DNA from: Lachnospiraceae bacterium
GTDB lineage: Bacteria > Bacillota > Clostridia > Lachnospirales > Lachnospiraceae
Direction of reading: 5' to 3'
DNA length: 64,000 nt
NCBI GenBank assembly: GCA_017521605.1
Contig: JAFXCD010000041.1
Coordinates: 1 to 64,000, forward strand
Below are positions 1 through 64,000 of this stretch, piece by piece. The translations under genes and the position numbers were made by a program. Position 1 is the first letter of the stretch, and the number at the start of each line of letters is the position of its first letter. Under the pieces are notes generated by a model, which saw only the letters and a list, made by a program, of their open reading frames with translations, was not told the origin of the DNA and ran no database searches.

Positions 1-1665
1 AAAGAGAATAATATTGTATCCGGGTTAAAGATAATACCTTTGGGAGGCCTGGAGCAGATTGGTATGAATATTACTGCCTTCGAGTACGAGGACAGTATTA
101 TTGTTGTGGATTGTGGTTTGGCATTTCCGGCAGATGATATGTTGGGAATTGATTTGGTAATTCCGGATATCACTTATTTAAAGGATCATGTGGATAAAGT
201 AAAGGGCTTTGTCATTACTCACGGTCATGAGGATCATATCGGTGCCTTGCCTTATATTTTAAAGGAATTGAGTGTGCCCATTTATGCTACCCGACTTACA
301 ATGGGGATTATTGAAAACAAGTTAAAAGAACATAATTTGACCAAATCCGCTAAGAGAAAGGTGGTTAAGTTTGGGCAGTCCATTAATTTGGGACAATTCA
401 GAGTGGAATTTATTAAGACCAACCACAGTATCGTCGATGCTGCGGCACTGGCTATTTATTCCCCGGCAGGTACTGTGGTTCATACCGGAGATTTTAAGGT
501 GGATTATACACCTGTATATGGTGATGCCATCGATTTGCAACGATTTGCAGAAATTGGTAAGAAGGGTGTACTGGCACTGATGTGTGATTCTACCAATGCA
601 GAAAGACCGGGTTTTACCCAGTCTGAAAGAACGGTAGGTAAGACTTTTGATACTTTATTTGAAGAGCATAAAAACAGCAGAATTTTTGTGGCAACCTTTG
701 CTTCCAATGTAGATCGAGTGCAGCAGATAATCAATACGGCATATAAATTTGGCCGTAAGGTAGTGGTGGAAGGCCGCAGTATGGTAAGCATAATTGAGAC
801 GGCTTCCAGTCTGGGATGTATTAATATTCCTGACAATACTTTGATTGAAATAGAACAATTAAAGAATTATCCTGATGAGCAGCAGGTTATTATTACCACC
901 GGCAGTCAGGGAGAAAGTATGGCTGCACTGAGCCGTATGGCAAGCAATATGCACCGTAAGATTACTATAGGTCATGGGGATACGGTTATTTTTTCATCAA
1001 GCCCTATACCGGGTAATGAAAAGGCAGTAACAAGAGTAATTAACGAACTGCTTCGAAAAGGTGCAGATGTGATTTTTCAGGATACACATGTATCCGGACA
1101 TGCTTGTCAGGAAGAGATAAAGCTGATTTATACTTTGGTACGTCCTAAGTATGCGGTTCCTGTACATGGCGAGTACAAGCATTTGAAGGCTCAGGCCAAG
1201 ATTGCCCAGAGTCTGGGTATGGATAAGGAGGATATCTTTATCCTGTCCTCGGGAGATGTGTTGGAATTATCTGAGGAATCAGCAGAGGTTGTGGGTAAGG
1301 TGCCGGTAGGCGGTATTCTGGTAGATGGTTTAGGTGTTGGCGATGTAGGGAATGTGGTGTTACGTGACCGTCAGCATCTGGCAGAGGACGGTATTCTTAT
1401 TGTAGTTATGTCCTTGGACAGATACAGTAGTCAGTTAGTGGCAGGACCGGATATTGTATCCCGTGGTTTTGTATATGTCAGAGAGTCAGATGAATTAATG
1501 GAAGAAGCAAGAGTAGTAGTGAATGAAGCAGTGAATCATTGTCTTGACAGAGGAATAACTGATTGGGGAAAATTAAAAAATACCACCAAGGATGCCTTGG
1601 GTGAATACGTATGGAAGAAGACGAAGAGACGTCCTATGATTCTTCCCATTATCATGGAGGTTTAA
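1..1665 (+). CDS. rnj: Ribonuclease J (5' end outside window)
   Basis: Metallo-beta-lactamase/beta-CASP ribonuclease of the RNase J family, which processes and degrades mRNA and rRNA in the cytoplasm by endonucleolytic and 5'-3' exonucleolytic cleavage. The frame is open from base 1 and the usual lead-in (KIIPLGGLEQIGMN) starts before any good start codon, so the true start lies upstream; a TTG at 40 is internal. Visible motifs are the zinc-binding HGHEDH near base 220, VHTGDFKVD, the beta-CASP region, HVSGH near base 1090 and PVHGEYKHL. The window holds 554 residues, close to the family's usual 550-560, so only a few residues are missing. The next gene follows after 3 bases, with its ribosome binding site inside the end of this one. 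Whether this is the J1 or J2 type cannot be told from one copy. Confidence 0.95.
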   Translation, partial: KENNIVSGLKIIPLGGLEQIGMNITAFEYEDSIIVVDCGLAFPADDMLGIDLVIPDITYLKDHVDKVKGFVITHGHEDHIGALPYILKELSVPIYATRLTMGIIENKLKEHNLTKSAKRKVVKFGQSINLGQFRVEFIKTNHSIVDAAALAIYSPAGTVVHTGDFKVDYTPVYGDAIDLQRFAEIGKKGVLALMCDSTNAERPGFTQSERTVGKTFDTLFEEHKNSRIFVATFASNVDRVQQIINTAYKFGRKVVVEGRSMVSIIETASSLGCINIPDNTLIEIEQLKNYPDEQQVIITTGSQGESMAALSRMASNMHRKITIGHGDTVIFSSSPIPGNEKAVTRVINELLRKGADVIFQDTHVSGHACQEEIKLIYTLVRPKYAVPVHGEYKHLKAQAKIAQSLGMDKEDIFILSSGDVLELSEESAEVVGKVPVGGILVDGLGVGDVGNVVLRDRQHLAEDGILIVVMSLDRYSSQLVAGPDIVSRGFVYVRESDELMEEARVVVNEAVNHCLDRGITDWGKLKNTTKDALGEYVWKKTKRRPMILPIIMEV

Positions 1666-1668
1666 CAG

Positions 1669-1980
1669 ATGGAAAAGGCATTGCAGGCATATATATGCAA
1701 GCTTTTGGATTCACCGGAATATAAAGAATATGCTTTGCAAAAAGAAAAGGTAAAGCAGTATCCGGAGTTAAAAGCACAGATAGATGCGTTTCGTGCCAGA
1801 AATTTTGAGATGCAGACCAGTAAGGATATGGTTTTCGAAATGATTGAGGACTTTGAAAGGGAATACAGAGATTTTCGGGAGAATCCTTTGGTAGATGAGT
1901 TTTTGGCTGCTGAGTTGGCTTTTTGCAGACTATTACAGAAAAACAATGCAAGAATTACGGATGCTATTGATTTTGAGTAA
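1669..1980 (+). CDS. ylbF: YlbF/YmcA-family regulator
   Basis: A 103-residue, charged, all-helical protein of the Com_YlbF (YlbF/YmcA) family. In Bacillus subtilis, YlbF, YmcA and YaaT form a complex that works with RNase Y in mRNA maturation and affects competence, biofilm formation and sporulation. The family call rests on length, helical composition and the KVKQYPELKAQIDAFR-type middle segment, where a helix leads to a conserved aromatic/acidic region. It starts 3 bases after the RNase J stop, with GGAGG about 10 bases upstream, so the two are almost certainly co-transcribed. A link to RNA processing fits that neighbour. No catalytic motif is present. Confidence 0.75.
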   Translation: MEKALQAYICKLLDSPEYKEYALQKEKVKQYPELKAQIDAFRARNFEMQTSKDMVFEMIEDFEREYRDFRENPLVDEFLAAELAFCRLLQKNNARITDAIDFE

Positions 1981-2006
1981 GTTTGCAGGAGGCAGGGAGG
2001 ATTATT

Positions 2007-2384
2007 ATGAAAACAAGGGATATTGTAATATCAATATGCGAAACCATACTAAAAGTGGCAATTATTGCGGTAATAGTGATGTTTATCTATAGAGGTGCAT
2101 TGCTGGCATATGATTATGGATATCGTATTTTTGAGGAAGCGCCTATGTCAGAGGGAGAGGGCAGAGAGGTAGTAATAACCATTTCGGAAGGAATGTCAGC
2201 CCAAGAAATGGGTGAGCTTCTATTTAAAAAGGGGCTTATTCGAGATGAGAAGCTGTTCCGTATTCAATATGTTTTATCGGAGTATAAAGAAGAGTTATTG
2301 CCGGGAACCTTTACATTACGGACTAATATGACAGTGGAAGAAATGTTAAAAGCAATGACTGTAAGTCCGGATGAGGAAGAGTAG
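2007..2384 (+). CDS. Short MltG/YceG-like membrane protein
   Basis: A 125-residue protein with one N-terminal membrane segment (about residues 10-32). The extracellular part (about residues 50-115) resembles the LysM-like N-terminal module of MltG/YceG, with pattern ITISEGMSAQEMGELLFKKGLI, then LLPGTFTL and MTVEEML. The protein stops where the catalytic YceG domain of full-length MltG would begin, so the glutamate-bearing endolytic transglycosylase domain is absent. ATG 2007 is chosen because GGAGGCAGGGAGG lies just upstream; the frame is also open a little further back. It is followed by trmR and trhP, the same order as yrrL (mltG)-yrrM-yrrNO in B. subtilis. A non-catalytic regulator or peptidoglycan-binding protein is my inference. 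Confidence 0.7.
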   Translation: MKTRDIVISICETILKVAIIAVIVMFIYRGALLAYDYGYRIFEEAPMSEGEGREVVITISEGMSAQEMGELLFKKGLIRDEKLFRIQYVLSEYKEELLPGTFTLRTNMTVEEMLKAMTVSPDEEE

Positions 2385-2409
2385 ATTACGGTAAACAAAG
2401 GATTAGATT

Positions 2410-3108
2410 ATGATAGTAGATGATAGAATGGTTGCCTTTATTAATTCATTTGATAAAGGCAACACGCCTTTTTTAAGTGAAATAGAGAAATTTGCCATAG
2501 AAACTGAAGTGCCTATTATTCGTAAGGAAATGCAGACCTTCTTAAAGTTTTTATTGGCTATGAAGAAGCCTATGAAAATTCTGGAGGTAGGAACGGCGAT
2601 TGGTTTTTCGGCACTTTTGATGAATGAATATGCACCAAAGGGATGTAAGATTACAACCATAGAAAAATATGAGCCCCGTATTCCGGTTGCTAAGGAGAAT
2701 TTCAAAAAGGCAGGTAAGGAAGAATGTATTACGCTGTTGGAAGGAGATGCCACAGATATATTAAAGGAGTTGGATGATTCTTTTGATATGATATTTATGG
2801 ATGCAGCAAAAGGACAGTATATACATTTCATGCCGGATATTTTGAGATTACTGGCAGAAGATGGCCTGCTGATATCGGATAATGTATTGCAGGACGGAGA
2901 TGTAATAGAGTCCCGTTATGCAGTGGTGCGAAGAAATCGAACCATTCATGGCAGAATGCGGGAATATTTGTATGAATTAACCCATCATCCGGGGTTGGAA
3001 ACCTGTATTTTACCGGTAGGTGACGGAATTACGTTAAGTGTAAAAGTAAGTATGCATGGAGAAGAGTATGAGAAGAGAAAAACCGGAATTGTTGATTCCT
3101 GCCAGTAG
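2410..3108 (+). CDS. trmR: tRNA 5-hydroxyuridine methyltransferase (TrmR-like O-methyltransferase)
   Basis: A 232-residue class I SAM-dependent O-methyltransferase of the YrrM family. Motif I is ILEVGTAIGFSALLM (about residues 58-72), followed by TTIEKYEPR and the metal-binding acidic segment MIFMDAAKGQY; SDNVLQDG lies further on. In B. subtilis the orthologue TrmR methylates 5-hydroxyuridine at tRNA position 34 to 5-methoxyuridine, using the product of TrhP. The next gene here is a TrhP-type U32 protein overlapping by 41 bases, so both modification steps are encoded together. Related catechol-type methyltransferases look similar; operon context is what favours TrmR. Confidence 0.82.
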   Translation: MIVDDRMVAFINSFDKGNTPFLSEIEKFAIETEVPIIRKEMQTFLKFLLAMKKPMKILEVGTAIGFSALLMNEYAPKGCKITTIEKYEPRIPVAKENFKKAGKEECITLLEGDATDILKELDDSFDMIFMDAAKGQYIHFMPDILRLLAEDGLLISDNVLQDGDVIESRYAVVRRNRTIHGRMREYLYELTHHPGLETCILPVGDGITLSVKVSMHGEEYEKRKTGIVDSCQ

Positions 3109-4321
3109 TCTGGAGGTATTAAAAACAGCTGTTATTTTTGGCGCAGATGCTGTATATATTGGCGGAGAGGCTTTTGGACTGCGTGCAAAGGCCAAGAATT
3201 TTACTATGGATGAGATGGCGGAAGGAATCGTTTTTGCCCATGCCCATGGAGTGAAGGTATATGTAACTGCTAATATTTTAGCCCATAATGAGGATTTGTC
3301 AAAAGCAGCAGAATATTTTGAAGAACTGAAAAATATGAAACCTGACCAACCGGATGCATTGATTATTTCAGACCCGGGTATGTTTGCCATAGCGAAACAG
3401 GTTTGGCCCGAAGTGGAGATACATATTTCTACACAAGCCAATAACACCAATTACCAGACTTATCTGTTCTGGTGGCAGTTAGGAGCTAAGCGTGTGGTAT
3501 CGGCCAGGGAGCTTTCCCTTGCTGAAATTGCAGAAATACGGGCACATATTCCGGAGGACATGGAAATAGAAAGCTTTATTCATGGTGCTATGTGCATTTC
3601 CTATTCCGGCCGTTGCCTGCTTAGTAATTATTTTACCGGTCGTGATGCCAACCAGGGGGCATGTACCCATCCTTGTCGTTGGAAGTATGCAGTGGTAGAG
3701 GAAAAGCGCCCCGGAGAATATTTGCCGGTATATGAAAACGAAAGAGGTACCTATATTTTTAATTCCAAGGATTTGTGCATGATTGAGTATGTACCGGAAA
3801 TTGTAGCTGCAGGAATTGATAGTCTGAAAATAGAAGGACGAATGAAAACTGCTCTTTATGTAGCAACCGTGGCTCGTACCTATCGTAAGGCCATTGATGC
3901 GTATTATGAGTCAGAAGAAACTTACCATGCACATATGGACTGGTACAAGGCAGAGATATCCAAATGTACCTACAGACAGTTTACTACCGGTTTTTACTTC
4001 GGTAAGCCGGATGAGAATACCCAGATTTATGATAGCAACACTTATGTAAATGAGTATATCTATCTGGGAATTGTGGAGGAAGTGCTGCAGAAGGAAGAAG
4101 GGGCAAGGTCTTTAGTAAGAATTGAACAACGGAATAAGTTCTGTGTAGGAGATTCCATTGAAATTATGAAGCCTGATGGCAGGAATGTAGAAGTAGTGGT
4201 AGAGGCTATGTATAACAAGGATATGGAGCCGGTTGAAAGCTGTCCTCATTCAAAACAAACCATATGGCTACAGTTGTCAGAGTCACCGGAACAATATGAT
4301 TTGTTACGGGTAAAAGCGTGA
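3068..4321 (+). CDS. trhP: Peptidase U32-family tRNA hydroxylation protein (TrhP-like)
   Basis: A 417-residue U32 family protein. Such proteins (TrhP/YegQ, YrrN/YrrO) carry out prephenate-dependent 5-hydroxylation of uridine 34 in tRNA rather than proteolysis. Signature stretches are ELLIPASSLEVLKTAV at the start, GADAVYIGGEAFGLRA, the cysteine-rich segment with HGAMCISYSGRCLLS and GACTHPCRWKY (cysteines typical of the family), and DLCMIEYVP followed by SLKIEGRMK. ATG 3068 is preferred because GGAG lies 6 bases upstream; an in-frame ATG at 3056 is possible. It overlaps trmR, so translation is probably coupled, and the pair should supply 5-methoxyuridine for wobble decoding. Not a true protease despite the family name. 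Confidence 0.85.
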   Translation: MRREKPELLIPASSLEVLKTAVIFGADAVYIGGEAFGLRAKAKNFTMDEMAEGIVFAHAHGVKVYVTANILAHNEDLSKAAEYFEELKNMKPDQPDALIISDPGMFAIAKQVWPEVEIHISTQANNTNYQTYLFWWQLGAKRVVSARELSLAEIAEIRAHIPEDMEIESFIHGAMCISYSGRCLLSNYFTGRDANQGACTHPCRWKYAVVEEKRPGEYLPVYENERGTYIFNSKDLCMIEYVPEIVAAGIDSLKIEGRMKTALYVATVARTYRKAIDAYYESEETYHAHMDWYKAEISKCTYRQFTTGFYFGKPDENTQIYDSNTYVNEYIYLGIVEEVLQKEEGARSLVRIEQRNKFCVGDSIEIMKPDGRNVEVVVEAMYNKDMEPVESCPHSKQTIWLQLSESPEQYDLLRVKA

Positions 4322-4329
4322 AAATATGG

Positions 4330-4358
4330 TTGACCGATAAACACAGTTGTTGTAAAAT
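4330..4358 (+). promoter_or_regulatory. Probable sigma-A promoter of glnN
   Basis: TTGACC at 4330-4335 and TAAAAT at 4353-4358 are separated by 17 bases, a near-consensus vegetative promoter. Predicted transcription start is about 4364-4367, giving a leader of roughly 110 bases before glutamine synthetase. Confidence 0.6.
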
Positions 4359-4360
4359 GT

Positions 4361-4448
4361 GCATAACTATTCAGAGTTATGCGATTTTTTCAAGTTGCTA
4401 AGGAAAGTTTCGAAGAAGCTGTTTTGCGAATGAAGGCTCTGAATAGTT
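4361..4448 (+). promoter_or_regulatory. Structured leader of glnN with mutually exclusive pairings
   Basis: GCATAACT (4361-4368) and AGTTATGC (4375-4382) form a perfect 8-bp palindrome with a 6-base centre, followed by a run of six T at 4385-4390. A 12-base stretch, AACTATTCAGAG (4365-4376), is exactly complementary to CTCTGAATAGTT (4437-4448), which ends about 8 bases before the ribosome binding site. The predicted transcript start is at about 4365, so the long-range helix would close a loop of about 60 bases at the very 5' end of the mRNA. The short palindrome spans the start site and may be a DNA operator. No known riboswitch class is recognised. Confidence 0.4.
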
Positions 4449-4473
4449 TGTGTATGGAAAGGACTTGGGTACA

Positions 4474-6585
4474 ATGAACGAGCTGATAAATGTAGAAGAA
4501 TTGTTTGGGTGTAAGGTGTTTACACATCGAAAGATGAAGGAGCGTCTGCCCAAGGAAGTATATAGAGAAGTAATGCGTGTCAGAGAACAGGGAGGAGAAC
4601 TTTCTCTGGGCACTGCAGATGTAGTGGCAAAGGCTATGAAGGATTGGGCTATTGAGAATGGTGCTACCCATTATACACACTGGTTTCAGCCTCTTACCGG
4701 TATTACAGCAGAAAAGCATGATGCTTTTGTAACCCATCCGGATGAGGATGGTCGTATGATTATGGATTTTTCCGGTAAGGAATTGATTAAGGGTGAGCCG
4801 GATGCATCATCCTTCCCTTCCGGTGGACTTCGTGCAACCTTTGAAGCCAGAGGTTATACAACCTGGGATATTACATCGCCGGCTTTCTTAAAAGAAGATG
4901 CCACAGGAGTGATTTTGTGTATCCCTACTGCATTTTGTTCATACAAGGGTGAAGCTCTGGATACCAAGACTCCTTTACTCCGTTCCATGGAAGCTATTAG
5001 TGAGCAGGCTCTTCGTATAGTGAAGCTTTTTGGTAATACAGAGGCTACCAAGGTGACTCCCAGTGTAGGTGCGGAACAGGAGTATTTCCTGGTAGACCGC
5101 CAGAAATATTTGCAGAGAAAAGATTTGATTTTTGCCGGACGTACTCTTTTTGGTGCGCCTGCGCCCAAGGGACAGGAAATGGACGACCATTATTTTGGTA
5201 CCATCAGAGAGCGTGTAGGTGCCTATATGAAGGATATCAATATAGAACTGTGGAAATTGGGCGTAAGTGCCAAGACACAGCATAATGAGGCGGCTCCTGC
5301 ACAGCATGAGCTGGCGCCTATTTATGAAACAGCTAATATTGCAGCGGACCACAATCAGTTAGTAATGGAAACCATGAAAAAGGTGGCAGGTCGTCATGGT
5401 TTGACCTGTCTGCTTCATGAAAAGCCTTTTGCAGGGGTGAATGGTTCCGGTAAGCACGATAACTGGTCCCTCTGTACTGACAATGGTGTAAATATGCTGG
5501 AGCCCGGTGAATCACCTAATGAAAATATACAGTTTTTACTGGTACTGGCTTGTATTATGCGTGCAGTGGATAAGCATGCTGATTTGCTGCGCCAGAGTGC
5601 CGCCAATGTAGGAAATGATCATCGTCTGGGTGGTAATGAAGCACCACCGGCCATTATTTCCATCTTTTTGGGAGAACAGTTGGAGGATGTGGTAAGACAG
5701 TTGGTGGAGACAGGACAGGCTACCCATCTGACAGAGGGGGGGAAGCTGGAAACCGGTGTGTCCACGCTTCCGGATTTTGTAAAAGATGCAACGGATCGTA
5801 ACAGAACCTCGCCTTTTGCATTTACAGGTAATAAATTTGAGTTTCGTAGTGTAGGTGCTTCTGATTCTATCGGTAGCCCCAATACTACTTTAAATGCTAT
5901 TGTGGCAGAGGCTTTTTGCGAAGCGGCGGATGTTCTGGAAGCGGCAGAGGATTTTGACCAGGCAGTGCATGATTTGATTAAAAAATATATGACTGAGCAT
6001 CAGAGAATCATATTTAATGGGAATGGTTATTCACAGGAATGGGTGGAGGAAGCAGCCAGAAGAGGCCTTCCCAATATTGGTTCCATGGTAGGTACCATTG
6101 AAACCCTGACTACTGAGAAATCCATTGCTCTTTTTGAAAAGTTTCATATTTTTACCAAGGCGGAGCTGGAGGCCAGAAAGGAAGTATTGTATGATACCTT
6201 CTCCAAGACCATTAATATCGAAGCTCTGACCATGATAGATATGACCAGGAAGCAGATATTGCCGGCAGTGGTTAAGTATACTAAGTCATTGGCAGATACT
6301 GTGATTGCTGTAAGAGAGGCAGGGGCAGATGCTACCGTACAATCTGAGCTTTTGAAGGAAGTGTCTGAGAAGCTGGCAGAAACAAAGGCAGCATTGAACA
6401 AACTGGAAGAAGCAGAAGCTACTGCTAAGACCATGAAATGCCCTAAGGAATTGGCTTTCTATTATAATGATACTGTAAAAGTGGCTATGGAAGCATTGCG
6501 GGCACCGGTGGATAAGTTGGAAATGCTGGTGGCGAAGGAAATATGGCCTATGCCAAGCTATGGAGATTTGTTATTTGAGGTATAG
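4474..6585 (+). CDS. glnN: Glutamine synthetase type III
   Basis: A 703-residue GlnN-type (GSIII) enzyme that makes glutamine from glutamate, ammonia and ATP; type III enzymes are dodecamers of about 700 residues, much longer than GSI. Family features are VEELFGCKVF and MKERLPKEVYREV at the N-terminus, SFPSGGLRATFEARGYT, GAEQEYFLVD (metal/glutamate site), KTQHNEAAPAQHELAPIYE, HEKPFAGVNGSGKHDNWSL (ATP binding) and NRTSPFAFTGNKFEFR. ATG 4474 is taken because GGAAAGGA lies 10 bases upstream and no coding similarity precedes it. It has its own promoter and structured leader, so nitrogen-responsive control is plausible but not shown. No GlnR or PII gene is adjacent. Confidence 0.95.
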   Translation: MNELINVEELFGCKVFTHRKMKERLPKEVYREVMRVREQGGELSLGTADVVAKAMKDWAIENGATHYTHWFQPLTGITAEKHDAFVTHPDEDGRMIMDFSGKELIKGEPDASSFPSGGLRATFEARGYTTWDITSPAFLKEDATGVILCIPTAFCSYKGEALDTKTPLLRSMEAISEQALRIVKLFGNTEATKVTPSVGAEQEYFLVDRQKYLQRKDLIFAGRTLFGAPAPKGQEMDDHYFGTIRERVGAYMKDINIELWKLGVSAKTQHNEAAPAQHELAPIYETANIAADHNQLVMETMKKVAGRHGLTCLLHEKPFAGVNGSGKHDNWSLCTDNGVNMLEPGESPNENIQFLLVLACIMRAVDKHADLLRQSAANVGNDHRLGGNEAPPAIISIFLGEQLEDVVRQLVETGQATHLTEGGKLETGVSTLPDFVKDATDRNRTSPFAFTGNKFEFRSVGASDSIGSPNTTLNAIVAEAFCEAADVLEAAEDFDQAVHDLIKKYMTEHQRIIFNGNGYSQEWVEEAARRGLPNIGSMVGTIETLTTEKSIALFEKFHIFTKAELEARKEVLYDTFSKTINIEALTMIDMTRKQILPAVVKYTKSLADTVIAVREAGADATVQSELLKEVSEKLAETKAALNKLEEAEATAKTMKCPKELAFYYNDTVKVAMEALRAPVDKLEMLVAKEIWPMPSYGDLLFEV

Positions 6586-6590
6586 CATGC

Positions 6591-8249
6591 ATGAAGAGAA
6601 TAATTATTAATTCATGTAAGATACTGTTGGTTTTATTGTCTCTGGTTGGTGCAATCAAAATGGTATTCTTTGGATTGCTTATCGATGAGGAATATGCAGT
6701 GGTAATGTCCTATCGTATGGTATCCGGGGATGAGATGTTTTTGAATATGTGGGAGCCACACCAGACATCAGGATTTGTTTGTGCAATATTTATCAAGCTG
6801 TTTCTGATGATTTTGGGAAGTACAGAATATCTGATTGTTTATTTACGAATAGTAGGTGTGCTTTTGCAGACAGCCGTCAGTTTATTTGTTTATTGCACAG
6901 TACGTAAGATGTACGATAAAGAAATTGCTTTTTGGGCGGGGATTATGTGCTTTAGCTTATTGCCAAAGTGGATACAGATACCGGAATTTTCCAATATTTT
7001 ATTATGGAGCAATCTTTGTACCATGATGTGTTTCCTGCGTTCCACAAGGGAAAATGCCAAAAAAGAAGTCTGGTTAGTGCTGGGTGCTATATTTTATTGT
7101 GTTGCCATATTAGCCTATCCCACCTGTTTGGTTTTGATACCCATATATCTGTATGGTATATATACAAGCGTACCTAATATGCCAAAGAAGCATTTGTGCC
7201 TGTTTTTGGGAACTTGTATGACAATTGGTGTTGCATATATCCTATACTTTTTGTTTAACCTGGGGGCAAAAGAATTTCTGTTTGGTTTACGCCAGATGAT
7301 GACGGACGGTGAGCATGATTATACGTTTTTGCAACGTCTGGCTACATATGGAAGAGAATTATTAAACTTACTTCCGACTATATTGTTGATAATTGCAGTA
7401 ACCATTGTTTTGTATGCAATAATATGGTGTGGAGTATTAAAAAAGAAATTTTGTCAGGAAAAACTGGTGTTTTTGCTTCTTTTGGTATTTGTAGCTCATG
7501 TGCAGCAGTTTTTTGCCTGGAATAGCGGACAACGCTATATTAATGAACCGCTCCTGTTTTATTATTTTACTTTTGGAGCAGGAGTTGTGTTGGCAAAAAA
7601 GGAGGATCCTCTATTTATTTTTGGTATGTTGCCGGCTATGGGAACCATTGTGGCGGTACTGTTGATTACCAATACTACTATTAGTGTAACCGGTACAAAT
7701 TTATTACCCGGTATTATAGCCGGTGGTATATTGGTATGGGAATATGTAAAGGAAAAGAAGCTTGCAGCAGGTTATAAGAAATATTGTGTGTGGATGGGGA
7801 TTGTAACAATCGGTTTGCTGATGTTTGCAAAAGGCTGCCTGATTTGCGAGAACGAGGGTGTGAAAGAGAATATTTTCTATGTGAAGCAAAAAGCATTGAG
7901 TGGACCGGCAAAGGGAATCTACTGTAGATATATGGATGGCTATCAGTATAATATACTGGCTGAAGTGACAGAAAAGTATATAAGCAAAGAGGATGTTGTA
8001 CTATGTGTAGGATATCATTGTATACGTTATATGATGACGGACGGAGAGATTAGCACATACTCTACCATAAGCACCCCTACATATGATGAAAGGCTTTTAG
8101 AGTATTGGGAAATATTCCCGGAACGCTACCCCACTATAATTATTGAGGAAGAGGGAATCTCCCATATGAAGCAGGTGAGAGAGTTTTTGACGTTAAGTGA
8201 TCCTATAGCAGAAGGGGATGGCTTCCGCATATACAGAGTAATAAAATGA
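6591..8249 (+). CDS. Polytopic membrane protein, GT-C glycosyltransferase-like
   Basis: A 552-residue integral membrane protein with about 10-12 hydrophobic segments and a soluble C-terminal portion of about 110 residues. The first extracytoplasmic loop carries an acidic pair (LIDEEYA, about residue 30), as in GT-C/PMT-type glycosyltransferases that use polyprenyl-phosphate sugars. I see no closer family match. It begins 5 bases after glnN but is probably a separate function; downstream genes (MBOAT, SGNH, acyltransferase, DUF6056-like) suggest cell-envelope polysaccharide assembly or decoration. Substrate and linkage are unknown. A hairpin follows the stop. Confidence 0.55.
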   Translation: MKRIIINSCKILLVLLSLVGAIKMVFFGLLIDEEYAVVMSYRMVSGDEMFLNMWEPHQTSGFVCAIFIKLFLMILGSTEYLIVYLRIVGVLLQTAVSLFVYCTVRKMYDKEIAFWAGIMCFSLLPKWIQIPEFSNILLWSNLCTMMCFLRSTRENAKKEVWLVLGAIFYCVAILAYPTCLVLIPIYLYGIYTSVPNMPKKHLCLFLGTCMTIGVAYILYFLFNLGAKEFLFGLRQMMTDGEHDYTFLQRLATYGRELLNLLPTILLIIAVTIVLYAIIWCGVLKKKFCQEKLVFLLLLVFVAHVQQFFAWNSGQRYINEPLLFYYFTFGAGVVLAKKEDPLFIFGMLPAMGTIVAVLLITNTTISVTGTNLLPGIIAGGILVWEYVKEKKLAAGYKKYCVWMGIVTIGLLMFAKGCLICENEGVKENIFYVKQKALSGPAKGIYCRYMDGYQYNILAEVTEKYISKEDVVLCVGYHCIRYMMTDGEISTYSTISTPTYDERLLEYWEIFPERYPTIIIEEEGISHMKQVREFLTLSDPIAEGDGFRIYRVIK

Positions 8250-8251
8250 TA

Positions 8252-8298
8252 AAAAGGTTCAAGTATGTCCATGTTTACAGCACATATTTGAACCTTTT
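8252..8298. terminator. Long hairpin after the GT-C-like gene
   Basis: AAAAGGTTCAAGTATGT (8252-8268) pairs with ACATATTTGAACCTTTT (8282-8298), 16 of 17 positions plus one G-T. The A-run and T-run at its ends make it a possible terminator on either strand, although no further T-tract follows on the + strand. Confidence 0.5.
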
Positions 8299-8340
8299 GA
8301 ATATAAAATAGAATAAATTTAAAAATTTTAAAAAAAGGTA

Positions 8341-8369
8341 TTGCCAAAACCAAAACTATCGTGTATACT
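8341..8369 (+). promoter_or_regulatory. Promoter of tRNA-Gln
   Basis: TTGCCA (8341-8346), a 17-base spacer, then TATACT (8364-8369). The predicted start is about 8376, some 14 bases before the mature tRNA 5' end. Confidence 0.65.
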
Positions 8370-8389
8370 TCATTAAGTAGTTAAGACAT

Positions 8390-8461
8390 AGCGCTATCGC
8401 CAAACGGTAAGGCAACGGACTCTGACTCCGTCATTTCAAGGTTCGAATCCTTGTAGCGCTG
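8390..8461 (+). tRNA. tRNA-Gln (anticodon CTG)
   Basis: A full cloverleaf can be drawn: acceptor AGCGCTA (8390-8396) pairs with TAGCGCT (8454-8460), anticodon stem ACGGA/TCCGT encloses the loop CTCTGAC with anticodon CTG, and the T arm contains GGTTCGAATCC. The discriminator is G at 8461 and CCA is not encoded. The sequence resembles standard Firmicutes tRNA-Gln. It stands alone, with its own promoter and a rho-independent terminator immediately downstream. Confidence 0.95.
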
Positions 8462-8471
8462 CTAAATAGAG

Positions 8472-8501
8472 CCTCTAGGGAGAAATCCTTAGAGGTTTTT
8501 T
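8472..8501 (+). terminator. Rho-independent terminator of tRNA-Gln
   Basis: CCTCTA..GGA pairs with TCC..TAGAGG (8472-8495) around a GAAA loop, followed by a run of T at 8496-8501. Confidence 0.85.
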
Positions 8502-8502
8502 G

Positions 8503-8532
8503 TTGCGAAGTGTTAAAATTCTTTGCTATAAT
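8503..8532 (+). promoter_or_regulatory. Probable promoter of the MBOAT/SGNH pair
   Basis: TTGCGA (8503-8508), an 18-base spacer, then TATAAT (8527-8532). It sits directly after the tRNA terminator and about 55 bases before the MBOAT start. Confidence 0.5.
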
Positions 8533-8587
8533 GATTAATAGTGATTTTAGTAATAGATGATGTTGAAAATAACAAAGGAGAACTATT

Positions 8588-10042
8588 ATGCTTTTGACTG
8601 GTATGGGGAATGAGGTGTTAAGTTTTTTATTGTTTTCAATAGGAGTTGTAGTAATATACTACATTGTTCCCCAAAGCTGTAGAACCACATATTTACTGGT
8701 TGCGAACATAATATTTTATTTATGCTGTGACTGGAAGGCATTCTTTATATTGACAATGACTATTTTAGGGACATGGTTATGTGCTTTGGAAATGGAAAAG
8801 AGTCAAAGTAAGGGATGGCTTATTGCAGGAATTAGTTCACTTGTGCTATTGTTGGCACTATTCAAATATTTAGAATTGATTAAGACGGCGGTCAATACAC
8901 TTCTTGATAATGTCGGAATGGGGAGCTCTTCAGGTGTTTGGAATTTGATTATTCCAATGGGTATTTCTTATTATCTGTTTAAGACAATAAGCTATTTAGT
9001 TGATGTTTACAGAGGGAAGTATCCGGCGGAAAAAAGTATTCTAAAATATGCACTTTATGTATCCTTTTTCCCGGAAATACTATGTGGTCCAATAACAAGA
9101 TACAATGAGTTTAAAGATTCCATGGAGAATGGAATGAACTATTCTGATGAAAATATGCAACGTGGCTTCTATCTGGTTCTGAAGGGTGTTTTCATGAAAG
9201 TAGTGATTGCAAATCGATTGTCTGATTATGTGACATTTGTGTTTTCAGATCCCACAGCTTATACAGGTATTGCGTTGTGGATGGCAGCATTTTTCTATGC
9301 GGTTTGGTTATATTGTGATTTTGCAGGGTATTCTTCCATTGCTATCGGAATTACTCAATTATTTGGATTACATTATAAAGAGAACTTTAAGCGCCCTTAT
9401 TTCTCAAAAAATATACATCAGTTTTGGGACAGATGGCATATTTCATTGTCCGATTGGTTGAGAGATTATATTTATTTTCCACTTGGTGGTAGCAGGTGTT
9501 CTAAACTGAAATGTAAATTGAATGTTATGATAGTTTTTTGTGTAAGTGGTCTATGGCATGGTTCAAAACTAACCTTTTTATTCTGGGGAATATATCATGG
9601 ATTGCTAAACATATTACTGCCACAAAAGAAAAAGACTATACAGGATGAAAAGGAAAAAACTGTCGGGATTAAGAATAAAGTGTGCAATGGACTTGCGATT
9701 GCTATTAATTTTTCGCTGGTGACTATAGGGTGGATATTTTTCGGAGCAGATTCAATAAAAACAGCCATCATATTTATTAAGAGTATGTTTGTGAATTTTC
9801 GAATATCGGTTTCAGAAATACAAAATGCGATTCTTCCGTTTACTTTTGATAATACCTGTGTTGCGTATTTTTTAGTTGTTATGGGATTCATTTTTATTTT
9901 CTGGTTACGGGAATTGTATGAGGAAAAGAAGAATATTGAGGGGATGGATATTGCCTCTGTACCATGGCAGACGTTTCTGTTGGTTAGTATTATTTTGTTC
10001 GGTAGTTTTAATGCGTCGGGTTTTGTGTATGCTAATTTTTAG
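8588..10042 (+). CDS. MBOAT-family O-acyltransferase (AlgI/DltB-like)
   Basis: A 484-residue multi-spanning membrane protein of the MBOAT family. Hallmarks are the central segment with PMGISYYLFKTISYLVDVYRG, CGPITRYNEF, KRPYFSKNIHQFWDRWHISLS and the conserved histidine in VSGLWHGSKLTFLFWG. AlgI/DltB-type members move acyl groups across the membrane and work with an SGNH-type extracytoplasmic partner; the next gene, 12 bases downstream, is such a protein. The pair most likely O-acetylates a secreted or surface polysaccharide. No dltA or dltC is nearby, so D-alanylation of teichoic acid is unlikely. AAAGGAG precedes ATG 8588 at normal spacing. Confidence 0.88.
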   Translation: MLLTGMGNEVLSFLLFSIGVVVIYYIVPQSCRTTYLLVANIIFYLCCDWKAFFILTMTILGTWLCALEMEKSQSKGWLIAGISSLVLLLALFKYLELIKTAVNTLLDNVGMGSSSGVWNLIIPMGISYYLFKTISYLVDVYRGKYPAEKSILKYALYVSFFPEILCGPITRYNEFKDSMENGMNYSDENMQRGFYLVLKGVFMKVVIANRLSDYVTFVFSDPTAYTGIALWMAAFFYAVWLYCDFAGYSSIAIGITQLFGLHYKENFKRPYFSKNIHQFWDRWHISLSDWLRDYIYFPLGGSRCSKLKCKLNVMIVFCVSGLWHGSKLTFLFWGIYHGLLNILLPQKKKTIQDEKEKTVGIKNKVCNGLAIAINFSLVTIGWIFFGADSIKTAIIFIKSMFVNFRISVSEIQNAILPFTFDNTCVAYFLVVMGFIFIFWLRELYEEKKNIEGMDIASVPWQTFLLVSIILFGSFNASGFVYANF

Positions 10043-10054
10043 GGGAGAATTGTG

Positions 10055-10993
10055 ATGAAAAGAATATGTACAATTATTGTGAGTGCTATTATCATCTCTG
10101 TTTTGCTGATTGCATCCAAGCTCACATTGACACCAATACTTATGAAAAATGCTAATTTTGGTATGAGTCACTTAAAGAAAATGAAACAGGTAGATAAGCT
10201 TTTTGTTGGTTCATCTATGTTTAGACAAGGAATCCATCCGGAAGGATTTGGCACCAAAGCATATCTTCTTTCTTACAATGGCAATCAACCATATGCAGAG
10301 TATCTTGAAGTGAAAGAACTTTTAGAGTCCGGAGTAGAAATAGGTACATTATATGTGGATATGTATGCCTATTCTATGACTGCAGAAGTGGCACTTTCGG
10401 ATACCAGAATCTTTCAGGATGTACCGCCATCATTCATTTTAGCATTATATGAGATACTCCGGGAAGAAGGAAATGCAGATTGTGGGGATTTGGCAGAAAT
10501 GTTGATAAAATCGAATAATGAGGTTTTTTTTACATGGCCGGTATCGTTTCCTCTTATTAACAGCAGATACCAAAATGGTGGAAATCTGGGAAGAACAGGT
10601 GGAAGCTCTGCAGAGGTGTTGGATGAAATGTCGGTAGAGTTTACAGATACAACAGATTTAAATGAGATACAGTGTGATTATATGGAAAAGCTTATTAAGC
10701 TTTGCTTGGATAATCAGACAGAGATTGTTTTTGTAGAAACTCCAAAGTATGAGAAGGTATATAACGAGGGTAATTATTTGGAGATAATGAAAAAATATTT
10801 GCAGTTTTTAGAACAGAACCAATGTATGGTTGTTATTTCTGACCAGACGGCTAAAATATGTGATTCGGAGAAAATGGAGTGTGTCCGTGTATATTCCTTT
10901 GATAGTCAAAATCCGGCTATGTTTATGGATTTAATTCATTTGTCATATGATGGAAGAGTTCAGTTTTCAAAGTTATTGGAAGGCATGTTTTAA
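10055..10993 (+). CDS. SGNH/AlgX-DltD-like acyltransferase partner
   Basis: A 312-residue protein with an N-terminal signal anchor (about residues 4-24) and an extracytoplasmic SGNH-type fold. The nucleophile motif is VGSSMFRQG near residue 51 and the C-terminal Asp/His pair lies in DLIHLSYDG. Such proteins receive acyl groups from an MBOAT transporter and transfer them to a glycan. It lies just downstream of the MBOAT gene. ATG 10055 is chosen over an in-frame GTG at 10052 because AGGGGAG is better spaced from it. The acceptor glycan is unknown. Confidence 0.68.
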   Translation: MKRICTIIVSAIIISVLLIASKLTLTPILMKNANFGMSHLKKMKQVDKLFVGSSMFRQGIHPEGFGTKAYLLSYNGNQPYAEYLEVKELLESGVEIGTLYVDMYAYSMTAEVALSDTRIFQDVPPSFILALYEILREEGNADCGDLAEMLIKSNNEVFFTWPVSFPLINSRYQNGGNLGRTGGSSAEVLDEMSVEFTDTTDLNEIQCDYMEKLIKLCLDNQTEIVFVETPKYEKVYNEGNYLEIMKKYLQFLEQNQCMVVISDQTAKICDSEKMECVRVYSFDSQNPAMFMDLIHLSYDGRVQFSKLLEGMF

Positions 10994-11015
10994 TAAATAC
11001 TTAAGTTTTACAGGT

Positions 11016-11044
11016 TTGACATCCTATATGTAGCATGAGATAAT
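11016..11044 (+). promoter_or_regulatory. Probable promoter of the acyltransferase 3 gene
   Basis: TTGACA (11016-11021), a 17-base spacer, then GATAAT (11039-11044), a near-consensus promoter about 35 bases before the GTG start. Confidence 0.6.
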
Positions 11045-11079
11045 TAATATATAAATACGATGGGGGGTAAAGTATAGCT

Positions 11080-12138
11080 GTGAATGGTAAACGAATAAAA
11101 AAACGAATGCTGCATTATGACCTGCTCCGTATTATTGCTGCCTTCAGTGTGGTGATGCTGCACAGTGCTGCACAGTATTGGTATACATTGGATATTCATA
11201 GCAGAGAATGGATAATTGCTAATTCTTATGATGCCGTATTCCGTTTTGGGGTACCTGTCTTTGTTATGATTAGCGGAGCCTTGTTTTTGAGTTCAGAGTA
11301 CGAATTGGATATCCGGCATTTGTATAAGCATAATATTCTAAGATTTGTAGTGCTCTATATTGTATGGTCCTGTTTGTATGGTTTGTGGGATACCCGAAAT
11401 TTTTGTTTTGCAGAGGTTGGAGTGAAACCTTACCTAAAGGAAATGTTGCATGGAAGCTATCATCTATGGTTTTTACCCATGTTAATCGGTTTATATATGA
11501 TTTTACCCATGGTAAGAATTTGGGTGCATCATGCTGATAGGAAGAATTTGCAGTATTTTCTGGGATTGTTTCTGGTACTTCAGGTGGGAAGGGAAACCTT
11601 ACGTGCTGTTACCATGATGGATGAGATTCATTATATTCTGGATATAACAAAGGTGGAAATGGCATGCAGTTATCTGGGATATTTTGTATGGGGGTATTAT
11701 CTGGCACATGTGGGACTTTCCCAAAGATTGTGTAAGGTAATATATTGGCTTGTGGTACCATCAATACTGCTTAATGTGGTTTTAGGCAATGGATTGTCCT
11801 ATCATTATGAAAAAGCTATGGGAAACATTTATGACAGTTTTGGAATATTTACATTTATTGTAGTTACAGGATTGTTTCTGGTGGCACAGGAGTTCTTTGG
11901 GAGGAAACAGTTTGCCTGTACAAGTACAGCAATTATCAAAGAGGTATCTGCAGATACTCTGGGTATTTATGTTATGCATGTGGGGTTGATGGGAGTTTTA
12001 GCCAATAGGGGTATAGATAGTATGATGGTACCCAATATTATTGGAGTTCCGTTACTCGCTGTTATATGTTTTGTGATTTGTATGATAGCTGCAGCTGTTT
12101 TGCGTAGGATTCCCATGATTGGTAAATTTATTTGTTAA
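11080..12138 (+). CDS. Acyltransferase family 3 membrane protein
   Basis: A 352-residue membrane protein of the acyltransferase 3 family (OafA/WecH/OatA membrane domain), with about 10 membrane segments. The family start is visible as YDLLRIIAAFSVVMLHS, whose histidine (about residue 28) is conserved, and FRFGVPVFVMISGALFL follows. These enzymes O-acetylate or O-succinylate surface sugars or lipids. It lacks the extracellular SGNH domain of OatA. The GTG at 11080 is preferred, with a GGGGGG stretch about 12 bases upstream; an in-frame ATG at 11107 has no ribosome binding site. It has its own promoter, separate from the MBOAT pair. Confidence 0.85.
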   Translation: MNGKRIKKRMLHYDLLRIIAAFSVVMLHSAAQYWYTLDIHSREWIIANSYDAVFRFGVPVFVMISGALFLSSEYELDIRHLYKHNILRFVVLYIVWSCLYGLWDTRNFCFAEVGVKPYLKEMLHGSYHLWFLPMLIGLYMILPMVRIWVHHADRKNLQYFLGLFLVLQVGRETLRAVTMMDEIHYILDITKVEMACSYLGYFVWGYYLAHVGLSQRLCKVIYWLVVPSILLNVVLGNGLSYHYEKAMGNIYDSFGIFTFIVVTGLFLVAQEFFGRKQFACTSTAIIKEVSADTLGIYVMHVGLMGVLANRGIDSMMVPNIIGVPLLAVICFVICMIAAAVLRRIPMIGKFIC

Positions 12139-12148
12139 TGGTGAAGAA

Positions 12149-12865
12149 ATGTATAGTTTTGAAAGTAGAATCAGATATAGTGAATGTGATAGTGAGTGTA
12201 AACTGAGGCTGGAATCTTTGTTGGATTATTTTCAGGATGCTTCCACTTTTCAATCAGAGGAATTGGGAGCAGGGTTTGCGTATTTGGCTCCCCGTAATCT
12301 GGTGTGGGTATTGGCCTCCTGGCATATTGATATTAAAAGGTATCCTAAACTGGGAGAAAAGGTAATAGTGGGTACACATCCCCATGATTTTAAGGGATTT
12401 CTTGGGTCCAGAAATTTCTGTATGATGACAGAACAGGGAGAGATGCTGGCGAAGGCAAATACCTTATGGACATTACTCAATTTTGATACCATGAAACCTA
12501 CAATGGCGCCTAAAGAATTAACAGATAAGTATGAAATAGAGCCGCCGTTGGAAATGGAGAATGTAGGAAGAAAGATTCAATATAATGATGTGATGGAGAG
12601 GCTGGAGCCTATTATAGTGCGTAAGCAGCATTTGGATAGCAATTATCATGTAAACAATGCCCAATATGTCAGTATGGCTGTGGATTGTTTGCCGGAAGGC
12701 TTTGTTATTGGCAGGTTGAGGGTGGAATATAAAAAACAGGCTCATTTGGGAGATGTATTGATTCCATATGTAGCTAAGCAGGATGAACGGTTCATAGTAT
12801 CCTTAAGGGATGAGGAGCAGTCGGTATATGTGAATGCTGAATTTTTGGCAATGAAAGAAGAATGA
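12149..12865 (+). CDS. Acyl-[acyl-carrier-protein] thioesterase
   Basis: A 238-residue double hot-dog thioesterase of the acyl-ACP thioesterase family (plant FatA/FatB-like, common in Firmicutes). It releases free fatty acids from acyl-ACP in the cytoplasm. Evidence is the N-terminal domain ending in LAKANTLWTLLNFDTMKP, and the second domain containing HLDSNYHVNNAQYV, where the Asn/His pattern of the active site lies. ATG 12149 is preferred to an in-frame TTG at 12119, because the TTG would overlap the upstream gene and lacks a ribosome binding site. It follows the acyltransferase gene by 10 bases and may be co-transcribed with it. Confidence 0.85.
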   Translation: MYSFESRIRYSECDSECKLRLESLLDYFQDASTFQSEELGAGFAYLAPRNLVWVLASWHIDIKRYPKLGEKVIVGTHPHDFKGFLGSRNFCMMTEQGEMLAKANTLWTLLNFDTMKPTMAPKELTDKYEIEPPLEMENVGRKIQYNDVMERLEPIIVRKQHLDSNYHVNNAQYVSMAVDCLPEGFVIGRLRVEYKKQAHLGDVLIPYVAKQDERFIVSLRDEEQSVYVNAEFLAMKEE

Positions 12866-12890
12866 TGTATGAATTAGGATGGAAGAAGAA

Positions 12891-13726
12891 ATGATTAAAT
12901 TAGGTGAAAAGCAGAAGCTGGTTGTAGTAAAGGAAGTGGAATTCGGGGTATATCTGGCTCCCAATTTGGATGAAATAGAGAATAAGGTGTTGCTTCCCGG
13001 TAAACAGGTGCCGGAAGGGTTGAAAATGGGTATGAAATAGAAGTTTTTCTGTATAAAGATTCTAAGGATCGCCTGATTGCCACCACCAAGGCGCCTAAGC
13101 TGGTAATGGGACAGGTGGCAGAGCTGACGGTTTCCCAAGTAAATAAATTCGGTGCTTTTTTGGATTGGGGATTGGAAAAAGATTTGATGTTACCTTATAA
13201 ACAACAATTGGTTAGGGTGAATCAGGGGGATAATGTATTGGTAACACTTTACATTGACAAGAGTGACCGGCTGTGTGCTACTATGAATGTGTATCCCGTA
13301 TTACGAACGGACAGTTCCTATCAAAAGAATGATCAGGTGAGTGGCAGGGTATATACCATTAGTGACCAGTTTGGTGCTTTTGTAGCAGTGGATAATATTT
13401 ATTCAGCACTTATTCCGCAAAAAGAATTATATGGAAATATACGAGTGGGTGATACAGTTACTGCCAGAGTAGTAGATGTAAGAAGTGACGGAAAACTGAA
13501 CCTGAGTATTCGAGAGAAAGCATATTTGCAAATAGAAAAGGATGCCCGGGAGATTTTATCCATTATAGACAGTTATGACGGAGTTCTTCCTTTTAATGAT
13601 AAGGTGTCACCGGAGATTATTAAGAGGGAAACCGGTATGAGCAAAAGTGAGTTTAAACGAGCAGTCGGCACATTATTGAAGGCCCACAAGATTGAAATCA
13701 CAGAAAAGGTAATACGAAGACTATAG
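12891..13726 (+). pseudogene. cvfB: cvfB (S1 RNA-binding protein) with a one-base frameshift
   Basis: Two frames together encode one CvfB/YitL-like protein with tandem S1-like domains. The 5' frame starts at ATG 12891, runs through EFGVYLAPN and LLPGKQVPEG, and stops at TAG 13038-13040. The second frame resumes as EIEVFLYKDSKDRLIATT without gap and continues to 13726 with GQVAELTVSQVNKFGAFLDWG, a second S1 module with GDTVTARVVDVRSDGKLNLSIR, and a C-terminal winged helix. Inserting one G after base 13031 would give GD-EIEVFLYKD and a 278-residue protein, the usual length. The rest of the gene looks intact, so the deletion is recent or is a sequencing error. ATG 13106 could give a truncated 206-residue product. 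CvfB proteins bind RNA and affect virulence-factor expression in staphylococci. Confidence 0.85.
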
Positions 13727-13742
13727 GCAAGAGGAGAGCAGC

Positions 13743-15260
13743 ATGCTTTTGTTTGGGGAAAAATATGAGAAATATGCAGCCCGGTTGTTTTTGGGATTAA
13801 TGCTTCTGTGCCTAATACCAATGATTATCTTGGGTTTTTATAATCATCCAACAGGGGATGACTATCACTATGGTTATGCTGCAATGATGGCTTGGAAAGA
13901 AAGTGGCAGCATTATGGAAATGCTGAAGGCAGCCGTGGCAGGTACAGCGGAGCAATTTCAAATATGGCAGGGAACCTATTCGGCTATGTTTCTAATGCAT
14001 TTGCCGCCGCAGATATTCGGCGATATTTTCTATAAGGTATATCCGGGTATTTTGCTTGCCTGTTTTGTGACAAGTATATTCTATTTGCTCCATTCATTAA
14101 TTTGTACCATGTTGAAAGCAGGCAGAAATGCATGGATTGTAACATCTTCCTTAGTAGTGCTTTTATGTACGCAACAGGTTCCTTTGTGTGGTGAAACATT
14201 CTACTGGTACAATGGGTCCATGTACTATACAGGATTTCTGGCATGTACCTTTTGGTTTTGGGGAGCGTTAATAGGAATGCTTGCAAAGCAGGCGATGAAA
14301 AGAATGGTTGGGTTGGCTATACTGGCATTATTTATTGCAGGTGGCAATTATGTGTCTCTGTTGCCCACGTTGATTATTCTGGCATTACTAATATGTCATT
14401 ATGGATATGGTTATGTGAAAAAGAAGAATCCGGTAAAAAGAGAGTTTGTTATGTTACTGGTCATATTTTTCTGCATGATGGTAGGATTTATGATTAGTGT
14501 GCTGGCTCCCGGGAATGCATTGCGTCAGGCGACTTCGTGGAAGATATCACCAGTTAGTGCCATTGCTAAATCCATATACTATAGTGCAAGGTATTACATC
14601 TATTGGAACGGTGTATGGTCTGTGTTATTTGTGATATTTATTACACCGATATTTATTCATGTGATAAGAAATTGTAAGTGGAAATTCAGGTATCCCATAG
14701 TGGTATGTGGATTGATCTTTGGAATTTATTGTTCTGCATCCTGTCCCACCTTTTATGCCCAGAATAATGGTGGTGCCGCCAGAGTGTTTTGCATGGTGTA
14801 CTATCTGATGATTCTGACACAGACGATGGTATATTTTTATGGATTAGGAGCACTATGCAGATTTCTGGAAGCACATAAGCAGAAGTGGGAAATGATGGAA
14901 AAAAGACCGGTGACGGTCTGCTGGTTGGCAGGGATGAGCGTATTGCTGTTATCTTGCCTGATACTGTCTATATGCAGACCATGGAAGGAGGCATATGTAA
15001 AACCGCATTCCGTCACTGCTATACAAGTGCTGACCAATGGCGAGGCAGCATATTACGAGGAACAGTATCAGAAAAGGCTGTCCATGTTACAGGATGATTC
15101 TGTTTCAGAGGTTATTTTTGAACCCTATGATGTGCCGGAGAGCTTGTACTATTATTTGTATTTGGGAGATTTGTCTCAGGATAAATGCGCAGATGAAAAT
15201 TGTAAAATAGCCGATATATATAACAAAAGAAGTGTAATGGTAGCACCATCGTTACCATAG
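13743..15260 (+). CDS. DUF6056-like polytopic membrane protein
   Basis: A 505-residue membrane protein with about 10-11 hydrophobic segments. The first extracellular loop has HPTGDDYHYG (about residues 37-46), an acidic loop as in GT-C-type glycosyltransferases, and FQIWQGTYSAMFLM follows; this pattern resembles DUF6056 proteins found near cell-surface glycan genes in Clostridia. The C-terminal tail of about 75 residues is soluble. It lies 16 bases after the broken cvfB gene. Function is unproven; a role in glycosylating envelope polymers is inferred from the acidic loop and from the surrounding acyltransferase genes. Confidence 0.55.
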   Translation: MLLFGEKYEKYAARLFLGLMLLCLIPMIILGFYNHPTGDDYHYGYAAMMAWKESGSIMEMLKAAVAGTAEQFQIWQGTYSAMFLMHLPPQIFGDIFYKVYPGILLACFVTSIFYLLHSLICTMLKAGRNAWIVTSSLVVLLCTQQVPLCGETFYWYNGSMYYTGFLACTFWFWGALIGMLAKQAMKRMVGLAILALFIAGGNYVSLLPTLIILALLICHYGYGYVKKKNPVKREFVMLLVIFFCMMVGFMISVLAPGNALRQATSWKISPVSAIAKSIYYSARYYIYWNGVWSVLFVIFITPIFIHVIRNCKWKFRYPIVVCGLIFGIYCSASCPTFYAQNNGGAARVFCMVYYLMILTQTMVYFYGLGALCRFLEAHKQKWEMMEKRPVTVCWLAGMSVLLLSCLILSICRPWKEAYVKPHSVTAIQVLTNGEAAYYEEQYQKRLSMLQDDSVSEVIFEPYDVPESLYYYLYLGDLSQDKCADENCKIADIYNKRSVMVAPSLP

Positions 15261-15319
15261 TATGCAGCAGATGTTATACAAGAAAGGTATCAGAATTAAA
15301 TTATGCAAGGAGGAAGAGT

Positions 15320-15511
15320 ATGGATATTGCAAGTTTGTCTATGAATTTATCAACAATGGAAACACAATCCAAGGTGAGTCTGGCTATGCTGGATAAGACT
15401 ATGGATATGGGGGAAACTATGGCACAAGGCATGGTGGAAATGATTGACGCAGCGGCCATGGAAAGAAGTGTATACCCTGAACGGGGTGGTAATGTGGACG
15501 TTTTGTTATAA
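15320..15511 (+). CDS. YjfB-like putative motility protein
   Basis: A 63-residue protein matching the YjfB family in length and in pattern: an N-terminal IASLSMNLS segment, a central helix rich in methionine and alanine, and a C-terminal tail with a short proline-containing end. The family is annotated as putative motility protein in flagellated Firmicutes, without a known mechanism. A strong AAGGAGG lies 8 bases before ATG. It stands alone between the DUF6056-like gene and a regulator, but other flagellar genes occur at 58.7-60.7 kb in this window. Confidence 0.65.
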   Translation: MDIASLSMNLSTMETQSKVSLAMLDKTMDMGETMAQGMVEMIDAAAMERSVYPERGGNVDVLL

Positions 15512-15618
15512 TTTCTGAAAAATAATGTAAAAAATGCATAAAATACTATTGCTTTTTTGCGGTTTTTTTTGTACATTTGTAGTAAACGATTGTTTAAATC
15601 TCAAAGGAGCGATTACAT

Positions 15619-16704
15619 ATGATATCAAATCAGATTTTACAAAATACTTTAGATGGATTAAAAGGAATAGCCAGAGTAGATATTTGTGTCATGGATACAG
15701 AGGGGAAAATGGTAGCGTATACCGTAGAATTGCCTAATCTGTCAAGAGTGGCTGTGGAATTTGTGAAGTCCCCTGCGGATTCTCAGGAAATACAAGGTTG
15801 TCAGTTTTTTAAGGTTTATGATGAACAGCAATTGGAGTATGTATTGATTGTGGCAGGAGTGGGTGAGGATATCTATACCATTGGCAAAATGATTGCCTTT
15901 CAGCTTCAGAATCTGTTGGTTGCATATAAGGAGAGATTTGATAAAGATAATTTTATCAAAAATCTTCTCTTGGACAATTTGCTATTAATTGATATCTACA
16001 GTCGTTCCAAAAAGCTGCATATTCAGACGGAGGTTTCCCGTGTGGTTATGATTATGGAATCTGCCAATAGTAAGGATTTTAATGCATTGGAGTTAGTGCG
16101 TTCTTTTGTAGGAAGTAACAGCAAAGACTTTGTAACAGCAGTAGATGAGAATAATGTTATTATTGTTAAAGAAGTATCTGATTTTGAAACCAACAAAGAA
16201 ATTGATAAATCAGCTAAGAGTCTGATTGCACAGTTGCAGAAGGATGGATTAAAGAATATCAGAGTATCGTATGGTACGGTAGTACATGAAATTAAGGAAG
16301 TGAGTCGTTCTTACAAGGAAGCTAAAATGGCTTTGGATGTAGGAAAGATTTTCTTTGATGAAAGAAATGTAGTGGCTTATAGTGAATTGGGTATCGGTCG
16401 TTTGATTTATCAGTTGCCTATCCCATTGTGCAAAATGTTTATTCGTGAGATTTTTGGTGGAAAGAGCCCTGATGACTTTGATGAAGAAACGTTGACCACT
16501 ATTTATAAATTTTTTGAGAACAGCCTGAATGTGTCAGAGACCTCCAGACAGCTGTTTATTCATCGTAATACACTGGTATATCGTCTGGATAAGCTTCAGA
16601 AGAGTACCGGTTTGGATTTGCGGGTTTTTGAAGATGCAATCACCTTTAAGATTGCATTGATGGTAGTAAAGTATATGAAATATATGGAGAGCTTTGAATA
16701 TTAA
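15619..16704 (+). CDS. PucR/CdaR-type transcriptional regulator
   Basis: A 361-residue protein with the layout of carbohydrate-diacid/PucR regulators: an N-terminal sensory region (about 1-120), a central GGDEF-like degenerate domain (about 140-260) and a C-terminal helix-turn-helix. The latter is recognised from NSLNVSETSRQLFIHRNTLVYRL near residues 300-320, then the KLQKSTGLDLRVFEDAITFKIAL tail, typical of HTH_30. CdaR proteins respond to sugar diacids, but the ligand is unknown here. The adjacent downstream genes are ftsE and ftsX, not sugar genes, so it may not control a neighbouring pathway. AAAGGAG lies before the ATG. Confidence 0.8.
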   Translation: MISNQILQNTLDGLKGIARVDICVMDTEGKMVAYTVELPNLSRVAVEFVKSPADSQEIQGCQFFKVYDEQQLEYVLIVAGVGEDIYTIGKMIAFQLQNLLVAYKERFDKDNFIKNLLLDNLLLIDIYSRSKKLHIQTEVSRVVMIMESANSKDFNALELVRSFVGSNSKDFVTAVDENNVIIVKEVSDFETNKEIDKSAKSLIAQLQKDGLKNIRVSYGTVVHEIKEVSRSYKEAKMALDVGKIFFDERNVVAYSELGIGRLIYQLPIPLCKMFIREIFGGKSPDDFDEETLTTIYKFFENSLNVSETSRQLFIHRNTLVYRLDKLQKSTGLDLRVFEDAITFKIALMVVKYMKYMESFEY

Positions 16705-16736
16705 TTGTTAGAGTTTTCCCATGGAGATATCAATAC

Positions 16737-17480
16737 ATGAGAAAAAAAGAGTTATTAATACAACAACAGAATGAGATAATTGAAGAGCATGGCCTGATTT
16801 ATCTGGAAAATGTGAGTAAATCCTATTCAACTGGTTCCCCCGCAGTGAACAATATGAGTCTGAATATACATAGAGGAGAATTTGTGTTTATTGTAGGTGA
16901 CAGTGGTTCCGGCAAATCAACCCTGATTAAGCTGCTGCTTCGTGAATTAACGGCTACCAGTGGCAGAGTATGGGTAATGGGTAGAGATTTGGCTAAACTC
17001 AAGCACAGAGAGATACCGAAATACCGTCGTAATTTGGGTGTGGTATTTCAGGATTTCCGTTTGTTAAATGATAGAAATGTATATGAAAATGTAGCATTTG
17101 CACAGCGAATCATTGAGGTTTCCCCCGGTGAAATCCGTCGTAATGTACCCACAATTCTGGCTACAGTAGGTCTTGCCGGCAAATATAAGGCAAAAACCAG
17201 ACAATTATCCGGTGGTGAACAGCAGAGAGTTGCTTTGGCGAGAGCCTTGGTAAACAACCCTGCCATTTTGCTTGCGGATGAACCTACAGGTAATCTGGAT
17301 CCCAAGAATTCATGGGAGATTATGAAGCTTTTGGAGGAGATAAATGCAGCCGGCACCACTGTTGTCGTGGTTACTCACAACAAGGAAATTGTAAATGCCA
17401 TGCAGAAGAGAGTAGTGACCATGCGTAAGGGTGTCATAATAAGTGATGAAGAGGAGGGCACCTACATCGATGAAGATTAG
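16737..17480 (+). CDS. ftsE: Cell-division ABC transporter ATPase FtsE
   Basis: A 247-residue ABC ATPase. It shows Walker A GDSGSGKST, the Q-loop in GVVFQDFRLL, the signature LSGGEQQRVALARAL, Walker B ILLADEP and the H-loop in VVVTHN. The FtsE identity follows from the LL-DRNVYENVAFA segment and from the overlapping ftsX. FtsEX does not import a substrate; it uses ATP to activate extracytoplasmic peptidoglycan hydrolases. A short N-terminal extension of about 18 residues precedes the usual start. The downstream M23 coiled-coil protein is the likely hydrolase partner. Confidence 0.95.
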   Translation: MRKKELLIQQQNEIIEEHGLIYLENVSKSYSTGSPAVNNMSLNIHRGEFVFIVGDSGSGKSTLIKLLLRELTATSGRVWVMGRDLAKLKHREIPKYRRNLGVVFQDFRLLNDRNVYENVAFAQRIIEVSPGEIRRNVPTILATVGLAGKYKAKTRQLSGGEQQRVALARALVNNPAILLADEPTGNLDPKNSWEIMKLLEEINAAGTTVVVVTHNKEIVNAMQKRVVTMRKGVIISDEEEGTYIDED

Positions 17481-18378
17481 TACCTTTTTTTATACCATAA
17501 AGCAGGGCTTCTCCAATTTGTTCCGTAACAAATGGTATACCCTTGCTTCCATAGCAACCATGTCAGCATGTTTATTAATGTTGGGTGTATTCTATTCTGT
17601 GGCAGCCAACTTTCAGCATATTGTAAAGAATGTAGAAGAAGTAGTATCCTTTACGGTGTTTTTTGAAGAAGGGATTTCTGAGGAACGTATTACGGAAATA
17701 GGAGACCTGATTCGTGGAAGGGATGATGTGGCGGAAATCAAATATATCTCTGCAGAGGAAGCTTGGGCGGATTATCAGAAAGAAAACTTCCAGGACAAAG
17801 CAGATGAACTTCTGGCAGGCTATCCGGAGAATCCATTGGCCAATTCCATGAATTATGAAGTTTTTCCTACGGATGTTTCAAAACTGGAGCCACTAAAGCA
17901 ATATATACAGTCCATTCCGGGAGTGCGAAAAATTAACAGCCTTGATGAAGTGGCAAGTACCCTGACTACAGTGAATACTTTGATTAGTTATGTATCCATT
18001 GGTATTATCATTGTATTACTGCTGGTATCTGTTTTCTTAATCAGCAATACGGTTACAGTGGGTATTTCGGTGCGCAAAGCAGAGATTAATATTATGAAGT
18101 ATATCGGTGCAACAGACTTTTTAGTAAGAGCACCATTTGTAATAGAGGGTGTGATTATAGGTCTGTTAGGGGCAGTGATTCCTCTATATGCTATTTACGA
18201 GTTATATAGTGCGGTGTTAAATTTTATGATAAAAGAGTTTGCAAATCTGAGTAAGTTATTAGACTTCCTTCCGGTTGCTACTATTTTCGACTTCCTGTTA
18301 CCGATATCACTTATTGTAGGTGTGGGTATTGGTTTCTTTGGAAGTGTAACTACCGTAAGAAAACACTTAAATGTGTAG
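17470..18378 (+). CDS. ftsX: Cell-division ABC permease FtsX
   Basis: A 302-residue membrane protein with the FtsX layout: one N-terminal membrane segment (about 22-44), an extracellular domain of about 110 residues (EEGISEERITEIGDLIRGRDDV...), then three membrane segments containing VFLISNTVTVGISVRKAEINIMKYIGAT. It overlaps ftsE by 11 bases, and ATG 17470 has GAGGAGGG upstream inside ftsE. The extracellular domain is where FtsX contacts its hydrolase partner, probably the M23 protein encoded next. A weak hairpin lies between ftsX and that gene (about 18386-18407). Confidence 0.95.
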   Translation: MKISTFFYTIKQGFSNLFRNKWYTLASIATMSACLLMLGVFYSVAANFQHIVKNVEEVVSFTVFFEEGISEERITEIGDLIRGRDDVAEIKYISAEEAWADYQKENFQDKADELLAGYPENPLANSMNYEVFPTDVSKLEPLKQYIQSIPGVRKINSLDEVASTLTTVNTLISYVSIGIIIVLLLVSVFLISNTVTVGISVRKAEINIMKYIGATDFLVRAPFVIEGVIIGLLGAVIPLYAIYELYSAVLNFMIKEFANLSKLLDFLPVATIFDFLLPISLIVGVGIGFFGSVTTVRKHLNV

Positions 18379-18430
18379 TAAGTTGAGAGAGTCCGAAGTG
18401 GCTCTCTTGTAATTTGAAAAGGATTTTTGA

Positions 18431-19651
18431 ATGAAAAGGATCAGAATTTATATAGGGTTATTATTATGTATGACAATGCTGGTGGGAGTGCCAGAGCCAT
18501 TGCAGGCTAAGAATAATAATGTTACCAGTGCCACTATAAAGGATATGGAGAACCAGATTTCAAAAGCAGAAAAAGAGATGAAAGATCTTAAGAGTTCTCT
18601 GTCAGATGTAAAGGGATTAGTTAAAAAACTGGAAGGTGAAAAGTCTAATCTGAAAAATTATGTAGAAAAATTGGATGCCACCTTGGAGGTTGTAGAGGCA
18701 AAAATTATAGATTTGGAAGGGCAGATTACGGAGAAGGAAGCGGATATAGCATTTACGCAGAAAGAGTTGGAGGAAGCCAAAACCGTAGAAGCGAATCAGT
18801 ATGAAGCTATGCGGAAGCGTATCAAATCAAGCTATGAATCTAATGAGTACCAGGTATTGGAACAGATTTTTGCTGCAAGAAGTTTTCATGATTTGCTGAA
18901 TCGTATTACTTATGAAGAAGAAGTAGTTAAGTATGAAAGACAAAAGCTGGATGAGTTTATATCCAATAAAGAGTACATAGCTTTGTGCGAGAAGCAGTTA
19001 CAGGTGGAAAAGGAGTATCTGGATGCAGTAAAAGTAAGTGTACAGAACGAACAGGCTGCTGTAGAAGCATTAATCAGTACCAAAAAGCAGGAAATAGAAA
19101 AGTATGAAAGTAACATAAGTACTCAGGAAAAAGCTATTAAGGAATATGAGGCTGATATTGCAGAACAGAATGAGATTATTAAGCAGTTGGAGAAAGCAGT
19201 TGAGGAAGAAAAGGAAAGAATCAGAAAGCAGAATGGTTTGGTTCTGACCTATGATGGAGGAACTTTTGCTTTTCCTTTGGAATCTTATACCAGAGTTTCA
19301 GACGATTATGGTCCTCGAATACATCCTACTTTGAATGTGCCACAGTTCCACAATGGCGTGGATTTTGCTTCGCCCAAGGGTACCCCCATATATGCTGCAT
19401 ATAACGGTGTTGTAGTAGCGGCAACCTATAGCTCGACAATGGGAAATTATGTGATGATAGATCATGGAGATGGTTTATATACGATATATATGCATGCTTC
19501 GAAGCTTTATGTGAAAAAGGACGAAGTGGTGAAAAAGGGTCAGAAGATTGCAGGAGTAGGTACAACAGGGCGCTCTACGGGAAACCACTTGCATTTTAGT
19601 GTTCGTAAAAATGGAGAATATGTTTCGCCATGGAATTATATTGTAAAATGA
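18431..19651 (+). CDS. Secreted coiled-coil M23 peptidase (EnvC/CwlO-like murein hydrolase)
   Basis: A 406-residue protein with a signal peptide (about 1-26, ending PLQA), a long coiled coil (about 35-265, very rich in Lys, Glu and Gln) and a C-terminal LytM/M23 domain. The zinc ligands are intact: HNGVD, then HLHFS near the end; so, unlike E. coli EnvC, which has a degenerate LytM domain, this one should cut peptidoglycan itself. Coiled coils of PcsB, CwlO and EnvC are the parts that bind FtsX, and this gene follows ftsEX by 52 bases. I infer an FtsEX-controlled cell-separation or elongation endopeptidase. Confidence 0.88.
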   Translation: MKRIRIYIGLLLCMTMLVGVPEPLQAKNNNVTSATIKDMENQISKAEKEMKDLKSSLSDVKGLVKKLEGEKSNLKNYVEKLDATLEVVEAKIIDLEGQITEKEADIAFTQKELEEAKTVEANQYEAMRKRIKSSYESNEYQVLEQIFAARSFHDLLNRITYEEEVVKYERQKLDEFISNKEYIALCEKQLQVEKEYLDAVKVSVQNEQAAVEALISTKKQEIEKYESNISTQEKAIKEYEADIAEQNEIIKQLEKAVEEEKERIRKQNGLVLTYDGGTFAFPLESYTRVSDDYGPRIHPTLNVPQFHNGVDFASPKGTPIYAAYNGVVVAATYSSTMGNYVMIDHGDGLYTIYMHASKLYVKKDEVVKKGQKIAGVGTTGRSTGNHLHFSVRKNGEYVSPWNYIVK

Positions 19652-19666
19652 TAGGAGTATTGGTCA

Positions 19667-20944
19667 ATGGAACAACCGAGTATAAAAACAACGAATAAAG
19701 GTAATGATAACAGTTCTTTTGTTCTGGGATTGATTATAGGTATTTTGGTAACATTATTATTGGCAGCATTAGCGATTTTAGGGACTATTTTGTTTGGAAA
19801 ATTTAGTAGTCTGACCAAGGGCTCAGAAGAAAATGCAAAGTTGGAGGAATTGCTGGAGAATAATGATTTAGTTGATGAACAGCTGTTGCGTAAATTATCT
19901 TCTATTGAGGAAATTATAGATAAGTATTACTACCAAGATGATTTGGATGAAGCGGTATTAAGTGAAGGTATTTACCGAGGTGTATTAGATGCAGTGGGAG
20001 ATCCTTATACCTGTTACTATTCTGAAAAAGAACTGAAGGACATGTTAGAAAATTCAGAGGGTGTATATTATGGTATAGGAGCTTATGTAACGCTGGATCA
20101 GACAGGCATGTACCCCATGATTACAGCTCCTATTGCAGGATCTCCGGCTGAGGAAGCGGACTTACGTCCCGGAGATATTATATATGAGATTAACGGAGAA
20201 GCTACTTATGGCAAAAGCTTAGATGCTGCGGTTGCCATGATGAGAGGAAAAGAAGGAACAGAGGTTGAAGTCACTATTGCACGTTCTACAGAAAATGAAT
20301 ATCTTCATGTGACCTTGGTGCGTAGAAGAGTAGAAGCGCCTACTGTTACCGGTGAAATGTTAGAGGATAATATTGGATATATTCAAATAACACAATTTAG
20401 TGAAGTTACAGTAGAGCAATTTGCAGATGCTTTGGCTACAGTAAGAGGTTCCGGAATGGAAGGGCTTATTATTGACTTACGTGCCAATCCGGGAGGAAGT
20501 CTGACATCTGTAATAGGTATTGCTAGAATGCTTTTGCCGGAAGGCTTAATAATGTACACGGAAGATAAGAATGGTAATCGTGAAGAGTATAAATGTGATG
20601 GCAGACGCGAATTTGACAAACCTCTGGTAGTATTGGTGGATGGCAATTCAGCTAGTGCTTCAGAAGTATTGGCAGGAGCTATTAAGGATTATGAGTTGGG
20701 TACATTGGTAGGTACAACTACCTTTGGAAAGGGTATTGTGCAGACTGTATTGCCTCTTAAAGACGGTTCCGGTATCAAAATTACCACCAGCAGTTATTAT
20801 TCACCGAAGGGAACCAATATCCATGGAACCGGTATTGAACCGGATGTGGTATGCGAATTTGATTCAGAAGCATATTATGGAGAAGAACAGTTTGACAACC
20901 AGTTGGATTGCGCGAAAGAAGTTTTAAAGGAGATGATGAAATAA
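19667..20944 (+). CDS. Carboxy-terminal processing protease (S41, CtpA/CtpB-like)
   Basis: A 425-residue S41 protease. It has an N-terminal membrane anchor (about 20-45), a PDZ domain (about 125-215, with GIGAYVTLD and SPAEEADLRPGDIIYEING) and the catalytic core. The serine lies in NSASASEVLAGAIKDY and the lysine in TTFGKGIVQTVLPL; GTGIEPDVV follows. Ctp proteases act outside the membrane and trim or degrade C-termini, including peptidoglycan hydrolases and their regulators. It follows the M23 gene by 15 bases, in one operon with ftsEX, so control of that hydrolase is a natural idea but is inference. Confidence 0.92.
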   Translation: MEQPSIKTTNKGNDNSSFVLGLIIGILVTLLLAALAILGTILFGKFSSLTKGSEENAKLEELLENNDLVDEQLLRKLSSIEEIIDKYYYQDDLDEAVLSEGIYRGVLDAVGDPYTCYYSEKELKDMLENSEGVYYGIGAYVTLDQTGMYPMITAPIAGSPAEEADLRPGDIIYEINGEATYGKSLDAAVAMMRGKEGTEVEVTIARSTENEYLHVTLVRRRVEAPTVTGEMLEDNIGYIQITQFSEVTVEQFADALATVRGSGMEGLIIDLRANPGGSLTSVIGIARMLLPEGLIMYTEDKNGNREEYKCDGRREFDKPLVVLVDGNSASASEVLAGAIKDYELGTLVGTTTFGKGIVQTVLPLKDGSGIKITTSSYYSPKGTNIHGTGIEPDVVCEFDSEAYYGEEQFDNQLDCAKEVLKEMMK

Positions 20945-20984
20945 AAGGTTAAAGCATAGAATAAGGGGTATAGGATGAGATATT

Positions 20985-22058
20985 ATGGAAAATGCACTTT
21001 GGAAAAAACACCATCTGGTAGCTTGTGAGGTAGCAGAGGACTATGAGACAGAGAAGAAGGTTCGTATGGCCAGTTACCGAGGGGAGCTCAGATGCCCGGA
21101 TGAGGAATGCCTTAGTCCTATTTTAAAGTATTGCCACGGAGAAATCAGGGCCCCTTATTTTGCCCATAGAGACAATGGTGAATGTGATTATGTTCTTTTT
21201 GAGAAGAATGCAGGTGTTTTTCATGGACTAAGAGTACTTTTGTATGAACATTTTAAGGCTTGTGATTATCCTGTAGAAATGGAAACGAAGGTGCTGCCAC
21301 ATCATTACAGTCATTTGTTTTTTGAGTGGAAGGATGGTGTTCCAACAGCTATAGAGATCGGAACCAAGAGTACAAATGTAGATGACGTAATGAAATTGCA
21401 GGAAGCGTATAGCAAAGCCGGCATGCAGGTGATTTGGCTGGTAGCAGACCAACCGGGGAAGACTATTTCGGAAGAACATACATATTTTATGAAACGTTTT
21501 TGTTTGAATGAGTCAGGTAAGAAGGACTTAATTGTGATAGGTTATGATGGAAAGCATATTACACAGTACAGGGAGGATCCTGATTCTTATCTGGTGGATG
21601 GACAGGAAATGGTTTCGGAAAACTATCCTAAACTTTTTTCTTATGAAGCTTATATAAATGATTTGTACTTTGAAGACGGCACACTGACCACTCGGGGATT
21701 TGAAGAAGCATACAATGCTTTCCTGCAAGAAAAACAACTTGCTTTTGCAGTGTATAAGGAGCAGGTGGAAGAGGACAAAGCATATTTGCTCAGACAATAT
21801 GAGGTACTTCGTAGAGAACGTGAGATAATAGATACTCGGGTTTATGTGGAGAATCCTTCCGGAGAGGAGTATGAGGCAGGGCATCAATACATTCTTATGG
21901 TTATAGACCAACAGGAACAGCCGGTTTTGGATGCTTTGGGCAATCGTTGGGTACGTTGTGAGTTTTGTGGGGAAGTAAAGAAAGTGGCAGAATTTGTTTC
22001 CTTTGGTGGTCGAGGTAGAGTAAATCTGGGCAGATGCCAGTGTTGTAAGGATAAATAA
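20985..22058 (+). CDS. CoiA-like protein with C-terminal zinc ribbon
   Basis: A 357-residue protein resembling the competence protein CoiA family. The N-terminal part has CPDEEC and then HGEIRAPYFAHRDNGEC (a zinc-ribbon/FAH pattern). The middle has PTAIEIGTKSTNVDDVMKLQEAY...VIWLV, which fits the CoiA nuclease core where an acidic residue and E/Q-x-S motif precede the helix. The C-terminus holds four paired cysteines (CEFCG...CQCC) in a second zinc ribbon. In Streptococcus, CoiA supports recombination during transformation; in non-competent bacteria the role is unclear. It ends 31 bases before an oppositely oriented AraC gene. Family call is moderate because overall similarity was judged by motif only. 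Confidence 0.55.
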   Translation: MENALWKKHHLVACEVAEDYETEKKVRMASYRGELRCPDEECLSPILKYCHGEIRAPYFAHRDNGECDYVLFEKNAGVFHGLRVLLYEHFKACDYPVEMETKVLPHHYSHLFFEWKDGVPTAIEIGTKSTNVDDVMKLQEAYSKAGMQVIWLVADQPGKTISEEHTYFMKRFCLNESGKKDLIVIGYDGKHITQYREDPDSYLVDGQEMVSENYPKLFSYEAYINDLYFEDGTLTTRGFEEAYNAFLQEKQLAFAVYKEQVEEDKAYLLRQYEVLRREREIIDTRVYVENPSGEEYEAGHQYILMVIDQQEQPVLDALGNRWVRCEFCGEVKKVAEFVSFGGRGRVNLGRCQCCKDK

Positions 22059-22088
22059 AACAGTACCTTGTTTAGAAATATTAAGCAG

Positions 22089-22934
22089 TTATTTTTGAAA
22101 AACATTATGCTTATTATAGCTTGCTCTATATTCTGATGGGGAAAGACCGGTAACCTTGTGAAAAGCATTGGAGAAATTGTGACCATCGGAAAAACCCAGA
22201 CTGTAAGCAATCTGGGAAATAGAGTGGTTTGTTTCTGAAAGAGCGGACTTGGCCAGCTCCATTTTGGTTTGTAAAATATGTTGCTTTAAGGTAATACCTG
22301 AGTACTTTTTAAAGAAAGTGGTCAGGTATTTTTCGTTGTATCCAAAATAGTAAGCGATTTCCGAAACCCGTAAGTTATCCTGGGCATGCCAGGAAATATA
22401 GTCCAGTATATCATTGTAAAGCTGTTCCTTTAGTTGTTTTTCGCTGGTATTGGTATATCGGTTTTGGGCACTAAGCTCGGCTAGGATTGCACTACAAAGG
22501 GCATTGTTTAAAGTGTTTTCTTTGTAGCGGCGGTCAGAGTCCTGTAACTGTTTCATGAGGATGATAATACGTTCTATGGAGGAGAGAGTGCCATGCACTA
22601 GTATTCTCAAATGGCCGGACAGATATTCCGGCATAACAGGAAGGCTTAAATGATCTTGTAGTCCTTCATGATAATCAAAATGCAACCAATAGAATTCACA
22701 GCTACCGGGCCGGGTACCATACTGGTGTGGTGTAGGAGGCATCAGTAAATATTCTCCTTTGTTTACAATATATTCTTGGTTGTGGTCAGCGATAAAGAGA
22801 GTTCCCTCCGTTACAACCATCAGCTCATAATCCATTAGATGACGTGTTAAATGCACCCATTCATCATGAGGTGGAGTGAACTTTCCACACCATCTGTATT
22901 CAAAACCATTTTCGCTGTCAAAGTCAAGAAACAT
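22089..22934 (-). CDS. AraC-family regulator, divergent from GH127
   Basis: A 281-residue AraC/XylS regulator. An N-terminal cupin sensor (about 1-150) contains HLTRHLMDYELMVVTEGTLF and the TPHQYG metal/sugar-type pocket. The C-terminal double helix-turn-helix (about 185-275) has the hallmark IAYSLGFSDGHNFSNAFHKVTGLSPSEYR. The gene is transcribed away from the GH127 gene, with 187 bases between the two starts, so it most likely activates the glycosidase in response to an arabinose-type sugar. It ends tail to tail with the CoiA-like gene. Confidence 0.9.
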   Translation of the reverse strand: MFLDFDSENGFEYRWCGKFTPPHDEWVHLTRHLMDYELMVVTEGTLFIADHNQEYIVNKGEYLLMPPTPHQYGTRPGSCEFYWLHFDYHEGLQDHLSLPVMPEYLSGHLRILVHGTLSSIERIIILMKQLQDSDRRYKENTLNNALCSAILAELSAQNRYTNTSEKQLKEQLYNDILDYISWHAQDNLRVSEIAYYFGYNEKYLTTFFKKYSGITLKQHILQTKMELAKSALSETNHSISQIAYSLGFSDGHNFSNAFHKVTGLSPSEYRASYNKHNVFQK

Positions 22935-23121
22935 GCAACATCTCCTATGCTTTTCTTTGTTGTTTCAAGTGTTAAAATTGATATTACAAATCAAATATAT
23001 AACATTTTCACACCTTTTACAACCTTTCGAGATTTAAAATCCTTTTTTTTTATGTCATAATGGAGATAGAGAAAGTGGGCAGAGGATAGGGCTTGCTATG
23101 ACTTAGAAAGGAATCAGAACC

Positions 23122-25506
23122 ATGAGTATGAGAAAAAACAAACCATTTTCATTACGAAATGTTACCATGAAGGACTCTTATTTGATAAATGCTCTTGAAA
23201 AGGAAGTATTGTACCTGACCGCCTTTGATACAGATAAACTTTTGGCAGGTTTCCGGGAAACGGCAGGAGTGGATATGGGCGGTAAGGAACGTTATTCCGG
23301 TTGGGAAAGTATGCTGATTGGCGGACATACTTTAGGACACTATATGACTGCTTGTGTCAGATGCTGTGAATCGGCCAACTGTAAGGAGGAGGACCGGCAG
23401 GAGCTGCTACAGATTTTGAAGCGTCTGGCGGAAGGACTAAAGGAATGCCAGACAAAAGCCAATACGGGCTTTCTGTTTGGTGCCATCATTCAGGATAAGA
23501 GTAATGTGGAGTTGCAGTTTGACTTTGTGGAAGAAAATAAAACAAATATCATTACCCAAGCATGGGTGCCTTGGTATACCATGCACAAGCTTTTTGAAGG
23601 TCTGGTATCTGTGGTAAACATGGATGTGGATGGAGAACTGGCAGATACAATTAAAAAAACTACCAAGGAAGTTACCTCCCGTCTGGCAGATTGGACCTAT
23701 GGAAGAACCAGTAGCTGGGATGAGGATTTACATAGAGTGGTGTTGGGGATAGAGTATGGTGGTATGAACGACTGCCTTTATGATGTGTATTTGATTACGG
23801 GTAAAGAGGAGCATCTGGCAGCTGCAAAAGCCTTTGATCAGGTGGAGCTGTTTGAGAAAGTGTTGAAGGCAGGCAGGGGCGATAATGTTTTGAACAATCA
23901 CCATGCCAATACCACTATTCCCAAATTTGTGGGAGCATTGAAGCGCTATATGGTGACAGGTGAAGAAAAATTCTTTGAGTATGCAGAACATTTCTGGAAG
24001 CTGGTCACAGAGAATCATACCTATATTACCGGTGGAAACAGTGAGTGGGAGCATTTTGGGGAGGATAATATTCTTAATAAGGAGCGTACCAATTGCAACT
24101 GTGAGACTTGTAATGTTTACAATATGCTGAAGATGACCAAGTTGTTCTTCATGATTACCGGGAAAGTAAAGTATGCGGACTGGTATGAGAATACCTTTAT
24201 CAATTCCATCCTTTCCTCCCAGAATCCGGAAAATGGTATGACTACCTATTTCCAGCCTATGGCCAGTGGTTATTACAAGGTGTATGGAGAACGTTTCAAC
24301 AAGTTCTGGTGCTGTACGGGAACCGGTATGGAGAATTTTTCCAAGTTGCAGGAAAGCTTCTATTTTGAGAAAGAAGATATCTTGATTGTAAATCAGTATA
24401 TGGCAACTAAGGTAGTATTTAAAGGTGTGGAAATTGAGCAACAGGCTAATGTGCCTGCATCGGACAAGGTGAAGTTTGTGATCAAGGGAGCCTTGGATGC
24501 AAAGATATTGCTTCGTTTACCTTATTGGTTGGCGGATGCGGCAGAGGTTGTTGTAAATGGTTGCAGACATTCTTATACAATCGTAGGAGCAGAAAACGAC
24601 AAGGGTTATGCTGTGGTAGAAGGTCCTTTTATGGCAGGTACGGAGATTGAGATAAGACTGCCCATGAAGGTGGTGGCTTACAATTTACCGGATGGGCAGA
24701 ATACCTATGCCTTTAAGTATGGTCCGGTGGTATTAAGCGCCTTGCTGGGCACAAAGGACATGATTGATTCTACCACCGGTGTAAATGTAACCATTCCCGG
24801 TAATCGTATTATTGAGAGTAAGTATGTGCCTTCCCGCAAGGAGTTCGTGGTGGTTTCAGAGGGAACTGTGGCAGAATACATTGCCAATATTGAGAAGCAT
24901 CTGGTGCGTCAGGGCAAGGAACTGAAGTTTGAACTACAGGGTACGGATGCAACACTTATCTATGTGCCTCATTTTTCACAGCATAAGGAACGCTATGGTA
25001 TTTATTTTGAGTTTATTGACAAGGAATCGGCTATTTCAGACGCAGATAATGTGAAGGCGGAACGTAACCGTATTGATACGGTGCAGCCGGGCTATGGGCA
25101 GTATGAAAATGATCCCTTGCACAATATGACCGAGCATGGGGAAGGTTCTGTAGGTATTACTTCAGGCGGCACCAATCGTTATGCCAAGGCAGGCGGAAGT
25201 TTTTCCTATACCATGGAGGTGGATCCGGAAGGCACCTCACTTTTGGTGACCTTTAAAACCACTGATGTAGGAAAAAGTATAGAGATTTTGGCAGGCGGAA
25301 TGTCTGTCTTTAAGGAAGTGTTAATCGGAGAAGGGGAGGTTGAGTATTATGATGTGCTGATTCCGTTGTCAAAAGAGGTCTTACAAAAGGCCTACGGAAG
25401 GTTTTATAATTGTAGAGACCGTAAGGTGCTGGATTTTGAGTTCCGTGGAATTGATGGAGCAGAGTCGGCAGCGGTTTGTCAGTTTATATATACTTTAACA
25501 GAATAA
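23122..25506 (+). CDS. GH127 beta-L-arabinofuranosidase-like glycoside hydrolase
   Basis: A 794-residue protein of the DUF1680/GH127 type. These enzymes remove beta-linked L-arabinofuranose using a zinc-bound cysteine nucleophile. The ligand set is visible: NCNCETCN (Glu328, Cys330) and FWCCTGTGMEN (Cys397, Cys398), matching the Glu-x-Cys and Cys-Cys of the Bifidobacterium enzyme HypBA1. The (alpha/alpha)6 barrel spans about 20-430, followed by beta-sandwich domains; the last 120 residues form an extra domain not in shorter members. There is no signal peptide, so substrate must be imported as short oligosaccharides. No transporter is adjacent. AGAAAGGA precedes ATG 23122. Confidence 0.88.
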   Translation: MSMRKNKPFSLRNVTMKDSYLINALEKEVLYLTAFDTDKLLAGFRETAGVDMGGKERYSGWESMLIGGHTLGHYMTACVRCCESANCKEEDRQELLQILKRLAEGLKECQTKANTGFLFGAIIQDKSNVELQFDFVEENKTNIITQAWVPWYTMHKLFEGLVSVVNMDVDGELADTIKKTTKEVTSRLADWTYGRTSSWDEDLHRVVLGIEYGGMNDCLYDVYLITGKEEHLAAAKAFDQVELFEKVLKAGRGDNVLNNHHANTTIPKFVGALKRYMVTGEEKFFEYAEHFWKLVTENHTYITGGNSEWEHFGEDNILNKERTNCNCETCNVYNMLKMTKLFFMITGKVKYADWYENTFINSILSSQNPENGMTTYFQPMASGYYKVYGERFNKFWCCTGTGMENFSKLQESFYFEKEDILIVNQYMATKVVFKGVEIEQQANVPASDKVKFVIKGALDAKILLRLPYWLADAAEVVVNGCRHSYTIVGAENDKGYAVVEGPFMAGTEIEIRLPMKVVAYNLPDGQNTYAFKYGPVVLSALLGTKDMIDSTTGVNVTIPGNRIIESKYVPSRKEFVVVSEGTVAEYIANIEKHLVRQGKELKFELQGTDATLIYVPHFSQHKERYGIYFEFIDKESAISDADNVKAERNRIDTVQPGYGQYENDPLHNMTEHGEGSVGITSGGTNRYAKAGGSFSYTMEVDPEGTSLLVTFKTTDVGKSIEILAGGMSVFKEVLIGEGEVEYYDVLIPLSKEVLQKAYGRFYNCRDRKVLDFEFRGIDGAESAAVCQFIYTLTE

Positions 25507-25710
25507 TGTAAGTGGAAACAGACATCCGATTTCTTCTTAAGATAGTTGATAATTACTATGGAAGAGGTTGGATGTCTTTGCTATAATGAAGGCATAATGT
25601 GATTACTTTGTTTATAGGAGTTATTGGTTCCAATGAGGAAGCTGATGTTGCCAAGTGGCTTGAGAAGCATTTTGAAGAATAAGAATGAAGTGATACAGAG
25701 GTGAATTTGG
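25507..25710. other. Intergenic region with hairpin and a possible tiny ORF
   Basis: An AGACATCC / GGATGTCT inverted repeat (about 25520-25578) is a plausible weak terminator for GH127. A 27-codon frame from GTG 25599 to TAA 25682 ends in ADVAKWLEKHFEE, a protein-like helix, and may be a degraded remnant or a real small peptide. Nothing else is supported here. Confidence 0.25.
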
Positions 25711-26328
25711 ATGCAGTTTGAAGAGTTGATACAGTTGTTAATAACAGCAGAAGATGCACAAGAGATTGACAAGCATAGAGAGGAGATAGCAGAATGGCTT
25801 CCCAAAGTACAGAATATGTTTGAATATGACCAGAAAAACAGTGCCCATCAGTTTGATTTGTGGATGCATAGCGTGCATACAGTAGTAGGGCTTCCCAGAA
25901 ACTTGGAGGATGGTATGCTGTATCTGGCGGCACTTCTTCATGATATTGGTAAGCCGGACTGTCAGGTAAGAGGAAAGCGCCCTGAGGATACGGACATGCA
26001 TTATTACGGACATCCGGTGCAAAGTCGCAAGATTGTAGAAGCAGAGGTGATTCCCTATCTTTTGCAAAAAGGAGCAGAACTATCAGAGGAAGACAGGAAA
26101 CGTCTTATTTATTATGTGGAGCATCATGATGACCGTATGAGTTTAAGTCTAAAGCATGTACGGGAGCATATGAATATTCCGGTGTCTTTTGAGACGTTTC
26201 AGAAACTGATGCTTCTGGAGGTGTCGGATGCCCTGGCTCATGTACAAATCCCGGTAGTGGCGGAAAGGGTACAGGTTTGCAATGCTTTGGCAGGAGAAGA
26301 GGGACAGAGATTATATGAACAATTATAG
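25711..26328 (+). CDS. HD-domain phosphohydrolase
   Basis: A 205-residue protein with an HD domain. The metal ligands are HSVHT (about residue 55), LLHDIGK (about residue 75), VEHHDD and EVSDALAH. The layout resembles the HD domain of bacterial tRNA nucleotidyltransferases and related stand-alone phosphohydrolases, but the nucleotidyltransferase domain is absent. The substrate is unknown. GAGGTG lies 8 bases before the ATG. It is followed by a rho-independent terminator and then by the XRE gene that carries the mobile element. Confidence 0.78.
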   Translation: MQFEELIQLLITAEDAQEIDKHREEIAEWLPKVQNMFEYDQKNSAHQFDLWMHSVHTVVGLPRNLEDGMLYLAALLHDIGKPDCQVRGKRPEDTDMHYYGHPVQSRKIVEAEVIPYLLQKGAELSEEDRKRLIYYVEHHDDRMSLSLKHVREHMNIPVSFETFQKLMLLEVSDALAHVQIPVVAERVQVCNALAGEEGQRLYEQL

Positions 26329-26351
26329 GGACATACCATGTCTCATCCATG

Positions 26352-26388
26352 AAAACAGGGCATTTGCTCACTTTGTGTCCTGTTTTTT
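26352..26388 (+). terminator. Rho-independent terminator after the HD-domain gene
   Basis: AAAACAGG (26352-26359) pairs with CCTGTTTT (26379-26386) with further inner pairing, ending in a T-run to 26388. Confidence 0.7.
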
Positions 26389-26433
26389 CTTGGGCTTAGA
26401 GAGTAGTCTGCAAATATCAGGAGGTTGACAATC

Positions 26434-26553
26434 ATGGATCAAATCAAAATCGGAAGCTTTATTAAGGAATTAAGAAAGGAACAAAACCTTACCCAGGAAG
26501 AACTGGCAGAAAAGTTTGGCGTAGCCAGAAGAACTGTGTCCAAGTGGGAATGA
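26434..26553 (+). pseudogene. XRE-family regulator, 5' part (interrupted by mobile element)
   Basis: AGGAGG and ATG 26434 start a classic HTH_3 domain: GSFIKELRKEQNLTQEELA, then KFGVARRTVSKWE. The frame stops at TGA 26551-26553, the first codon supplied by the inserted element, leaving 39 residues that end in the middle of the DNA-binding domain. The rest of the gene is found at 31526-31915 and joins exactly as KWE-TGSNMPDLD. A 39-residue peptide might be made but would lack the last helices of the domain. Confidence 0.92.
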
Positions 26554-26587
26554 GTAAAACATAAATTGCATATTTTAAAAATGCCGA

Positions 26588-26610
26588 GAACCCTTGAAAA
26601 CAAAGGGTTC
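26588..26610. repeat. Inverted repeat just inside the left end
   Basis: GAACCCTT (26588-26595) and AAGGGTTC (26603-26610) form a perfect 8-bp stem followed by a T-rich stretch. It could stop transcription entering from the host gene or be part of the attachment region. Confidence 0.55.
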
Positions 26611-26639
26611 TTTACTTTTCTAAAAAATTGATTTATAAT
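26611..26639 (+). promoter_or_regulatory. Possible integrase promoter
   Basis: TTTACT (26611-26616), a 17-base spacer, then TATAAT (26634-26639). It sits between the left-end hairpin and the arm-like repeats, about 85 bases before the integrase start. Confidence 0.4.
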
Positions 26640-26665
26640 GGTTGATGAATAAAAAAGGCTATGAC

Positions 26666-26689
26666 AAGCCACTTTTAGAAGCCACTTTT
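26666..26689 (+). repeat. Left pair of integrase-arm-like direct repeats
   Basis: AAGCCACTTTT occurs at 26666-26676 and 26679-26689, spaced 13 bases start to start. The same motif, with the same 13-base spacing, recurs near the right end. Paired repeats at both ends are what the N-terminal arm domain of Tn916/lambda-type integrases binds. Confidence 0.65.
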
Positions 26690-26722
26690 TTAGTAAATTT
26701 TTTAGAAATGGGGGATTTTTAA

Positions 26723-27991
26723 ATGGGAAAAACTAGCAACGGAAATGGATATTGTGAGAAGTTGGACAATGGAAAATGGAAATGCGTGGTGTCGGTTATC
26801 ATTGACAACAAACGCAAGCGATTTTCTGCAACTAGCACACGCAAGAAAGATGCAGAAGCAGAAGCACAAAAAAAGGCTGAGTTATATAGAAAATCTATTT
26901 TAATAAATAAATCTGACCCAAAGTCTGAATTGAAAAAGACATTTAAAATGTCTTTCTTGGAATTTTGGGAAGATTACAAAATCACTCGGTCTTTATCATC
27001 TACAACAATATACAATTATGAAAAATTGATTTATAGTTCATTATTTAGTTGTGTTGATAATTTAGATATGCCACTCCATAAAATTGATATATCATTTTAT
27101 AATGATATTATAAAAGTGATAAATGAAAAGTATAAATATACTGTTGGAAAACGTCTTAGAAACTTCTTGAAAGGTCATTATAAATATCTAGTTAAAAACA
27201 GTATATTTATGTATGACCTATGGGACAATGTAAATCCTGTTATTGTAAATAAACAAAAACAGGAATTTACAATTGATAACATAGCAGAAGTAGAGGATAA
27301 ATGCGAAATCTTCGCAGAAGATGAAATTTTAAAAATCAAAGCTGAAGTTTATACACTTGCAGATGTAAATGGTATGTGTGAATATGATAAAAATAGATAT
27401 TTAGCATATAAGCAAGATTGTAAAATGTTTTATTTAATGTTCCTTTTGGGTGTTCGTGGTGGGGAACTCAAAGCCTTAACAATCAATGATATTGATTTTA
27501 CTAATAAAACATTAAAAATAAGCAAGGCTCTTGCACTTCACAAGAACGCACAAGGAAAAACCGAAACAATTGTTAAACCACCAAAAACCAAACATTCTAA
27601 TAGATTGATTGGTTTGAATAATGAAGAATTAACACTCTTTAAAGAATTAATTGATAGTAGAATCAATAAAGATAATGTGATTATTTTTCAAGGTAAAAAT
27701 GGTTATTTGTCTAGTGATGACTTCAAGTTTAGATTTTTGCGAATGTTAAAAAATCTTGACATTGAAAAGGGATCAAGAAGTCCTCACTCATTTAGGCATT
27801 CATTCATTAGTTATAGTATTGACAATAATGTTATATCTCCATTAAAAAACAAATCAATTATATTTATATCAAAATATGTTGGACATGATAAACTCTCTAC
27901 AACACTAGACGTTTATACACATATTGCAAAGCATAAAATAACTGACATTGAAACAGATATTGCAAGCATTGACGAATTAGAATACAAATAG
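26723..27991 (+). CDS. int: Tyrosine integrase of the mobile element (Tn916/phage type)
   Basis: A 422-residue site-specific recombinase. Residues about 8-55 form a three-stranded arm-binding domain (GYCEKLDNGKWKCVVSV then a KRFSATSTRKKDAE helix), residues about 75-165 the core-binding domain, and the rest the catalytic domain. All catalytic residues are present: Arg245 in GVRGGEL, His355 and Arg358 in PHSFRHSF, His388 in VGHDK and Tyr398 in LDVYTH. It should insert and excise the element by strand exchange at the TGGGA core. It reads inward from the left end. GGGGG lies 8 bases before ATG 26723. No excisionase gene is recognisable. Confidence 0.93.
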   Translation: MGKTSNGNGYCEKLDNGKWKCVVSVIIDNKRKRFSATSTRKKDAEAEAQKKAELYRKSILINKSDPKSELKKTFKMSFLEFWEDYKITRSLSSTTIYNYEKLIYSSLFSCVDNLDMPLHKIDISFYNDIIKVINEKYKYTVGKRLRNFLKGHYKYLVKNSIFMYDLWDNVNPVIVNKQKQEFTIDNIAEVEDKCEIFAEDEILKIKAEVYTLADVNGMCEYDKNRYLAYKQDCKMFYLMFLLGVRGGELKALTINDIDFTNKTLKISKALALHKNAQGKTETIVKPPKTKHSNRLIGLNNEELTLFKELIDSRINKDNVIIFQGKNGYLSSDDFKFRFLRMLKNLDIEKGSRSPHSFRHSFISYSIDNNVISPLKNKSIIFISKYVGHDKLSTTLDVYTHIAKHKITDIETDIASIDELEYK

Positions 27992-28001
27992 CACCCCCCT
28001 T

Positions 28002-28058
28002 GCCAGCTTGCCAGCTGGCTTCCCCCTGGGAGGGGGTTGAACGAAGCCTGACGGCTTC
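28002..28058. repeat. Three adjacent GC-rich hairpins after the integrase
   Basis: In an otherwise AT-rich element, three hairpins stand in a row: GCCAGC/GCTGGC (28002-28019), CCCCCT/AGGGGG (28022-28036) and GAAGCC/GGCTTC (28043-28058). They may terminate the integrase transcript or be a mobile palindromic repeat; the GC-rich character suggests separate origin. Confidence 0.5.
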
Positions 28059-28067
28059 AATTATCTT

Positions 28068-28401
28068 TTATCCACGTATTACTTTATGAATGGGATTTTG
28101 TTGGGTTGTTTGGTTTTGGGTGTCGGATAATTTTTTTGAAAAAACCCAACAAAATCAATGCCTAGCAGATAGTGAAATTGGTTTTTTTCGATAATCAATC
28201 ATTAATAAATCAATAAGATTATCTATTTATACAAGGACATTGGCTCTATGGTAATGATGGAGGTAAAATCAATTTTTGACGTTATAGCTCATGTGATATT
28301 TGAAGAAGTATATAAATATAAACAACTTGGGTTTTGCGATTGATAGAAATAGGGTTTTACTACTCTCCCCCTCTACAATTATCCATTCATGAAGTAATAC
28401 G
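28068..28401. repeat. Nested inverted repeats upstream of the iteron origin
   Basis: An outer pair of inverted arms, 28075-28093 and 28383-28401, match at all but one position and enclose about 290 bases. An inner perfect 14-bp pair, GATTTTGTTGGGTT (28094-28107) and AACCCAACAAAATC (28143-28156), has a 35-base loop. A DnaA-box-like TTATCCACG lies at 28068-28076. No convincing gene is present in 27992-28701. This region could belong to the replication origin or be a transfer origin; I cannot decide from sequence alone. Confidence 0.5.
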
Positions 28402-28485
28402 AGGGTTGCTTCGTGTATAATAAAACTATATTATTCCATAATAAAAAAGTATAATAGAAGAATATAATACAGAATTTTATAAAAA

Positions 28486-28525
28486 GCTGGGAGGTCTAGT
28501 ATTTGCTGGACTTCCCAGCCTTTTT
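28486..28525 (+). terminator. Rho-independent terminator before the iterons
   Basis: GCTGGGAGGTC (28486-28496) pairs with GACTTCCCAGC (28509-28519) with one mismatch, followed by TTTTT at 28521-28525. It insulates the origin from upstream transcription. Confidence 0.8.
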
Positions 28526-28538
28526 ATTTTGAGATAGG

Positions 28539-28620
28539 AAACCTGACGTTAGTAATACAAAACCTGACGTTAGTAATACAAAACCTGACGTTAGTAAAAT
28601 AGGAAACCTGATGTTAGCAA
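28539..28620 (+). repeat. Iteron array (plasmid-type replication origin)
   Basis: The 17-base unit AAACCTGACGTTAGTAA occurs three times without change at 28539-28555, 28560-28576 and 28581-28597 (21-base period, two helical turns), and a fourth time with two changes at 28604-28620. It lies about 80 bases upstream of a Rep_3 initiator, the standard arrangement of theta-replicating iteron plasmids in which Rep binds the iterons to open the origin and control copy number. Confidence 0.9.
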
Positions 28621-28701
28621 ACTTTTTATTTGATTTTTCCATTTATTTTGGTTTTGTATCTGTCATATTGACTACAAGAAACAAAAAAGGAGGCTGATAA
28701 T

Positions 28702-29454
28702 ATGACAAAAGAATTAATTACACATGGAAATTTAATAATTGCTGAAAGTAGAGAGTTTGTTTGTATGCCTAACAATCTCAACGAAAAAGAATTACATTTA
28801 TTATTGTTATTAGTTGCACAAATAAAACCAAATGATAAAGAGCTTGGCTGGGTGTCAATGTCTTACGATACACTAATTGAACGATATAACAGAAGTAATA
28901 AATATGGTGTAAATTCTATTAAATCAATGAAAAATGCTATATATAAACTTGCTGAGAAATTGTGGAAAAATGAAAAGGGGGATTTCTGCCACTATCTCGA
29001 TAAAGGCAAATTTGATGATGTAAATAGAATTGCAAAATTAAAATTATCCGATGAAACTATCTTCTTTTTCTTGGAGTATGAGAATGGTGTATTTTCAAAA
29101 TATGCATACATAAAACAATTACGAACAAAATGTGCAATTCAATTATATAGATGGGCTAATGCTAACAAAAATTTTAATAATGCAATTCCTATTAAAATTG
29201 ATGATGCAATTATGAAATTTTATGATAGTGAGAAAGAAATAACAGCTAATCATTTTTTTAATAAACATTTAGAGCCAGCTATTTCAAAAATAAATGATTT
29301 AACTGATTTACATATTGAATATGAAAAAGTATATAGCAAAAATGACAGACGCAAAATTTCATCATTGAAATTTACAATTAAAAAATATGAGGATTGTATG
29401 ATTGAGGATTTTGAGGATTGTGAAATTGATTATGATTTTTTTGATGATTTATAA
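28702..29454 (+). CDS. rep: Rep_3 family replication initiator (RepB-like)
   Basis: A 250-residue plasmid replication initiator with two winged-helix domains. Recognised from LNEKELHLLLLLVAQIKPND at the start, the SYDTLIERYNRSN segment, and the second domain with FSKYAYIKQLRTKCAIQLYRWANA followed by HFFNKHLEPAISKINDLTDLHIEYE. Such proteins bind iterons and load the host helicase. The four iterons just upstream match this role. The C-terminal 20 residues are strongly acidic. AAAAGGAGG precedes the ATG. An initiator of this type inside a chromosome points to an integrated plasmid rather than a transposon. Confidence 0.9.
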   Translation: MTKELITHGNLIIAESREFVCMPNNLNEKELHLLLLLVAQIKPNDKELGWVSMSYDTLIERYNRSNKYGVNSIKSMKNAIYKLAEKLWKNEKGDFCHYLDKGKFDDVNRIAKLKLSDETIFFFLEYENGVFSKYAYIKQLRTKCAIQLYRWANANKNFNNAIPIKIDDAIMKFYDSEKEITANHFFNKHLEPAISKINDLTDLHIEYEKVYSKNDRRKISSLKFTIKKYEDCMIEDFEDCEIDYDFFDDL

Positions 29455-29469
29455 AAGGAGGTTGATATT

Positions 29470-29784
29470 ATGACAAAAGAAGAAAGACTATTTAAAAAAT
29501 TTATGAAAGGAACTGCAACTGATGAAGAATGTGAATTTTTAGCAAGTAAGGGTTATATAAAAAGAACTGATGATTTAATTAAAAAAGTAAAATCATTAAG
29601 TGATGATGAATTACTAGAAGAATTAGATAATTTGAATTGTATTCTTTTTGAATTATTATGTTTTGAAGATACTGAAAAAACTGAATTTGAAAGAAATGCT
29701 GAATTATCATCTGCAAGATTACAATATCAAATAACCCACAGAGAAGCATGGTTGCGAGATTTATTAGATGATGATGATGATTAA
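29470..29784 (+). CDS. Acidic hypothetical protein in the rep operon
   Basis: A 104-residue protein, very rich in Glu, Asp and Lys, mostly helical, ending in a run of aspartates (LLDDDDD). I recognise no family. It starts 16 bases after rep with AAAGGAGG upstream, so it is co-transcribed and probably serves the plasmid part (copy control, partition or mobilisation). The middle segment SDDELLEELDNLNCILFELL looks like an amphipathic helix suited to oligomerisation. A DNA mimic is possible from the acidic composition, but that is speculation. Confidence 0.7.
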   Translation: MTKEERLFKKFMKGTATDEECEFLASKGYIKRTDDLIKKVKSLSDDELLEELDNLNCILFELLCFEDTEKTEFERNAELSSARLQYQITHREAWLRDLLDDDDD

Positions 29785-29821
29785 AACAACTGAAAAAGCA
29801 ATTTTTTAAAATTGATTTTGA

Positions 29822-29879
29822 TGGCGTTAGACTGGGAATTTAATGCGTAAGCATTAAAGGCGTGTAGCGCCATTTTTTT
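29822..29879 (+). terminator. Two-tiered hairpin terminator of the rep operon
   Basis: Outer arms TGGCGTTA (29822-29829) and TAGCGCCA (29865-29872) enclose a perfect inner hairpin, TTTAATGC (29839-29846) with GCATTAAA (29851-29858); seven T follow at 29873-29879. Confidence 0.7.
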
Positions 29880-30154
29880 GTGCAAGTGTTCGGATACTCA
29901 CGCAATCTCAAAAATTGATTTTTAGAATCATGAGCAAATACAAGGGGTTGCAGAGTTGATATATAAATGATGATGACAAAAAAATTATACTTTTATAAAA
30001 ATTGATTTTTATAATTACATAAATTTCTATATCGGTTTATATGACTTTTTGGTCATATAAACGGATATGTGCAAAAATTGCAAGTTATCTGTTTAAAATG
30101 AATGACATAATATTTATATGATTTATAAATATTACGAAAGGAGGAGTGGTTGAT
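29880..30154. other. AT-rich non-coding stretch with palindrome
   Basis: Contains a perfect 11-bp hairpin, GTTTATATGAC (30035-30045) with GTCATATAAAC (30052-30062), and two near-identical copies of AAAAATTGATTTTT (about 29911 and 29997); similar copies lie near 26622, 28267 and 29807. No gene is supported. Confidence 0.45.
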
Positions 30155-30280
30155 ATGAATAGTAAAATATCATTTTTAATTGGTGGCGACAATTTAAAAC
30201 GCCGTATATTTAATACCACGAATATACATTATATTGTTTTGGTGAGGACAATTAAAACAAACTGTAATTTACGACGTTAG
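30155..30280 (+). CDS. Possible 41-residue basic peptide
   Basis: AAAGGAGGAG lies 7-8 bases before ATG 30155, a very strong ribosome binding site, and the frame runs 41 codons to TAG 30278. The peptide is basic (Lys and Arg rich, ending CNLRR) with a hydrophobic middle (HYIVLVRTI). It resembles nothing I know. It could be an excisionase-like or regulatory peptide for the recombinase downstream, given size and charge, but no helix-turn-helix is evident. The iteron-like site at 30273-30283 overlaps its stop codon. Confidence 0.4.
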   Translation: MNSKISFLIGGDNLKRRIFNTTNIHYIVLVRTIKTNCNLRR

Positions 30281-30283
30281 TAA
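30273..30283 (+). promoter_or_regulatory. Isolated iteron half-site upstream of the second recombinase
   Basis: GACGTTAGTAA is identical to the last 11 bases of the iteron unit, and lies about 90 bases before the second recombinase gene. If the initiator binds here it could tie recombinase expression to replication; chance is also possible. Confidence 0.35.
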
Positions 30284-30372
30284 ATTTTAACACTTTGCTC
30301 AATTTTTGAGCGGTCAATGCTACAAAGTAGTAAATCTTAACTATGGATAAATTTTTTAAAGGGGGAGTGATA

Positions 30373-31260
30373 ATGGCTAATAGAACACGAAAAAAGGAAT
30401 TTCAAAAATCATTACATCAACAATTATATGATGTTTTGACTCAAAAATTTAATGATGGATTTGGTCAATCACGACATGAACACAAAAAGGCTGGAACTGA
30501 CGGAAATTATATATTTTCTAAAAAAACATATCAAACATATATGAACGAATGCGATAAATTTGCGAAATGGTGCAAATCTAATTATAAATGTACTAATTTA
30601 CGACAATGCAAAAAACATATATGCGATTATTTACAATTTATGATTAATGACGAACGCTCGGCATGGAGTATTTCTACTGCTGCGAGTGGAATCTGTAAAT
30701 TGTATGGAATTAAAACAACTGATTTAAAAATTGATTTACCAACTAGAAACCGAGCAGACATTAAACGCTCACGCTTGGAAGTTGAAAAGGATAAACATAT
30801 TAGCGAGGAAACATATAATTATTGGCATAATATTAATATTTGTATGGGATTGCGTAAAAGTGAATTAAAAGCAATAAGAGGCACTGATTTAATATTAAAA
30901 AATGGTTGTTATTGGGTAAATGTAAGACGAGGAAAAGGTGGTAAAAGCAGATTGGTAAAAGTTATTGCAACACCTCAACAAATGGCAAATATTAAAACTT
31001 TGTTTCATAATGCACAAAATGGATATGTATTTAATAATATACCGAATGCATTGGATAACCACCACATCCGAGCAGAATATGCCAGCAGATATTATAAATT
31101 AATTGCTCGTGATGTTGAAGATATACCAAAAGAGCAAAAATACATTTGTAGAAAAGACAAGCGAGGCACAATTTACGACAAAGAGGCAATGTTGGAAGTA
31201 TCGCAAGCACTAGGACATAACAGAATTGATATAATTGCATATAATTACTTATATATTTAA
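30373..31260 (+). CDS. Second tyrosine recombinase of the element
   Basis: A 295-residue tyrosine recombinase without the arm domain of the first integrase. The N-terminal core-binding domain (about 40-115) is followed by a catalytic domain with Arg161 in GLRKSELKA, a Lys in RGKGGKSR, His230/Arg233 in HHIR, His282 in ALGHN and the presumed nucleophile Tyr292. The protein ends only three residues after that tyrosine, so the usual C-terminal helix is missing. ATG 30373 has GGGGGAG upstream. Its small size and position near paired palindromes suggest a dimer-resolving or inversion enzyme of the plasmid, as opposed to the integrase; not proven. Confidence 0.82.
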   Translation: MANRTRKKEFQKSLHQQLYDVLTQKFNDGFGQSRHEHKKAGTDGNYIFSKKTYQTYMNECDKFAKWCKSNYKCTNLRQCKKHICDYLQFMINDERSAWSISTAASGICKLYGIKTTDLKIDLPTRNRADIKRSRLEVEKDKHISEETYNYWHNINICMGLRKSELKAIRGTDLILKNGCYWVNVRRGKGGKSRLVKVIATPQQMANIKTLFHNAQNGYVFNNIPNALDNHHIRAEYASRYYKLIARDVEDIPKEQKYICRKDKRGTIYDKEAMLEVSQALGHNRIDIIAYNYLYI

Positions 31261-31277
31261 TAATTTTGTTTTTATAT

Positions 31278-31326
31278 ACTATATATAGTGGTTGAAACCA
31301 CATGATTCAGAACTATATATAGTGGT
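31278..31326. repeat. Paired palindromic repeats after the second recombinase
   Basis: ACTATATATAGTGGT occurs at 31278-31292 and 31312-31326, 34 bases apart; its first 12 bases are a perfect palindrome. GTGGTTGAAACCAC between them is another small hairpin. Candidate binding or crossover sites for the adjacent recombinase. Confidence 0.5.
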
Positions 31327-31434
31327 ATCTGTGGCTGGGGCTTTTTAGAATTTCATTTACATATAAATAGTAATATTGTATAATAAAAAAGCTACAAAAT
31401 GCGTTTTAAAACAGATATTTAAAAAAATCAATAA

Positions 31435-31472
31435 AAGCCACTTATAAAAGCCACTTTCTACAAGTGGCTTTT
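31435..31472. repeat. Right pair of integrase-arm-like repeats plus inverted copy
   Basis: AAGCCACTT occurs at 31435-31443 and 31448-31456, again 13 bases apart as at the left end. An inverted copy, AAGTGGCTTTT (31462-31472), makes a perfect 11-bp hairpin with 31446-31456. These lie 48-85 bases from the right core. Confidence 0.65.
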
Positions 31473-31519
31473 AAAAATCCTTGTAAAATCAAGGTTTTAA
31501 GCCTTTCAACTGTTTCAGA

Positions 31520-31915
31520 TGGGAGACCGGCAGTAATATGCCGGACTTGGATATTCTGATAGAGATGGCAGATTTCTATGATGTGGATCTTAGGGAAATC
31601 TTAGACGGAGAAAGGAAAAGTGAGAAAATGAATGAAGAATTAAAGGAAACTGTATTAAAGGTTGCAGAGTACAGCAATGAGGAGAAAAAGAGGAATTCAA
31701 GACTGGTACTTGCGTACTTTGTGCTGGGAATTATAGCATTGATTGTAAATTTGGCTATGAACTTTATGGAATTGGAAGAAACCTTTTGGGTGGGATTTTT
31801 AGAAGGAAGTACCGGCGGCATAGCTCTGGCTGCCATGATTATGGGTATTCTTTTCGTTACAGGAACCCTCAACAAAATCTGTGCATTTAAGAAGAGATTG
31901 CTTGGGAAGGAGTAA
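31520..31915 (+). pseudogene. XRE-family regulator, 3' part with membrane segments
   Basis: Continues the frame of 26434-26550: W-E-TGSNMPDLDILIEMADFYDVDLREILDGER completes the HTH domain, followed by a linker and two membrane segments (about LVLAYFVLGIIALIVNLAM and GGIALAAMIMGILFVTG). Rejoined, the protein would have 168 residues, a membrane-tethered XRE regulator of a kind common in Clostridia. An ATG at 31538 could give a 125-residue product lacking the first DNA-binding helices; GGAG lies 12 bases upstream, so some expression is possible. The next gene is a small membrane protein. Confidence 0.9.
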
Positions 31916-31919
31916 CGAA

Positions 31920-32102
31920 ATGAAAAAGGAGATATGGAGGGGGATTGCATTATGTATGGCAATCATAGGAGCGATATTGTGTTTTTATAGTATGTTTAGC
32001 GAAAATGAATCTTCCTGCTTTTTGGCATTAGCTCTTTTATGTATTACAACAGGGAATCTAATTAGTACTATGTTACGTAAAAAGCAGAAGGAAAGGGATT
32101 AA
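31920..32102 (+). CDS. Small two-TM membrane protein
   Basis: A 60-residue protein with two membrane segments (about 8-24 and 31-50) and a basic C-terminus (RKKQKERD). ATG 31920 is chosen because GAAGGAG lies just upstream, overlapping the stop of the XRE gene; this makes it the translationally linked partner of that membrane-bound regulator. I recognise no family. Its stop overlaps the stop of the convergent AraC gene by four bases. Confidence 0.7.
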   Translation: MKKEIWRGIALCMAIIGAILCFYSMFSENESSCFLALALLCITTGNLISTMLRKKQKERD

Positions 32103-32953
32103 CTGTTCTTTATTTTTCGAAATTCCGAAGGTGTCATATTATAAATAGTTTTAAAGGCATTGGTAAAATGTTCCGAAGAAGAATATCCAAGTTCTTCGGC
32201 AATGGCAGCAATGCCTTTTTTGCTGTCTTGAAGCAGGATGCAGGCCGCAGACATACGTGCTTCCGTACGTTTTTGCATAAAGGTTTTGTTGTAATGTTTC
32301 TTTAGTAAACGTTCTGTTTGGCGTTTGCCCAGTTTCACAAGCTTAGCCAGTGCATCAAGGGTCAAGTCTTTATAATCATACAAAAAAGCCTCCTCAATGA
32401 TTAGGTAGGTCAGGTCATTTACATTGGTGGATTTGGTTGTGCCTGAAATGGGCTGAGCATCTTCCTGCTTATAGTGTCTGGTAAGCAGCAAAATCAATTG
32501 CTGCAAAAGAGAGGGTAACATCAACTCGTAACCGGCAGGGTGGGTTTCCAATTCCTGAAAGATTTGCTTCATCAGTCCGTGGATACCACTGTTAGCCATA
32601 CCAATCCAAAAATCATGTTCCAAGAAAGTATTCATAATACCGGTGGTAGCCCCATAGGCATCTTTGGCAATCTGAAAATATACGCAGTATTCTGTCATAG
32701 GGTCTTCCGGGGCGGAAATCTGCTCATGAGCCACCCCGGGACCGGTCATAAACAAAGTCCCGGGAGTGATGGTATACTCCTGCCCCTGTGCAATCAAGTT
32801 ACCATACCCATAGGAAATGTAGTGGAGCTCATAGCTGCTTCGACTATGGCTGTGCTTAGGGATGGGATGTACCAATTTTTCCAAGCAGATGCTCAGTATG
32901 GTGAAGTCAATATTTTCAATGGAAAAGGTGATTTTCAGATCTCTGTATTTCAT
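32099..32953 (-). CDS. AraC-family regulator, divergent from the sugar-acid gene cluster
   Basis: A 284-residue AraC regulator. The N-terminal cupin (about 15-150) has PKHSHSRSSYELHYISYG and the pocket segment GPGVAHEQI. The C-terminal DNA-binding domain (about 185-280) includes LGKRQTERLLKKHYNKTF and IAEELGYSSSEHFTNAFKTIYNMTPSEFRK. It is transcribed away from the dehydrogenase/UxaB/UxaA/lactonase/mutarotase cluster and is its most likely activator. AGGAACC precedes the start. It converges with the small membrane protein gene with a 4-base overlap at TTAA. Confidence 0.9.
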   Translation of the reverse strand: MKYRDLKITFSIENIDFTILSICLEKLVHPIPKHSHSRSSYELHYISYGYGNLIAQGQEYTITPGTLFMTGPGVAHEQISAPEDPMTEYCVYFQIAKDAYGATTGIMNTFLEHDFWIGMANSGIHGLMKQIFQELETHPAGYELMLPSLLQQLILLLTRHYKQEDAQPISGTTKSTNVNDLTYLIIEEAFLYDYKDLTLDALAKLVKLGKRQTERLLKKHYNKTFMQKRTEARMSAACILLQDSKKGIAAIAEELGYSSSEHFTNAFKTIYNMTPSEFRKIKNS

Positions 32954-33015
32954 AAAGGTTCCTCGTTGTCAATGGGGCTACAGGTTTATAACTTCCGAAT
33001 AGAAAAAAATATATA

Positions 33016-33157
33016 ATTTTTGCCGGTTTCGCTACTTCTCCAAAATGTCCGTTTGCATTCTCCCACAAATGTCCGATAAAGCCTTCTCCATCCTTAGTGG
33101 ATCCCTCTTTGCCGATAACAACAAAGATTTTTTGATACAGGTATAGATATTCATGGG
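33016..33157 (-). pseudogene. Remnant of a GyrI-like effector-binding domain protein
   Basis: On the minus strand the frame reads YLYQKIFVVIGKEGSTKDG, then GFIGHLWENANGHFGEVAKPAK, which matches the beginning of GyrI-like/AraC effector-binding domain proteins. There is no start codon in this frame. A perfect AGGAGG (33161-33166) with ATG 33154 lies just upstream but in another frame, giving only a 40-codon ORF. The domain breaks off after about 45 residues. I read this as a gene fossil with a frameshift and a large 3' deletion. Confidence 0.6.
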
Positions 33158-33376
33158 TGACCTCCTATTAAATATAATGTATTTATTTAATTATCGCACC
33201 TTACATGAATGCTGACAAGAGGTAAAAGGATAAAACTGCGAAAATGCGACATACAACACAGCAAAACGTCATGCGAGAGTCTTGGTTCTTTGACTCGATA
33301 AAGCTATAATAAATCATATAATGGATGCCCCTGTAACATGGGTATTAGAGAAAGAATAGTTTTAGGAGGAATTACA
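33158..33376 (+). promoter_or_regulatory. Control region of the sugar-acid operon
   Basis: TTGGTT (33283-33288), a 16-base spacer and TATAAT (33305-33310) form a likely promoter; a second TATAAT lies at 33317-33322. AGGAGGA at 33364-33370 is the ribosome binding site of the first gene. The space between the AraC start and this promoter (about 330 bases) also holds the gene fossil at 33016-33157. Confidence 0.5.
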
Positions 33377-34579
33377 ATGCTGGTTAAAGCGACCTATTTT
33401 CAGAATGATGAAAAGAATCCACTGGTGTATGGGGATGTGGAAATAAGAAATGAAAAGCGTATGCGTCTGCGTGGGGAGGAAGAGAAGGAAGGAATCCTGT
33501 GTGAACCGGTTATGGTAGGCTTTTGCGGTACGGATAATGAACTGATGAATATGGGAAGTCGGGGAGAATTAGGAGCTAAGTTCCCTATAGGTACTAACCG
33601 CCTGATTAATGGCCATGAAGGCATTGTATGGGTGCCTTCTCAGAATCGCTTTGCTATTGTATTGATTCGAGGTGGTAACAGCTATGACCCTACCCGCTAT
33701 ACAGAGGAGGAAACCTATTTTGAATATGGATGCGACCAGGCTGATGGATTATTTGCAGATAAGCAGTATTTTCACCCGGATATGCTGCTGCCTATTCCGG
33801 ACGGATATGTGGAAAATGGTAAACTGAAGCTTTCCTTTGCCAAGAAGATGGTATTTCCGGATCCATTTGCCTGTATGCTGTTTCAGTTAGAGCGTATGGA
33901 GGATTTGGGTAGTGCCCACAACTTCCGTGTGGCTATGCGAAAATATAAATGCAGTGAAGAGGAAGGACGCAAAATTGCAAAAGAAGAGATATTTGATAGA
34001 ACGGTTATCTTCGGGCTGGGAACTACCGGTATGTTTATCGGAGATTTAATATTGCGCAATCACAAGAATGCCAAGGTGCTCTTTGTGGCAAGGAGTGCAG
34101 AGGATTCTCCTAAGGTACAGTTTGCCTTAAAGGAAACCAATGCGGAGTATCTGCAGAATACCTTTGATAGTGAAGAGGAGCTGGCCAAGGCTATTGTGGA
34201 GAAGCTTGGCGGCAGAGCCACTACCTTTATTGGTGTCAGCGGTAGCAATGTGGAGCATAGAATTGCTTTTGAACATAAGGTATTGGGCTGCAATGGTATT
34301 TATAACAGTTTTTCTTTGGGACCGAAGATTACCTTTGATTCCATGCCATTTGGCTTTGAAAATCATTTGATTTTGGCTTCTATTAACTTCCGCCAGGATC
34401 ATATGGAGGAGGCTATTAAGCTTTTGGCAGAGAGTAATTATGATGAAATTGTGGAGCTTATTGACAGGGATGAGTTTACGGCAGATCCGATGGGGGCTTA
34501 TAAGAATAAAATCTATAGCAAGAATGCACCTATGAAGACCGCAGTGATTTGGAACAAGGCCTATGTGGAAGAGGCGTAA
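33377..34579 (+). CDS. Zinc-type MDR sugar dehydrogenase (glucose-dehydrogenase-like)
   Basis: A 400-residue medium-chain dehydrogenase/reductase. The catalytic zinc site is seen in VGFCGTDNEL and LINGHEG, the cofactor-binding Rossmann loop in VIFGLGTTGMFIG, and the overall length and the RFAIVLIRGGNSYDPTRY segment resemble archaeal-type glucose 1-dehydrogenases. The structural zinc lobe with four cysteines is absent, as in that subgroup. It is the first gene of an operon with a mutarotase and a lactonase, so oxidation of an aldose at C1 to a lactone is the likely reaction; by context I suggest L-galactose or L-fucose. AGGAGGA stands 6 bases before ATG 33377. Confidence 0.72.
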   Translation: MLVKATYFQNDEKNPLVYGDVEIRNEKRMRLRGEEEKEGILCEPVMVGFCGTDNELMNMGSRGELGAKFPIGTNRLINGHEGIVWVPSQNRFAIVLIRGGNSYDPTRYTEEETYFEYGCDQADGLFADKQYFHPDMLLPIPDGYVENGKLKLSFAKKMVFPDPFACMLFQLERMEDLGSAHNFRVAMRKYKCSEEEGRKIAKEEIFDRTVIFGLGTTGMFIGDLILRNHKNAKVLFVARSAEDSPKVQFALKETNAEYLQNTFDSEEELAKAIVEKLGGRATTFIGVSGSNVEHRIAFEHKVLGCNGIYNSFSLGPKITFDSMPFGFENHLILASINFRQDHMEEAIKLLAESNYDEIVELIDRDEFTADPMGAYKNKIYSKNAPMKTAVIWNKAYVEEA

Positions 34580-34589
34580 GGGGGAAAAG

Positions 34590-35603
34590 ATGAAGACAGT
34601 ATTAATTGAAAAACCATTTGAAATAGCAGTAACAGATACAGAGATTCCCACACCGGGGGAAGGAGAAGCCCTTTTAAAGGTGCTTTACTGCGGTATTTGT
34701 GGTGCGGATGTATCCAGCTACACAGGCAATCAGCCATTTACCACCTATCCCAGAATCCCGGGGCATGAGTTCAGTGCGCAGATAGTGTCCATTCCGGACA
34801 ATGATAAAGGGCTGAAGCCAGGCGATATTGTTACTGCCAATCCTTATTTTAACTGTGGTACCTGCTATTCCTGTCAACGTGGTTATGTAAACTGTTGTAC
34901 GGATAATCAGACCATGGGCGTTCAGCGCGATGGCAGTTTTAGAGAGTATATTGTAATGCCGGTGGAGCGTATTTATGACGGAAAAGGTTTATCTGCAAAA
35001 GAACTGGCTTTGGTAGAGCCATTTACCATAAGTTATCATGCCTTGCACAGAGCACCTGTGAAACAAGGGGATAAAGTGTTGGTAGTGGGTGCAGGTCCCA
35101 TTGGTTTGTTTGCTCTGATTGCTGCGAAGGCACAGGGGGCAGAGGTGTATGTGGCAGATTTGTTGGATGGCAGACTTGAAAAGGCTTTACATTTCGGAGC
35201 AGATGGCGTAATCAACTCCGGTAAAACCAATATTGTGGAAGAGGCAATGAAGATTACCGGTGGTAATGGTTTTGATGTGTGCGTGGAGGCTTGCGGACTT
35301 TCTTCAACTTTCCTGTCTTGCATCGATTGTGCGGCATTTGCGGCAAATATTATCCTCATTGGTAATGGCAAAAAGGAGACAACCTTCTTACATTCTATAC
35401 TGTTAAAGAAGGAGTTAAATGTATTTGGCAGCCGCAATTCCTATGCAAAGGATTTTGAGGCAGTTATTGATTTGATAGCAGGTGGAGAAGTGGATGTACT
35501 GGATATGGTCAGTGTAGTGTATCCCGTGGATAAAGTGGATGAAGCCTTTAAGGCTTTGGTGGATAACGACGGCAGCCTGTCTAAGGTATTGATTGAACTG
35601 TAG
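34590..35603 (+). CDS. Zinc alcohol dehydrogenase, L-galactonate-5-dehydrogenase-like
   Basis: A 337-residue zinc MDR enzyme of the threonine/sorbitol/galactonate dehydrogenase type. Catalytic zinc: CGICGADV and IPGHEFSA. Structural zinc: four cysteines in CGTCYSCQRGYVNCC. NAD-binding loop: VVGAGPIGLFAL. E. coli LgoD (YjjN), which oxidises L-galactonate to D-tagaturonate, is in this group, and the next gene is a tagaturonate reductase, which would use that product directly. GGGGGAAAA precedes ATG 34590, 10 bases after the first dehydrogenase. Confidence 0.72.
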   Translation: MKTVLIEKPFEIAVTDTEIPTPGEGEALLKVLYCGICGADVSSYTGNQPFTTYPRIPGHEFSAQIVSIPDNDKGLKPGDIVTANPYFNCGTCYSCQRGYVNCCTDNQTMGVQRDGSFREYIVMPVERIYDGKGLSAKELALVEPFTISYHALHRAPVKQGDKVLVVGAGPIGLFALIAAKAQGAEVYVADLLDGRLEKALHFGADGVINSGKTNIVEEAMKITGGNGFDVCVEACGLSSTFLSCIDCAAFAANIILIGNGKKETTFLHSILLKKELNVFGSRNSYAKDFEAVIDLIAGGEVDVLDMVSVVYPVDKVDEAFKALVDNDGSLSKVLIEL

Positions 35604-35649
35604 ACCCCGGTGAGAAGGTGCACGGTTGAAGGCGCAGAAAGGAAAAAGT

Positions 35650-36975
35650 ATGAAAGAAACTATAATTCAATTTGGCGAAGGAGGATTTTTAAGAAGCTTC
35701 GCTGATGTGTTTGTACATAAAATGAACGAGCAGGGCTTGTATGATGGTAAGGTGGTAGTGGTACAGCCCATTGCCAAGGGTTTAGTCCCTGTGTTAAATG
35801 AGCAGAAGGGTGTATATCATCAGTTTTTGCGTGGTATTGAAGAGGGCAAAGTAGTAAATGACTATATCAAGGTTACTTCTGTTTCCAGAGGAGTGGATCC
35901 TTATACAGACTTTGCAGAGTATTTGAAGCTGGCACATAATCCGGATATGCATGTGATTATCTCCAATACTACGGAGGCCGGTATTGAATATTTGGGAACA
36001 GAAAGTATTACGGACGCACCACCCAAATCTTTCCCGGCAAAATTGACCGTGCTTTTGTATGAAAGATTCAAACTGGGGATGCCCGGATTTATTATTCTTT
36101 CCTGCGAACTAATTGATAATAACGGTAAGGAGCTTATGGACTGTGTGTTGAAATATGCAGGGCTTTGGGAACTGCCGGAGGCTTTTGTAAAGTGGGTGCA
36201 GGAGAAAAATTATTTCTGTAATACCTTGGTGGACCGTATTTGTACCGGCTATCCCAAGGATGAGGTGGCAGAATTGACCGCTCGTCTGGGAGAAGAAGAT
36301 AGGCTTATGAATACGGCAGAAATCTTTCATCTTTGGGTGATTGAGGGAGATTTTGAGAAAGAGTTTCCTTTGCAGGCAGCAGGTATTAATGTAATCTGGA
36401 CTCCTGATGTGAAGCCTTATAAGAAACGCAAGGTGCGCATTTTAAACGGTGCTCATACCTCCATGGTGCTGGCAGCCAGATTGTATGGTCTGTCCACTGT
36501 AAAGGAATGTCTGGATGATGAATTGGTAAATGCTTTTTTGCATAAGACCATTTTCGAAGAAATCATCCCGACTTTGGGAAATACGCAGGAGGATATTGCT
36601 TTTGGTAAGGCAGTGCTGGAGCGTTTTGCCAATCCTTTTGTGAAGCATCAGCTTTTAAGTATCGCATTGAATTCCGTAAGTAAGTTTAAAGCAAGAGTAT
36701 TGCCTACTATTTTGGAGTATTATGAAGCAGACGGAGTTCTGCCTAAGTGCATGACCTTCTCCTTGGCAGCATTGATTGCATTCTATCGTACAGAGGAAGC
36801 TAATGATAATGAAGATATCACGGAATTTATGAAGACAGCGGAAGTGGCGGATATTTTGAAGAAAGAAAGCTACTGGGGAAGAGATATAAGCTTCATGCTT
36901 CCGGAAGTAGAGAAGTATTTGACCCTGATGAGTGAAAAGGGTATGGGGCAGGCGTTTAGGGAGGTTTTAGCATGA
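35650..36975 (+). CDS. uxaB: Tagaturonate reductase (UxaB-like)
   Basis: A 441-residue enzyme of the mannitol dehydrogenase family. It reduces D-tagaturonate to D-altronate with NADH. Evidence: IIQFGEGGFLRSFADVFVHKMNE (nucleotide-binding start), SNTTEAGIEY, VDRICTGYP, and the C-terminal domain with KVRILNGAHTSMVLAARLYG, which carries the catalytic Lys and Asn/His pattern of the family. ATG 35650 with AGAAAGGA is preferred over an in-frame TTG at 35626. It overlaps uxaA by four bases (ATGA), a coupled arrangement. Confidence 0.88.
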   Translation: MKETIIQFGEGGFLRSFADVFVHKMNEQGLYDGKVVVVQPIAKGLVPVLNEQKGVYHQFLRGIEEGKVVNDYIKVTSVSRGVDPYTDFAEYLKLAHNPDMHVIISNTTEAGIEYLGTESITDAPPKSFPAKLTVLLYERFKLGMPGFIILSCELIDNNGKELMDCVLKYAGLWELPEAFVKWVQEKNYFCNTLVDRICTGYPKDEVAELTARLGEEDRLMNTAEIFHLWVIEGDFEKEFPLQAAGINVIWTPDVKPYKKRKVRILNGAHTSMVLAARLYGLSTVKECLDDELVNAFLHKTIFEEIIPTLGNTQEDIAFGKAVLERFANPFVKHQLLSIALNSVSKFKARVLPTILEYYEADGVLPKCMTFSLAALIAFYRTEEANDNEDITEFMKTAEVADILKKESYWGRDISFMLPEVEKYLTLMSEKGMGQAFREVLA

Positions 36976-38348
36976 AACAGTTAAAAATTCATGCATTGGA
37001 CAATGTGGCGGTGAATGTGGAAACCGGTCACAAGGTGGCGCTAACAGATATTTCCCAGGGAAGCAATGTGATAAAATTTGGTTTCCCAATCGGGCATGCT
37101 ACGAAAGATATTAAAGCGGGAGAAGCGGTTCACACCCACAATGTAAAGACCAATCTGGGAGAAAAGCTGACTTATACCTATGAGCCGGTGCGGTATGAAT
37201 TGCCCTGGGTAGAAGACGGTATCATTAATGCTTATGTGAGGGAAAATGGTGAAATCGGTATTCGTAATGACATCTGGATTGTGAATACAGTGGGGTGTGT
37301 AAACAAGGTGGCGGAAAAGCTGGCTAGTCTGACAGGGGCTTTTGCTTTCCCTCATCCTTACGGCTGTTCCCAGTTGGGGGATGACCACAAATTGACCCAA
37401 CTTGTTCTAAAAGGACTTGTACAGCATCCAAATGCAGGGGGTGTGCTGGTGTTAGGGCTTGGTTGTGAAAATAATAATCTTGCCTCTTTCAAGGAGATTT
37501 TAGGAGAGGTGGACGAACGTCGGGTGAAATTTTTGAATACCCAGGACTGTGAGGATGAGATTGCAGAGGGAGTAAAACTGATTAAGGAATTACAGACCTA
37601 TGCAGAGACTTTTACACGTCAGCCTGTACCCCTTTCTAAATTAAGAGTAGGTTTAAAATGCGGTGGTTCCGATGGATTCTCCGGTATTACAGCCAATCCT
37701 TTGATTGGACAGTTTTCGGACTTGCTAATTGCCTCCGGTGGTAGTACTGTGTTAACAGAAGTGCCGGAAATGTTTGGCGCAGAAACCATTCTTATGAATC
37801 GCTGCAAGGATGAGACTACTTTTGAAAAGACCGTGAAGTTAATTAATGATTTCAAGGATTACTACATCCGCCACAATCAGGTGATTTATGAAAATCCCTC
37901 CCCGGGTAATAAGGCTGGGGGCATTACTACTTTGGAGGAGAAATCCTTGGGCTGTACACAAAAGGGTGGCATGGCACCGGTAGTGGATGTGTTGGATTAT
38001 GGAGATAGAGTAAGTAAGAACGGACTGAATTTGTTAAATGGCCCAGGGAACGATATGGTGGCAGTGACCAATCTGGTGGCAGCAGGCTGCCACATGGTAC
38101 TGTTTTCCACAGGAAGAGGTACTCCACTGGGGGGACCGGTGCCTACTATAAAGATTGCTACGAATCAGACTTTGGCAGAAAAGAAGCGAACCTGGATTGA
38201 CTTTAATGCTGCTCCCACGCTGGAAGGAAAGGATTTGTCCAAGGAGCTGTTGCAATATGTGATAGAAGTGGCAAATGGTCTGGAAACCGCCAATGAGCGG
38301 GAAGGTTACCGGGAAATAGCAATATTTAAGGATGGTGTGACACTTTGA
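36972..38348 (+). CDS. uxaA: Altronate dehydratase (UxaA-like)
   Basis: A 458-residue enzyme of the altronate/galactarate dehydratase family, which converts D-altronate to 2-keto-3-deoxygluconate with a metal ion. An N-terminal SAF domain (about 1-85, ending KAGEAVHTHNVKTNLGE) is followed by the catalytic part with RNDIWIVNTVGCVNKVA, FPHPYGCSQLGDD, LGLGCENN, LKCGGSDGFSGITANPLIG and FSTGRGTPLGGPVPTIKIATN. Both parts are in one chain, as in E. coli UxaA. The related L-fuconate route in other bacteria uses the same family, so substrate specificity rests on the neighbours. It overlaps the amidohydrolase gene by four bases. Confidence 0.9.
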   Translation: MKQLKIHALDNVAVNVETGHKVALTDISQGSNVIKFGFPIGHATKDIKAGEAVHTHNVKTNLGEKLTYTYEPVRYELPWVEDGIINAYVRENGEIGIRNDIWIVNTVGCVNKVAEKLASLTGAFAFPHPYGCSQLGDDHKLTQLVLKGLVQHPNAGGVLVLGLGCENNNLASFKEILGEVDERRVKFLNTQDCEDEIAEGVKLIKELQTYAETFTRQPVPLSKLRVGLKCGGSDGFSGITANPLIGQFSDLLIASGGSTVLTEVPEMFGAETILMNRCKDETTFEKTVKLINDFKDYYIRHNQVIYENPSPGNKAGGITTLEEKSLGCTQKGGMAPVVDVLDYGDRVSKNGLNLLNGPGNDMVAVTNLVAAGCHMVLFSTGRGTPLGGPVPTIKIATNQTLAEKKRTWIDFNAAPTLEGKDLSKELLQYVIEVANGLETANEREGYREIAIFKDGVTL

Positions 38349-39226
38349 GTAAATATGTAATAATCGATGCACATTTGCATCTTTGGAAAAAACAGCAGGG
38401 AATGGTAAACGGTAGACCTGTGTATGCGATAGGCGATGGCAAGAGTAATTTTGGGGGAGAGATTCGCCAGATGATGCCGCCCTATATGAATGATGATGAG
38501 AATACAGTAGAGAGACTTATTGCAAATATGAATTATGCCTGCGTAAATGGTTGTGTGGTAACCCAGGAATACATTGATGGTAATCAGGATGATTATTTGT
38601 TGGAGTCCAAAGCCAAGTATCCGGACAGAATCAAAATCTGCTCTCTTTATGAGGAAAGCCCCGACTTTAGGTTGGAGGGAGTGGATGGTGTCAAAATCTG
38701 TGCAGGAAGACTTGAGGACAAGGATTTAAAGAAACTGCTACCGGTTTTTAAGGAGATTGAGAAGGCCGGAAGGTTTTTGTCTATAGATTTGGCAGACGGT
38801 GATGAGCAGGTTGGGGACATGGAATATCTCATATCTCAATGCCCGAATTTAAAAATTGCTATCGGACATTTCGGTATGGTTACCACGACTGGCTGGCAGA
38901 AGCAGATTGCACTGGCAAAGCACAAAAATGTGTACATTGAAAGTGGTGGATTGACTTGGTTGTTCCATAATGAATTCTATCCCTATCCCTCTGCTATTGA
39001 TGCCATTTTGGAGGCAAGGGAAATCTGTGGTATAGAGAAGCTTATGTGGGGGAGTGACTACCCACGTACCATGACAGACATTACATACATTATGGCAGTA
39101 CGCTTTATAGCAGAATCTGATAATCTGACTGAGGCAGAAAAACGTGCCTTTCTGGGTGAAAACGCAATGAAGTTCTACGGATTTGCGGATATGAAACCTA
39201 TGGAGGCTACACCGAATATGTTGTAA
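38345..39226 (+). CDS. Amidohydrolase-family sugar lactonase (COG3618-like)
   Basis: A 293-residue TIM-barrel amidohydrolase. It has the family start IIDAHLHLW (metal-binding HxH), a barrel histidine in IAIGHFG, and the final aspartate in LMWGSDYPR. COG3618-type members include L-fucono- and L-galactono-lactonases. Its place between the altronate dehydratase and the FucU mutarotase fits opening of an aldonolactone. The start is a TTG at 38345 that overlaps the uxaA stop (TTGA); no ATG lies in frame nearby. Confidence 0.82.
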   Translation: MSKYVIIDAHLHLWKKQQGMVNGRPVYAIGDGKSNFGGEIRQMMPPYMNDDENTVERLIANMNYACVNGCVVTQEYIDGNQDDYLLESKAKYPDRIKICSLYEESPDFRLEGVDGVKICAGRLEDKDLKKLLPVFKEIEKAGRFLSIDLADGDEQVGDMEYLISQCPNLKIAIGHFGMVTTTGWQKQIALAKHKNVYIESGGLTWLFHNEFYPYPSAIDAILEAREICGIEKLMWGSDYPRTMTDITYIMAVRFIAESDNLTEAEKRAFLGENAMKFYGFADMKPMEATPNML

Positions 39227-39301
39227 GGAACGGATTGGCTTGTTTGGACGCAGGATGAAAAATAGGATCCCGTAAGGGAGCATTTACAGGAGGACGAAAA
39301 T

Positions 39302-39742
39302 ATGTTAAAAGGAATATCACCCCTTCTTTCACCCATGCTTTTAAAGGTGTTGTGTGAAATGGGACATGGAGACACGATTGTGATTGCAGATGGTAACTTC
39401 CCGGCTGAAACCATGGGAAAGGAAGGCATCGTCATCCGTATGGATGGTCATGGAGTACCGGAGATTCTGGAAGCCATTTTAGAGGTTTTCCCTCTTGACC
39501 AATATGTGGAAAAGCCTGTATATTTAATGGAGAGAGTGCCCGGGGACAATGCGGACGTTTCTATTTGGAAAACCTATGAGAGCCAGATTGCAAAAGCAGA
39601 AGAGAGAGGTGTAAGCGTTATTGATAAACTGGAGCGCTTTGCATTCTATGAGGAAGCTAAGAAAGCTTATGCGGTAATAGCTACCTCTGAAACAAGCCAG
39701 TATGCTAATGTTATATTGAAGAAAGGATGTGTACTTCTTTAG
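39302..39742 (+). CDS. fucU: FucU/RbsD-family sugar mutarotase
   Basis: A 146-residue protein of the RbsD/FucU family, which interconverts anomers of L-fucose, ribose or similar sugars. The family pattern is clear: LSPMLLKVLCEMGHGDTIVIADGNFPAE with its conserved His and Asp, ending in TSETSQYANVILKKGCV. The FucU branch also accepts L-galactose, which differs from L-fucose only at C6. It closes the operon 75 bases after the lactonase, with its own AGGAGG. It would supply the correct anomer to the first dehydrogenase. Confidence 0.9.
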   Translation: MLKGISPLLSPMLLKVLCEMGHGDTIVIADGNFPAETMGKEGIVIRMDGHGVPEILEAILEVFPLDQYVEKPVYLMERVPGDNADVSIWKTYESQIAKAEERGVSVIDKLERFAFYEEAKKAYAVIATSETSQYANVILKKGCVLL

Positions 39743-39806
39743 TATAATTGGTGATAGAAAGTCTGTGGGCATGAATTCATATTGCAGATAAAGGGGAGAT
39801 AGAATT

Positions 39807-41114
39807 ATGAAAAAAAGAAGTGGTTTATTGTGTGTGTTATTTATTATGATTATGCTGTGTACAGCATGTGGTAAAGAAACCGGTCAGGAAACGACGGGAA
39901 ATGACGAGGGTGTCAATTTTCGGGATGAAAATGTGTTTGCAACCAATGAAGAGCTTTTTGATTTTGTAATGGAAAATTGGAAAAATCATACTGAGGATGC
40001 CATATATGAGTATACAGGAAAAGAGATACAGACATTAATGAGTAAGGAGGATTTTACCGGTGTTTTCCAGAGACTTTCTGTCATTGGCGGAGAACTGCTG
40101 AGCGTTTCTGAACCGCAGGTTACTTCTTCCTTCGGAACGGATGTGTATACCGCAGTTGTAGAATTCAAAAATGTAACATTGAACTTAACTGTTTCCATGA
40201 AAGTGGCGAAAATATCCGGTTTTACTTACAATATCCATTTTAAGGATACCTTCGAAATACGTCATGATAATAATATTGTAGAAAAACATTTTGTTTTCAA
40301 AAACGATGGATGTGAGCTGAATGCGGTATATACTTATGTGGATGATGGAGAAAAGCACCCGGCGGTTCTGCTGATTGCCGGTTCCGGTCCCAGTGATTAC
40401 AATGAGACTATCGGTTTACTTTCACCCTTTCAGGATATTGCACAGGGATTGGCACAAAGAGGAGTAAATTCCCTTCGACTGGACAAGCGAACTTTGAATG
40501 GTACCCCCAATACCAAGGTGGGAGTGGAGGAGGAATATTTTGCAGATTGTCGAGAAGCCATTGCTTTTCTGAAAGAGCAAAATATTAGTAACTTGTATTT
40601 GTTGGGACATAGTCTGGGAGGACAGATAGCTCCGGAATTGGCAGCAAAGGATGAAGATATTGATGGTATGATATTGTTTAACAGTACTCCACGTCATCTG
40701 GCAGATTTGGCCTGTGATCAGTATATTGCCATGGACCCTGGAAACAAGAATACATATATTGCCTGTGCAGAAGAAGCAAAGAAGGTACAGAATATGGAAT
40801 CGGAAGTAAGATACTATTTCGGAGCGGACGACTATTATTGGTCTACCTACAATTTGTTAGATACTATTGAAAGCATAAAGGCTGCTAACATTAATACACT
40901 GATTATTAACAGTACTTATGATAATCAGATTTTTCAGACCGATATAGATATATGGAAAGAACAGTTAGAAGATGATGAAAATGTGACAATTCATGTATAT
41001 GAGGATATCAGTCATTTTGGATATAAAATAGATACCAAAAATACGGTATTACTTTACAAAAAGTCGGATTTTCCTGTAGAATTATTGGAGGAGTTTGCCG
41101 GATTTTGTGAGTAA
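39807..41114 (+). CDS. Lipoprotein alpha/beta hydrolase with DUF3887-like domain
   Basis: A 435-residue lipoprotein. The signal peptide ends in the lipobox LCTAC (Cys about residue 21). Residues about 45-140 are a DUF3887-like domain (FVMENWKNHTEDAIYEYTGKE), and about 170-435 an alpha/beta hydrolase with GHSLGGQIAPEL (serine nucleophile), a LLIAGSGPSDYNE oxyanion-type loop and a late histidine in EDISHFGYK. It should be anchored outside the membrane as an esterase or peptidase of unknown substrate. It follows the mutarotase by 64 bases and may be independent; relation to the sugar operon is not shown. Confidence 0.78.
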   Translation: MKKRSGLLCVLFIMIMLCTACGKETGQETTGNDEGVNFRDENVFATNEELFDFVMENWKNHTEDAIYEYTGKEIQTLMSKEDFTGVFQRLSVIGGELLSVSEPQVTSSFGTDVYTAVVEFKNVTLNLTVSMKVAKISGFTYNIHFKDTFEIRHDNNIVEKHFVFKNDGCELNAVYTYVDDGEKHPAVLLIAGSGPSDYNETIGLLSPFQDIAQGLAQRGVNSLRLDKRTLNGTPNTKVGVEEEYFADCREAIAFLKEQNISNLYLLGHSLGGQIAPELAAKDEDIDGMILFNSTPRHLADLACDQYIAMDPGNKNTYIACAEEAKKVQNMESEVRYYFGADDYYWSTYNLLDTIESIKAANINTLIINSTYDNQIFQTDIDIWKEQLEDDENVTIHVYEDISHFGYKIDTKNTVLLYKKSDFPVELLEEFAGFCE

Positions 41115-41188
41115 CGATTTCTTTATGTAAATGGAGTAGTCTTTGGGAAGGTGTTTGTGATAATACAGACATAAAGGAGGTATGGTTT

Positions 41189-41443
41189 ATGTTTGATTTT
41201 CTGAAAAGCAGTAAACACGGTGGATTGGAAGTATATCTGGAACGCATTCAGATGAATATGGAAAATAATTATAAGGATGCGGCACAGATGAATCTGAACG
41301 AGATGGAAGAACTGTTCAAACAGCTGTCAGAGGCCGGTAAGCTGAATGACAAACAGAAGGAACGATATGAAAGCTTGATTCATTCCTTACGTATTCGTAT
41401 GAAGAATTTTACGCATAAGGACCAGAAACCTTATTGGACTTAA
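41189..41443 (+). CDS. Hypothetical helical protein
   Basis: An 84-residue, charged, helical protein of no family that I know (MFDFLKSSKHGGLEVYLERI at the start, KNFTHKDQKPYWT at the end). AAAGGAGG lies before the ATG, and a strong bidirectional terminator follows, so it is probably a real gene. The helix pattern suggests a small coiled-coil or bundle. No operon partner is apparent. Confidence 0.65.
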   Translation: MFDFLKSSKHGGLEVYLERIQMNMENNYKDAAQMNLNEMEELFKQLSEAGKLNDKQKERYESLIHSLRIRMKNFTHKDQKPYWT

Positions 41444-41456
41444 ACTATAATCGTGA

Positions 41457-41484
41457 AAAAAGACCGGATATGCTCCGGTCTTTT
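41457..41484. terminator. Bidirectional terminator between convergent genes
   Basis: AAAAGACCGGA (41458-41468) and TCCGGTCTTTT (41474-41484) form a perfect 11-bp stem with a 5-base loop, A-run on one side and T-run on the other. It serves both the 84-residue gene and the convergent minus-strand gene. Confidence 0.88.
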
Positions 41485-41498
41485 GTTATTCTGTGTCA

Positions 41499-42413
41499 TT
41501 ATTCAGCATCAGGACGGAATTTATCCGGATCCCAATCTTCATCGAAATAGAACTCATTATAATACATATTTACGTTTTCCTCTTCTTCATCAACTCCGAA
41601 GGTAACAACTATAAAAGACGTTGCTTCTTCATCTTCCAATTGTTGGTATGCATCCTCCATTGCGAAGGTGATTAGGAGGTCTTCATCTAATGAGTTAGAA
41701 TATTTTTTGAAAATTTCTTCTAACTGCTCATAGGTATGGCAGGTTCTGAAAAAATCCCCGTTGAAACGTGTACCAAATGCTTGATGGTGAGGGGTAAATT
41801 TCATCAAAACTCCGCCAATAGTCGGGTTTGCAGAGTATTCAACCTCTTTTAATTCGTCCAATTGTTTTTCATAATCAGAAAAATCAAGGGGTTTTCCGTT
41901 TACAAAAACAGCTGTATATCCGTAATCGCAGCCAAGTTGTATGGGAGAGTCTGTTTCAATGAAAGTATCACTATCAAGTTTTTCGATATCTTCTGTGGAT
42001 GATATGCCGAAATCAGAACGAATCTCGTTGTCTTCCATATCGTAGAAATAAAATACTTTAGAGATTAGGTTTCCATGTTCATCTATCATCTCTTCCGCTA
42101 TATCGGAATAGAACCTGTCGGTCCGGTCTTTTTCTTCTGCAAAAATATCACCTGCGTTTATAAGGCCACCGGAACCATTAATGAATTTACCGTCTTCATC
42201 ATATAATTGATAACTTCCTGAGGGACGGTATACATCAATGTCATCTTCGATCATCTTTCCTACAACAACTTGAAAATTTTTAGACAGATCATATTTCTGT
42301 CCTTCCACAGTAATTATGTTTGGCTGCTTCTTTCCGAAAAAGATAAAAGCAATAACACCACCGACGATACACAATATCAGTATGAGTAATACTATTTTTG
42401 TTTTTTTCTTCAT
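41499..42413 (-). CDS. Membrane-anchored hypothetical protein
   Basis: A 304-residue protein with an N-terminal signal anchor (about 3-24, KIVLLILILCIVGGVIAFIFF) and an acidic extracellular part rich in Asp, Glu and Tyr. I recognise no family or catalytic motif. The second ATG (42413) is chosen because GGGGGAA lies between the two possible starts. It stands alone on the minus strand, divergent from the EamA transporter. The C-terminal third (EEEENVNMYYNEFYFDED) is strongly acidic. Confidence 0.6.
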   Translation of the reverse strand: MKKKTKIVLLILILCIVGGVIAFIFFGKKQPNIITVEGQKYDLSKNFQVVVGKMIEDDIDVYRPSGSYQLYDEDGKFINGSGGLINAGDIFAEEKDRTDRFYSDIAEEMIDEHGNLISKVFYFYDMEDNEIRSDFGISSTEDIEKLDSDTFIETDSPIQLGCDYGYTAVFVNGKPLDFSDYEKQLDELKEVEYSANPTIGGVLMKFTPHHQAFGTRFNGDFFRTCHTYEQLEEIFKKYSNSLDEDLLITFAMEDAYQQLEDEEATSFIVVTFGVDEEEENVNMYYNEFYFDEDWDPDKFRPDAE

Positions 42414-42564
42414 AATAATTTCCCCCATTTAAGAAAGTAGTTTATCCTGCTAAAGCATAACATTATATTTATAAAAATGCAAACAGAAGTAAATGTTTAC
42501 AAATGATGAGCTTATGTGTCATAATGACTAATAAAATGCTTAATAAGGAATTGGAGTAATGGGT

Positions 42565-43422
42565 ATGAATAAACAAAGACAAGCGAAATTAATGATAAGC
42601 CTGTCCATGATTATTTTTGGTACCATAGGGGTGTTTTCCAGAAGTATTACCGTAACGTCGGGAGAGCTTGCTTTATACAGAGCTATCTTGGCGGCAGTGC
42701 TGATCGGTGGGTATTTTCTGATAGCAGGGAAGAAGATTGATTTTAAGTCGATAAAAAAGGAATTGTGGCTTTTGTTACTTTCCGGTATGGCCATGGGTGT
42801 GAACTGGATTTTGCTGTTTGAAGCCTATAAGCATACTACCATTTCCATAGCGACCCTGAGCTATTATTTTGCACCGGTGATTGTGATGGTGGTTTGCCCC
42901 ATATTATTTCGGGAGAAGATTACCAAGAAGCAGCTTCTTTGCTTTGTAATGTCTACGGCAGGTCTGGTGCTTATCATCGGATTTGATGGCGGAGGCGGAA
43001 GTAACCACTTTTTAGGAATTCTGCTGGGATTGGGAGCGGCAGTGTTTTATGCTACCGTAATCCTACTCAACAAATTCATTAAGAATGTGGAAGGAATCCA
43101 AAGAACTTTTTTACAATTTCTGGCGGCCATTGTGATTTTGTTTCCCTATGTGTTGATTAGCGGGGACCTGAAGATTGGAGAATTAGACCCAAAGGGTTGG
43201 TTTTGCCTTTTGACAGTAGGGCTGATACATACGGGAATTACTTATTGCATGTATTTTACGGCCATGAAGGAGCTAAAGGGACAGGAGGTGGCGATTTTAA
43301 GCTATCTGGACCCCCTGGTGGCAGTGGCTATATCCTTTATTGTACTGGGAGAACCCATGACAATCTTGCAGATGCTGGGTGGAGTATTGATACTGGGCTT
43401 CACTTTGTGGAATGAGCGATGA
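42565..43422 (+). CDS. EamA/DMT-family transporter
   Basis: A 285-residue membrane protein with ten predicted membrane segments in two EamA repeats. Typical stretches are SMIIFGTIGVFSRSI, ELALYRAILAAVLIGG, EAYKHTTISIATLSYYFAPV at the end of the first repeat, and LSYLDPLVAVAISFIVLGEPMT at the end of the second. Members export or import amino acids and other metabolites; the substrate is unknown here. GGAG is better spaced from ATG 42565 than from ATG 42559. Confidence 0.88.
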   Translation: MNKQRQAKLMISLSMIIFGTIGVFSRSITVTSGELALYRAILAAVLIGGYFLIAGKKIDFKSIKKELWLLLLSGMAMGVNWILLFEAYKHTTISIATLSYYFAPVIVMVVCPILFREKITKKQLLCFVMSTAGLVLIIGFDGGGGSNHFLGILLGLGAAVFYATVILLNKFIKNVEGIQRTFLQFLAAIVILFPYVLISGDLKIGELDPKGWFCLLTVGLIHTGITYCMYFTAMKELKGQEVAILSYLDPLVAVAISFIVLGEPMTILQMLGGVLILGFTLWNER

Positions 43423-43429
43423 GAAAATG

Positions 43430-43459
43430 TTGACAAAAGTAAGGGTTTAGGTTTAAGAT
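43430..43459 (+). promoter_or_regulatory. Probable livJ promoter
   Basis: TTGACA (43430-43435), an 18-base spacer, then TAAGAT (43454-43459), about 37 bases before the livJ start. Confidence 0.5.
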
Positions 43460-43495
43460 AGTTCGAAAGTAACAAAATTATAGGAGGAAAGTATT

Positions 43496-44677
43496 ATGAA
43501 AAAGATTGTTAGTGTGTTACTTGCAACAGTACTTGCAATCGGATGCTTAACCGGATGTGGCGAAAAAGCAGCTGATTCAGGTAATAACCAGCAGGCATCC
43601 AATTCGGGTGAATTGGTATTTAAGATTGGCGGTTCAGGTCCTTTGACCGGTGGCGCAGCAGCATATGGTGATGCTGTAAACAAGGGTGCCCAGATTGCAG
43701 TTGATGAAATCAATGCAGCAGGTGGTATCAATGGTGTTAAGCTTGAATGGAAGATGGAAGATGATGAGCATGATGCTGAAAAGGGTGTAAATGCTTATAA
43801 TAGCTTAAAGGACTGGGGTATGCAGATTATGATGGGTACCGTTACCAGTGCTCCCTGTATCGCAGTAGAAGCAGAAGCTTCTAACGATAACATGTTCCTG
43901 ATCACTCCTTCAGGTACTGCTGTAGATTGTATCAGTGGCTCTAACGCATTCCGTTTGTGTTTCTCTGATCCTGCACAGGGTACTAAGTCAGCAGAGTACA
44001 TTGGAGTAAACAAGCTGGCTACCAAGGTTGCTGTTATTTATGACAGCTCTGACCCTTATTCAGCAGGTATCTGCGAAAGCTTTAAGGCAGAGGCTTCTAA
44101 GCAGGGTATTGAAGTTGTAGCAAGTGAAGCATTTACCGCAGATAGCAAGACTGACTTTAAGGTACAGTTACAGAAGGCAAAGGATAGCGGCGCAGAGTTA
44201 TTATTCCTTCCCATTTACTATCAGGAAGCTTCATTAATACTGTCTCAGGCAAACGAAATGGGCTTTAGTCCTAAGATTTTCGGTTGTGACGGTTTAGATG
44301 GTATTCTTGGTGTAGAAAACTTTGATGTTTCTTTGGCAGAAGGTGTTATGTTACTGACTCCTTTCGCAGCAGACGCACAGGATGAACTGACTAAGAAGTT
44401 CGTAGCTACTTATGCTGAGAAGTTCAATGGTGAAGTTCCTATGCAGTTCGCAGCAGATGCTTATGATGCTATCTATGCAATCAAGGCAGCTATTGAAAAG
44501 TCAGGTGCTACTGCAGATATGTCAGCTTCTGAAATCTGCGATAAGATGAGTGCAGCAATGACTGAGATTACCTTAACAGGTCTTACCGGTACCATTACAT
44601 GGGATGCTTCAGGCGAACCTAATAAGGAGCCTAAGGCAGTTGTTATTGAAAATGGTGCTTACAAGGCAATGCAGTAA
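43496..44677 (+). CDS. livJ: Branched-chain amino-acid ABC transporter, substrate-binding lipoprotein
   Basis: A 393-residue Leu/Ile/Val-type binding protein. The signal peptide ends in the lipobox LTGC (Cys about residue 20). The mature protein starts VFKIGGSGPLTGGAAAYGDAVNKGAQIAVDEINAAGGING, typical of LivJ, and has SGTAVDCISGSNAFRLCFSD and MQFAADAYDAIYAIKAAIE. It is held outside the membrane and delivers ligand to LivHM. It sits upstream of livHMGF with an attenuator-like hairpin between, an arrangement that gives more binding protein than transporter. Exact ligand (branched-chain amino acids or an analogue) is inferred. Confidence 0.92.
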   Translation: MKKIVSVLLATVLAIGCLTGCGEKAADSGNNQQASNSGELVFKIGGSGPLTGGAAAYGDAVNKGAQIAVDEINAAGGINGVKLEWKMEDDEHDAEKGVNAYNSLKDWGMQIMMGTVTSAPCIAVEAEASNDNMFLITPSGTAVDCISGSNAFRLCFSDPAQGTKSAEYIGVNKLATKVAVIYDSSDPYSAGICESFKAEASKQGIEVVASEAFTADSKTDFKVQLQKAKDSGAELLFLPIYYQEASLILSQANEMGFSPKIFGCDGLDGILGVENFDVSLAEGVMLLTPFAADAQDELTKKFVATYAEKFNGEVPMQFAADAYDAIYAIKAAIEKSGATADMSASEICDKMSAAMTEITLTGLTGTITWDASGEPNKEPKAVVIENGAYKAMQ

Positions 44678-44711
44678 GAAACGGTTGTTTTTAATAGTGA
44701 GTAAATAATAG

Positions 44712-44752
44712 AGGGATTCCTGAAACAGTAATGTTTTCAGGAGTCCCTTTTT
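44712..44752 (+). terminator. Hairpin terminator/attenuator between livJ and livH
   Basis: AGGGATTCCTGAAA (44712-44725) pairs with the TTTCAGGAGTCCCT ending at 44747, followed by TTTTT. Read-through would feed livHMGF at a lower level. Confidence 0.8.
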
Positions 44753-44763
44753 ACATGATTTTC

Positions 44764-44793
44764 TTGCTATAAATTAAGGGGATGTGTTATAAT
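44764..44793 (+). promoter_or_regulatory. Probable second promoter for livHMGF
   Basis: TTGCTA (44764-44769), an 18-base spacer, then TATAAT (44788-44793), 33 bases before livH. Confidence 0.55.
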
Positions 44794-44825
44794 CAACCAT
44801 ATTATAAACAAAGAAGGGGACAAAT

Positions 44826-45710
44826 ATGAGTTTTGTACAGTTTTTGATTAATGGTATCAGTCTGGGTAGCGTATATGCAATTATAGCATTGGGTTATACC
44901 ATGGTATACGGTATTGCAAAGATGTTAAACTTTGCCCATGGTGATGTGATTATGATAGGAGCATATACCGTACTTACCCTGTTGACAGGAGTGGGTGTAC
45001 ATCCACTTATTGCAGTGATTATCGGTATGGTGGCCTGTACTGCTTTGGGAATTACAATTGAGAAGATTGCTTATAAGCCTTTGCGAAATGCTTCTTCTTC
45101 TCTGGCAGTATTGATAACAGCTATCGGTGTCAGCTATTTTCTGCAGAATATTGCATTGTTAATTTTCGGAGCAGATACAAAGTCCTTTATTAATATTATT
45201 ACTCTGCCATCACTATCTTTGTCAGGAGGAGAGCTGGTGCTTACAGGTACTACCATAGTGACTATTATTGCTTGTATTATTATTATGATTGGTTTGACTC
45301 TGTTTGTAAATAAAACCAAGCCCGGAAGAGCCATGAAGGCGGTTTCAGAGGATCGTGGGGCAGCACAGCTGATGGGTGTTAATGTAAATGCAACCATTTC
45401 ACTGACCTTTGCTATTGGTTCCGGTCTGGCAGCCATTGCAGGTGTACTGCTTTGTTCGGCATATCCCAGTCTGACCCCCTATACCGGTGCGATGCCGGGT
45501 ATTAAGGCGTTCGTAGCAGCGGTATTCGGTGGTATCGGTTCTATTCCGGGAGCTATGGTAGGAGGTATTTTGCTTGGTATTATTGAAATTTTGGGAAAAG
45601 CTTACATATCTTCTCAAGTAGCGGATGCTATCGTGTTTGCAGTGTTGATTATTGTGTTGTTGGTAAAACCTACCGGTTTGTTTGGCAAGAATATTCAAGA
45701 GAAAGTGTAG
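44826..45710 (+). CDS. livH: Branched-chain amino-acid ABC permease LivH
   Basis: A 294-residue membrane permease with about 8 membrane segments. It opens with FVQFLINGISLGSVYAIIALGYTMVYGIAKMLNFAHGDV, the LivH signature, and has the cytoplasmic loop with TKPGRAMKAVSEDRGAAQLMGVNV that contacts the ATPases. It forms the channel with LivM for uptake. AAGGGGA lies before the ATG, and livM follows after 9 bases. Confidence 0.94.
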   Translation: MSFVQFLINGISLGSVYAIIALGYTMVYGIAKMLNFAHGDVIMIGAYTVLTLLTGVGVHPLIAVIIGMVACTALGITIEKIAYKPLRNASSSLAVLITAIGVSYFLQNIALLIFGADTKSFINIITLPSLSLSGGELVLTGTTIVTIIACIIIMIGLTLFVNKTKPGRAMKAVSEDRGAAQLMGVNVNATISLTFAIGSGLAAIAGVLLCSAYPSLTPYTGAMPGIKAFVAAVFGGIGSIPGAMVGGILLGIIEILGKAYISSQVADAIVFAVLIIVLLVKPTGLFGKNIQEKV

Positions 45711-45719
45711 GGGATTGCT

Positions 45720-46787
45720 ATGAAGAAAAATATTTTTAAGAACATGAACAAAACTACAAAAAGCAATCTGATTACCTACGCGCTGGTGATTGTTGTATAT
45801 ATTATTGTACAGATATTGGTTAGCACCGGTAGTATTTCCAATTTGATGAAGGGTCTTCTAGTACCCCTTTGTGTATATGTGATTGCAGCGATTTCTTTGA
45901 ACCTGGTAGTAGGTATTTCCGGAGAGTTGAGTCTGGGACATGCAGGATTTATGTGTGTGGGTGCTTATTCCAGTTCCTTCTTTTCCGTACTGACCAAGGA
46001 TGTCTTGCCGGAGATTATCAGATTTCCATTGGCAATATTAATTGGTGCAGCAGTGGCTGCGGTATTCGGTATCCTGATTGGTATTCCGGTATTAAAATTG
46101 CGTGGTGACTATCTGGCCATTGTTACACTGGCTTTTGGTGAAATTATTAAGAATCTGATGAATGTAATGTATATCGGTCGTGACAGCAGAGGGTTACATT
46201 TTTCTGCCACGGATACTACAGCCTTAAATTTGGAAGAGGGAGGAAAGGTTATCGTAAAGGGCGCCCTTGGTATTACCGGTACCCCGAAAAACTCCACCTT
46301 CACCATTGGCGTAGTATTGATATTGATTTCCCTGTTTATTATTTTGAATTTAATTAATTCCCGAAGTGGTCGTGCGATTATGGCTATTCGTGATAATCGA
46401 ATTGCAGCAGAATCCGTAGGTATCAATATTACTAAGTATAAGCTCATGGCATTTACCATTTCTGCAGCACTTGCAGGTGTGGCAGGTGTATTATATGCCC
46501 ACAACTTATCTACTCTGACGGTGAAGAAGTTTGATTACAATACTTCTATTCTGATACTGGTATTTGTAGTATTGGGTGGTATTGGTAATATCAGAGGCTC
46601 CGTGATTGCGGCAGTGCTATTGACTGTATTGCCTGAAGTATTGCGTGGACTTTCTGATTATCGTATGTTGATTTATGCAATTGTTCTGATTGCAATGATG
46701 TTATTTAACTGGGCACCGGCAGCAATTAACTGGCGTGCGAAGTTGAAGGCAAAATTTAAGAAAAATAATGCGAGGGAGGCTGAATAA
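45720..46787 (+). CDS. livM: Branched-chain amino-acid ABC permease LivM
   Basis: A 355-residue membrane permease, longer than LivH because of an N-terminal extension. LivM markers are ISLNLVVGISGELSLGHAGFMCVGAY, GIPVLKLRGDYLAIVTLAFGEI and the coupling loop SRSGRAIMAIRDNRIAAESVGINITKYK. It pairs with LivH. It is 2 bases upstream of livG, so the two are translated together. A basic, lysine-rich tail ends the protein. Confidence 0.94.
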   Translation: MKKNIFKNMNKTTKSNLITYALVIVVYIIVQILVSTGSISNLMKGLLVPLCVYVIAAISLNLVVGISGELSLGHAGFMCVGAYSSSFFSVLTKDVLPEIIRFPLAILIGAAVAAVFGILIGIPVLKLRGDYLAIVTLAFGEIIKNLMNVMYIGRDSRGLHFSATDTTALNLEEGGKVIVKGALGITGTPKNSTFTIGVVLILISLFIILNLINSRSGRAIMAIRDNRIAAESVGINITKYKLMAFTISAALAGVAGVLYAHNLSTLTVKKFDYNTSILILVFVVLGGIGNIRGSVIAAVLLTVLPEVLRGLSDYRMLIYAIVLIAMMLFNWAPAAINWRAKLKAKFKKNNAREAE

Positions 46788-46789
46788 AT

Positions 46790-47548
46790 ATGGCAATGTT
46801 AGAAGTAAAGAATTTGTCCATTTCCTTCGGTGGTCTTCGCGCGGTGGATGGTTTTAATCTGAAAATTGAAAAGGGAATGCTTTATGGATTGATTGGTCCT
46901 AACGGAGCAGGTAAGACCACAGTATTTAACCTACTGACAGGTGTATATAAGCCTAACGAAGGCAAGGTTGTGCTGGATGGAAAGGATATTACAGGTAAAT
47001 CTATTATTGATATTAACAAAGCAGGTATTGCAAGAACCTTCCAGAATATTCGTCTGTTTAAAGAATTGTCCGTGCTGGATAATGTAAAGGCCGGACTGCA
47101 TAACCACAATCCGTATTCCACCTTAACCGGTATTTTGAGATTACCTAAGTATTATCAGGTGGAAAAGTCCATGAATGAAAAGGCCATAGAAATATTAAAG
47201 GTGTTTGATTTGGATGGAGAGGCAAATATTTTAGCAAGTAATCTACCTTATGGTAAACAACGTAAGCTGGAGATTGCCAGAGCTATTGCAACAGAGCCCA
47301 AGCTGCTTCTTTTGGATGAGCCGGCAGCAGGTATGAATCCCAACGAAACCATTGAACTGATGGATACCATCCGTTTCGTAAGGGAAAAGTTTGATACGAC
47401 CATCCTTTTGATTGAACATGATATGAAGCTGGTAGGTGGTATTTGTGAAGAATTGACAGTATTGAACTTCGGTCAGGTGCTTACACAGGGAAAGACCGAT
47501 AAAGTATTAAATGACCCTGCAGTAATTACTGCTTATCTGGGTGAATAG
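46790..47548 (+). CDS. livG: Branched-chain amino-acid ABC ATPase LivG
   Basis: A 252-residue ABC ATPase. Walker A is GPNGAGKTT (about residue 36). The signature position reads LPYGKQRKLEIARAIA, the usual LivG variant of LSGGQ, then Walker B LLLLDEPAAGMNP and the H-loop LLIEHDM. LivG characteristically has the long insertion around residues 110-135 (HNPYSTLTGILRLPKYY). It works with LivF to drive LivHM. Confidence 0.94.
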   Translation: MAMLEVKNLSISFGGLRAVDGFNLKIEKGMLYGLIGPNGAGKTTVFNLLTGVYKPNEGKVVLDGKDITGKSIIDINKAGIARTFQNIRLFKELSVLDNVKAGLHNHNPYSTLTGILRLPKYYQVEKSMNEKAIEILKVFDLDGEANILASNLPYGKQRKLEIARAIATEPKLLLLDEPAAGMNPNETIELMDTIRFVREKFDTTILLIEHDMKLVGGICEELTVLNFGQVLTQGKTDKVLNDPAVITAYLGE

Positions 47549-47560
47549 GAGGAAAGCCAA

Positions 47561-48271
47561 ATGGCAATGTTGGAAGTAAAAGGATTGCAGGTATATTATG
47601 GTGTGATTCAGGCATTGAAGGACATTTCCTTCGAGGTAAATCAAGGCGAGGTTATTGCCTTAATCGGTGCTAACGGTGCGGGTAAAACCACCACTCTACA
47701 CACCTTGACCGGTCTTTTGCCGGCGAAGCAAGGTTCTATCATTTTTGAAGGAAAGGATATTACCAAGGTGCCTGCCCACAAAATTGTGGAGATGGGTATT
47801 GCACATGTGCCTGAGGGACGAAGAGTATTTTCCCAACTAAGCGTGTATGAAAACCTGAAGATGGGTGCTTATACCAGAAAAGATAAAAAGGAAATCGCAG
47901 AGAATCTGGAGAATGTATACAAGCGTTTCCCCAGATTGGAGGAGCGTAAAAACCAAAGAGCCGGAACCTTGTCCGGTGGTGAACAGCAGATGCTGGCTAT
48001 GGGACGTGCGCTTATGTCCAACCCCAAGATGATAGTAATGGATGAGCCCTCCATGGGTCTGTCTCCTATCTTTGTAAATGAAATTTTTGATATTATTGAG
48101 AAGGTAAGTGCCGGAGGAACCACGGTTCTTCTGGTAGAGCAGAATGCAAAGAAGGCGCTCTCTATCGCAGACAGAGCATATGTATTGGAAACCGGTAAAA
48201 TCGTACTTTCCGGAGATGCCAAGGAACTTATGAATGATGATTCCATCAAGAAGGCATATCTGGGCGAATAA
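47561..48271 (+). CDS. livF: Branched-chain amino-acid ABC ATPase LivF
   Basis: A 236-residue ABC ATPase. Walker A is GANGAGKTTTL, the signature is LSGGEQQMLAMGRAL, Walker B is MIVMDEPSMGLSP and the H-loop lies in LLVEQNA (Gln in place of the last His, usual for LivF). The HVPEGRRVFSQLSVYENLKMGAY segment is the LivF hallmark. AGGAGG precedes the ATG, 12 bases after livG. It completes the transporter. Confidence 0.94.
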   Translation: MAMLEVKGLQVYYGVIQALKDISFEVNQGEVIALIGANGAGKTTTLHTLTGLLPAKQGSIIFEGKDITKVPAHKIVEMGIAHVPEGRRVFSQLSVYENLKMGAYTRKDKKEIAENLENVYKRFPRLEERKNQRAGTLSGGEQQMLAMGRALMSNPKMIVMDEPSMGLSPIFVNEIFDIIEKVSAGGTTVLLVEQNAKKALSIADRAYVLETGKIVLSGDAKELMNDDSIKKAYLGE

Positions 48272-48287
48272 GGAAAGGGGTAATACC

Positions 48288-48911
48288 ATGGATAATATCG
48301 TAATAACTATTGCAAGACAGTATGGTAGCGGTGGAAAAACTGTAGGACAGATGGTGGCGGAAGAACTGGGAATTCCTTTTTACAGCAGAGATATCCTCCG
48401 TCTGGCGTCGGAAGATAGTGGTATCAGTGAGGCATTGTTTGGTGAGGCTGATGAAAAGCTGAAGAAGGTTCCTTTCTTTAAAAGCTCCAAGGCAGCCTAT
48501 GACGGAGATTTGATTCCTCCGGAGTCCGATGATTTTGTGTCTGACAAGAATCTGTTTAATTATCAGGCCAAGATTATCAAGCAGCTGGCAGAAAGAGAAT
48601 CCTGCGTTATTGTAGGAAGATGTGCCGATTACGTGTTGAAGGACTTTCCTAATGTAATGAGCGTCTTCGTATATGCGGATGAGCAGTTCTGCTTCGATAG
48701 GGCTATGGAGCGCAACAGTATGACTCCCAAGGAGATGGAGAAGTACATTGCCAAGGTGGATAAGTACCGTGGCGACTATTACAAATATTATACCGGTCAG
48801 GATTGGACTGATGCCAGAAACTATGACCTCTGCTTAAATTGCGGTGTGCTGGGCTTCGAGAAATGTAAAGAAGAGATACTGGCTTATCGTAAGGTACGAT
48901 TTGGAGTGTAG
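48288..48911 (+). CDS. Cytidylate kinase-like protein
   Basis: A 207-residue P-loop protein of the cytidylate-kinase-like family. The N-terminal ITIARQYGSGGKTVGQMVAEELGIPFY has the modified P-loop (GSGGKT), and the middle has CVIVGRCADYVLKDFPNVMSVFVYA, where nucleoside monophosphate kinases bind substrate. The true cytidylate kinase (cmk) is usually elsewhere; these stand-alone members have no proven reaction. ATG 48288 has GGAAAGGGG upstream. It follows livF by 16 bases and ends at a terminator, so it is the last gene of the liv transcript. Confidence 0.82.
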   Translation: MDNIVITIARQYGSGGKTVGQMVAEELGIPFYSRDILRLASEDSGISEALFGEADEKLKKVPFFKSSKAAYDGDLIPPESDDFVSDKNLFNYQAKIIKQLAERESCVIVGRCADYVLKDFPNVMSVFVYADEQFCFDRAMERNSMTPKEMEKYIAKVDKYRGDYYKYYTGQDWTDARNYDLCLNCGVLGFEKCKEEILAYRKVRFGV

Positions 48912-48931
48912 AAAAGGAAATACATAAGTTG

Positions 48932-48961
48932 GTGGTAGAGTGTAAAGGCTCTACCACTTTT
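48932..48961 (+). terminator. Rho-independent terminator of the liv operon
   Basis: GTGGTAGAG (48932-48940) pairs perfectly with CTCTACCAC (48949-48957); four T follow. Confidence 0.88.
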
Positions 48962-49001
48962 ATGATATAGGAAATTGTGCATTGAAATGAGGGAAGAGTA
49001 T

Positions 49002-49697
49002 ATGAGTAGGATATTGATTATTGAGGATGATGAGGATATTAACCGTTTATTATATAAAATCTTAAGCAGGGAAGGGTATCAGGTGGTGCAGGCCTTTTCC
49101 GGGACGGAGGGTAAGCTTCGTCTGGAGCAGGAGCTGCCGGACTTGATTTTGCTGGATTTGATGCTGCCGGGGATGAAAGGTCAGGAGATTACGGAATTCG
49201 TCCGAAAGGAAAAGCAGAGTAATGTACCTATCATCATATTGTCAGCCAAATCCGCTTTGGAGGATAAGGTGGAGCTTCTGACTATGGGAGCGGATGATTA
49301 TCTGACCAAGCCCTTTGAACCCCGGGAGGTATTGGTACGTGTCATGGCCCTGCTTCGAAGAGCTGGCTTGGGTGGTGTACAGAGCCAAAAGGAAGCGTCA
49401 GAAGAGTATGCCTACAAGAATCTGGTGCTAACCACAGAAAGCCGAAAGGTAACCGTCTGTGGAGAAGAGATTGCACTGACACCCCATGAGTATGAGATAT
49501 TGCTTCTTTTACTGCAACAGCCGGAGAAGGTATTCTCCAGAGATGCCCTGTATGAAAGTATATGGGGAGGCGGATATCTGGGAGAGGACAATACTGTAAA
49601 TGTGCATGTTAGTAATATTCGAAAGAAGCTGGCTGCAGTGGATGCAGAGCAGGAATATATCAAGACTGTATGGGGAATCGGCTTTAAATTGGCGTAA
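49002..49697 (+). CDS. OmpR-family response regulator
   Basis: A 231-residue response regulator. The receiver domain has the acidic pair IEDDEDIN, the phospho-acceptor Asp in LILLDLMLPG, the Ser/Thr switch position in ILSAKS and the Lys in LTKPFEP. The C-terminal winged helix (about 130-228) shows LTPHEYEILLLLLQQPEKVFSRDALYESIWG and the VNVHVSNIRKKL recognition helix. ATG 49002 with GGGAAG is preferred to upstream in-frame starts. It heads a four-gene module with an ABC transporter and its kinase, and probably acts on the repeats at 49704-49730. Confidence 0.93.
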   Translation: MSRILIIEDDEDINRLLYKILSREGYQVVQAFSGTEGKLRLEQELPDLILLDLMLPGMKGQEITEFVRKEKQSNVPIIILSAKSALEDKVELLTMGADDYLTKPFEPREVLVRVMALLRRAGLGGVQSQKEASEEYAYKNLVLTTESRKVTVCGEEIALTPHEYEILLLLLQQPEKVFSRDALYESIWGGGYLGEDNTVNVHVSNIRKKLAAVDAEQEYIKTVWGIGFKLA

Positions 49698-49703
49698 GAG
49701 TTA

Positions 49704-49730
49704 TCTTTACGAATTCTTTAAACTTTCTTG
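49704..49730 (+). promoter_or_regulatory. Candidate response-regulator binding repeats
   Basis: TCTTTA at 49704-49709, TCTTTA at 49715-49720 and TCTTG at 49726-49730 are spaced exactly 11 bases apart, about one helical turn, as expected for OmpR-type regulators. They lie between the regulator and the ABC ATPase gene, about 60 bases before its ATG. No well-spaced promoter was found downstream. Confidence 0.4.
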
Positions 49731-49790
49731 AGGACTTATTAATAGCCTTACGGATAAAATAAGTTTGTAAAGAAAAAGGAGGGAGATAGT

Positions 49791-50711
49791 ATGGAGAACA
49801 TAATAGAAGCCAAAGGGCTGACGAAAAAGTATCCTAAATGTACAGCGCTACAAAATGTAAGCTTGGAAATTAAGCGCGGCGAAATCTACGGTCTGGTGGG
49901 AGCAAACGGTGCCGGCAAAACCACACTGCTGAAGATTCTGGTAGGACAAATTTTCTCTACAGATGGAGAGTTTGCATTATTTGGGACTCATGGAAAAAAG
50001 GAACTTGAGAATCAAAGAAAACGGTTAGGAGCCTTGATTGAAAATCCTGGTTTTTATCCTCAGCTTACCATCGAGCAGAATATGGAGTTTTACAGGCTGC
50101 AAAAGGGTGTGCCAGGGAAGCAAATTGTGGAAGATACCTTGAAGACGGTAGGGTTGTGGGAGGTACGGAACAAGAAAGGCAAGACCCTTTCTTTAGGTAT
50201 GAAGCAAAGATTGGGGCTGGCCATTGCTTTGCTTGGTGAGCCGGAACTGCTCTTTTTGGATGAACCGGCAAACGGACTGGACCCGGCAGGGATTATCGAA
50301 ATGCGCAATCTTTTGAAAAAGCTGAACCGGGAGAAAAATATTACTATTGTGATTTCCAGCCATATTTTAAGTGAGTTGGAGCATCTGGCAACGGTTTACG
50401 GATTTCTGGATAAGGGTAAAATGCTGGAGCAGATATCTGCCAAAGCCTTACATGAAAAGTGCGGGGATTATCTGGAGATTAAGGTAACTGATGCGGCAAA
50501 ATATACTATGCTTTTGGAAAAGCAATTACAGCACACCTCCTATCTGGTGCTGGAGGATGGCATGGTACAAATTTTTGATATGAAGAAAGATAGGGAAACA
50601 TACAGTGCCCTTGCGGGAGAGAATGGCATAGGAATCCTAGCTATGAACATGAAGCAAAACAGTCTGGAGGACTATTATATGAATCTGACAAAGGGAGGGC
50701 TATTGGGATGA
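49791..50711 (+). CDS. ABC-2 type transporter ATPase (antimicrobial-peptide-type)
   Basis: A 306-residue ABC ATPase with a C-terminal extension, as in bacitracin/lantibiotic self-protection transporters. Walker A is GANGAGKTTLL, the signature is LSLGMKQRLGLAIAL, Walker B is LLFLDEPANGLDPAG and the H-loop SSHIL. The LGALIENPGFYPQLT motif is frequent in NisF/BcrA-like proteins. It overlaps the permease gene by four bases (ATGA). With the adjacent kinase and regulator it probably exports or detoxifies a membrane-active peptide. Confidence 0.85.
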   Translation: MENIIEAKGLTKKYPKCTALQNVSLEIKRGEIYGLVGANGAGKTTLLKILVGQIFSTDGEFALFGTHGKKELENQRKRLGALIENPGFYPQLTIEQNMEFYRLQKGVPGKQIVEDTLKTVGLWEVRNKKGKTLSLGMKQRLGLAIALLGEPELLFLDEPANGLDPAGIIEMRNLLKKLNREKNITIVISSHILSELEHLATVYGFLDKGKMLEQISAKALHEKCGDYLEIKVTDAAKYTMLLEKQLQHTSYLVLEDGMVQIFDMKKDRETYSALAGENGIGILAMNMKQNSLEDYYMNLTKGGLLG

Positions 50712-51484
50712 GAAATTATATAAAGAGTGAATGGTATCGGGTAACTCATACCCTTACCATATATGTGTTTACATTAAGTTTGGCAGGTCTGACACTGTTG
50801 ATGAATTTGGCAATGTGGTTTTTGGATAAGGTAGATCCTACGTTCCACCATGGAACGGCTGCGTTTTCCTTGAGCAATCTGGTATGTTTGTTGGAAGTAT
50901 TGTTTTTTGTGGGAGTTATCCTTGTGGATTTGCTGTTTGTGGGGGATAAGAAAAATGGTAGTTTAAAGAATTCCATAGCGTTCGGTATTTCCAGAACAGA
51001 TATTTTTCTGGGAAAATGCGTGGTAGGTATGTTTGTTTCCCTAATTAGTCTGGTAGTGATATTGGCAGTGTATTTAGGAAGTGCTAAGTTACTGCTTACT
51101 CCGGGAGTGGAACCGAATGCGGCGCGTATCACTTTGCAGGGGGTGGCATGTATGCTTCCTATGGCAGTAGCTTCTGAGATTTTGATTCTTGCTATGTGCA
51201 TCCTCTTTGAGAAGGAGTTGGTGGCATCTATAGCATGGTATGCGGTTATGGTTGGTATCCCCCAGATTTGTTTTGTGTTCGGGTTAAAGTTTGATTCTGT
51301 AGCTAAAATAGCGGTATGGATGCCTCATAATTATCTAAGCAGTGAAGTTGTGGTAAACATGAGTGGCTGGAGCTGTCTGTGGCAGACCCCGGAGGGTGTG
51401 GCGAAATGTCTGATTTCCGGATTTATCGGTTTAATTGTGTTTTTAGCATTTGGCTTGATAGTCAGTAAAAGGCAGGAAGTGTAA
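50708..51484 (+). CDS. ABC-2 type permease
   Basis: A 258-residue membrane protein with six predicted segments, of the ABC-2 permease type found beside BcrA/NisF-like ATPases. The first segment follows a short cytoplasmic N-terminus (RNYIKSEWYRVTHTLT), and the GDKKNGSLKNSIAFGISRTDIFLGK loop is the typical coupling region. Only one permease gene is present, so a homodimer is likely; lantibiotic immunity systems often have two. It overlaps the ATPase gene. Confidence 0.8.
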   Translation: MRNYIKSEWYRVTHTLTIYVFTLSLAGLTLLMNLAMWFLDKVDPTFHHGTAAFSLSNLVCLLEVLFFVGVILVDLLFVGDKKNGSLKNSIAFGISRTDIFLGKCVVGMFVSLISLVVILAVYLGSAKLLLTPGVEPNAARITLQGVACMLPMAVASEILILAMCILFEKELVASIAWYAVMVGIPQICFVFGLKFDSVAKIAVWMPHNYLSSEVVVNMSGWSCLWQTPEGVAKCLISGFIGLIVFLAFGLIVSKRQEV

Positions 51485-51545
51485 ATGGGACTTGGTGAGT
51501 AAGGTGCTGAAGTCTGCGTAGTATGAGAGGAAAGGAGCGTGCAAA

Positions 51546-52442
51546 ATGGTATATCTGATTATAGCAATACTGGGCATAGCAGTAGTTTATCTTTTGGTGC
51601 GCCTTCTTTCTTTGAAGATGGCACTAAAAGGTGCCGGAAAGCAGCTGAAGGAAATCAACAGAGAACTGGAAGAGAATCGTATCGTGAAGCTGGCGGTACC
51701 GGATAAGGATGCGGAGATGCTTTTAACAGTAGTCAATGAATCCCTGCTGGCAATCCGTGAGCAAAAAAATGTGTATGCCAAAAGGGAAAAGGAACTTAAG
51801 CAGCAGATTGAAAATATCAGTCATGATTTGCGTACGCCCCTGACCTCCATGTTAGGATATCTGCGTATTATGGAGACCGGCAATCTGAACCCGGAGGACC
51901 GGGAGGATTTGCAGACAGTTATACGAAAAGCAGAACGCCTGCAGGAGCTGATTACCCAGTTCTATGATTATACTAAGGTCACATCCACAGATTATTCGCT
52001 TTCCTTGGAGGGTATAGAGGTAACCAAGCTACTGCGGGAAGCTTTGGCGGATGCTTATCCGGAATTAGAGAAGCGGCAGTTAGAAGTGGAGGTAAAGATA
52101 CCACAGGGAACGTTAGCGATTACGGGCAATGAGAATGCCATGCAAAGAGTTTTACAAAATCTGCTCCAAAATGCGGTACGATATGCAAAGAGCTATCTGG
52201 AAGTGTCTGTTTATGAGGGGGATGGAGAAGTGGAAATTACCTTTGCCAATGATGTGGAGGATATGAATGTATCGGATGTGGAGCGCCTGTTTGAGCGCTT
52301 CTACACGCCGGATGCCTCCCGTACCCAAGGCTCCACCGGACTTGGACTGACCATAGCCAAAGAGTTTGTAGAGAAAATGAAGGGAAGTATGGAAGCGGAA
52401 CTGGTGGGGGAGAAACTTTGGATTCAGATGAGGTTTCATTAA
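51546..52442 (+). CDS. Sensor histidine kinase with a single membrane segment
   Basis: A 298-residue kinase with one N-terminal membrane helix (about 2-20) and no extracellular sensor. A coiled linker leads to the H-box ISHDLRTPLTS (about residue 95), then the N-box QNLLQNAVRYA and the G-box GSTGLGLTIAKEF. Kinases of this shape sense through the membrane, often through the partner ABC transporter; genes for the partner and the regulator are immediately upstream. It closes the RR-ATPase-permease-HK module. Confidence 0.92.
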   Translation: MVYLIIAILGIAVVYLLVRLLSLKMALKGAGKQLKEINRELEENRIVKLAVPDKDAEMLLTVVNESLLAIREQKNVYAKREKELKQQIENISHDLRTPLTSMLGYLRIMETGNLNPEDREDLQTVIRKAERLQELITQFYDYTKVTSTDYSLSLEGIEVTKLLREALADAYPELEKRQLEVEVKIPQGTLAITGNENAMQRVLQNLLQNAVRYAKSYLEVSVYEGDGEVEITFANDVEDMNVSDVERLFERFYTPDASRTQGSTGLGLTIAKEFVEKMKGSMEAELVGEKLWIQMRFH

Positions 52443-52450
52443 TAAAAACA

Positions 52451-52489
52451 GAACAAATGTTTGCAAAGCGTGTAGAAATGTGCTATACT
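52451..52489 (+). promoter_or_regulatory. uvrBA promoter with LexA-type SOS operator
   Basis: GAACAAATGTTT (52451-52462) fits the Gram-positive LexA/DinR box GAAC-RNRY-GTTY. It runs into the -35 TTGCAA (52461-52466); 17 bases later comes the -10 TATACT (52484-52489). LexA bound here would block polymerase, making uvrBA SOS-inducible. Confidence 0.75.
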
Positions 52490-52589
52490 ATAAAAGTGCA
52501 TTTTTATACGCTTGTATTTTGTGTAAAAATGTATATGATATAGAGTAGTTAATGATAATTCTTAGATATAGACGATTCAGGAGGCTTGT

Positions 52590-54593
52590 ATGGCACAGGA
52601 ACAGGTTTTCAAACTTCATAGCGAATTTGCACCCACCGGTGACCAGCCACAGGCTATTGCCGAGCTGGTGGAGGGTTTTAAGCAAGGCAATCAGTTCCAG
52701 ACTCTGCTAGGTGTAACCGGTTCCGGTAAGACCTTTACCATGGCCAATGTGATTGCGGCACTGAATAAGCCAACCCTGATTATCGCTCACAATAAGACGC
52801 TTGCAGGACAGCTCTATGGGGAGTTTAAAGAATTTTTTCCGGAAAACGCAGTAGAGTACTTTGTGTCCTACTACGATTATTACCAGCCGGAGGCCTATGT
52901 ACCTTCTTCGGATACTTATATTGCCAAGGATTCCTCCATTAATGAGGAGATTGATAAGCTACGCTTGTCTGCTACTGCTTCCCTTTCTGAAAGAAAGGAT
53001 GTAATAGTGATAGCCAGTGTATCCTGCATTTATGGCTTGGGAAGTCCTGATGAATATCAGGATATGATTGTATCCTTACGTCCCGGTATGCTGAAGGACA
53101 GAGACCAGGTGCTTCGGGAACTGATTGATATCCAGTACGACAGAAATGATATGGACATACAACGTGGTACTTTCCGTGTGCGAGGGGATGTGGTGGAGAT
53201 TTATCCTGCCCAGGGTGGAGACTATCTGATTCGTGTAGAGTTTTTCGGAGATGAAATCGATCGTATTACAGAGGTGGAGCCACTGACCGGTAAGGTTCAT
53301 GCGGCACTGAATCATATTTCCGTTTTCCCGGCTTCCCATTATGTGGTGGCACCGGAGAAGATTAAGAAGGCCTGTGACAATATTGAGATAGAGCTAAAGG
53401 AAAGGATTCAGTATTTTAAGGGTGAGGATAAGCTGATTGAAGCCCAGCGTATTTCTGAGAGGACCAATTTTGATATCGAAATGCTTCGTGAAACCGGCTT
53501 TTGCTCCGGGATTGAGAATTATTCCAGGCATCTGAATTTCATGGAGCCCGGGGCTACGCCTATGACTCTGATGGATTATTTCAAGGATGACTGTTTGATT
53601 ATTATAGATGAGTCCCATATGACCATTCCACAGATTCGCGGTATGTTTGCGGGGGACCGTTCCAGAAAGCAGACTCTGGTGGATTATGGGTTCCGTCTGC
53701 CTTCGGCACTGGACAACAGACCCTTAAATTTTGAAGAGTTTGAGAACCATATTGACCAGATGATGTTTGTGTCCGCTACCCCTTCTGTGTATGAGGAGGA
53801 GCATGAGCTCTTACGTACGGAGCAGATTATCCGTCCTACAGGGCTTTTGGACCCGCAAGTGGATGTGCGTTCGGTGGAGGGACAGATTGATGACTTGATC
53901 GGGGAAGTAAACAAGGAAGTGGAGAAGCATAATAAGGTGCTGATTACCACACTGACCAAGCGGATGGCTGAAGATTTGACCGAATATATGAAGGATGTGG
54001 GCATCCGTGTAAGGTATCTTCATGCGGATATTGATACTCTGGAGCGTGCGGAGATTATCCGTGACATGCGTCTGGATGTGTTTGATGTGCTGGTAGGTAT
54101 TAACCTGCTTCGAGAGGGTCTGGATATTCCGGAGATTTCCCTGGTGGCTATTTTGGACGCAGATAAAGAAGGCTTTCTGCGTAGTGCTACTTCCCTTATA
54201 CAGACAGTGGGACGTGCGGCCCGCAATGCAGAAGGTCGTGTCATCATGTATGCAGATATGATTACGGATTCCATGCGGATAGCACTGGATGAAACCAACA
54301 GACGTCGTGAGATTCAGATGAAGTACAATGAGGAGCATGGCATCACTCCTCAGACCATTAAGAAGGCAGTAAGGGACCTGATTAGTATCTCCAAGGCTAT
54401 TGCAGCTGAAGAAGTGAAGTTTGAAAAGGATCCGGAATCCATGAATCGTAAGGAATTGGAGAAGCTTATCGGAGAGGTGCAGAAGAAGATGCAGAAAGCC
54501 GCTGCGGAATTGAATTTCGAAGCGGCTGCAGAGCTTCGTGATAAGATGCTGGAGCTGAAGAAAAAGCTTCAGGAATTGGATGAAGAGGAATAG
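52590..54593 (+). CDS. uvrB: Excinuclease ABC subunit B
   Basis: A 667-residue UvrB, the helicase-like damage-verifying subunit of nucleotide excision repair. Walker A is GVTGSGKT (about residue 40), the damage-probing beta-hairpin is in [16 protein letters not shown], the DEAD-type box is IIIDESH, motif VI lies in QTVGRAARN, and the C-terminal UVR domain (about 625-662) is [14 protein letters not shown], which contacts UvrC. It is followed by uvrA after 28 bases. A LexA-type operator stands upstream. Length is normal. Confidence 0.97.
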
Positions 54594-54621
54594 AGATTTA
54601 TCAGAGAGAAAAGAGGAAATC

Positions 54622-57465
54622 ATGGAAGAAGTAAAGAAGATGCTTCCCCGCAAAGAGTTTATTAAAATAAGGGGAGCACATGAGCATAATTTGAAGGGAA
54701 TTGATGTGGATATTCCCAGAAATGAGTTTGTAGTACTGACCGGTATGTCCGGGTCGGGTAAATCTTCATTGGCTTTTGATACTATCTATGCAGAGGGGCA
54801 GAGACGCTATATGGAATCCTTGTCTTCTTATGCACGTCAGTTTTTGGGACAGATGGAGAAGCCTAATGTAGATCAGATAGAGGGATTGTCACCGGCCATA
54901 TCCATTGATCAGAAATCCACCAACCGTAATCCGCGTTCCACAGTAGGTACCGTGACGGAGATTTATGATTATTTTCGACTGTTGTATGCCCGTATCGGTA
55001 TTCCTCACTGTCCCAAATGTGGCAGAGTCATTGCCAAGCAGACGGTGGACCAGATGGTGGACCAGATTATGGAGCAGGGCGAAGGTACTCGTCTGCAACT
55101 CCTGGCACCGGTGGTCAGAGGTAAAAAAGGACGACATGAAAAGGTTTTTGACAGAGCCAAGAGAAGTGGTTTCGTCAGAGTGCGAGTGGATGGTAGTCTA
55201 TATGAGCTTTCTGAAGAAATTGAACTGGACAAGAATATTAAGCATAATATTGAAATCGTAGTGGATCGACTGATTGTCCGAGAGGGCATCCAGAAACGTC
55301 TCACAGATTCTATTGAAACAGCACTGGATTTGGCAGAAGGACTGCTGATGGTTGATATTATTGATGGGGAAACGCTGACCTTTAGCCAGAGCTTTTCTTG
55401 TCCGGATTGTGGCGTAAGTATTAGTGAAGTGGAACCAAGAAGTTTTTCCTTCAACAATCCGTTTGGTGCTTGTCCTGATTGTTTCGGCTTGGGTTATAAG
55501 ATGGAATTTGATGTGGAGCTTATGATTCCGGATATGAGCAAAAGCATCAATCAAGGAGCAATTGCAGTTATGGGCTGGCAGTCCTGTAATGATAAGGGTA
55601 GCTTTACCAATGCTATGCTAAGGGCACTTTGTGAACATTTTAAGTTTGATCTGGATACACCTTTTGAACAGTATTCGGAAGAGATTAAGAAGATATTGTT
55701 ATATGGTACGGATGAGTCTGTGGATGTGTATTATGAGGGTCAGCGTGGCAAAGGTGTTTATCCTATTACCTTTGATGGATTGATTCGAAATGTGGAACGT
55801 CGGTACAAGGAGACCTTTTCCGAAAATGCTAAAGCGGAGTACGAGACTTTTATGCGGATTACCCCCTGTAAGCTTTGCAACGGAATGCGTCTGAAGCAGG
55901 AGGCCCTGGCTGTTACTGTATGTGATAAAAATATTTATGAGATTACCTCCATGTCCATTGGGAAGCTGGCAGATTTTTTGGCTAAGATGCAGTTGACCAA
56001 GCAACAGGAGTTAATTGGCCATCAGATATTAAAAGAAATTCGTGCCAGAGTAGGCTTTTTGGTAAATGTAGGGCTGGATTATTTGTCTTTAGCCAGAGGA
56101 ACAGCCAGTTTGTCCGGAGGTGAAGCCCAGCGTATACGTCTGGCTACCCAGATTGGTTCCGGTCTGGTAGGTGTATGCTATATTTTGGATGAACCAAGTA
56201 TTGGTTTGCACCAGAGGGACAATGACAAGCTTCTGGAAGCCTTGAAGCGTCTGAAGGATTTGGGTAATACCCTGATTGTGGTAGAGCATGATGAGGATAC
56301 CATGCGGGCGGCAGATTATATTGTGGATATTGGTCCCGGTGCCGGTTCCCATGGTGGAGAAGTGGTAGCCACAGGTACAGCAGAGGATATTATGAAGGTG
56401 CCGGAATCTATCACAGGTAAATATCTTAGTGGCGAATTAAAGATACCGGTACCCAAGATGAGAAGAAAAGCCAGTGGCAGTATAAAGGTGCTGGGAGCAC
56501 AGGAAAACAATTTGAAAAATATTGACGTGGAATTCCCGGTGGGTGTAATGACCTGTGTAACCGGTGTGTCCGGCTCGGGTAAGAGCTCTCTTGTGAATGA
56601 AATTCTTTATAAGAAGCTGGCGCGTACATTAAACCGTGCCCGTACTATTCCTGGAAAACATAAAGGAATAGAGGGACTGGAGCAGCTGGATAAAGTAATA
56701 GATATTGACCAGTCACCTATTGGCAGAACACCCCGTTCAAATCCGGCTACCTATACAGGTGTGTTTGATATGATACGCGATTTGTTTGCAGCTACTCCGG
56801 ATGCAAAAGCCAAGGGATATACTAAAGGACGATTCAGCTTTAATGTAAAGGGGGGGCGTTGTGAAGCCTGTAGCGGAGACGGTATTATCAAGATAGAAAT
56901 GCATTTCCTGCCAGATGTGTATGTGCCTTGTGAGGTATGTGGCGGAAAGCGTTACAACCGAGAAACACTGGACGTTAAGTATAAAGGAAAGAGTATCTTT
57001 GATGTGTTAGATATGACGGTGGAGGAGGCAGTGACTTTCTTTGAAAATGTGCCTTCAGTAAAGCGTAAAATTGAAACCCTGAATGATGTTGGCTTGTCCT
57101 ATATTAAGCTGGGACAACCTTCTACCACCCTTTCCGGCGGAGAAGCGCAACGTATCAAACTGGCTACAGAGCTTTCCCGCAGAAGTACAGGCAAAACAAT
57201 ATATATTTTAGATGAACCTACTACAGGACTTCATTTTGCGGATGTGCATAAGCTGATTGAGATTTTGCACCGTCTGGCAGATGGGGGCAATACAGTGGTT
57301 GTGATAGAACACAATCTGGATGTGATTAAGACAGCAGACTTTATTATTGATATCGGTCCGGAGGGTGGTGATGGAGGTGGTACGGTAATTGCGACCGGTA
57401 CACCGGAGGAGATTGCAGAACATCCCATTTCCTATACAGGAAAATATGTAAAGAAAATGTTATAG
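54622..57465 (+). CDS. uvrA: Excinuclease ABC subunit A
   Basis: A 947-residue UvrA with two ABC cassettes. Walker A motifs are [10 protein letters not shown] and [10 protein letters not shown]; signatures are [16 protein letters not shown] and [15 protein letters not shown]; Walker B sequences are [14 protein letters not shown] and [14 protein letters not shown]. Zinc-finger cysteine pairs are seen in CPDCG/CPDCF, CKLCNG and CEAC/CEVCGG. UvrA dimers find DNA damage and load UvrB. ATG 54622 is chosen because AGAGGA lies 5 bases upstream; the frame is open further but without similarity. Ends at a strong terminator. Confidence 0.97.
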
Positions 57466-57513
57466 GTGTAAAGTTTTGTATAAAATAGTCGATATATAAT
57501 GTACAAAGCAGGG

Positions 57514-57565
57514 ACGCGAAAAAGTGAACGGAAGGAACCGTTCTCTTTTTCGCGTTATATTTTTT
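57514..57565 (+). terminator. Rho-independent terminator of uvrBA
   Basis: An 18-bp stem with one mismatch (57514-57531 with 57538-57555) encloses a 6-base loop, followed by a T-run at 57560-57565. Confidence 0.88.
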
Positions 57566-57705
57566 AAATTTTTGTGAAAGCTTTTGGAAACACTTGCATT
57601 TTCCTGTATCTGACTGTAAACTATACATGGTGGGTAACTATTCGAATTTAAAAAATAATACGTAAAGAAGCGTAAATAAGAGATAGAGCAGGAAGGGAAA
57701 AGAGT

Positions 57706-58698
57706 ATGCAGTGTACAGACATCGGAATTGATTTGGGAACAGCCAGTATTCTGGTTTACATTAGAGGAAAGGGTGTCGTGTTGAAGGAGCCATCAGTGGT
57801 TGCTTTTGACAGAGACACCAACAAAATTAAGGCAATTGGTGAGGATGCAAGGCTTATGCTTGGTAGAACACCGGGTAATATTATTGCGGTAAGACCTTTA
57901 CGCCAAGGTGTTATTTCCGATTATACCGTAACTGAGAAGATGATGAAGTATTTCATTCAGAAAGCATTGGGCAAGAGGATGTTCCGTAAACCCCGTATTG
58001 CAGTTTGTGTACCCAGTGGTGTTACTGAAGTAGAGAAGAAAGCGGTTGAAGATGCTACTTATCAGGCAGGTGCCAGAGAAGTATCCATTATTGAGGAGCC
58101 TATTGCAGCAGCAATTGGTGCCGGTATTGATATTTCCAAACCCTGTGGCAATATGATTGTAGACATCGGTGGTGGTACTTCTGATATTGCAGTTATATCT
58201 TTAGGAGGTACCGTAGTAAGTGCTTCCATCAAAGTGGCAGGGGATGATTTTGATGAAGCTATTGTACGATACATGAGAAAGAAGCATAATCTTCTGATAG
58301 GTGAAAGAACTGCAGAGGATATGAAGATAAAGATTGGTTCCTGCTATCCCAGAGTGGAGGCAGATTATATGGATGTTCGTGGGCGTAACCTGGTAACCGG
58401 TTTGCCTAAGACAGTAAGAGTATCTTCAGAAGAAACAGAAGAAGCATTGAAGGAAATTACAGCTCAGATTGTGGAAACCATTCATAGCGTTTTGGAAAAA
58501 ACTCCTCCGGAGTTGGCAGCGGATATTGCAGACAGAGGTATTGTTCTTACCGGTGGTGGTAGCCTGCTCCGCGGTTTGGAAGAACTGATTTCATCTAAAA
58601 CAGGTATCAATACCATGACAGCAGAAGATCCCATGACAGCAGTAGCAGTAGGCACAGGTAAGTATGTGGAATTCTTGGCCGGTTACAGAGAAGACTAA
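57706..58698 (+). CDS. mbl: MreB/Mbl-like actin homologue
   Basis: A 330-residue bacterial actin of the MreB family that directs cell-wall elongation beneath the membrane. Evidence: IGIDLGTASILVYIRGKGVVLKEPSVVAFD (phosphate 1), IAVCVPSGVTEVEKKAVEDA, IVDIGGGTSDIAVISLGG (phosphate 2) and LTGGGSLLRGL (adenosine). The downstream flhO-flhP genes match the mbl-flhO-flhP order of B. subtilis, which favours Mbl over MreB. A possible promoter is TTGCAT (57594) with TAAACT (57617). No mreC or mreD follows, which also separates it from the mreBCD cluster. Confidence 0.92.
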   Translation: MQCTDIGIDLGTASILVYIRGKGVVLKEPSVVAFDRDTNKIKAIGEDARLMLGRTPGNIIAVRPLRQGVISDYTVTEKMMKYFIQKALGKRMFRKPRIAVCVPSGVTEVEKKAVEDATYQAGAREVSIIEEPIAAAIGAGIDISKPCGNMIVDIGGGTSDIAVISLGGTVVSASIKVAGDDFDEAIVRYMRKKHNLLIGERTAEDMKIKIGSCYPRVEADYMDVRGRNLVTGLPKTVRVSSEETEEALKEITAQIVETIHSVLEKTPPELAADIADRGIVLTGGGSLLRGLEELISSKTGINTMTAEDPMTAVAVGTGKYVEFLAGYRED

Positions 58699-58764
58699 TT
58701 ATACAAAAAGGCAATATCTCGATATTTTACAAAGGTAATCACTGATAATATAAAGGAGGGCATT

Positions 58765-59544
58765 ATGTTAAAAGGCTTATATACTGTTCACACAGGACTA
58801 CGGAATGAACAGAATCGTATGGATATATTGACCAATAACCTGGCAAATGCCTCCACAGTAGGCTTTAAAAAGGAAGGCTCGACCAGTCAGAGCTTTGGAG
58901 ATGTGTTGGCTTATAAGATTAAAGATAACTCAGTAGGTCTTGAGAATATTCAACGCATTGGTGTAAATAATCCGGGAGTAAAAATTGGAGAGAACTATAC
59001 TGATTTTGGTCAGGGTTCATTCCGGGTGACCGGAAATACCTATGATCTGGCATTGTCCGGCGATGGATTTTTTGCAGTAGAGTACACTAATAGTGCAGGT
59101 GAAACGGATACCAAATATACCCGTTCCGGATCCTTTACTTTGGATGTGGAAGGATATCTGGTAACCAAGGATGGTCAATATGTATTAGGCACTAACAGCC
59201 AGCCTATTCAGTTAGACACGCTGGCAGATGCCCATATTGATGAATTGGGAAATATTACACAAAATGGACGTGTTGTAGCCCAGATTCAGGTGGCGGATTT
59301 TGAAGATTATGATTACTTGATGAAATATGGGGATACCTTCTATCAACCTAAGGAAGGTGCCAAAATGATTGAGGGTAGTGCTAAGATTAATTCTGGCTAT
59401 TTGGAAATGTCCAACGTACAGGTGGTTACGGAGATGGTAAATATGATTAGTGTTACCAGAGCTTATGAGACCAATCAGAAAATCATGCAGACCTATGATG
59501 CCAGTCTGGAAATTGCAGTAAATCAGCTTGGTAAGGTACAGTAG
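58765..59544 (+). CDS. flhO: Flagellar hook-basal body protein (FlgF/FlhO-like)
   Basis: A 259-residue rod/hook-family protein. It has the N-terminal rod domain LYTVHTGLRNEQNRMDILTNNLANASTVGFKK, the central domain with SGDGFFAVE, and the C-terminal domain MSNVQVVTEMVNMISVTRAYETNQKIMQ. These proteins form the proximal/distal rod through flagellar type III export, so there is no classical signal peptide. FlhO is the B. subtilis name for the copy beside mbl. AAAGGAGG precedes the ATG. Confidence 0.92.
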   Translation: MLKGLYTVHTGLRNEQNRMDILTNNLANASTVGFKKEGSTSQSFGDVLAYKIKDNSVGLENIQRIGVNNPGVKIGENYTDFGQGSFRVTGNTYDLALSGDGFFAVEYTNSAGETDTKYTRSGSFTLDVEGYLVTKDGQYVLGTNSQPIQLDTLADAHIDELGNITQNGRVVAQIQVADFEDYDYLMKYGDTFYQPKEGAKMIEGSAKINSGYLEMSNVQVVTEMVNMISVTRAYETNQKIMQTYDASLEIAVNQLGKVQ

Positions 59545-59564
59545 TGAGAAAGGTGGGTGCATAA

Positions 59565-60383
59565 ATGGTTAGAAGTTTATGGACTGCGGCAACCGGTATG
59601 ATTGCCCAACAGACGAATGTAGATACAATTGCAAATAACTTGTCAAATGTGAATACTACCGGATATAAAACAGAGGTGAATGAATTTAAGTCCCTGTTGT
59701 ATCAGAATATCCAAACCAAAACCACCAAGGCAGACGGAACCATGAAACCAACCAGTGCCCAGGTGGGACTTGGTGTACGCAATTCAGCCATTACATCCAT
59801 TTTTAAGCAGGGTAATTTGCTGGATACGGAGAGTGATTCGGCATTTGCCATTGATGGTAGAGGTTTTTTCAGTGTTATGGGAGAAGATGGTAAGGCCTAT
59901 TATACCAGAAATGGTAATTTTCAGTGGACATTAGGACCCAATAATACCAATATGTTGTGTACTTCGGAAGGATTACCTGTATTGGATATGAATGGCAAAA
60001 GCATAGCATTATCTCAGGAATATGTTGTGAGTGAAATAACAATAAATTCTAATGGTGAACTATGTTATCCGGATGATACCAATAATGCGCAAAGTCTGGG
60101 AATGCGTATGGGCATTTATCAATTTAGCAATCCGGCAGGTTTAGAAAAGCAGTCGGATGGTTTGTTTGCAGAAACAGCTGCCAGTGGGCAGCCATTAAGT
60201 GAGGCTACCAATACAAATCTTTCTCCCAGCCGCTTGGTACAGGGGTATTTGGAAGGATCTAATGTACAGGTAGTGGATGAAATGGTAAATATGATCGTGG
60301 CACAGAGAGCTTACGAATTGAATTCTAAAGCGATTACCGCTTCTGATGAAATGATGCAACAGGCGAATAATCTGAGACGTTAA
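59565..60383 (+). CDS. flhP: Flagellar hook-basal body protein (FlgG/FlhP-like)
   Basis: A 272-residue paralogue of the previous gene. N-terminus: LWTAATGMIAQQTNVDTIANNLSNVNTTGYKTE; C-terminus: GSNVQVVDEMVNMIVAQRAYELNSKAITASDEMMQQANNLRR, the FlgG/FlhP pattern. It builds the distal rod. It follows after 20 bases and shares the operon with the rod-binding protein. The pair in tandem behind mbl matches B. subtilis. Confidence 0.92.
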   Translation: MVRSLWTAATGMIAQQTNVDTIANNLSNVNTTGYKTEVNEFKSLLYQNIQTKTTKADGTMKPTSAQVGLGVRNSAITSIFKQGNLLDTESDSAFAIDGRGFFSVMGEDGKAYYTRNGNFQWTLGPNNTNMLCTSEGLPVLDMNGKSIALSQEYVVSEITINSNGELCYPDDTNNAQSLGMRMGIYQFSNPAGLEKQSDGLFAETAASGQPLSEATNTNLSPSRLVQGYLEGSNVQVVDEMVNMIVAQRAYELNSKAITASDEMMQQANNLRR

Positions 60384-60400
60384 CATAAGAGAGGGCAGTT

Positions 60401-60745
60401 ATGGACATTGGTAATATTTCAGGTATGTATTCAGATGTGCTGAGTACGAAGAACCAATCCACCACTAAGCTGGAGAATAAACTGAATACAGATTTGACTC
60501 AGGCTGCAGATGATGAGTTGATGGAGGCTTGTGAGCAGTTTGAGGCGTATTTTGTAGAGCAGATGTTTAAGTCCATGATGAAAACAGTACCTAAGAATGA
60601 AGATATGTCAGCCGCTACATCAACTTTGACAGATTATTATAAAGATGAGATGTTACGGGAGCTGGCAACCGATTCTACAGAGACCAATAGTCTGGGGCTG
60701 GCACAAACACTTTATGAACAAATGAAGAGAAATTATGAATTATAA
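60401..60745 (+). CDS. FlgJ-like rod-binding protein
   Basis: A 114-residue protein equal to the N-terminal rod-binding half of FlgJ, with the conserved LMEACEQFEAYFVEQMFKSMMKTVP and TDYYKDEMLRELA. The muramidase half found in proteobacterial FlgJ is absent, which is usual in Firmicutes, where another hydrolase opens the wall for the rod. It starts 17 bases after flhP and ends at a terminator. Confidence 0.85.
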   Translation: MDIGNISGMYSDVLSTKNQSTTKLENKLNTDLTQAADDELMEACEQFEAYFVEQMFKSMMKTVPKNEDMSAATSTLTDYYKDEMLRELATDSTETNSLGLAQTLYEQMKRNYEL

Positions 60746-60752
60746 TTTGAAA

Positions 60753-60777
60753 GGCTGCTGGGAAAGCAGCCTTTTTT
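60753..60777 (+). terminator. Rho-independent terminator of the mbl/flagellar operon
   Basis: GGCTGCT (60753-60759) pairs with AGCAGCC (60765-60771) with flanking A-T pairs, then TTTTTT to 60777. Confidence 0.88.
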
Positions 60778-60818
60778 GAGATACTATTCAGAGCTTTATA
60801 GTATAAGGGAGTTTAAGA

Positions 60819-63041
60819 ATGGAGACACTTGCCGGTTATGTAGAGCATATAATATATCAAAAACAGGAAAATGGATATACTGTTTTTGTACTGGTTTCGG
60901 AAGAAAAAGATATTACTTGTGTGGGTAATTGCAAAGGGCTGGCAGCTGGAGAAAATATAGAAATTACCGGAGAATATGTTGAGCATCCGATTTATGGACA
61001 GCAGCTTAAGATTACATCTTATAAGGTTGTAGCTCCCAAGGATTCAGTGAGCGTTGAAAGGTATTTAAGCTCCGGAGCGGTAAAAGGAATAGGAGCAACG
61101 CTTGCCAAAAGGATTGTGAAACGTTTTGGTGATGATGCTTTTCGCATTATGGAAGAGGAACCGGAGCGATTGGCTGAGATTAAAGGAATCAGTGAAAGAA
61201 TGGCCAGAGAAATAGCGGCACAGATGGAAGAGCGTAAGGATTTGCGTGATGCGTTGGTATATTTACAACAATTTGGTATTTCTAATGCACTGGCCATACG
61301 AATTTTTGATACCTATGGAACAAATTTATATGGTATTTTGAAGGAGAATCCATATAAGCTGGCAGAAGATATTGAAGGGATCGGGTTTAAAATTGCGGAT
61401 GAAATTGCTTCAGTGATAGGAATACATGCGGATTCGGATTATCGTATACGAAGCGGAATCTTATATACCTTATTACAAGCAGTGGGAGAAGGACATTGTT
61501 ATTTACCGGTGGAACAGGTTTTGAAACGAGCGGAACAAATTCTGCAGGTTGAGGCAGTACATATTGAACCCCAACTGGCCAATATGGTATTGGATAAAAA
61601 GCTGGTAATTAAAGAAGGAAAAGTATATGCGTACACTTATTACTATGCAGAATTGAGCTGTGCCAGAATGTTATTTGATTTAAATATGCCTATGAGGGAA
61701 TCCGAGGAGCGTGTGGAAAGTGTCGTTAAGGCAATTACAAAAGAAATACACATTGAGCTGGATGAATTACAACAGAAGGCAGTAATGGAAGCTATTCAAA
61801 ATGGTGTGTTTATTTTGTCAGGAGGTCCCGGCACCGGAAAAACCACAACAATAAATACTATTATACGTTACTTTGAGAGAGAGGGGTATGATATTTATCT
61901 GGCGGCACCTACAGGCCGTGCAGCCAAAAGAATGACGGAAGCTACCGGATTTGAGTCACGTACCATACATCGGATGCTGGAATTAAATGGAGCCTTGTCT
62001 GATGAGAATAAACGAAGTGTACGATTCGAGCGTAATATGGAAAACCCCTTGGAAGCAGATGTGGTTATTATAGATGAAATGTCCATGGTGGATTTACCTT
62101 TGTTTCAGGCATTGTTAAAGGCTATTACACCTGGAACAAGACTGATTATGGTGGGAGATGTAAATCAGTTGCCAAGTGTAGGGCCGGGCCAGATTTTGCG
62201 GGATATTATTAGTTCAGGAGCCTATCCTACAGTAGTGCTGCAGAAGATTTTTCGACAAGCCGGTGAAAGTGATATAGTTGTCAATGCTCATCATATAAAC
62301 CGAGGAGAACCAATCCAACTAAATAATAAAAGCAAAGATTTTTTCTTTCTTGAACGCAGTGATGTCCATGTGATTTATAAACATATGATTCAACTGATTC
62401 GGGATAAGTTGCCGAAATATGTAAATGCCACACCTTATGATATTCAGGTATTGACACCTATGCGGAAGGGGAATCTTGGTATCGAAGTGCTGAATGGTAT
62501 TTTGCAGAAGTATTTAAACCCACCGGATGTAGGAAAAAGAGAACATATCAGTGGAGAAACCATTTATCGGGAAGGCGACAAGGTGATGCAGATAAGAAAT
62601 AATTATCAGCTGGAATGGGAAGTGGTGAGTAGATATGGCATCCCGGTGGACAAAGGAATGGGTGTGTTTAATGGTGATATGGGGCGTATTTTGGAAATTC
62701 GGGAAAATGCTTCTGAATTAGTGGTGGAATATGATGAAGGGCGTCGGGTTGCCTATCCTTTTTCTTTGTTGGAAGAATTGGAACTGGCCTATGCAATAAC
62801 CATACATAAATCGCAAGGTAGTGAATATCCGGCTGTGGTGTTACCTTTATTGACAGGGCCTAAACTATTGTTTAACAGGAACTTGCTGTATACAGGGGTG
62901 ACACGTGCCAAAAATTGTGTTACTATTTTGGGGAGCAGCGATACGGTTTATGATATGATTGCCAATGAAAGCGAAAACAGGAGATATACTTCTTTGGACC
63001 TTCGGATACGGGAGTTGGAGGGCATGGAGGATACCTTATAA
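60819..63041 (+). CDS. recD2: RecD2-type DNA helicase
   Basis: A 740-residue SF1B helicase (RecD2/YrrC), the stand-alone type not tied to RecBC. An N-terminal OB/helix-hairpin-helix region (about 75-180, GIGATLAKRIVKRFG and GIGFKIADEI) precedes the motor, which shows Walker A GGPGTGKTTT, IIDEMSMVD (Walker B), GDVNQLPSVGPG and the C-terminal TIHKSQGSEYPAVVLP and YTGVTRAK. It moves 5'-3' and helps replication fork progress and repair. It has normal length; comFC follows after 33 bases. Confidence 0.95.
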   Translation: METLAGYVEHIIYQKQENGYTVFVLVSEEKDITCVGNCKGLAAGENIEITGEYVEHPIYGQQLKITSYKVVAPKDSVSVERYLSSGAVKGIGATLAKRIVKRFGDDAFRIMEEEPERLAEIKGISERMAREIAAQMEERKDLRDALVYLQQFGISNALAIRIFDTYGTNLYGILKENPYKLAEDIEGIGFKIADEIASVIGIHADSDYRIRSGILYTLLQAVGEGHCYLPVEQVLKRAEQILQVEAVHIEPQLANMVLDKKLVIKEGKVYAYTYYYAELSCARMLFDLNMPMRESEERVESVVKAITKEIHIELDELQQKAVMEAIQNGVFILSGGPGTGKTTTINTIIRYFEREGYDIYLAAPTGRAAKRMTEATGFESRTIHRMLELNGALSDENKRSVRFERNMENPLEADVVIIDEMSMVDLPLFQALLKAITPGTRLIMVGDVNQLPSVGPGQILRDIISSGAYPTVVLQKIFRQAGESDIVVNAHHINRGEPIQLNNKSKDFFFLERSDVHVIYKHMIQLIRDKLPKYVNATPYDIQVLTPMRKGNLGIEVLNGILQKYLNPPDVGKREHISGETIYREGDKVMQIRNNYQLEWEVVSRYGIPVDKGMGVFNGDMGRILEIRENASELVVEYDEGRRVAYPFSLLEELELAYAITIHKSQGSEYPAVVLPLLTGPKLLFNRNLLYTGVTRAKNCVTILGSSDTVYDMIANESENRRYTSLDLRIRELEGMEDTL

Positions 63042-63074
63042 GGAATGGGGAGGACTTGCGGATAGGAGTTGCAG

Positions 63075-63788
63075 TTGTACAAATTTTTAGATGTATTAGG
63101 TGATTTGTTGTTTCCGGCCAGATGTCCTGTTTGTGATAATGTGGTTCCCGGGTGGGATGAAGGAATTTGTAGTGAGTGCCTGAAAAGTATACGCTATGTA
63201 GAACTTCCCAGATGCCTGAAATGTGGGAAGCATATAGAGGAAGAGGCGAAAGAATTTTGCACAGATTGTGATGAAAGAAAGCATTATTATAAACAGGGAA
63301 GGGCATTGTTTTATTATAAGGATATTGCGAAAGCGATATATCGTTACAAATATAAAGGACGAAAAGCCTATGCACGTGTTTTTGGCAGGGAAATGGTCTA
63401 TTTTCTGGGGGATTATATAAATTCTTTGAGAGCAGAAGCAATAATACCGGTACCTTTATATAAAAGAAAGGTGCGTAGACGGGGATATAATCAGGCGACT
63501 CTGTTGGCAAAAATATTGGGAGAAACACTAAATATACCGGTTTATGAGAATTTGGTGATTCGTAATAGAAATACAAAGCCATTAAAGCTTTTAAATCCTG
63601 AAGAAAGGCTAAATAATTTGAAAAAGGCTTTTATTCTGATGGAAAATGGTGTAAAATTAAAAAGAGTAATTATAGTTGATGACATATATACTACTGGTAG
63701 TACCATTGATACCATTGCCAAATTACTTTTGGAGCGAGGCATAGAGGAGGTATATTTTGTGGCTTTGGCGATTGGAGAGAGTACATAA
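63075..63788 (+). CDS. comFC: ComF-family protein (ComFC-like)
   Basis: A 237-residue ComF-type protein. The N-terminal double zinc ribbon has CPVCDN, CSEC, CLKCGK and CTDCDE (four Cys pairs), and the C-terminal phosphoribosyltransferase domain has the PRPP loop VIIVDDIYTTGSTI. ComFC supports DNA uptake or single-strand DNA handling in competence. The start is a TTG: 63075 is preferred, since AGGAG stands 6 bases before it, whereas the in-frame TTG at 63069 directly follows the AGGAG with no spacing. No ATG is in frame nearby. YvyF follows, as in B. subtilis comF-yvyF-flgM. Confidence 0.9.
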   Translation: MYKFLDVLGDLLFPARCPVCDNVVPGWDEGICSECLKSIRYVELPRCLKCGKHIEEEAKEFCTDCDERKHYYKQGRALFYYKDIAKAIYRYKYKGRKAYARVFGREMVYFLGDYINSLRAEAIIPVPLYKRKVRRRGYNQATLLAKILGETLNIPVYENLVIRNRNTKPLKLLNPEERLNNLKKAFILMENGVKLKRVIIVDDIYTTGSTIDTIAKLLLERGIEEVYFVALAIGEST

Positions 63789-63815
63789 GAATAGCAACCA
63801 ATGGAGGTATATACT

Positions 63816-64000
63816 ATGAATGTAAGGACTTGTAGAAAATGTGGAAGATTATTTAATTATATTGCAGGGTATCAGATTTGTCCTGCCTGTAAAGAAGCAT
63901 TGGAAGAAAAGTTTCAGGAAGTGAAAGAATATGTTAGAGATCATAAAGGAGTAGGGATTAACGAGGTGGCAGAAGTATGTGATGTGGATCCCAATATGAT
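63816..64000 (+). CDS. yvyF: YvyF-like flagellar operon protein (3' end outside window)
   Basis: The first 61 codons of a YvyF-type protein, the short zinc-ribbon protein found at the start of late flagellar operons (TIGR03826 type). Seen are CRKCGRLF and ICPACKEALEEKF, a four-cysteine zinc site, followed by EYVRDHKGVGINEVAEVCDVDPNM, the start of a DNA-binding-like helix pair. GGAGG stands 10 bases before ATG 63816. B. subtilis has yvyF between comFC and flgM, so flgM, flgN and flagellin-related genes are expected just beyond the window. Confidence 0.88.
   Translation, partial: MNVRTCRKCGRLFNYIAGYQICPACKEALEEKFQEVKEYVRDHKGVGINEVAEVCDVDPNM

Follow-up and report, generated by a model that had tools for sequence, protein, structure and literature searches.

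Organization and boundaries of the element

The window analysed was a 64,000-nucleotide stretch of DNA from a Lachnospiraceae genome, the host being a probable gut bacterium. An element of 4,975 bp (positions 26550-31524) was found between two TGGGA copies, inside a gene for an XRE-type regulator (Table 1). Its GC content was 29% vs. 40-42% in the flanks, it was present as a single copy in the draft genome, and its four ORFs of at least 100 amino acids, encoding an integrase (P0002), a replication initiator (P0001), a small protein (P0003) and a second tyrosine recombinase (P0004), were all open.

Table 1. Features of the element and of the interrupted gene (positions in the window)
Feature	Position	Strand	Evidence or remark
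Interrupted XRE-family regulator gene, 5' piece (MDQIKIGSFIKELRKEQNLTQEELAEKFGVARRTVSKWE...)	26434..26549	+	ORF, joined-ORF and sister-locus comparison
Left TGGGA core repeat (left junction)	26545..26549	.	Repeat match and ORF restoration
Left arm-like sites: two AAGCCACTT whose starts are 13 bp apart	26666..26687	+	Motif search
Integrase P0002, tyrosine recombinase, 422 aa	26723..27991	+	Profile, residues, nearest solved chains
Non-coding, strongly foldable stretch	28074..28403	.	A 22-nt inverted repeat with 91% complementarity closes it
Terminator-like hairpin immediately preceding the iterons	28480..28530	.	Folding z -5.65
Putative theta origin: four 22-nt iterons spaced 21, 21 and 23 nt	28534..28620	+	Repeat search
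P0001, Rep_3 initiator of replication, 250 aa, with WH1 and WH2 domains	28702..29454	+	Pfam and weak structure model
Small ORF P0003, 104 aa	29470..29784	+	Start region resembles that of rep
Possible leader ORF, 42-44 aa, with ribosome-binding site (by eye)	30146..30283	+	
Extra iteron core GACGTTAGTAA, upstream of the second recombinase	30273..30283	+	Motif search
Second tyrosine recombinase "xer2", P0004	30343..31260	+	Likely start 30373 (by eye); of a family resembling plasmid resolvases
Right arm-like sites: three AAGCCACTT, two of them direct, one inverted	31435..31470	.	Motif search
Right TGGGA core repeat (right junction)	31520..31524	.	Repeat match and ORF restoration
Interrupted XRE regulator gene, 3' piece	31525..31915	+	Joined-ORF and sister-locus comparison

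In-silico excision, joining the sequence up to 26549 to that from 31525 onwards, gave a continuous XRE ORF of 168 amino acids, and an uninterrupted site was present in one genome of the same genus, that of a sister species (G078:C29). The joined-site query matched this genome over positions 1-493 of 507 nt (84%), 358 of 402 positions around the junction were identical (1 gap), and the joined flanks were aligned in order over approximately 13 kb. The coordinates of the original prediction, which run from the first base of the left TGGGA copy to the last of the right one, were exact to the base.

The integrase and the arm-like sites

P0002 passed the Pfam threshold for PF00589 (60.3 bits, cut-off 27.1) and keeps R245, H355, R358 and Y398. 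Its nearest solved chains were 3nkh and the Int chains of 6emy, 6en0 and 6emz (E-values from 1e-8 to 2e-6), of which 3nkh and the 6emy and 6emz chains are of the Tn916/Tn1549 kind, in agreement with the transposon-type integrase originally proposed. Residues 11-57, approximately, were modelled as three strands and a helix, a fold that would suit an arm-binding domain; a Foldseek search for such a domain with this N-terminal model gave 3jtz at a non-significant E-value (0.39), and beyond the N-terminal domain the structure model was unusable (mean pLDDT 34.4).

The arm-like sites, also foreseen at both ends, were two on the left and three on the right: counting either strand, five copies of AAGCCACTT lay within 150 bp of the ends of the element and none in between. 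Six copies were found in the whole window vs. 0.8 expected, a number reached in 0 of 100 shuffles, the sixth being outside the element at 25653. The PF00589 match, the arms at both ends, the TGGGA repeats and the uninterrupted site of the sister species together define an element with its own integrase and exact boundaries. No excisionase or Xis-like gene was recognised in it.

The Rep_3 initiator and the iterons

P0001 matched both Pfam domains of its family, Rep3_N (47.3, cut-off 22.4) and Rep3_C (35.0, cut-off 21.1). A Foldseek search with its weak model (mean pLDDT 50.4) had ranks 1 to 46 filled by RepE54/RepE, Pi and Rep complexes or by co-crystals from the same series, with a best E-value of 2.6e-3 and none below 0.001. 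The last iteron lies 81 nt from the rep start, as for a Rep_3 theta plasmid, and the arrangement of four iterons just upstream of a full initiator is consistent with the iteron origin that had been predicted. The sequence GACGTTAGTAA is the exact core of the first three iterons, the fourth differing at two positions; four exact copies were present in the 64 kb vs. 0.03 expected. The additional copy, absent from the original prediction, precedes the second recombinase by about 60-90 bp, and the stop of the possible leader ORF falls inside it. A conserved iteron copy upstream of xer2 in Rep_3/xer2 plasmids was considered and rejected, none being seen in plasmid pRGI00233 or listed in the L122 locus. 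A DnaA-box scan was uninformative, with 5 matches at one mismatch vs. 3.4 expected.

Rfam gave no matches at gathering scores. Searching the non-coding region (27995-28500) against 99 genomes gave, besides itself, weak matches in four genomes, all confined to query positions 424-498, where the hairpin preceding the iterons lies. P0003 had no significant family match. In profile searches none of the four proteins matched a relaxase family, which bears out the predicted lack of a relaxase and of recognisable cargo, and no conjugation module was found among the four ORFs.

The second tyrosine recombinase

P0004 scored below the PF00589 cut-off (21.4 vs. 27.1) and has the residues invariant in its family (R171, K198, H240, R243, H292 and Y302). 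An XerC/XerD-type chromosome resolvase was rejected, since both NCBIfam cut-offs were failed (XerD 27.3 vs. 329.6 bits, XerC 25.9 vs. 335.15). Its relatives were mostly on small plasmids or plasmid-sized contigs with no integrase, which makes a plasmid resolvase the probable function, judging from sequence; originally described as completing the element, this recombinase is not obviously a partner of the integrase. All 24 PLSDB plasmid records matching P0004 were typed as non-mobilizable. Among 30 whole xer2 contigs, 8 had exact terminal repeats of at least 71 nt, as in assembled circles, 2 had terminal repeats of 21-34 nt and 20 had none.

Of the 15 contigs of at least 15 kb, 11 had an integrase, tyrosine or serine, no more than 6 kb from xer2, vs. 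3 of the 34 smaller ones. In both size groups these counts contain near-duplicates or related contigs, and some of the loci counted also served as seeds for the profiles used. A role as integrase partner is less likely, as 31 of the 34 small contigs had no integrase within this distance. In three loci (L089, L123 and L130) only 140-426 bp separate xer2 from an integrase, with no recognisable Rep, and the two recombinases may have a joint role there. The integrases paired with xer2 elsewhere were only 18-25% identical to P0002, suggesting that P0002 joined the plasmid separately.

Searches for relatives and free copies

The combination of integrase and Rep_3 that the original prediction had singled out was sought in 48 Rep_3 loci, and this element was the only one with a full-length integrase by profile. 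In viral contigs, single-protein queries gave no confirmed close relatives of Rep, xer2 or Int, a small alignment (A2) gave one xer2 locus (L117), and the predicted attP junction was not found. The 17 pattern matches to Rep in GTDB genome contigs were not confirmed, the DNA of the element had no match among plasmids at distant sensitivity, and P0004 had none in 50,697 phage records. The collections searched yielded neither a free circular copy nor any close relative of the element. Titles and the beginnings of abstracts in the literature revealed no relaxase-free element of this size with an integrase and Rep_3.

Interpretation

The element is probably a minimal integrative theta plasmid (probability about 0.74), and is best read as one of several modular integrated plasmids. 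Its core has the layout of pRGI00233 (iterons, Rep and plasmid resolvase-like recombinase), set within arm-like sites and core repeats; this core, the restored XRE ORF and the uninterrupted site of the sister species support the integrated plasmid that had been proposed. The N-terminal domain of P0002 would bind the arm-like sites, and the integrase would recombine attP, the right end joined to the left, with an attB containing TGGGA. After excision, Rep acting on the iterons would allow the circle to replicate, and the second recombinase would keep it monomeric; the integrated form would be inherited passively. With no recognisable relaxase, spread would require transformation, transduction or help in trans. 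The element looks built for two states, a free circle and a form integrated in the chromosome.

The same features could belong to a stranded relic, integrated once, trapped by the lack of an excisionase and with a silent Rep. The missing Xis-like gene, the single copy and the failure to find a free copy are in its favour, but the four ORFs are open, both recombinases keep their catalytic residues, and the sharp junctions and the sister species without the insertion suggest that integration may be recent, making a relic unlikely. Nested unrelated insertions, a small plasmid plus an integrase fragment of another element, would agree with the low identity between P0002 and the other xer2-paired integrases; since a single pair of core repeats bounds everything, the arms lie on either side of the complete unit and none of it is present in the sister species, this is highly improbable.

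A helper-moved element similar to an integrative mobilizable element (IME), in which an oriT or Rep would act as a mimic for the relaxase of the helper, has precedent in the Rep_3 of the IMEs SGI1 and BcenGI2, as described in the available part of PMC5704250, but is very unlikely given four proteins without a relaxase and related plasmid records typed as non-mobilizable. An integrase and an initiator together in a small island are also what a PICI-like phage satellite with its own replication would have; no capsid-hijacking, packaging or regulatory gene was recognised among the four proteins, P0004 was unmatched in the phage records and no Rep relative was confirmed in viral contigs, so that a satellite is extremely improbable.

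A broader and rather doubtful extension of the integrative plasmid reading is that Rep governs the resolvase through the extra iteron core and that xer2 marks a modular class of small plasmids. Rep at this core would tie monomer resolution to copy number and might also affect the choice between circle and chromosome; xer2 plasmids would repeatedly gain unrelated integrases and shuttle between free and integrated states, some of them picking up defence genes.

Small integrative plasmids blur the boundary between plasmid and genomic island. They are easily missed, because programs that detect plasmids often pass over chromosomal contigs and those that detect islands usually look for conjugation genes. 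An active element of this kind would rank as a very small integrative one with theta replication and would be a natural starting point for integrating vectors in Lachnospiraceae; the quieting of an iteron origin inside a chromosome would become testable.

Comparison with known systems

The circular plasmid pRGI00233 (HG796285.1, 5.5 kb, uncultured bacterium) shares four iterons at 21-22-nt spacing upstream of a Rep3_C gene, small ORFs and a P0004 relative at 40% identity, but is a free circle without an integrase by profile, its Rep is only distantly alike, and no iteron-core copy was found upstream of its recombinase. A 5,693-bp element of the same genus (L087, G120:C130), for which we know of no name, has Int, a plasmid Rep and xer2 in one unit between att repeats (23 nt, at a tRNA-Arg 3' end); it differs in its rolling-circle Rep (PF01719), its integrase and target, and its extra genes. 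The 7.5-kb contig of L055 (G125:C71) has a Rep_3 gene together with an xer2-like tyrosine recombinase of 320 aa and a second, short one of 191 aa, but no full-length integrase by profile and no terminal repeat.

By its nearest solved chains, P0002 appears to be of the same broad kind as the integrases of Tn916 and ICEBs1. These elements are conjugative and larger, and differ in their relaxase-initiated rolling-circle replication. Plasmid-like replication after excision is described for both in the available part of PMC5704250. CTn214 of Bacteroides fragilis is also integrated, with an autonomously amplified circular part (PMC10865816), but is a 55-kb conjugative transposon of which 17 kb amplifies. 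SGI1 (Salmonella genomic island 1) has a tyrosine integrase, an initiator annotated as Rep_3 and four iteron-like repeats, and replicates after excision (PMC7826253, PMC5704250); it differs in being 42 kb long and mobilizable, with resistance cargo and IncA/C helper-dependent excision. The pCRESS plasmids encode a Rep of their own and are integrated at specific sites of bacterial chromosomes, and outside pCRESS7 and 9, 97.5% of Reps sit in such integrated elements (PMC6668415); their Rep is of the CRESS type, with nuclease and helicase domains, and not of the Rep_3/iteron theta type.

The pairing of an integrase with an initiator, originally regarded as rare in so small a unit, is known from SGI1 and BcenGI2, Rep_3 included, and from pCRESS (PMC5704250, PMC7826253, PMC6668415); what stands is that a tiny, relaxase-free theta version is unusual. 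A life as circle or in the chromosome is likewise already known, and here it is combined with a replication system that is rare at such a small size.

Insertion site and boundaries of the element

The GC content of the element was 28.8%, compared with 39.8 and 42.0% in its flanks, and none of 100 element-sized flank windows was below 36%. TGGGA was present at each junction, and the insertion target was an XRE-type regulator gene: deletion of the element in silico from this draft genome (3.8 Mb in 125 contigs) left a single ORF of 168 aa. The expectation of an empty site elsewhere was borne out in one genome, the sister genome G078, in which the joined gene sequence was matched uninterrupted (84% over 493 of 507 nt; 358 of 402 positions identical around the junction) and 13 kb of joined flanks were collinear (76-84% identity). 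The joined gene had some match in 38 of 81 same-genus genomes, the window's own counted; the matches other than that on contig C29 of G078 were shorter and weaker and look like paralogous regulators, so that the empty-site evidence is confined to G078.

Coordinates of the element and of two features within it
Feature	Positions	Location	Description
Element	26550-31524		4,975 bp
Foldable non-coding stretch	28074-28403	integrase-iteron interval	330 nt, z -3.8; bounded by an inverted repeat of 22 nt; hairpin inside
Extra iteron core	30273-30283	upstream of the second recombinase gene	same core as in 3 of the 4 iterons

Integrase and plasmid core

The arm-like sites noted at both ends were recovered: counted in both orientations, AAGCCACTT had five copies less than 150 bp from an end of the element and none in the interior. 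In 20,000 single-base shuffles of its sequence, not even two copies ever fell near the ends. The integrase (422 aa) was a PF00589 protein. When it was aligned with six other integrases (18-25% identity), R245, H355, R358 and Y398 did not vary. Among solved chains the nearest were 3nkh and the Int of 6emy/6en0/6emz, which are of the Tn916/Tn1549 type. Modelled alone, the integrase was confident only at about residues 11-57, which formed three strands and a helix, as in the Tn916 Int arm-binding domain. Two arm-binding domains were among the Foldseek matches of the N-terminal model, neither of them significant. No excisionase was recognised in the element, and no other genome among the 196 relatives had an integrase match at E 1e-30.

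A putative theta-type core was recovered: four 22-nt iterons (spacing 21, 21 and 23 nt) lay 81 nt upstream of the gene for a Rep_3 initiator of 250 aa, both winged-helix domains of which were above the Pfam cut-offs. The single-sequence model of Rep was weak (mean pLDDT 50.4), with a moderately confident C-terminal part (about residues 141-230); Foldseek ranks 1-46 were filled by complexes of RepE54/RepE, Pi or Rep, together with same-series co-crystals whose titles leave the protein unnamed (best E 2.6e-3). Rep was isolated in sequence. Matches at E 1e-3 or better were found in 4 of 196 related genomes, including the window's own (22-28% identity in the other three). Eight plasmid records matched at 27-36%, and no relative was confirmed among viral contigs or GTDB contigs. 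The foldable stretch gave no Rfam match; it may serve as a single-strand origin or encode an RNA that controls replication. The extra iteron core, which far exceeds chance expectation, overlapped the stop of a leader-like ORF (42-44 aa); no such copy was seen upstream of the recombinase gene in the circular plasmid pRGI00233.

Second recombinase

The second tyrosine recombinase (family xer2) was below the PF00589 cut-off and far below those of XerC/XerD. It is probably active, judging from R171, K198, H240, R243, H292 and Y302, which were invariant in 15 sequences of the family. At E 1e-10 it was present in 8 of 196 relatives, and at E 1e-15 in 19 of the 392 genomes searched from the order, the window's genome counted in both. 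It matched 24 PLSDB records, all typed non-mobilizable; the annotation of five of these showed differing initiators among them. Phage records gave no match. Exact terminal repeats of 71-141 nt were present in 8 of 30 whole xer2 contigs (one counted twice in the 30).

An integrase lay within 6 kb of xer2 in 11 of 15 loci on large contigs (7 tyrosine, 4 serine) versus 3 of 34 on contigs below 15 kb (Fisher p 1.2e-5). The window itself counts among the 15, short contigs may be chromosome pieces, and some of the counted loci served as seeds for the profiles. Identical copies (L118, L119, L120, L086) and loci with a recombinase ORF of 200 aa or less were dropped, and the 21.8-kb plasmid L054 was placed in neither class; L106, L107, L108 and L110 are near-duplicates, L096 and L097 are 90-94% alike, and, among the large contigs, L089 is related to L123, while the pairs L087/L092 and L089/L091 represent two genomes. 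We concluded that the second recombinase serves plasmid maintenance, most likely as a resolvase, and that its copies in chromosomes have usually been integrated via a separate integrase.

The integrase and xer2 pairs of L123:3858-10806 and L089:6574-11612, from two genomes of one genus, were 88% identical, with an adjoining 6.1-kb flank 99% identical and differing cargo on the other side; in L123 this cargo was a reverse transcriptase with a match to RT_UG24, a DRT defence model. On two large contigs xer2 adjoined defence-like genes: HerA with DUF4297 and PDC-S73 (L091:62-5378), and MzaB/MzaC-like genes with a methyltransferase (L088:1984-6732). A plasmid-sized contig of the window's genus (L086, the same as L097; G100:C86, 9415 bp) carried xer2 and, by eye, a ParA-like ORF.

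Rarity of the arrangement and related elements

Searches with PF01051 gave matches in 23 of 395 relatives and in 16 of the 391 genomes drawn from the class, overlapping sets that both include the window's genome; nearly all places were examined, except G394:C235, G688 and G842. Among 48 Rep_3 profile-matched loci, the window and pRGI00233 included, a full-length integrase (own profile) occurred only at the window. Two loci count against uniqueness: L055 (G125:C71), a 7.5-kb contig with a Rep_3 gene and two tyrosine recombinases (320 and 191 aa), the larger of which passes PF00589 at 45.3 bits and is xer2-like by profile, and L078, in which Rep_3 is decayed and accompanied by a fragment of 145 aa. 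L055 may be a free plasmid or a related one that integrates. In a Pfam control on 109 of 181 neighbouring proteins of Rep_3 loci, chosen by size and with L152 left out, three matched PF00589; only L055:1720-2679 was named and one further match (weak/strong) was not placeable. In the 37 locus-holding genomes, only G125:C71 and G143:C26 (L078), among the PF00589 matches listed, lay within 6 kb of Rep_3; these matches reach near E 1e-24, and the window's own integrase falls below. On this evidence the rarity of the integrase and Rep_3 pair has support but falls short of proof.

In the same genus, the element L087 spanned 5,693 bp and had an exact repeat of 23 nt, the left copy of which covers the 3' end of tRNA-Arg(acg); it carried genes for an integrase, a rolling-circle Rep (PF01719) and a recombinase of the xer2 family. 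In L090, likewise of this genus, xer2 lay beside an integrase gene and a gene whose product matched a helicase below threshold. Integrated small plasmids with differing replicons and integrases therefore recur in this group. pRGI00233 resembled the element in its four iterons, Rep3_C protein and relative of the second recombinase, in the same arrangement, as did L122 (a 4.2-kb contig) in its iteron-like repeats, Rep_3 and xer2.

SGI1 and BcenGI2 are known to combine an integrase and a Rep_3 initiator (PMC5704250). SGI1 replicates after excision and has four iteron-like repeats, its initiator being RepA_C-containing by that paper's own Pfam result (PMC7826253). Integrated plasmids whose Reps are of the CRESS type have also been described (PMC6668415). 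The element differs from these systems in its size of about 5 kb, its theta-type core and the lack of a recognisable relaxase.
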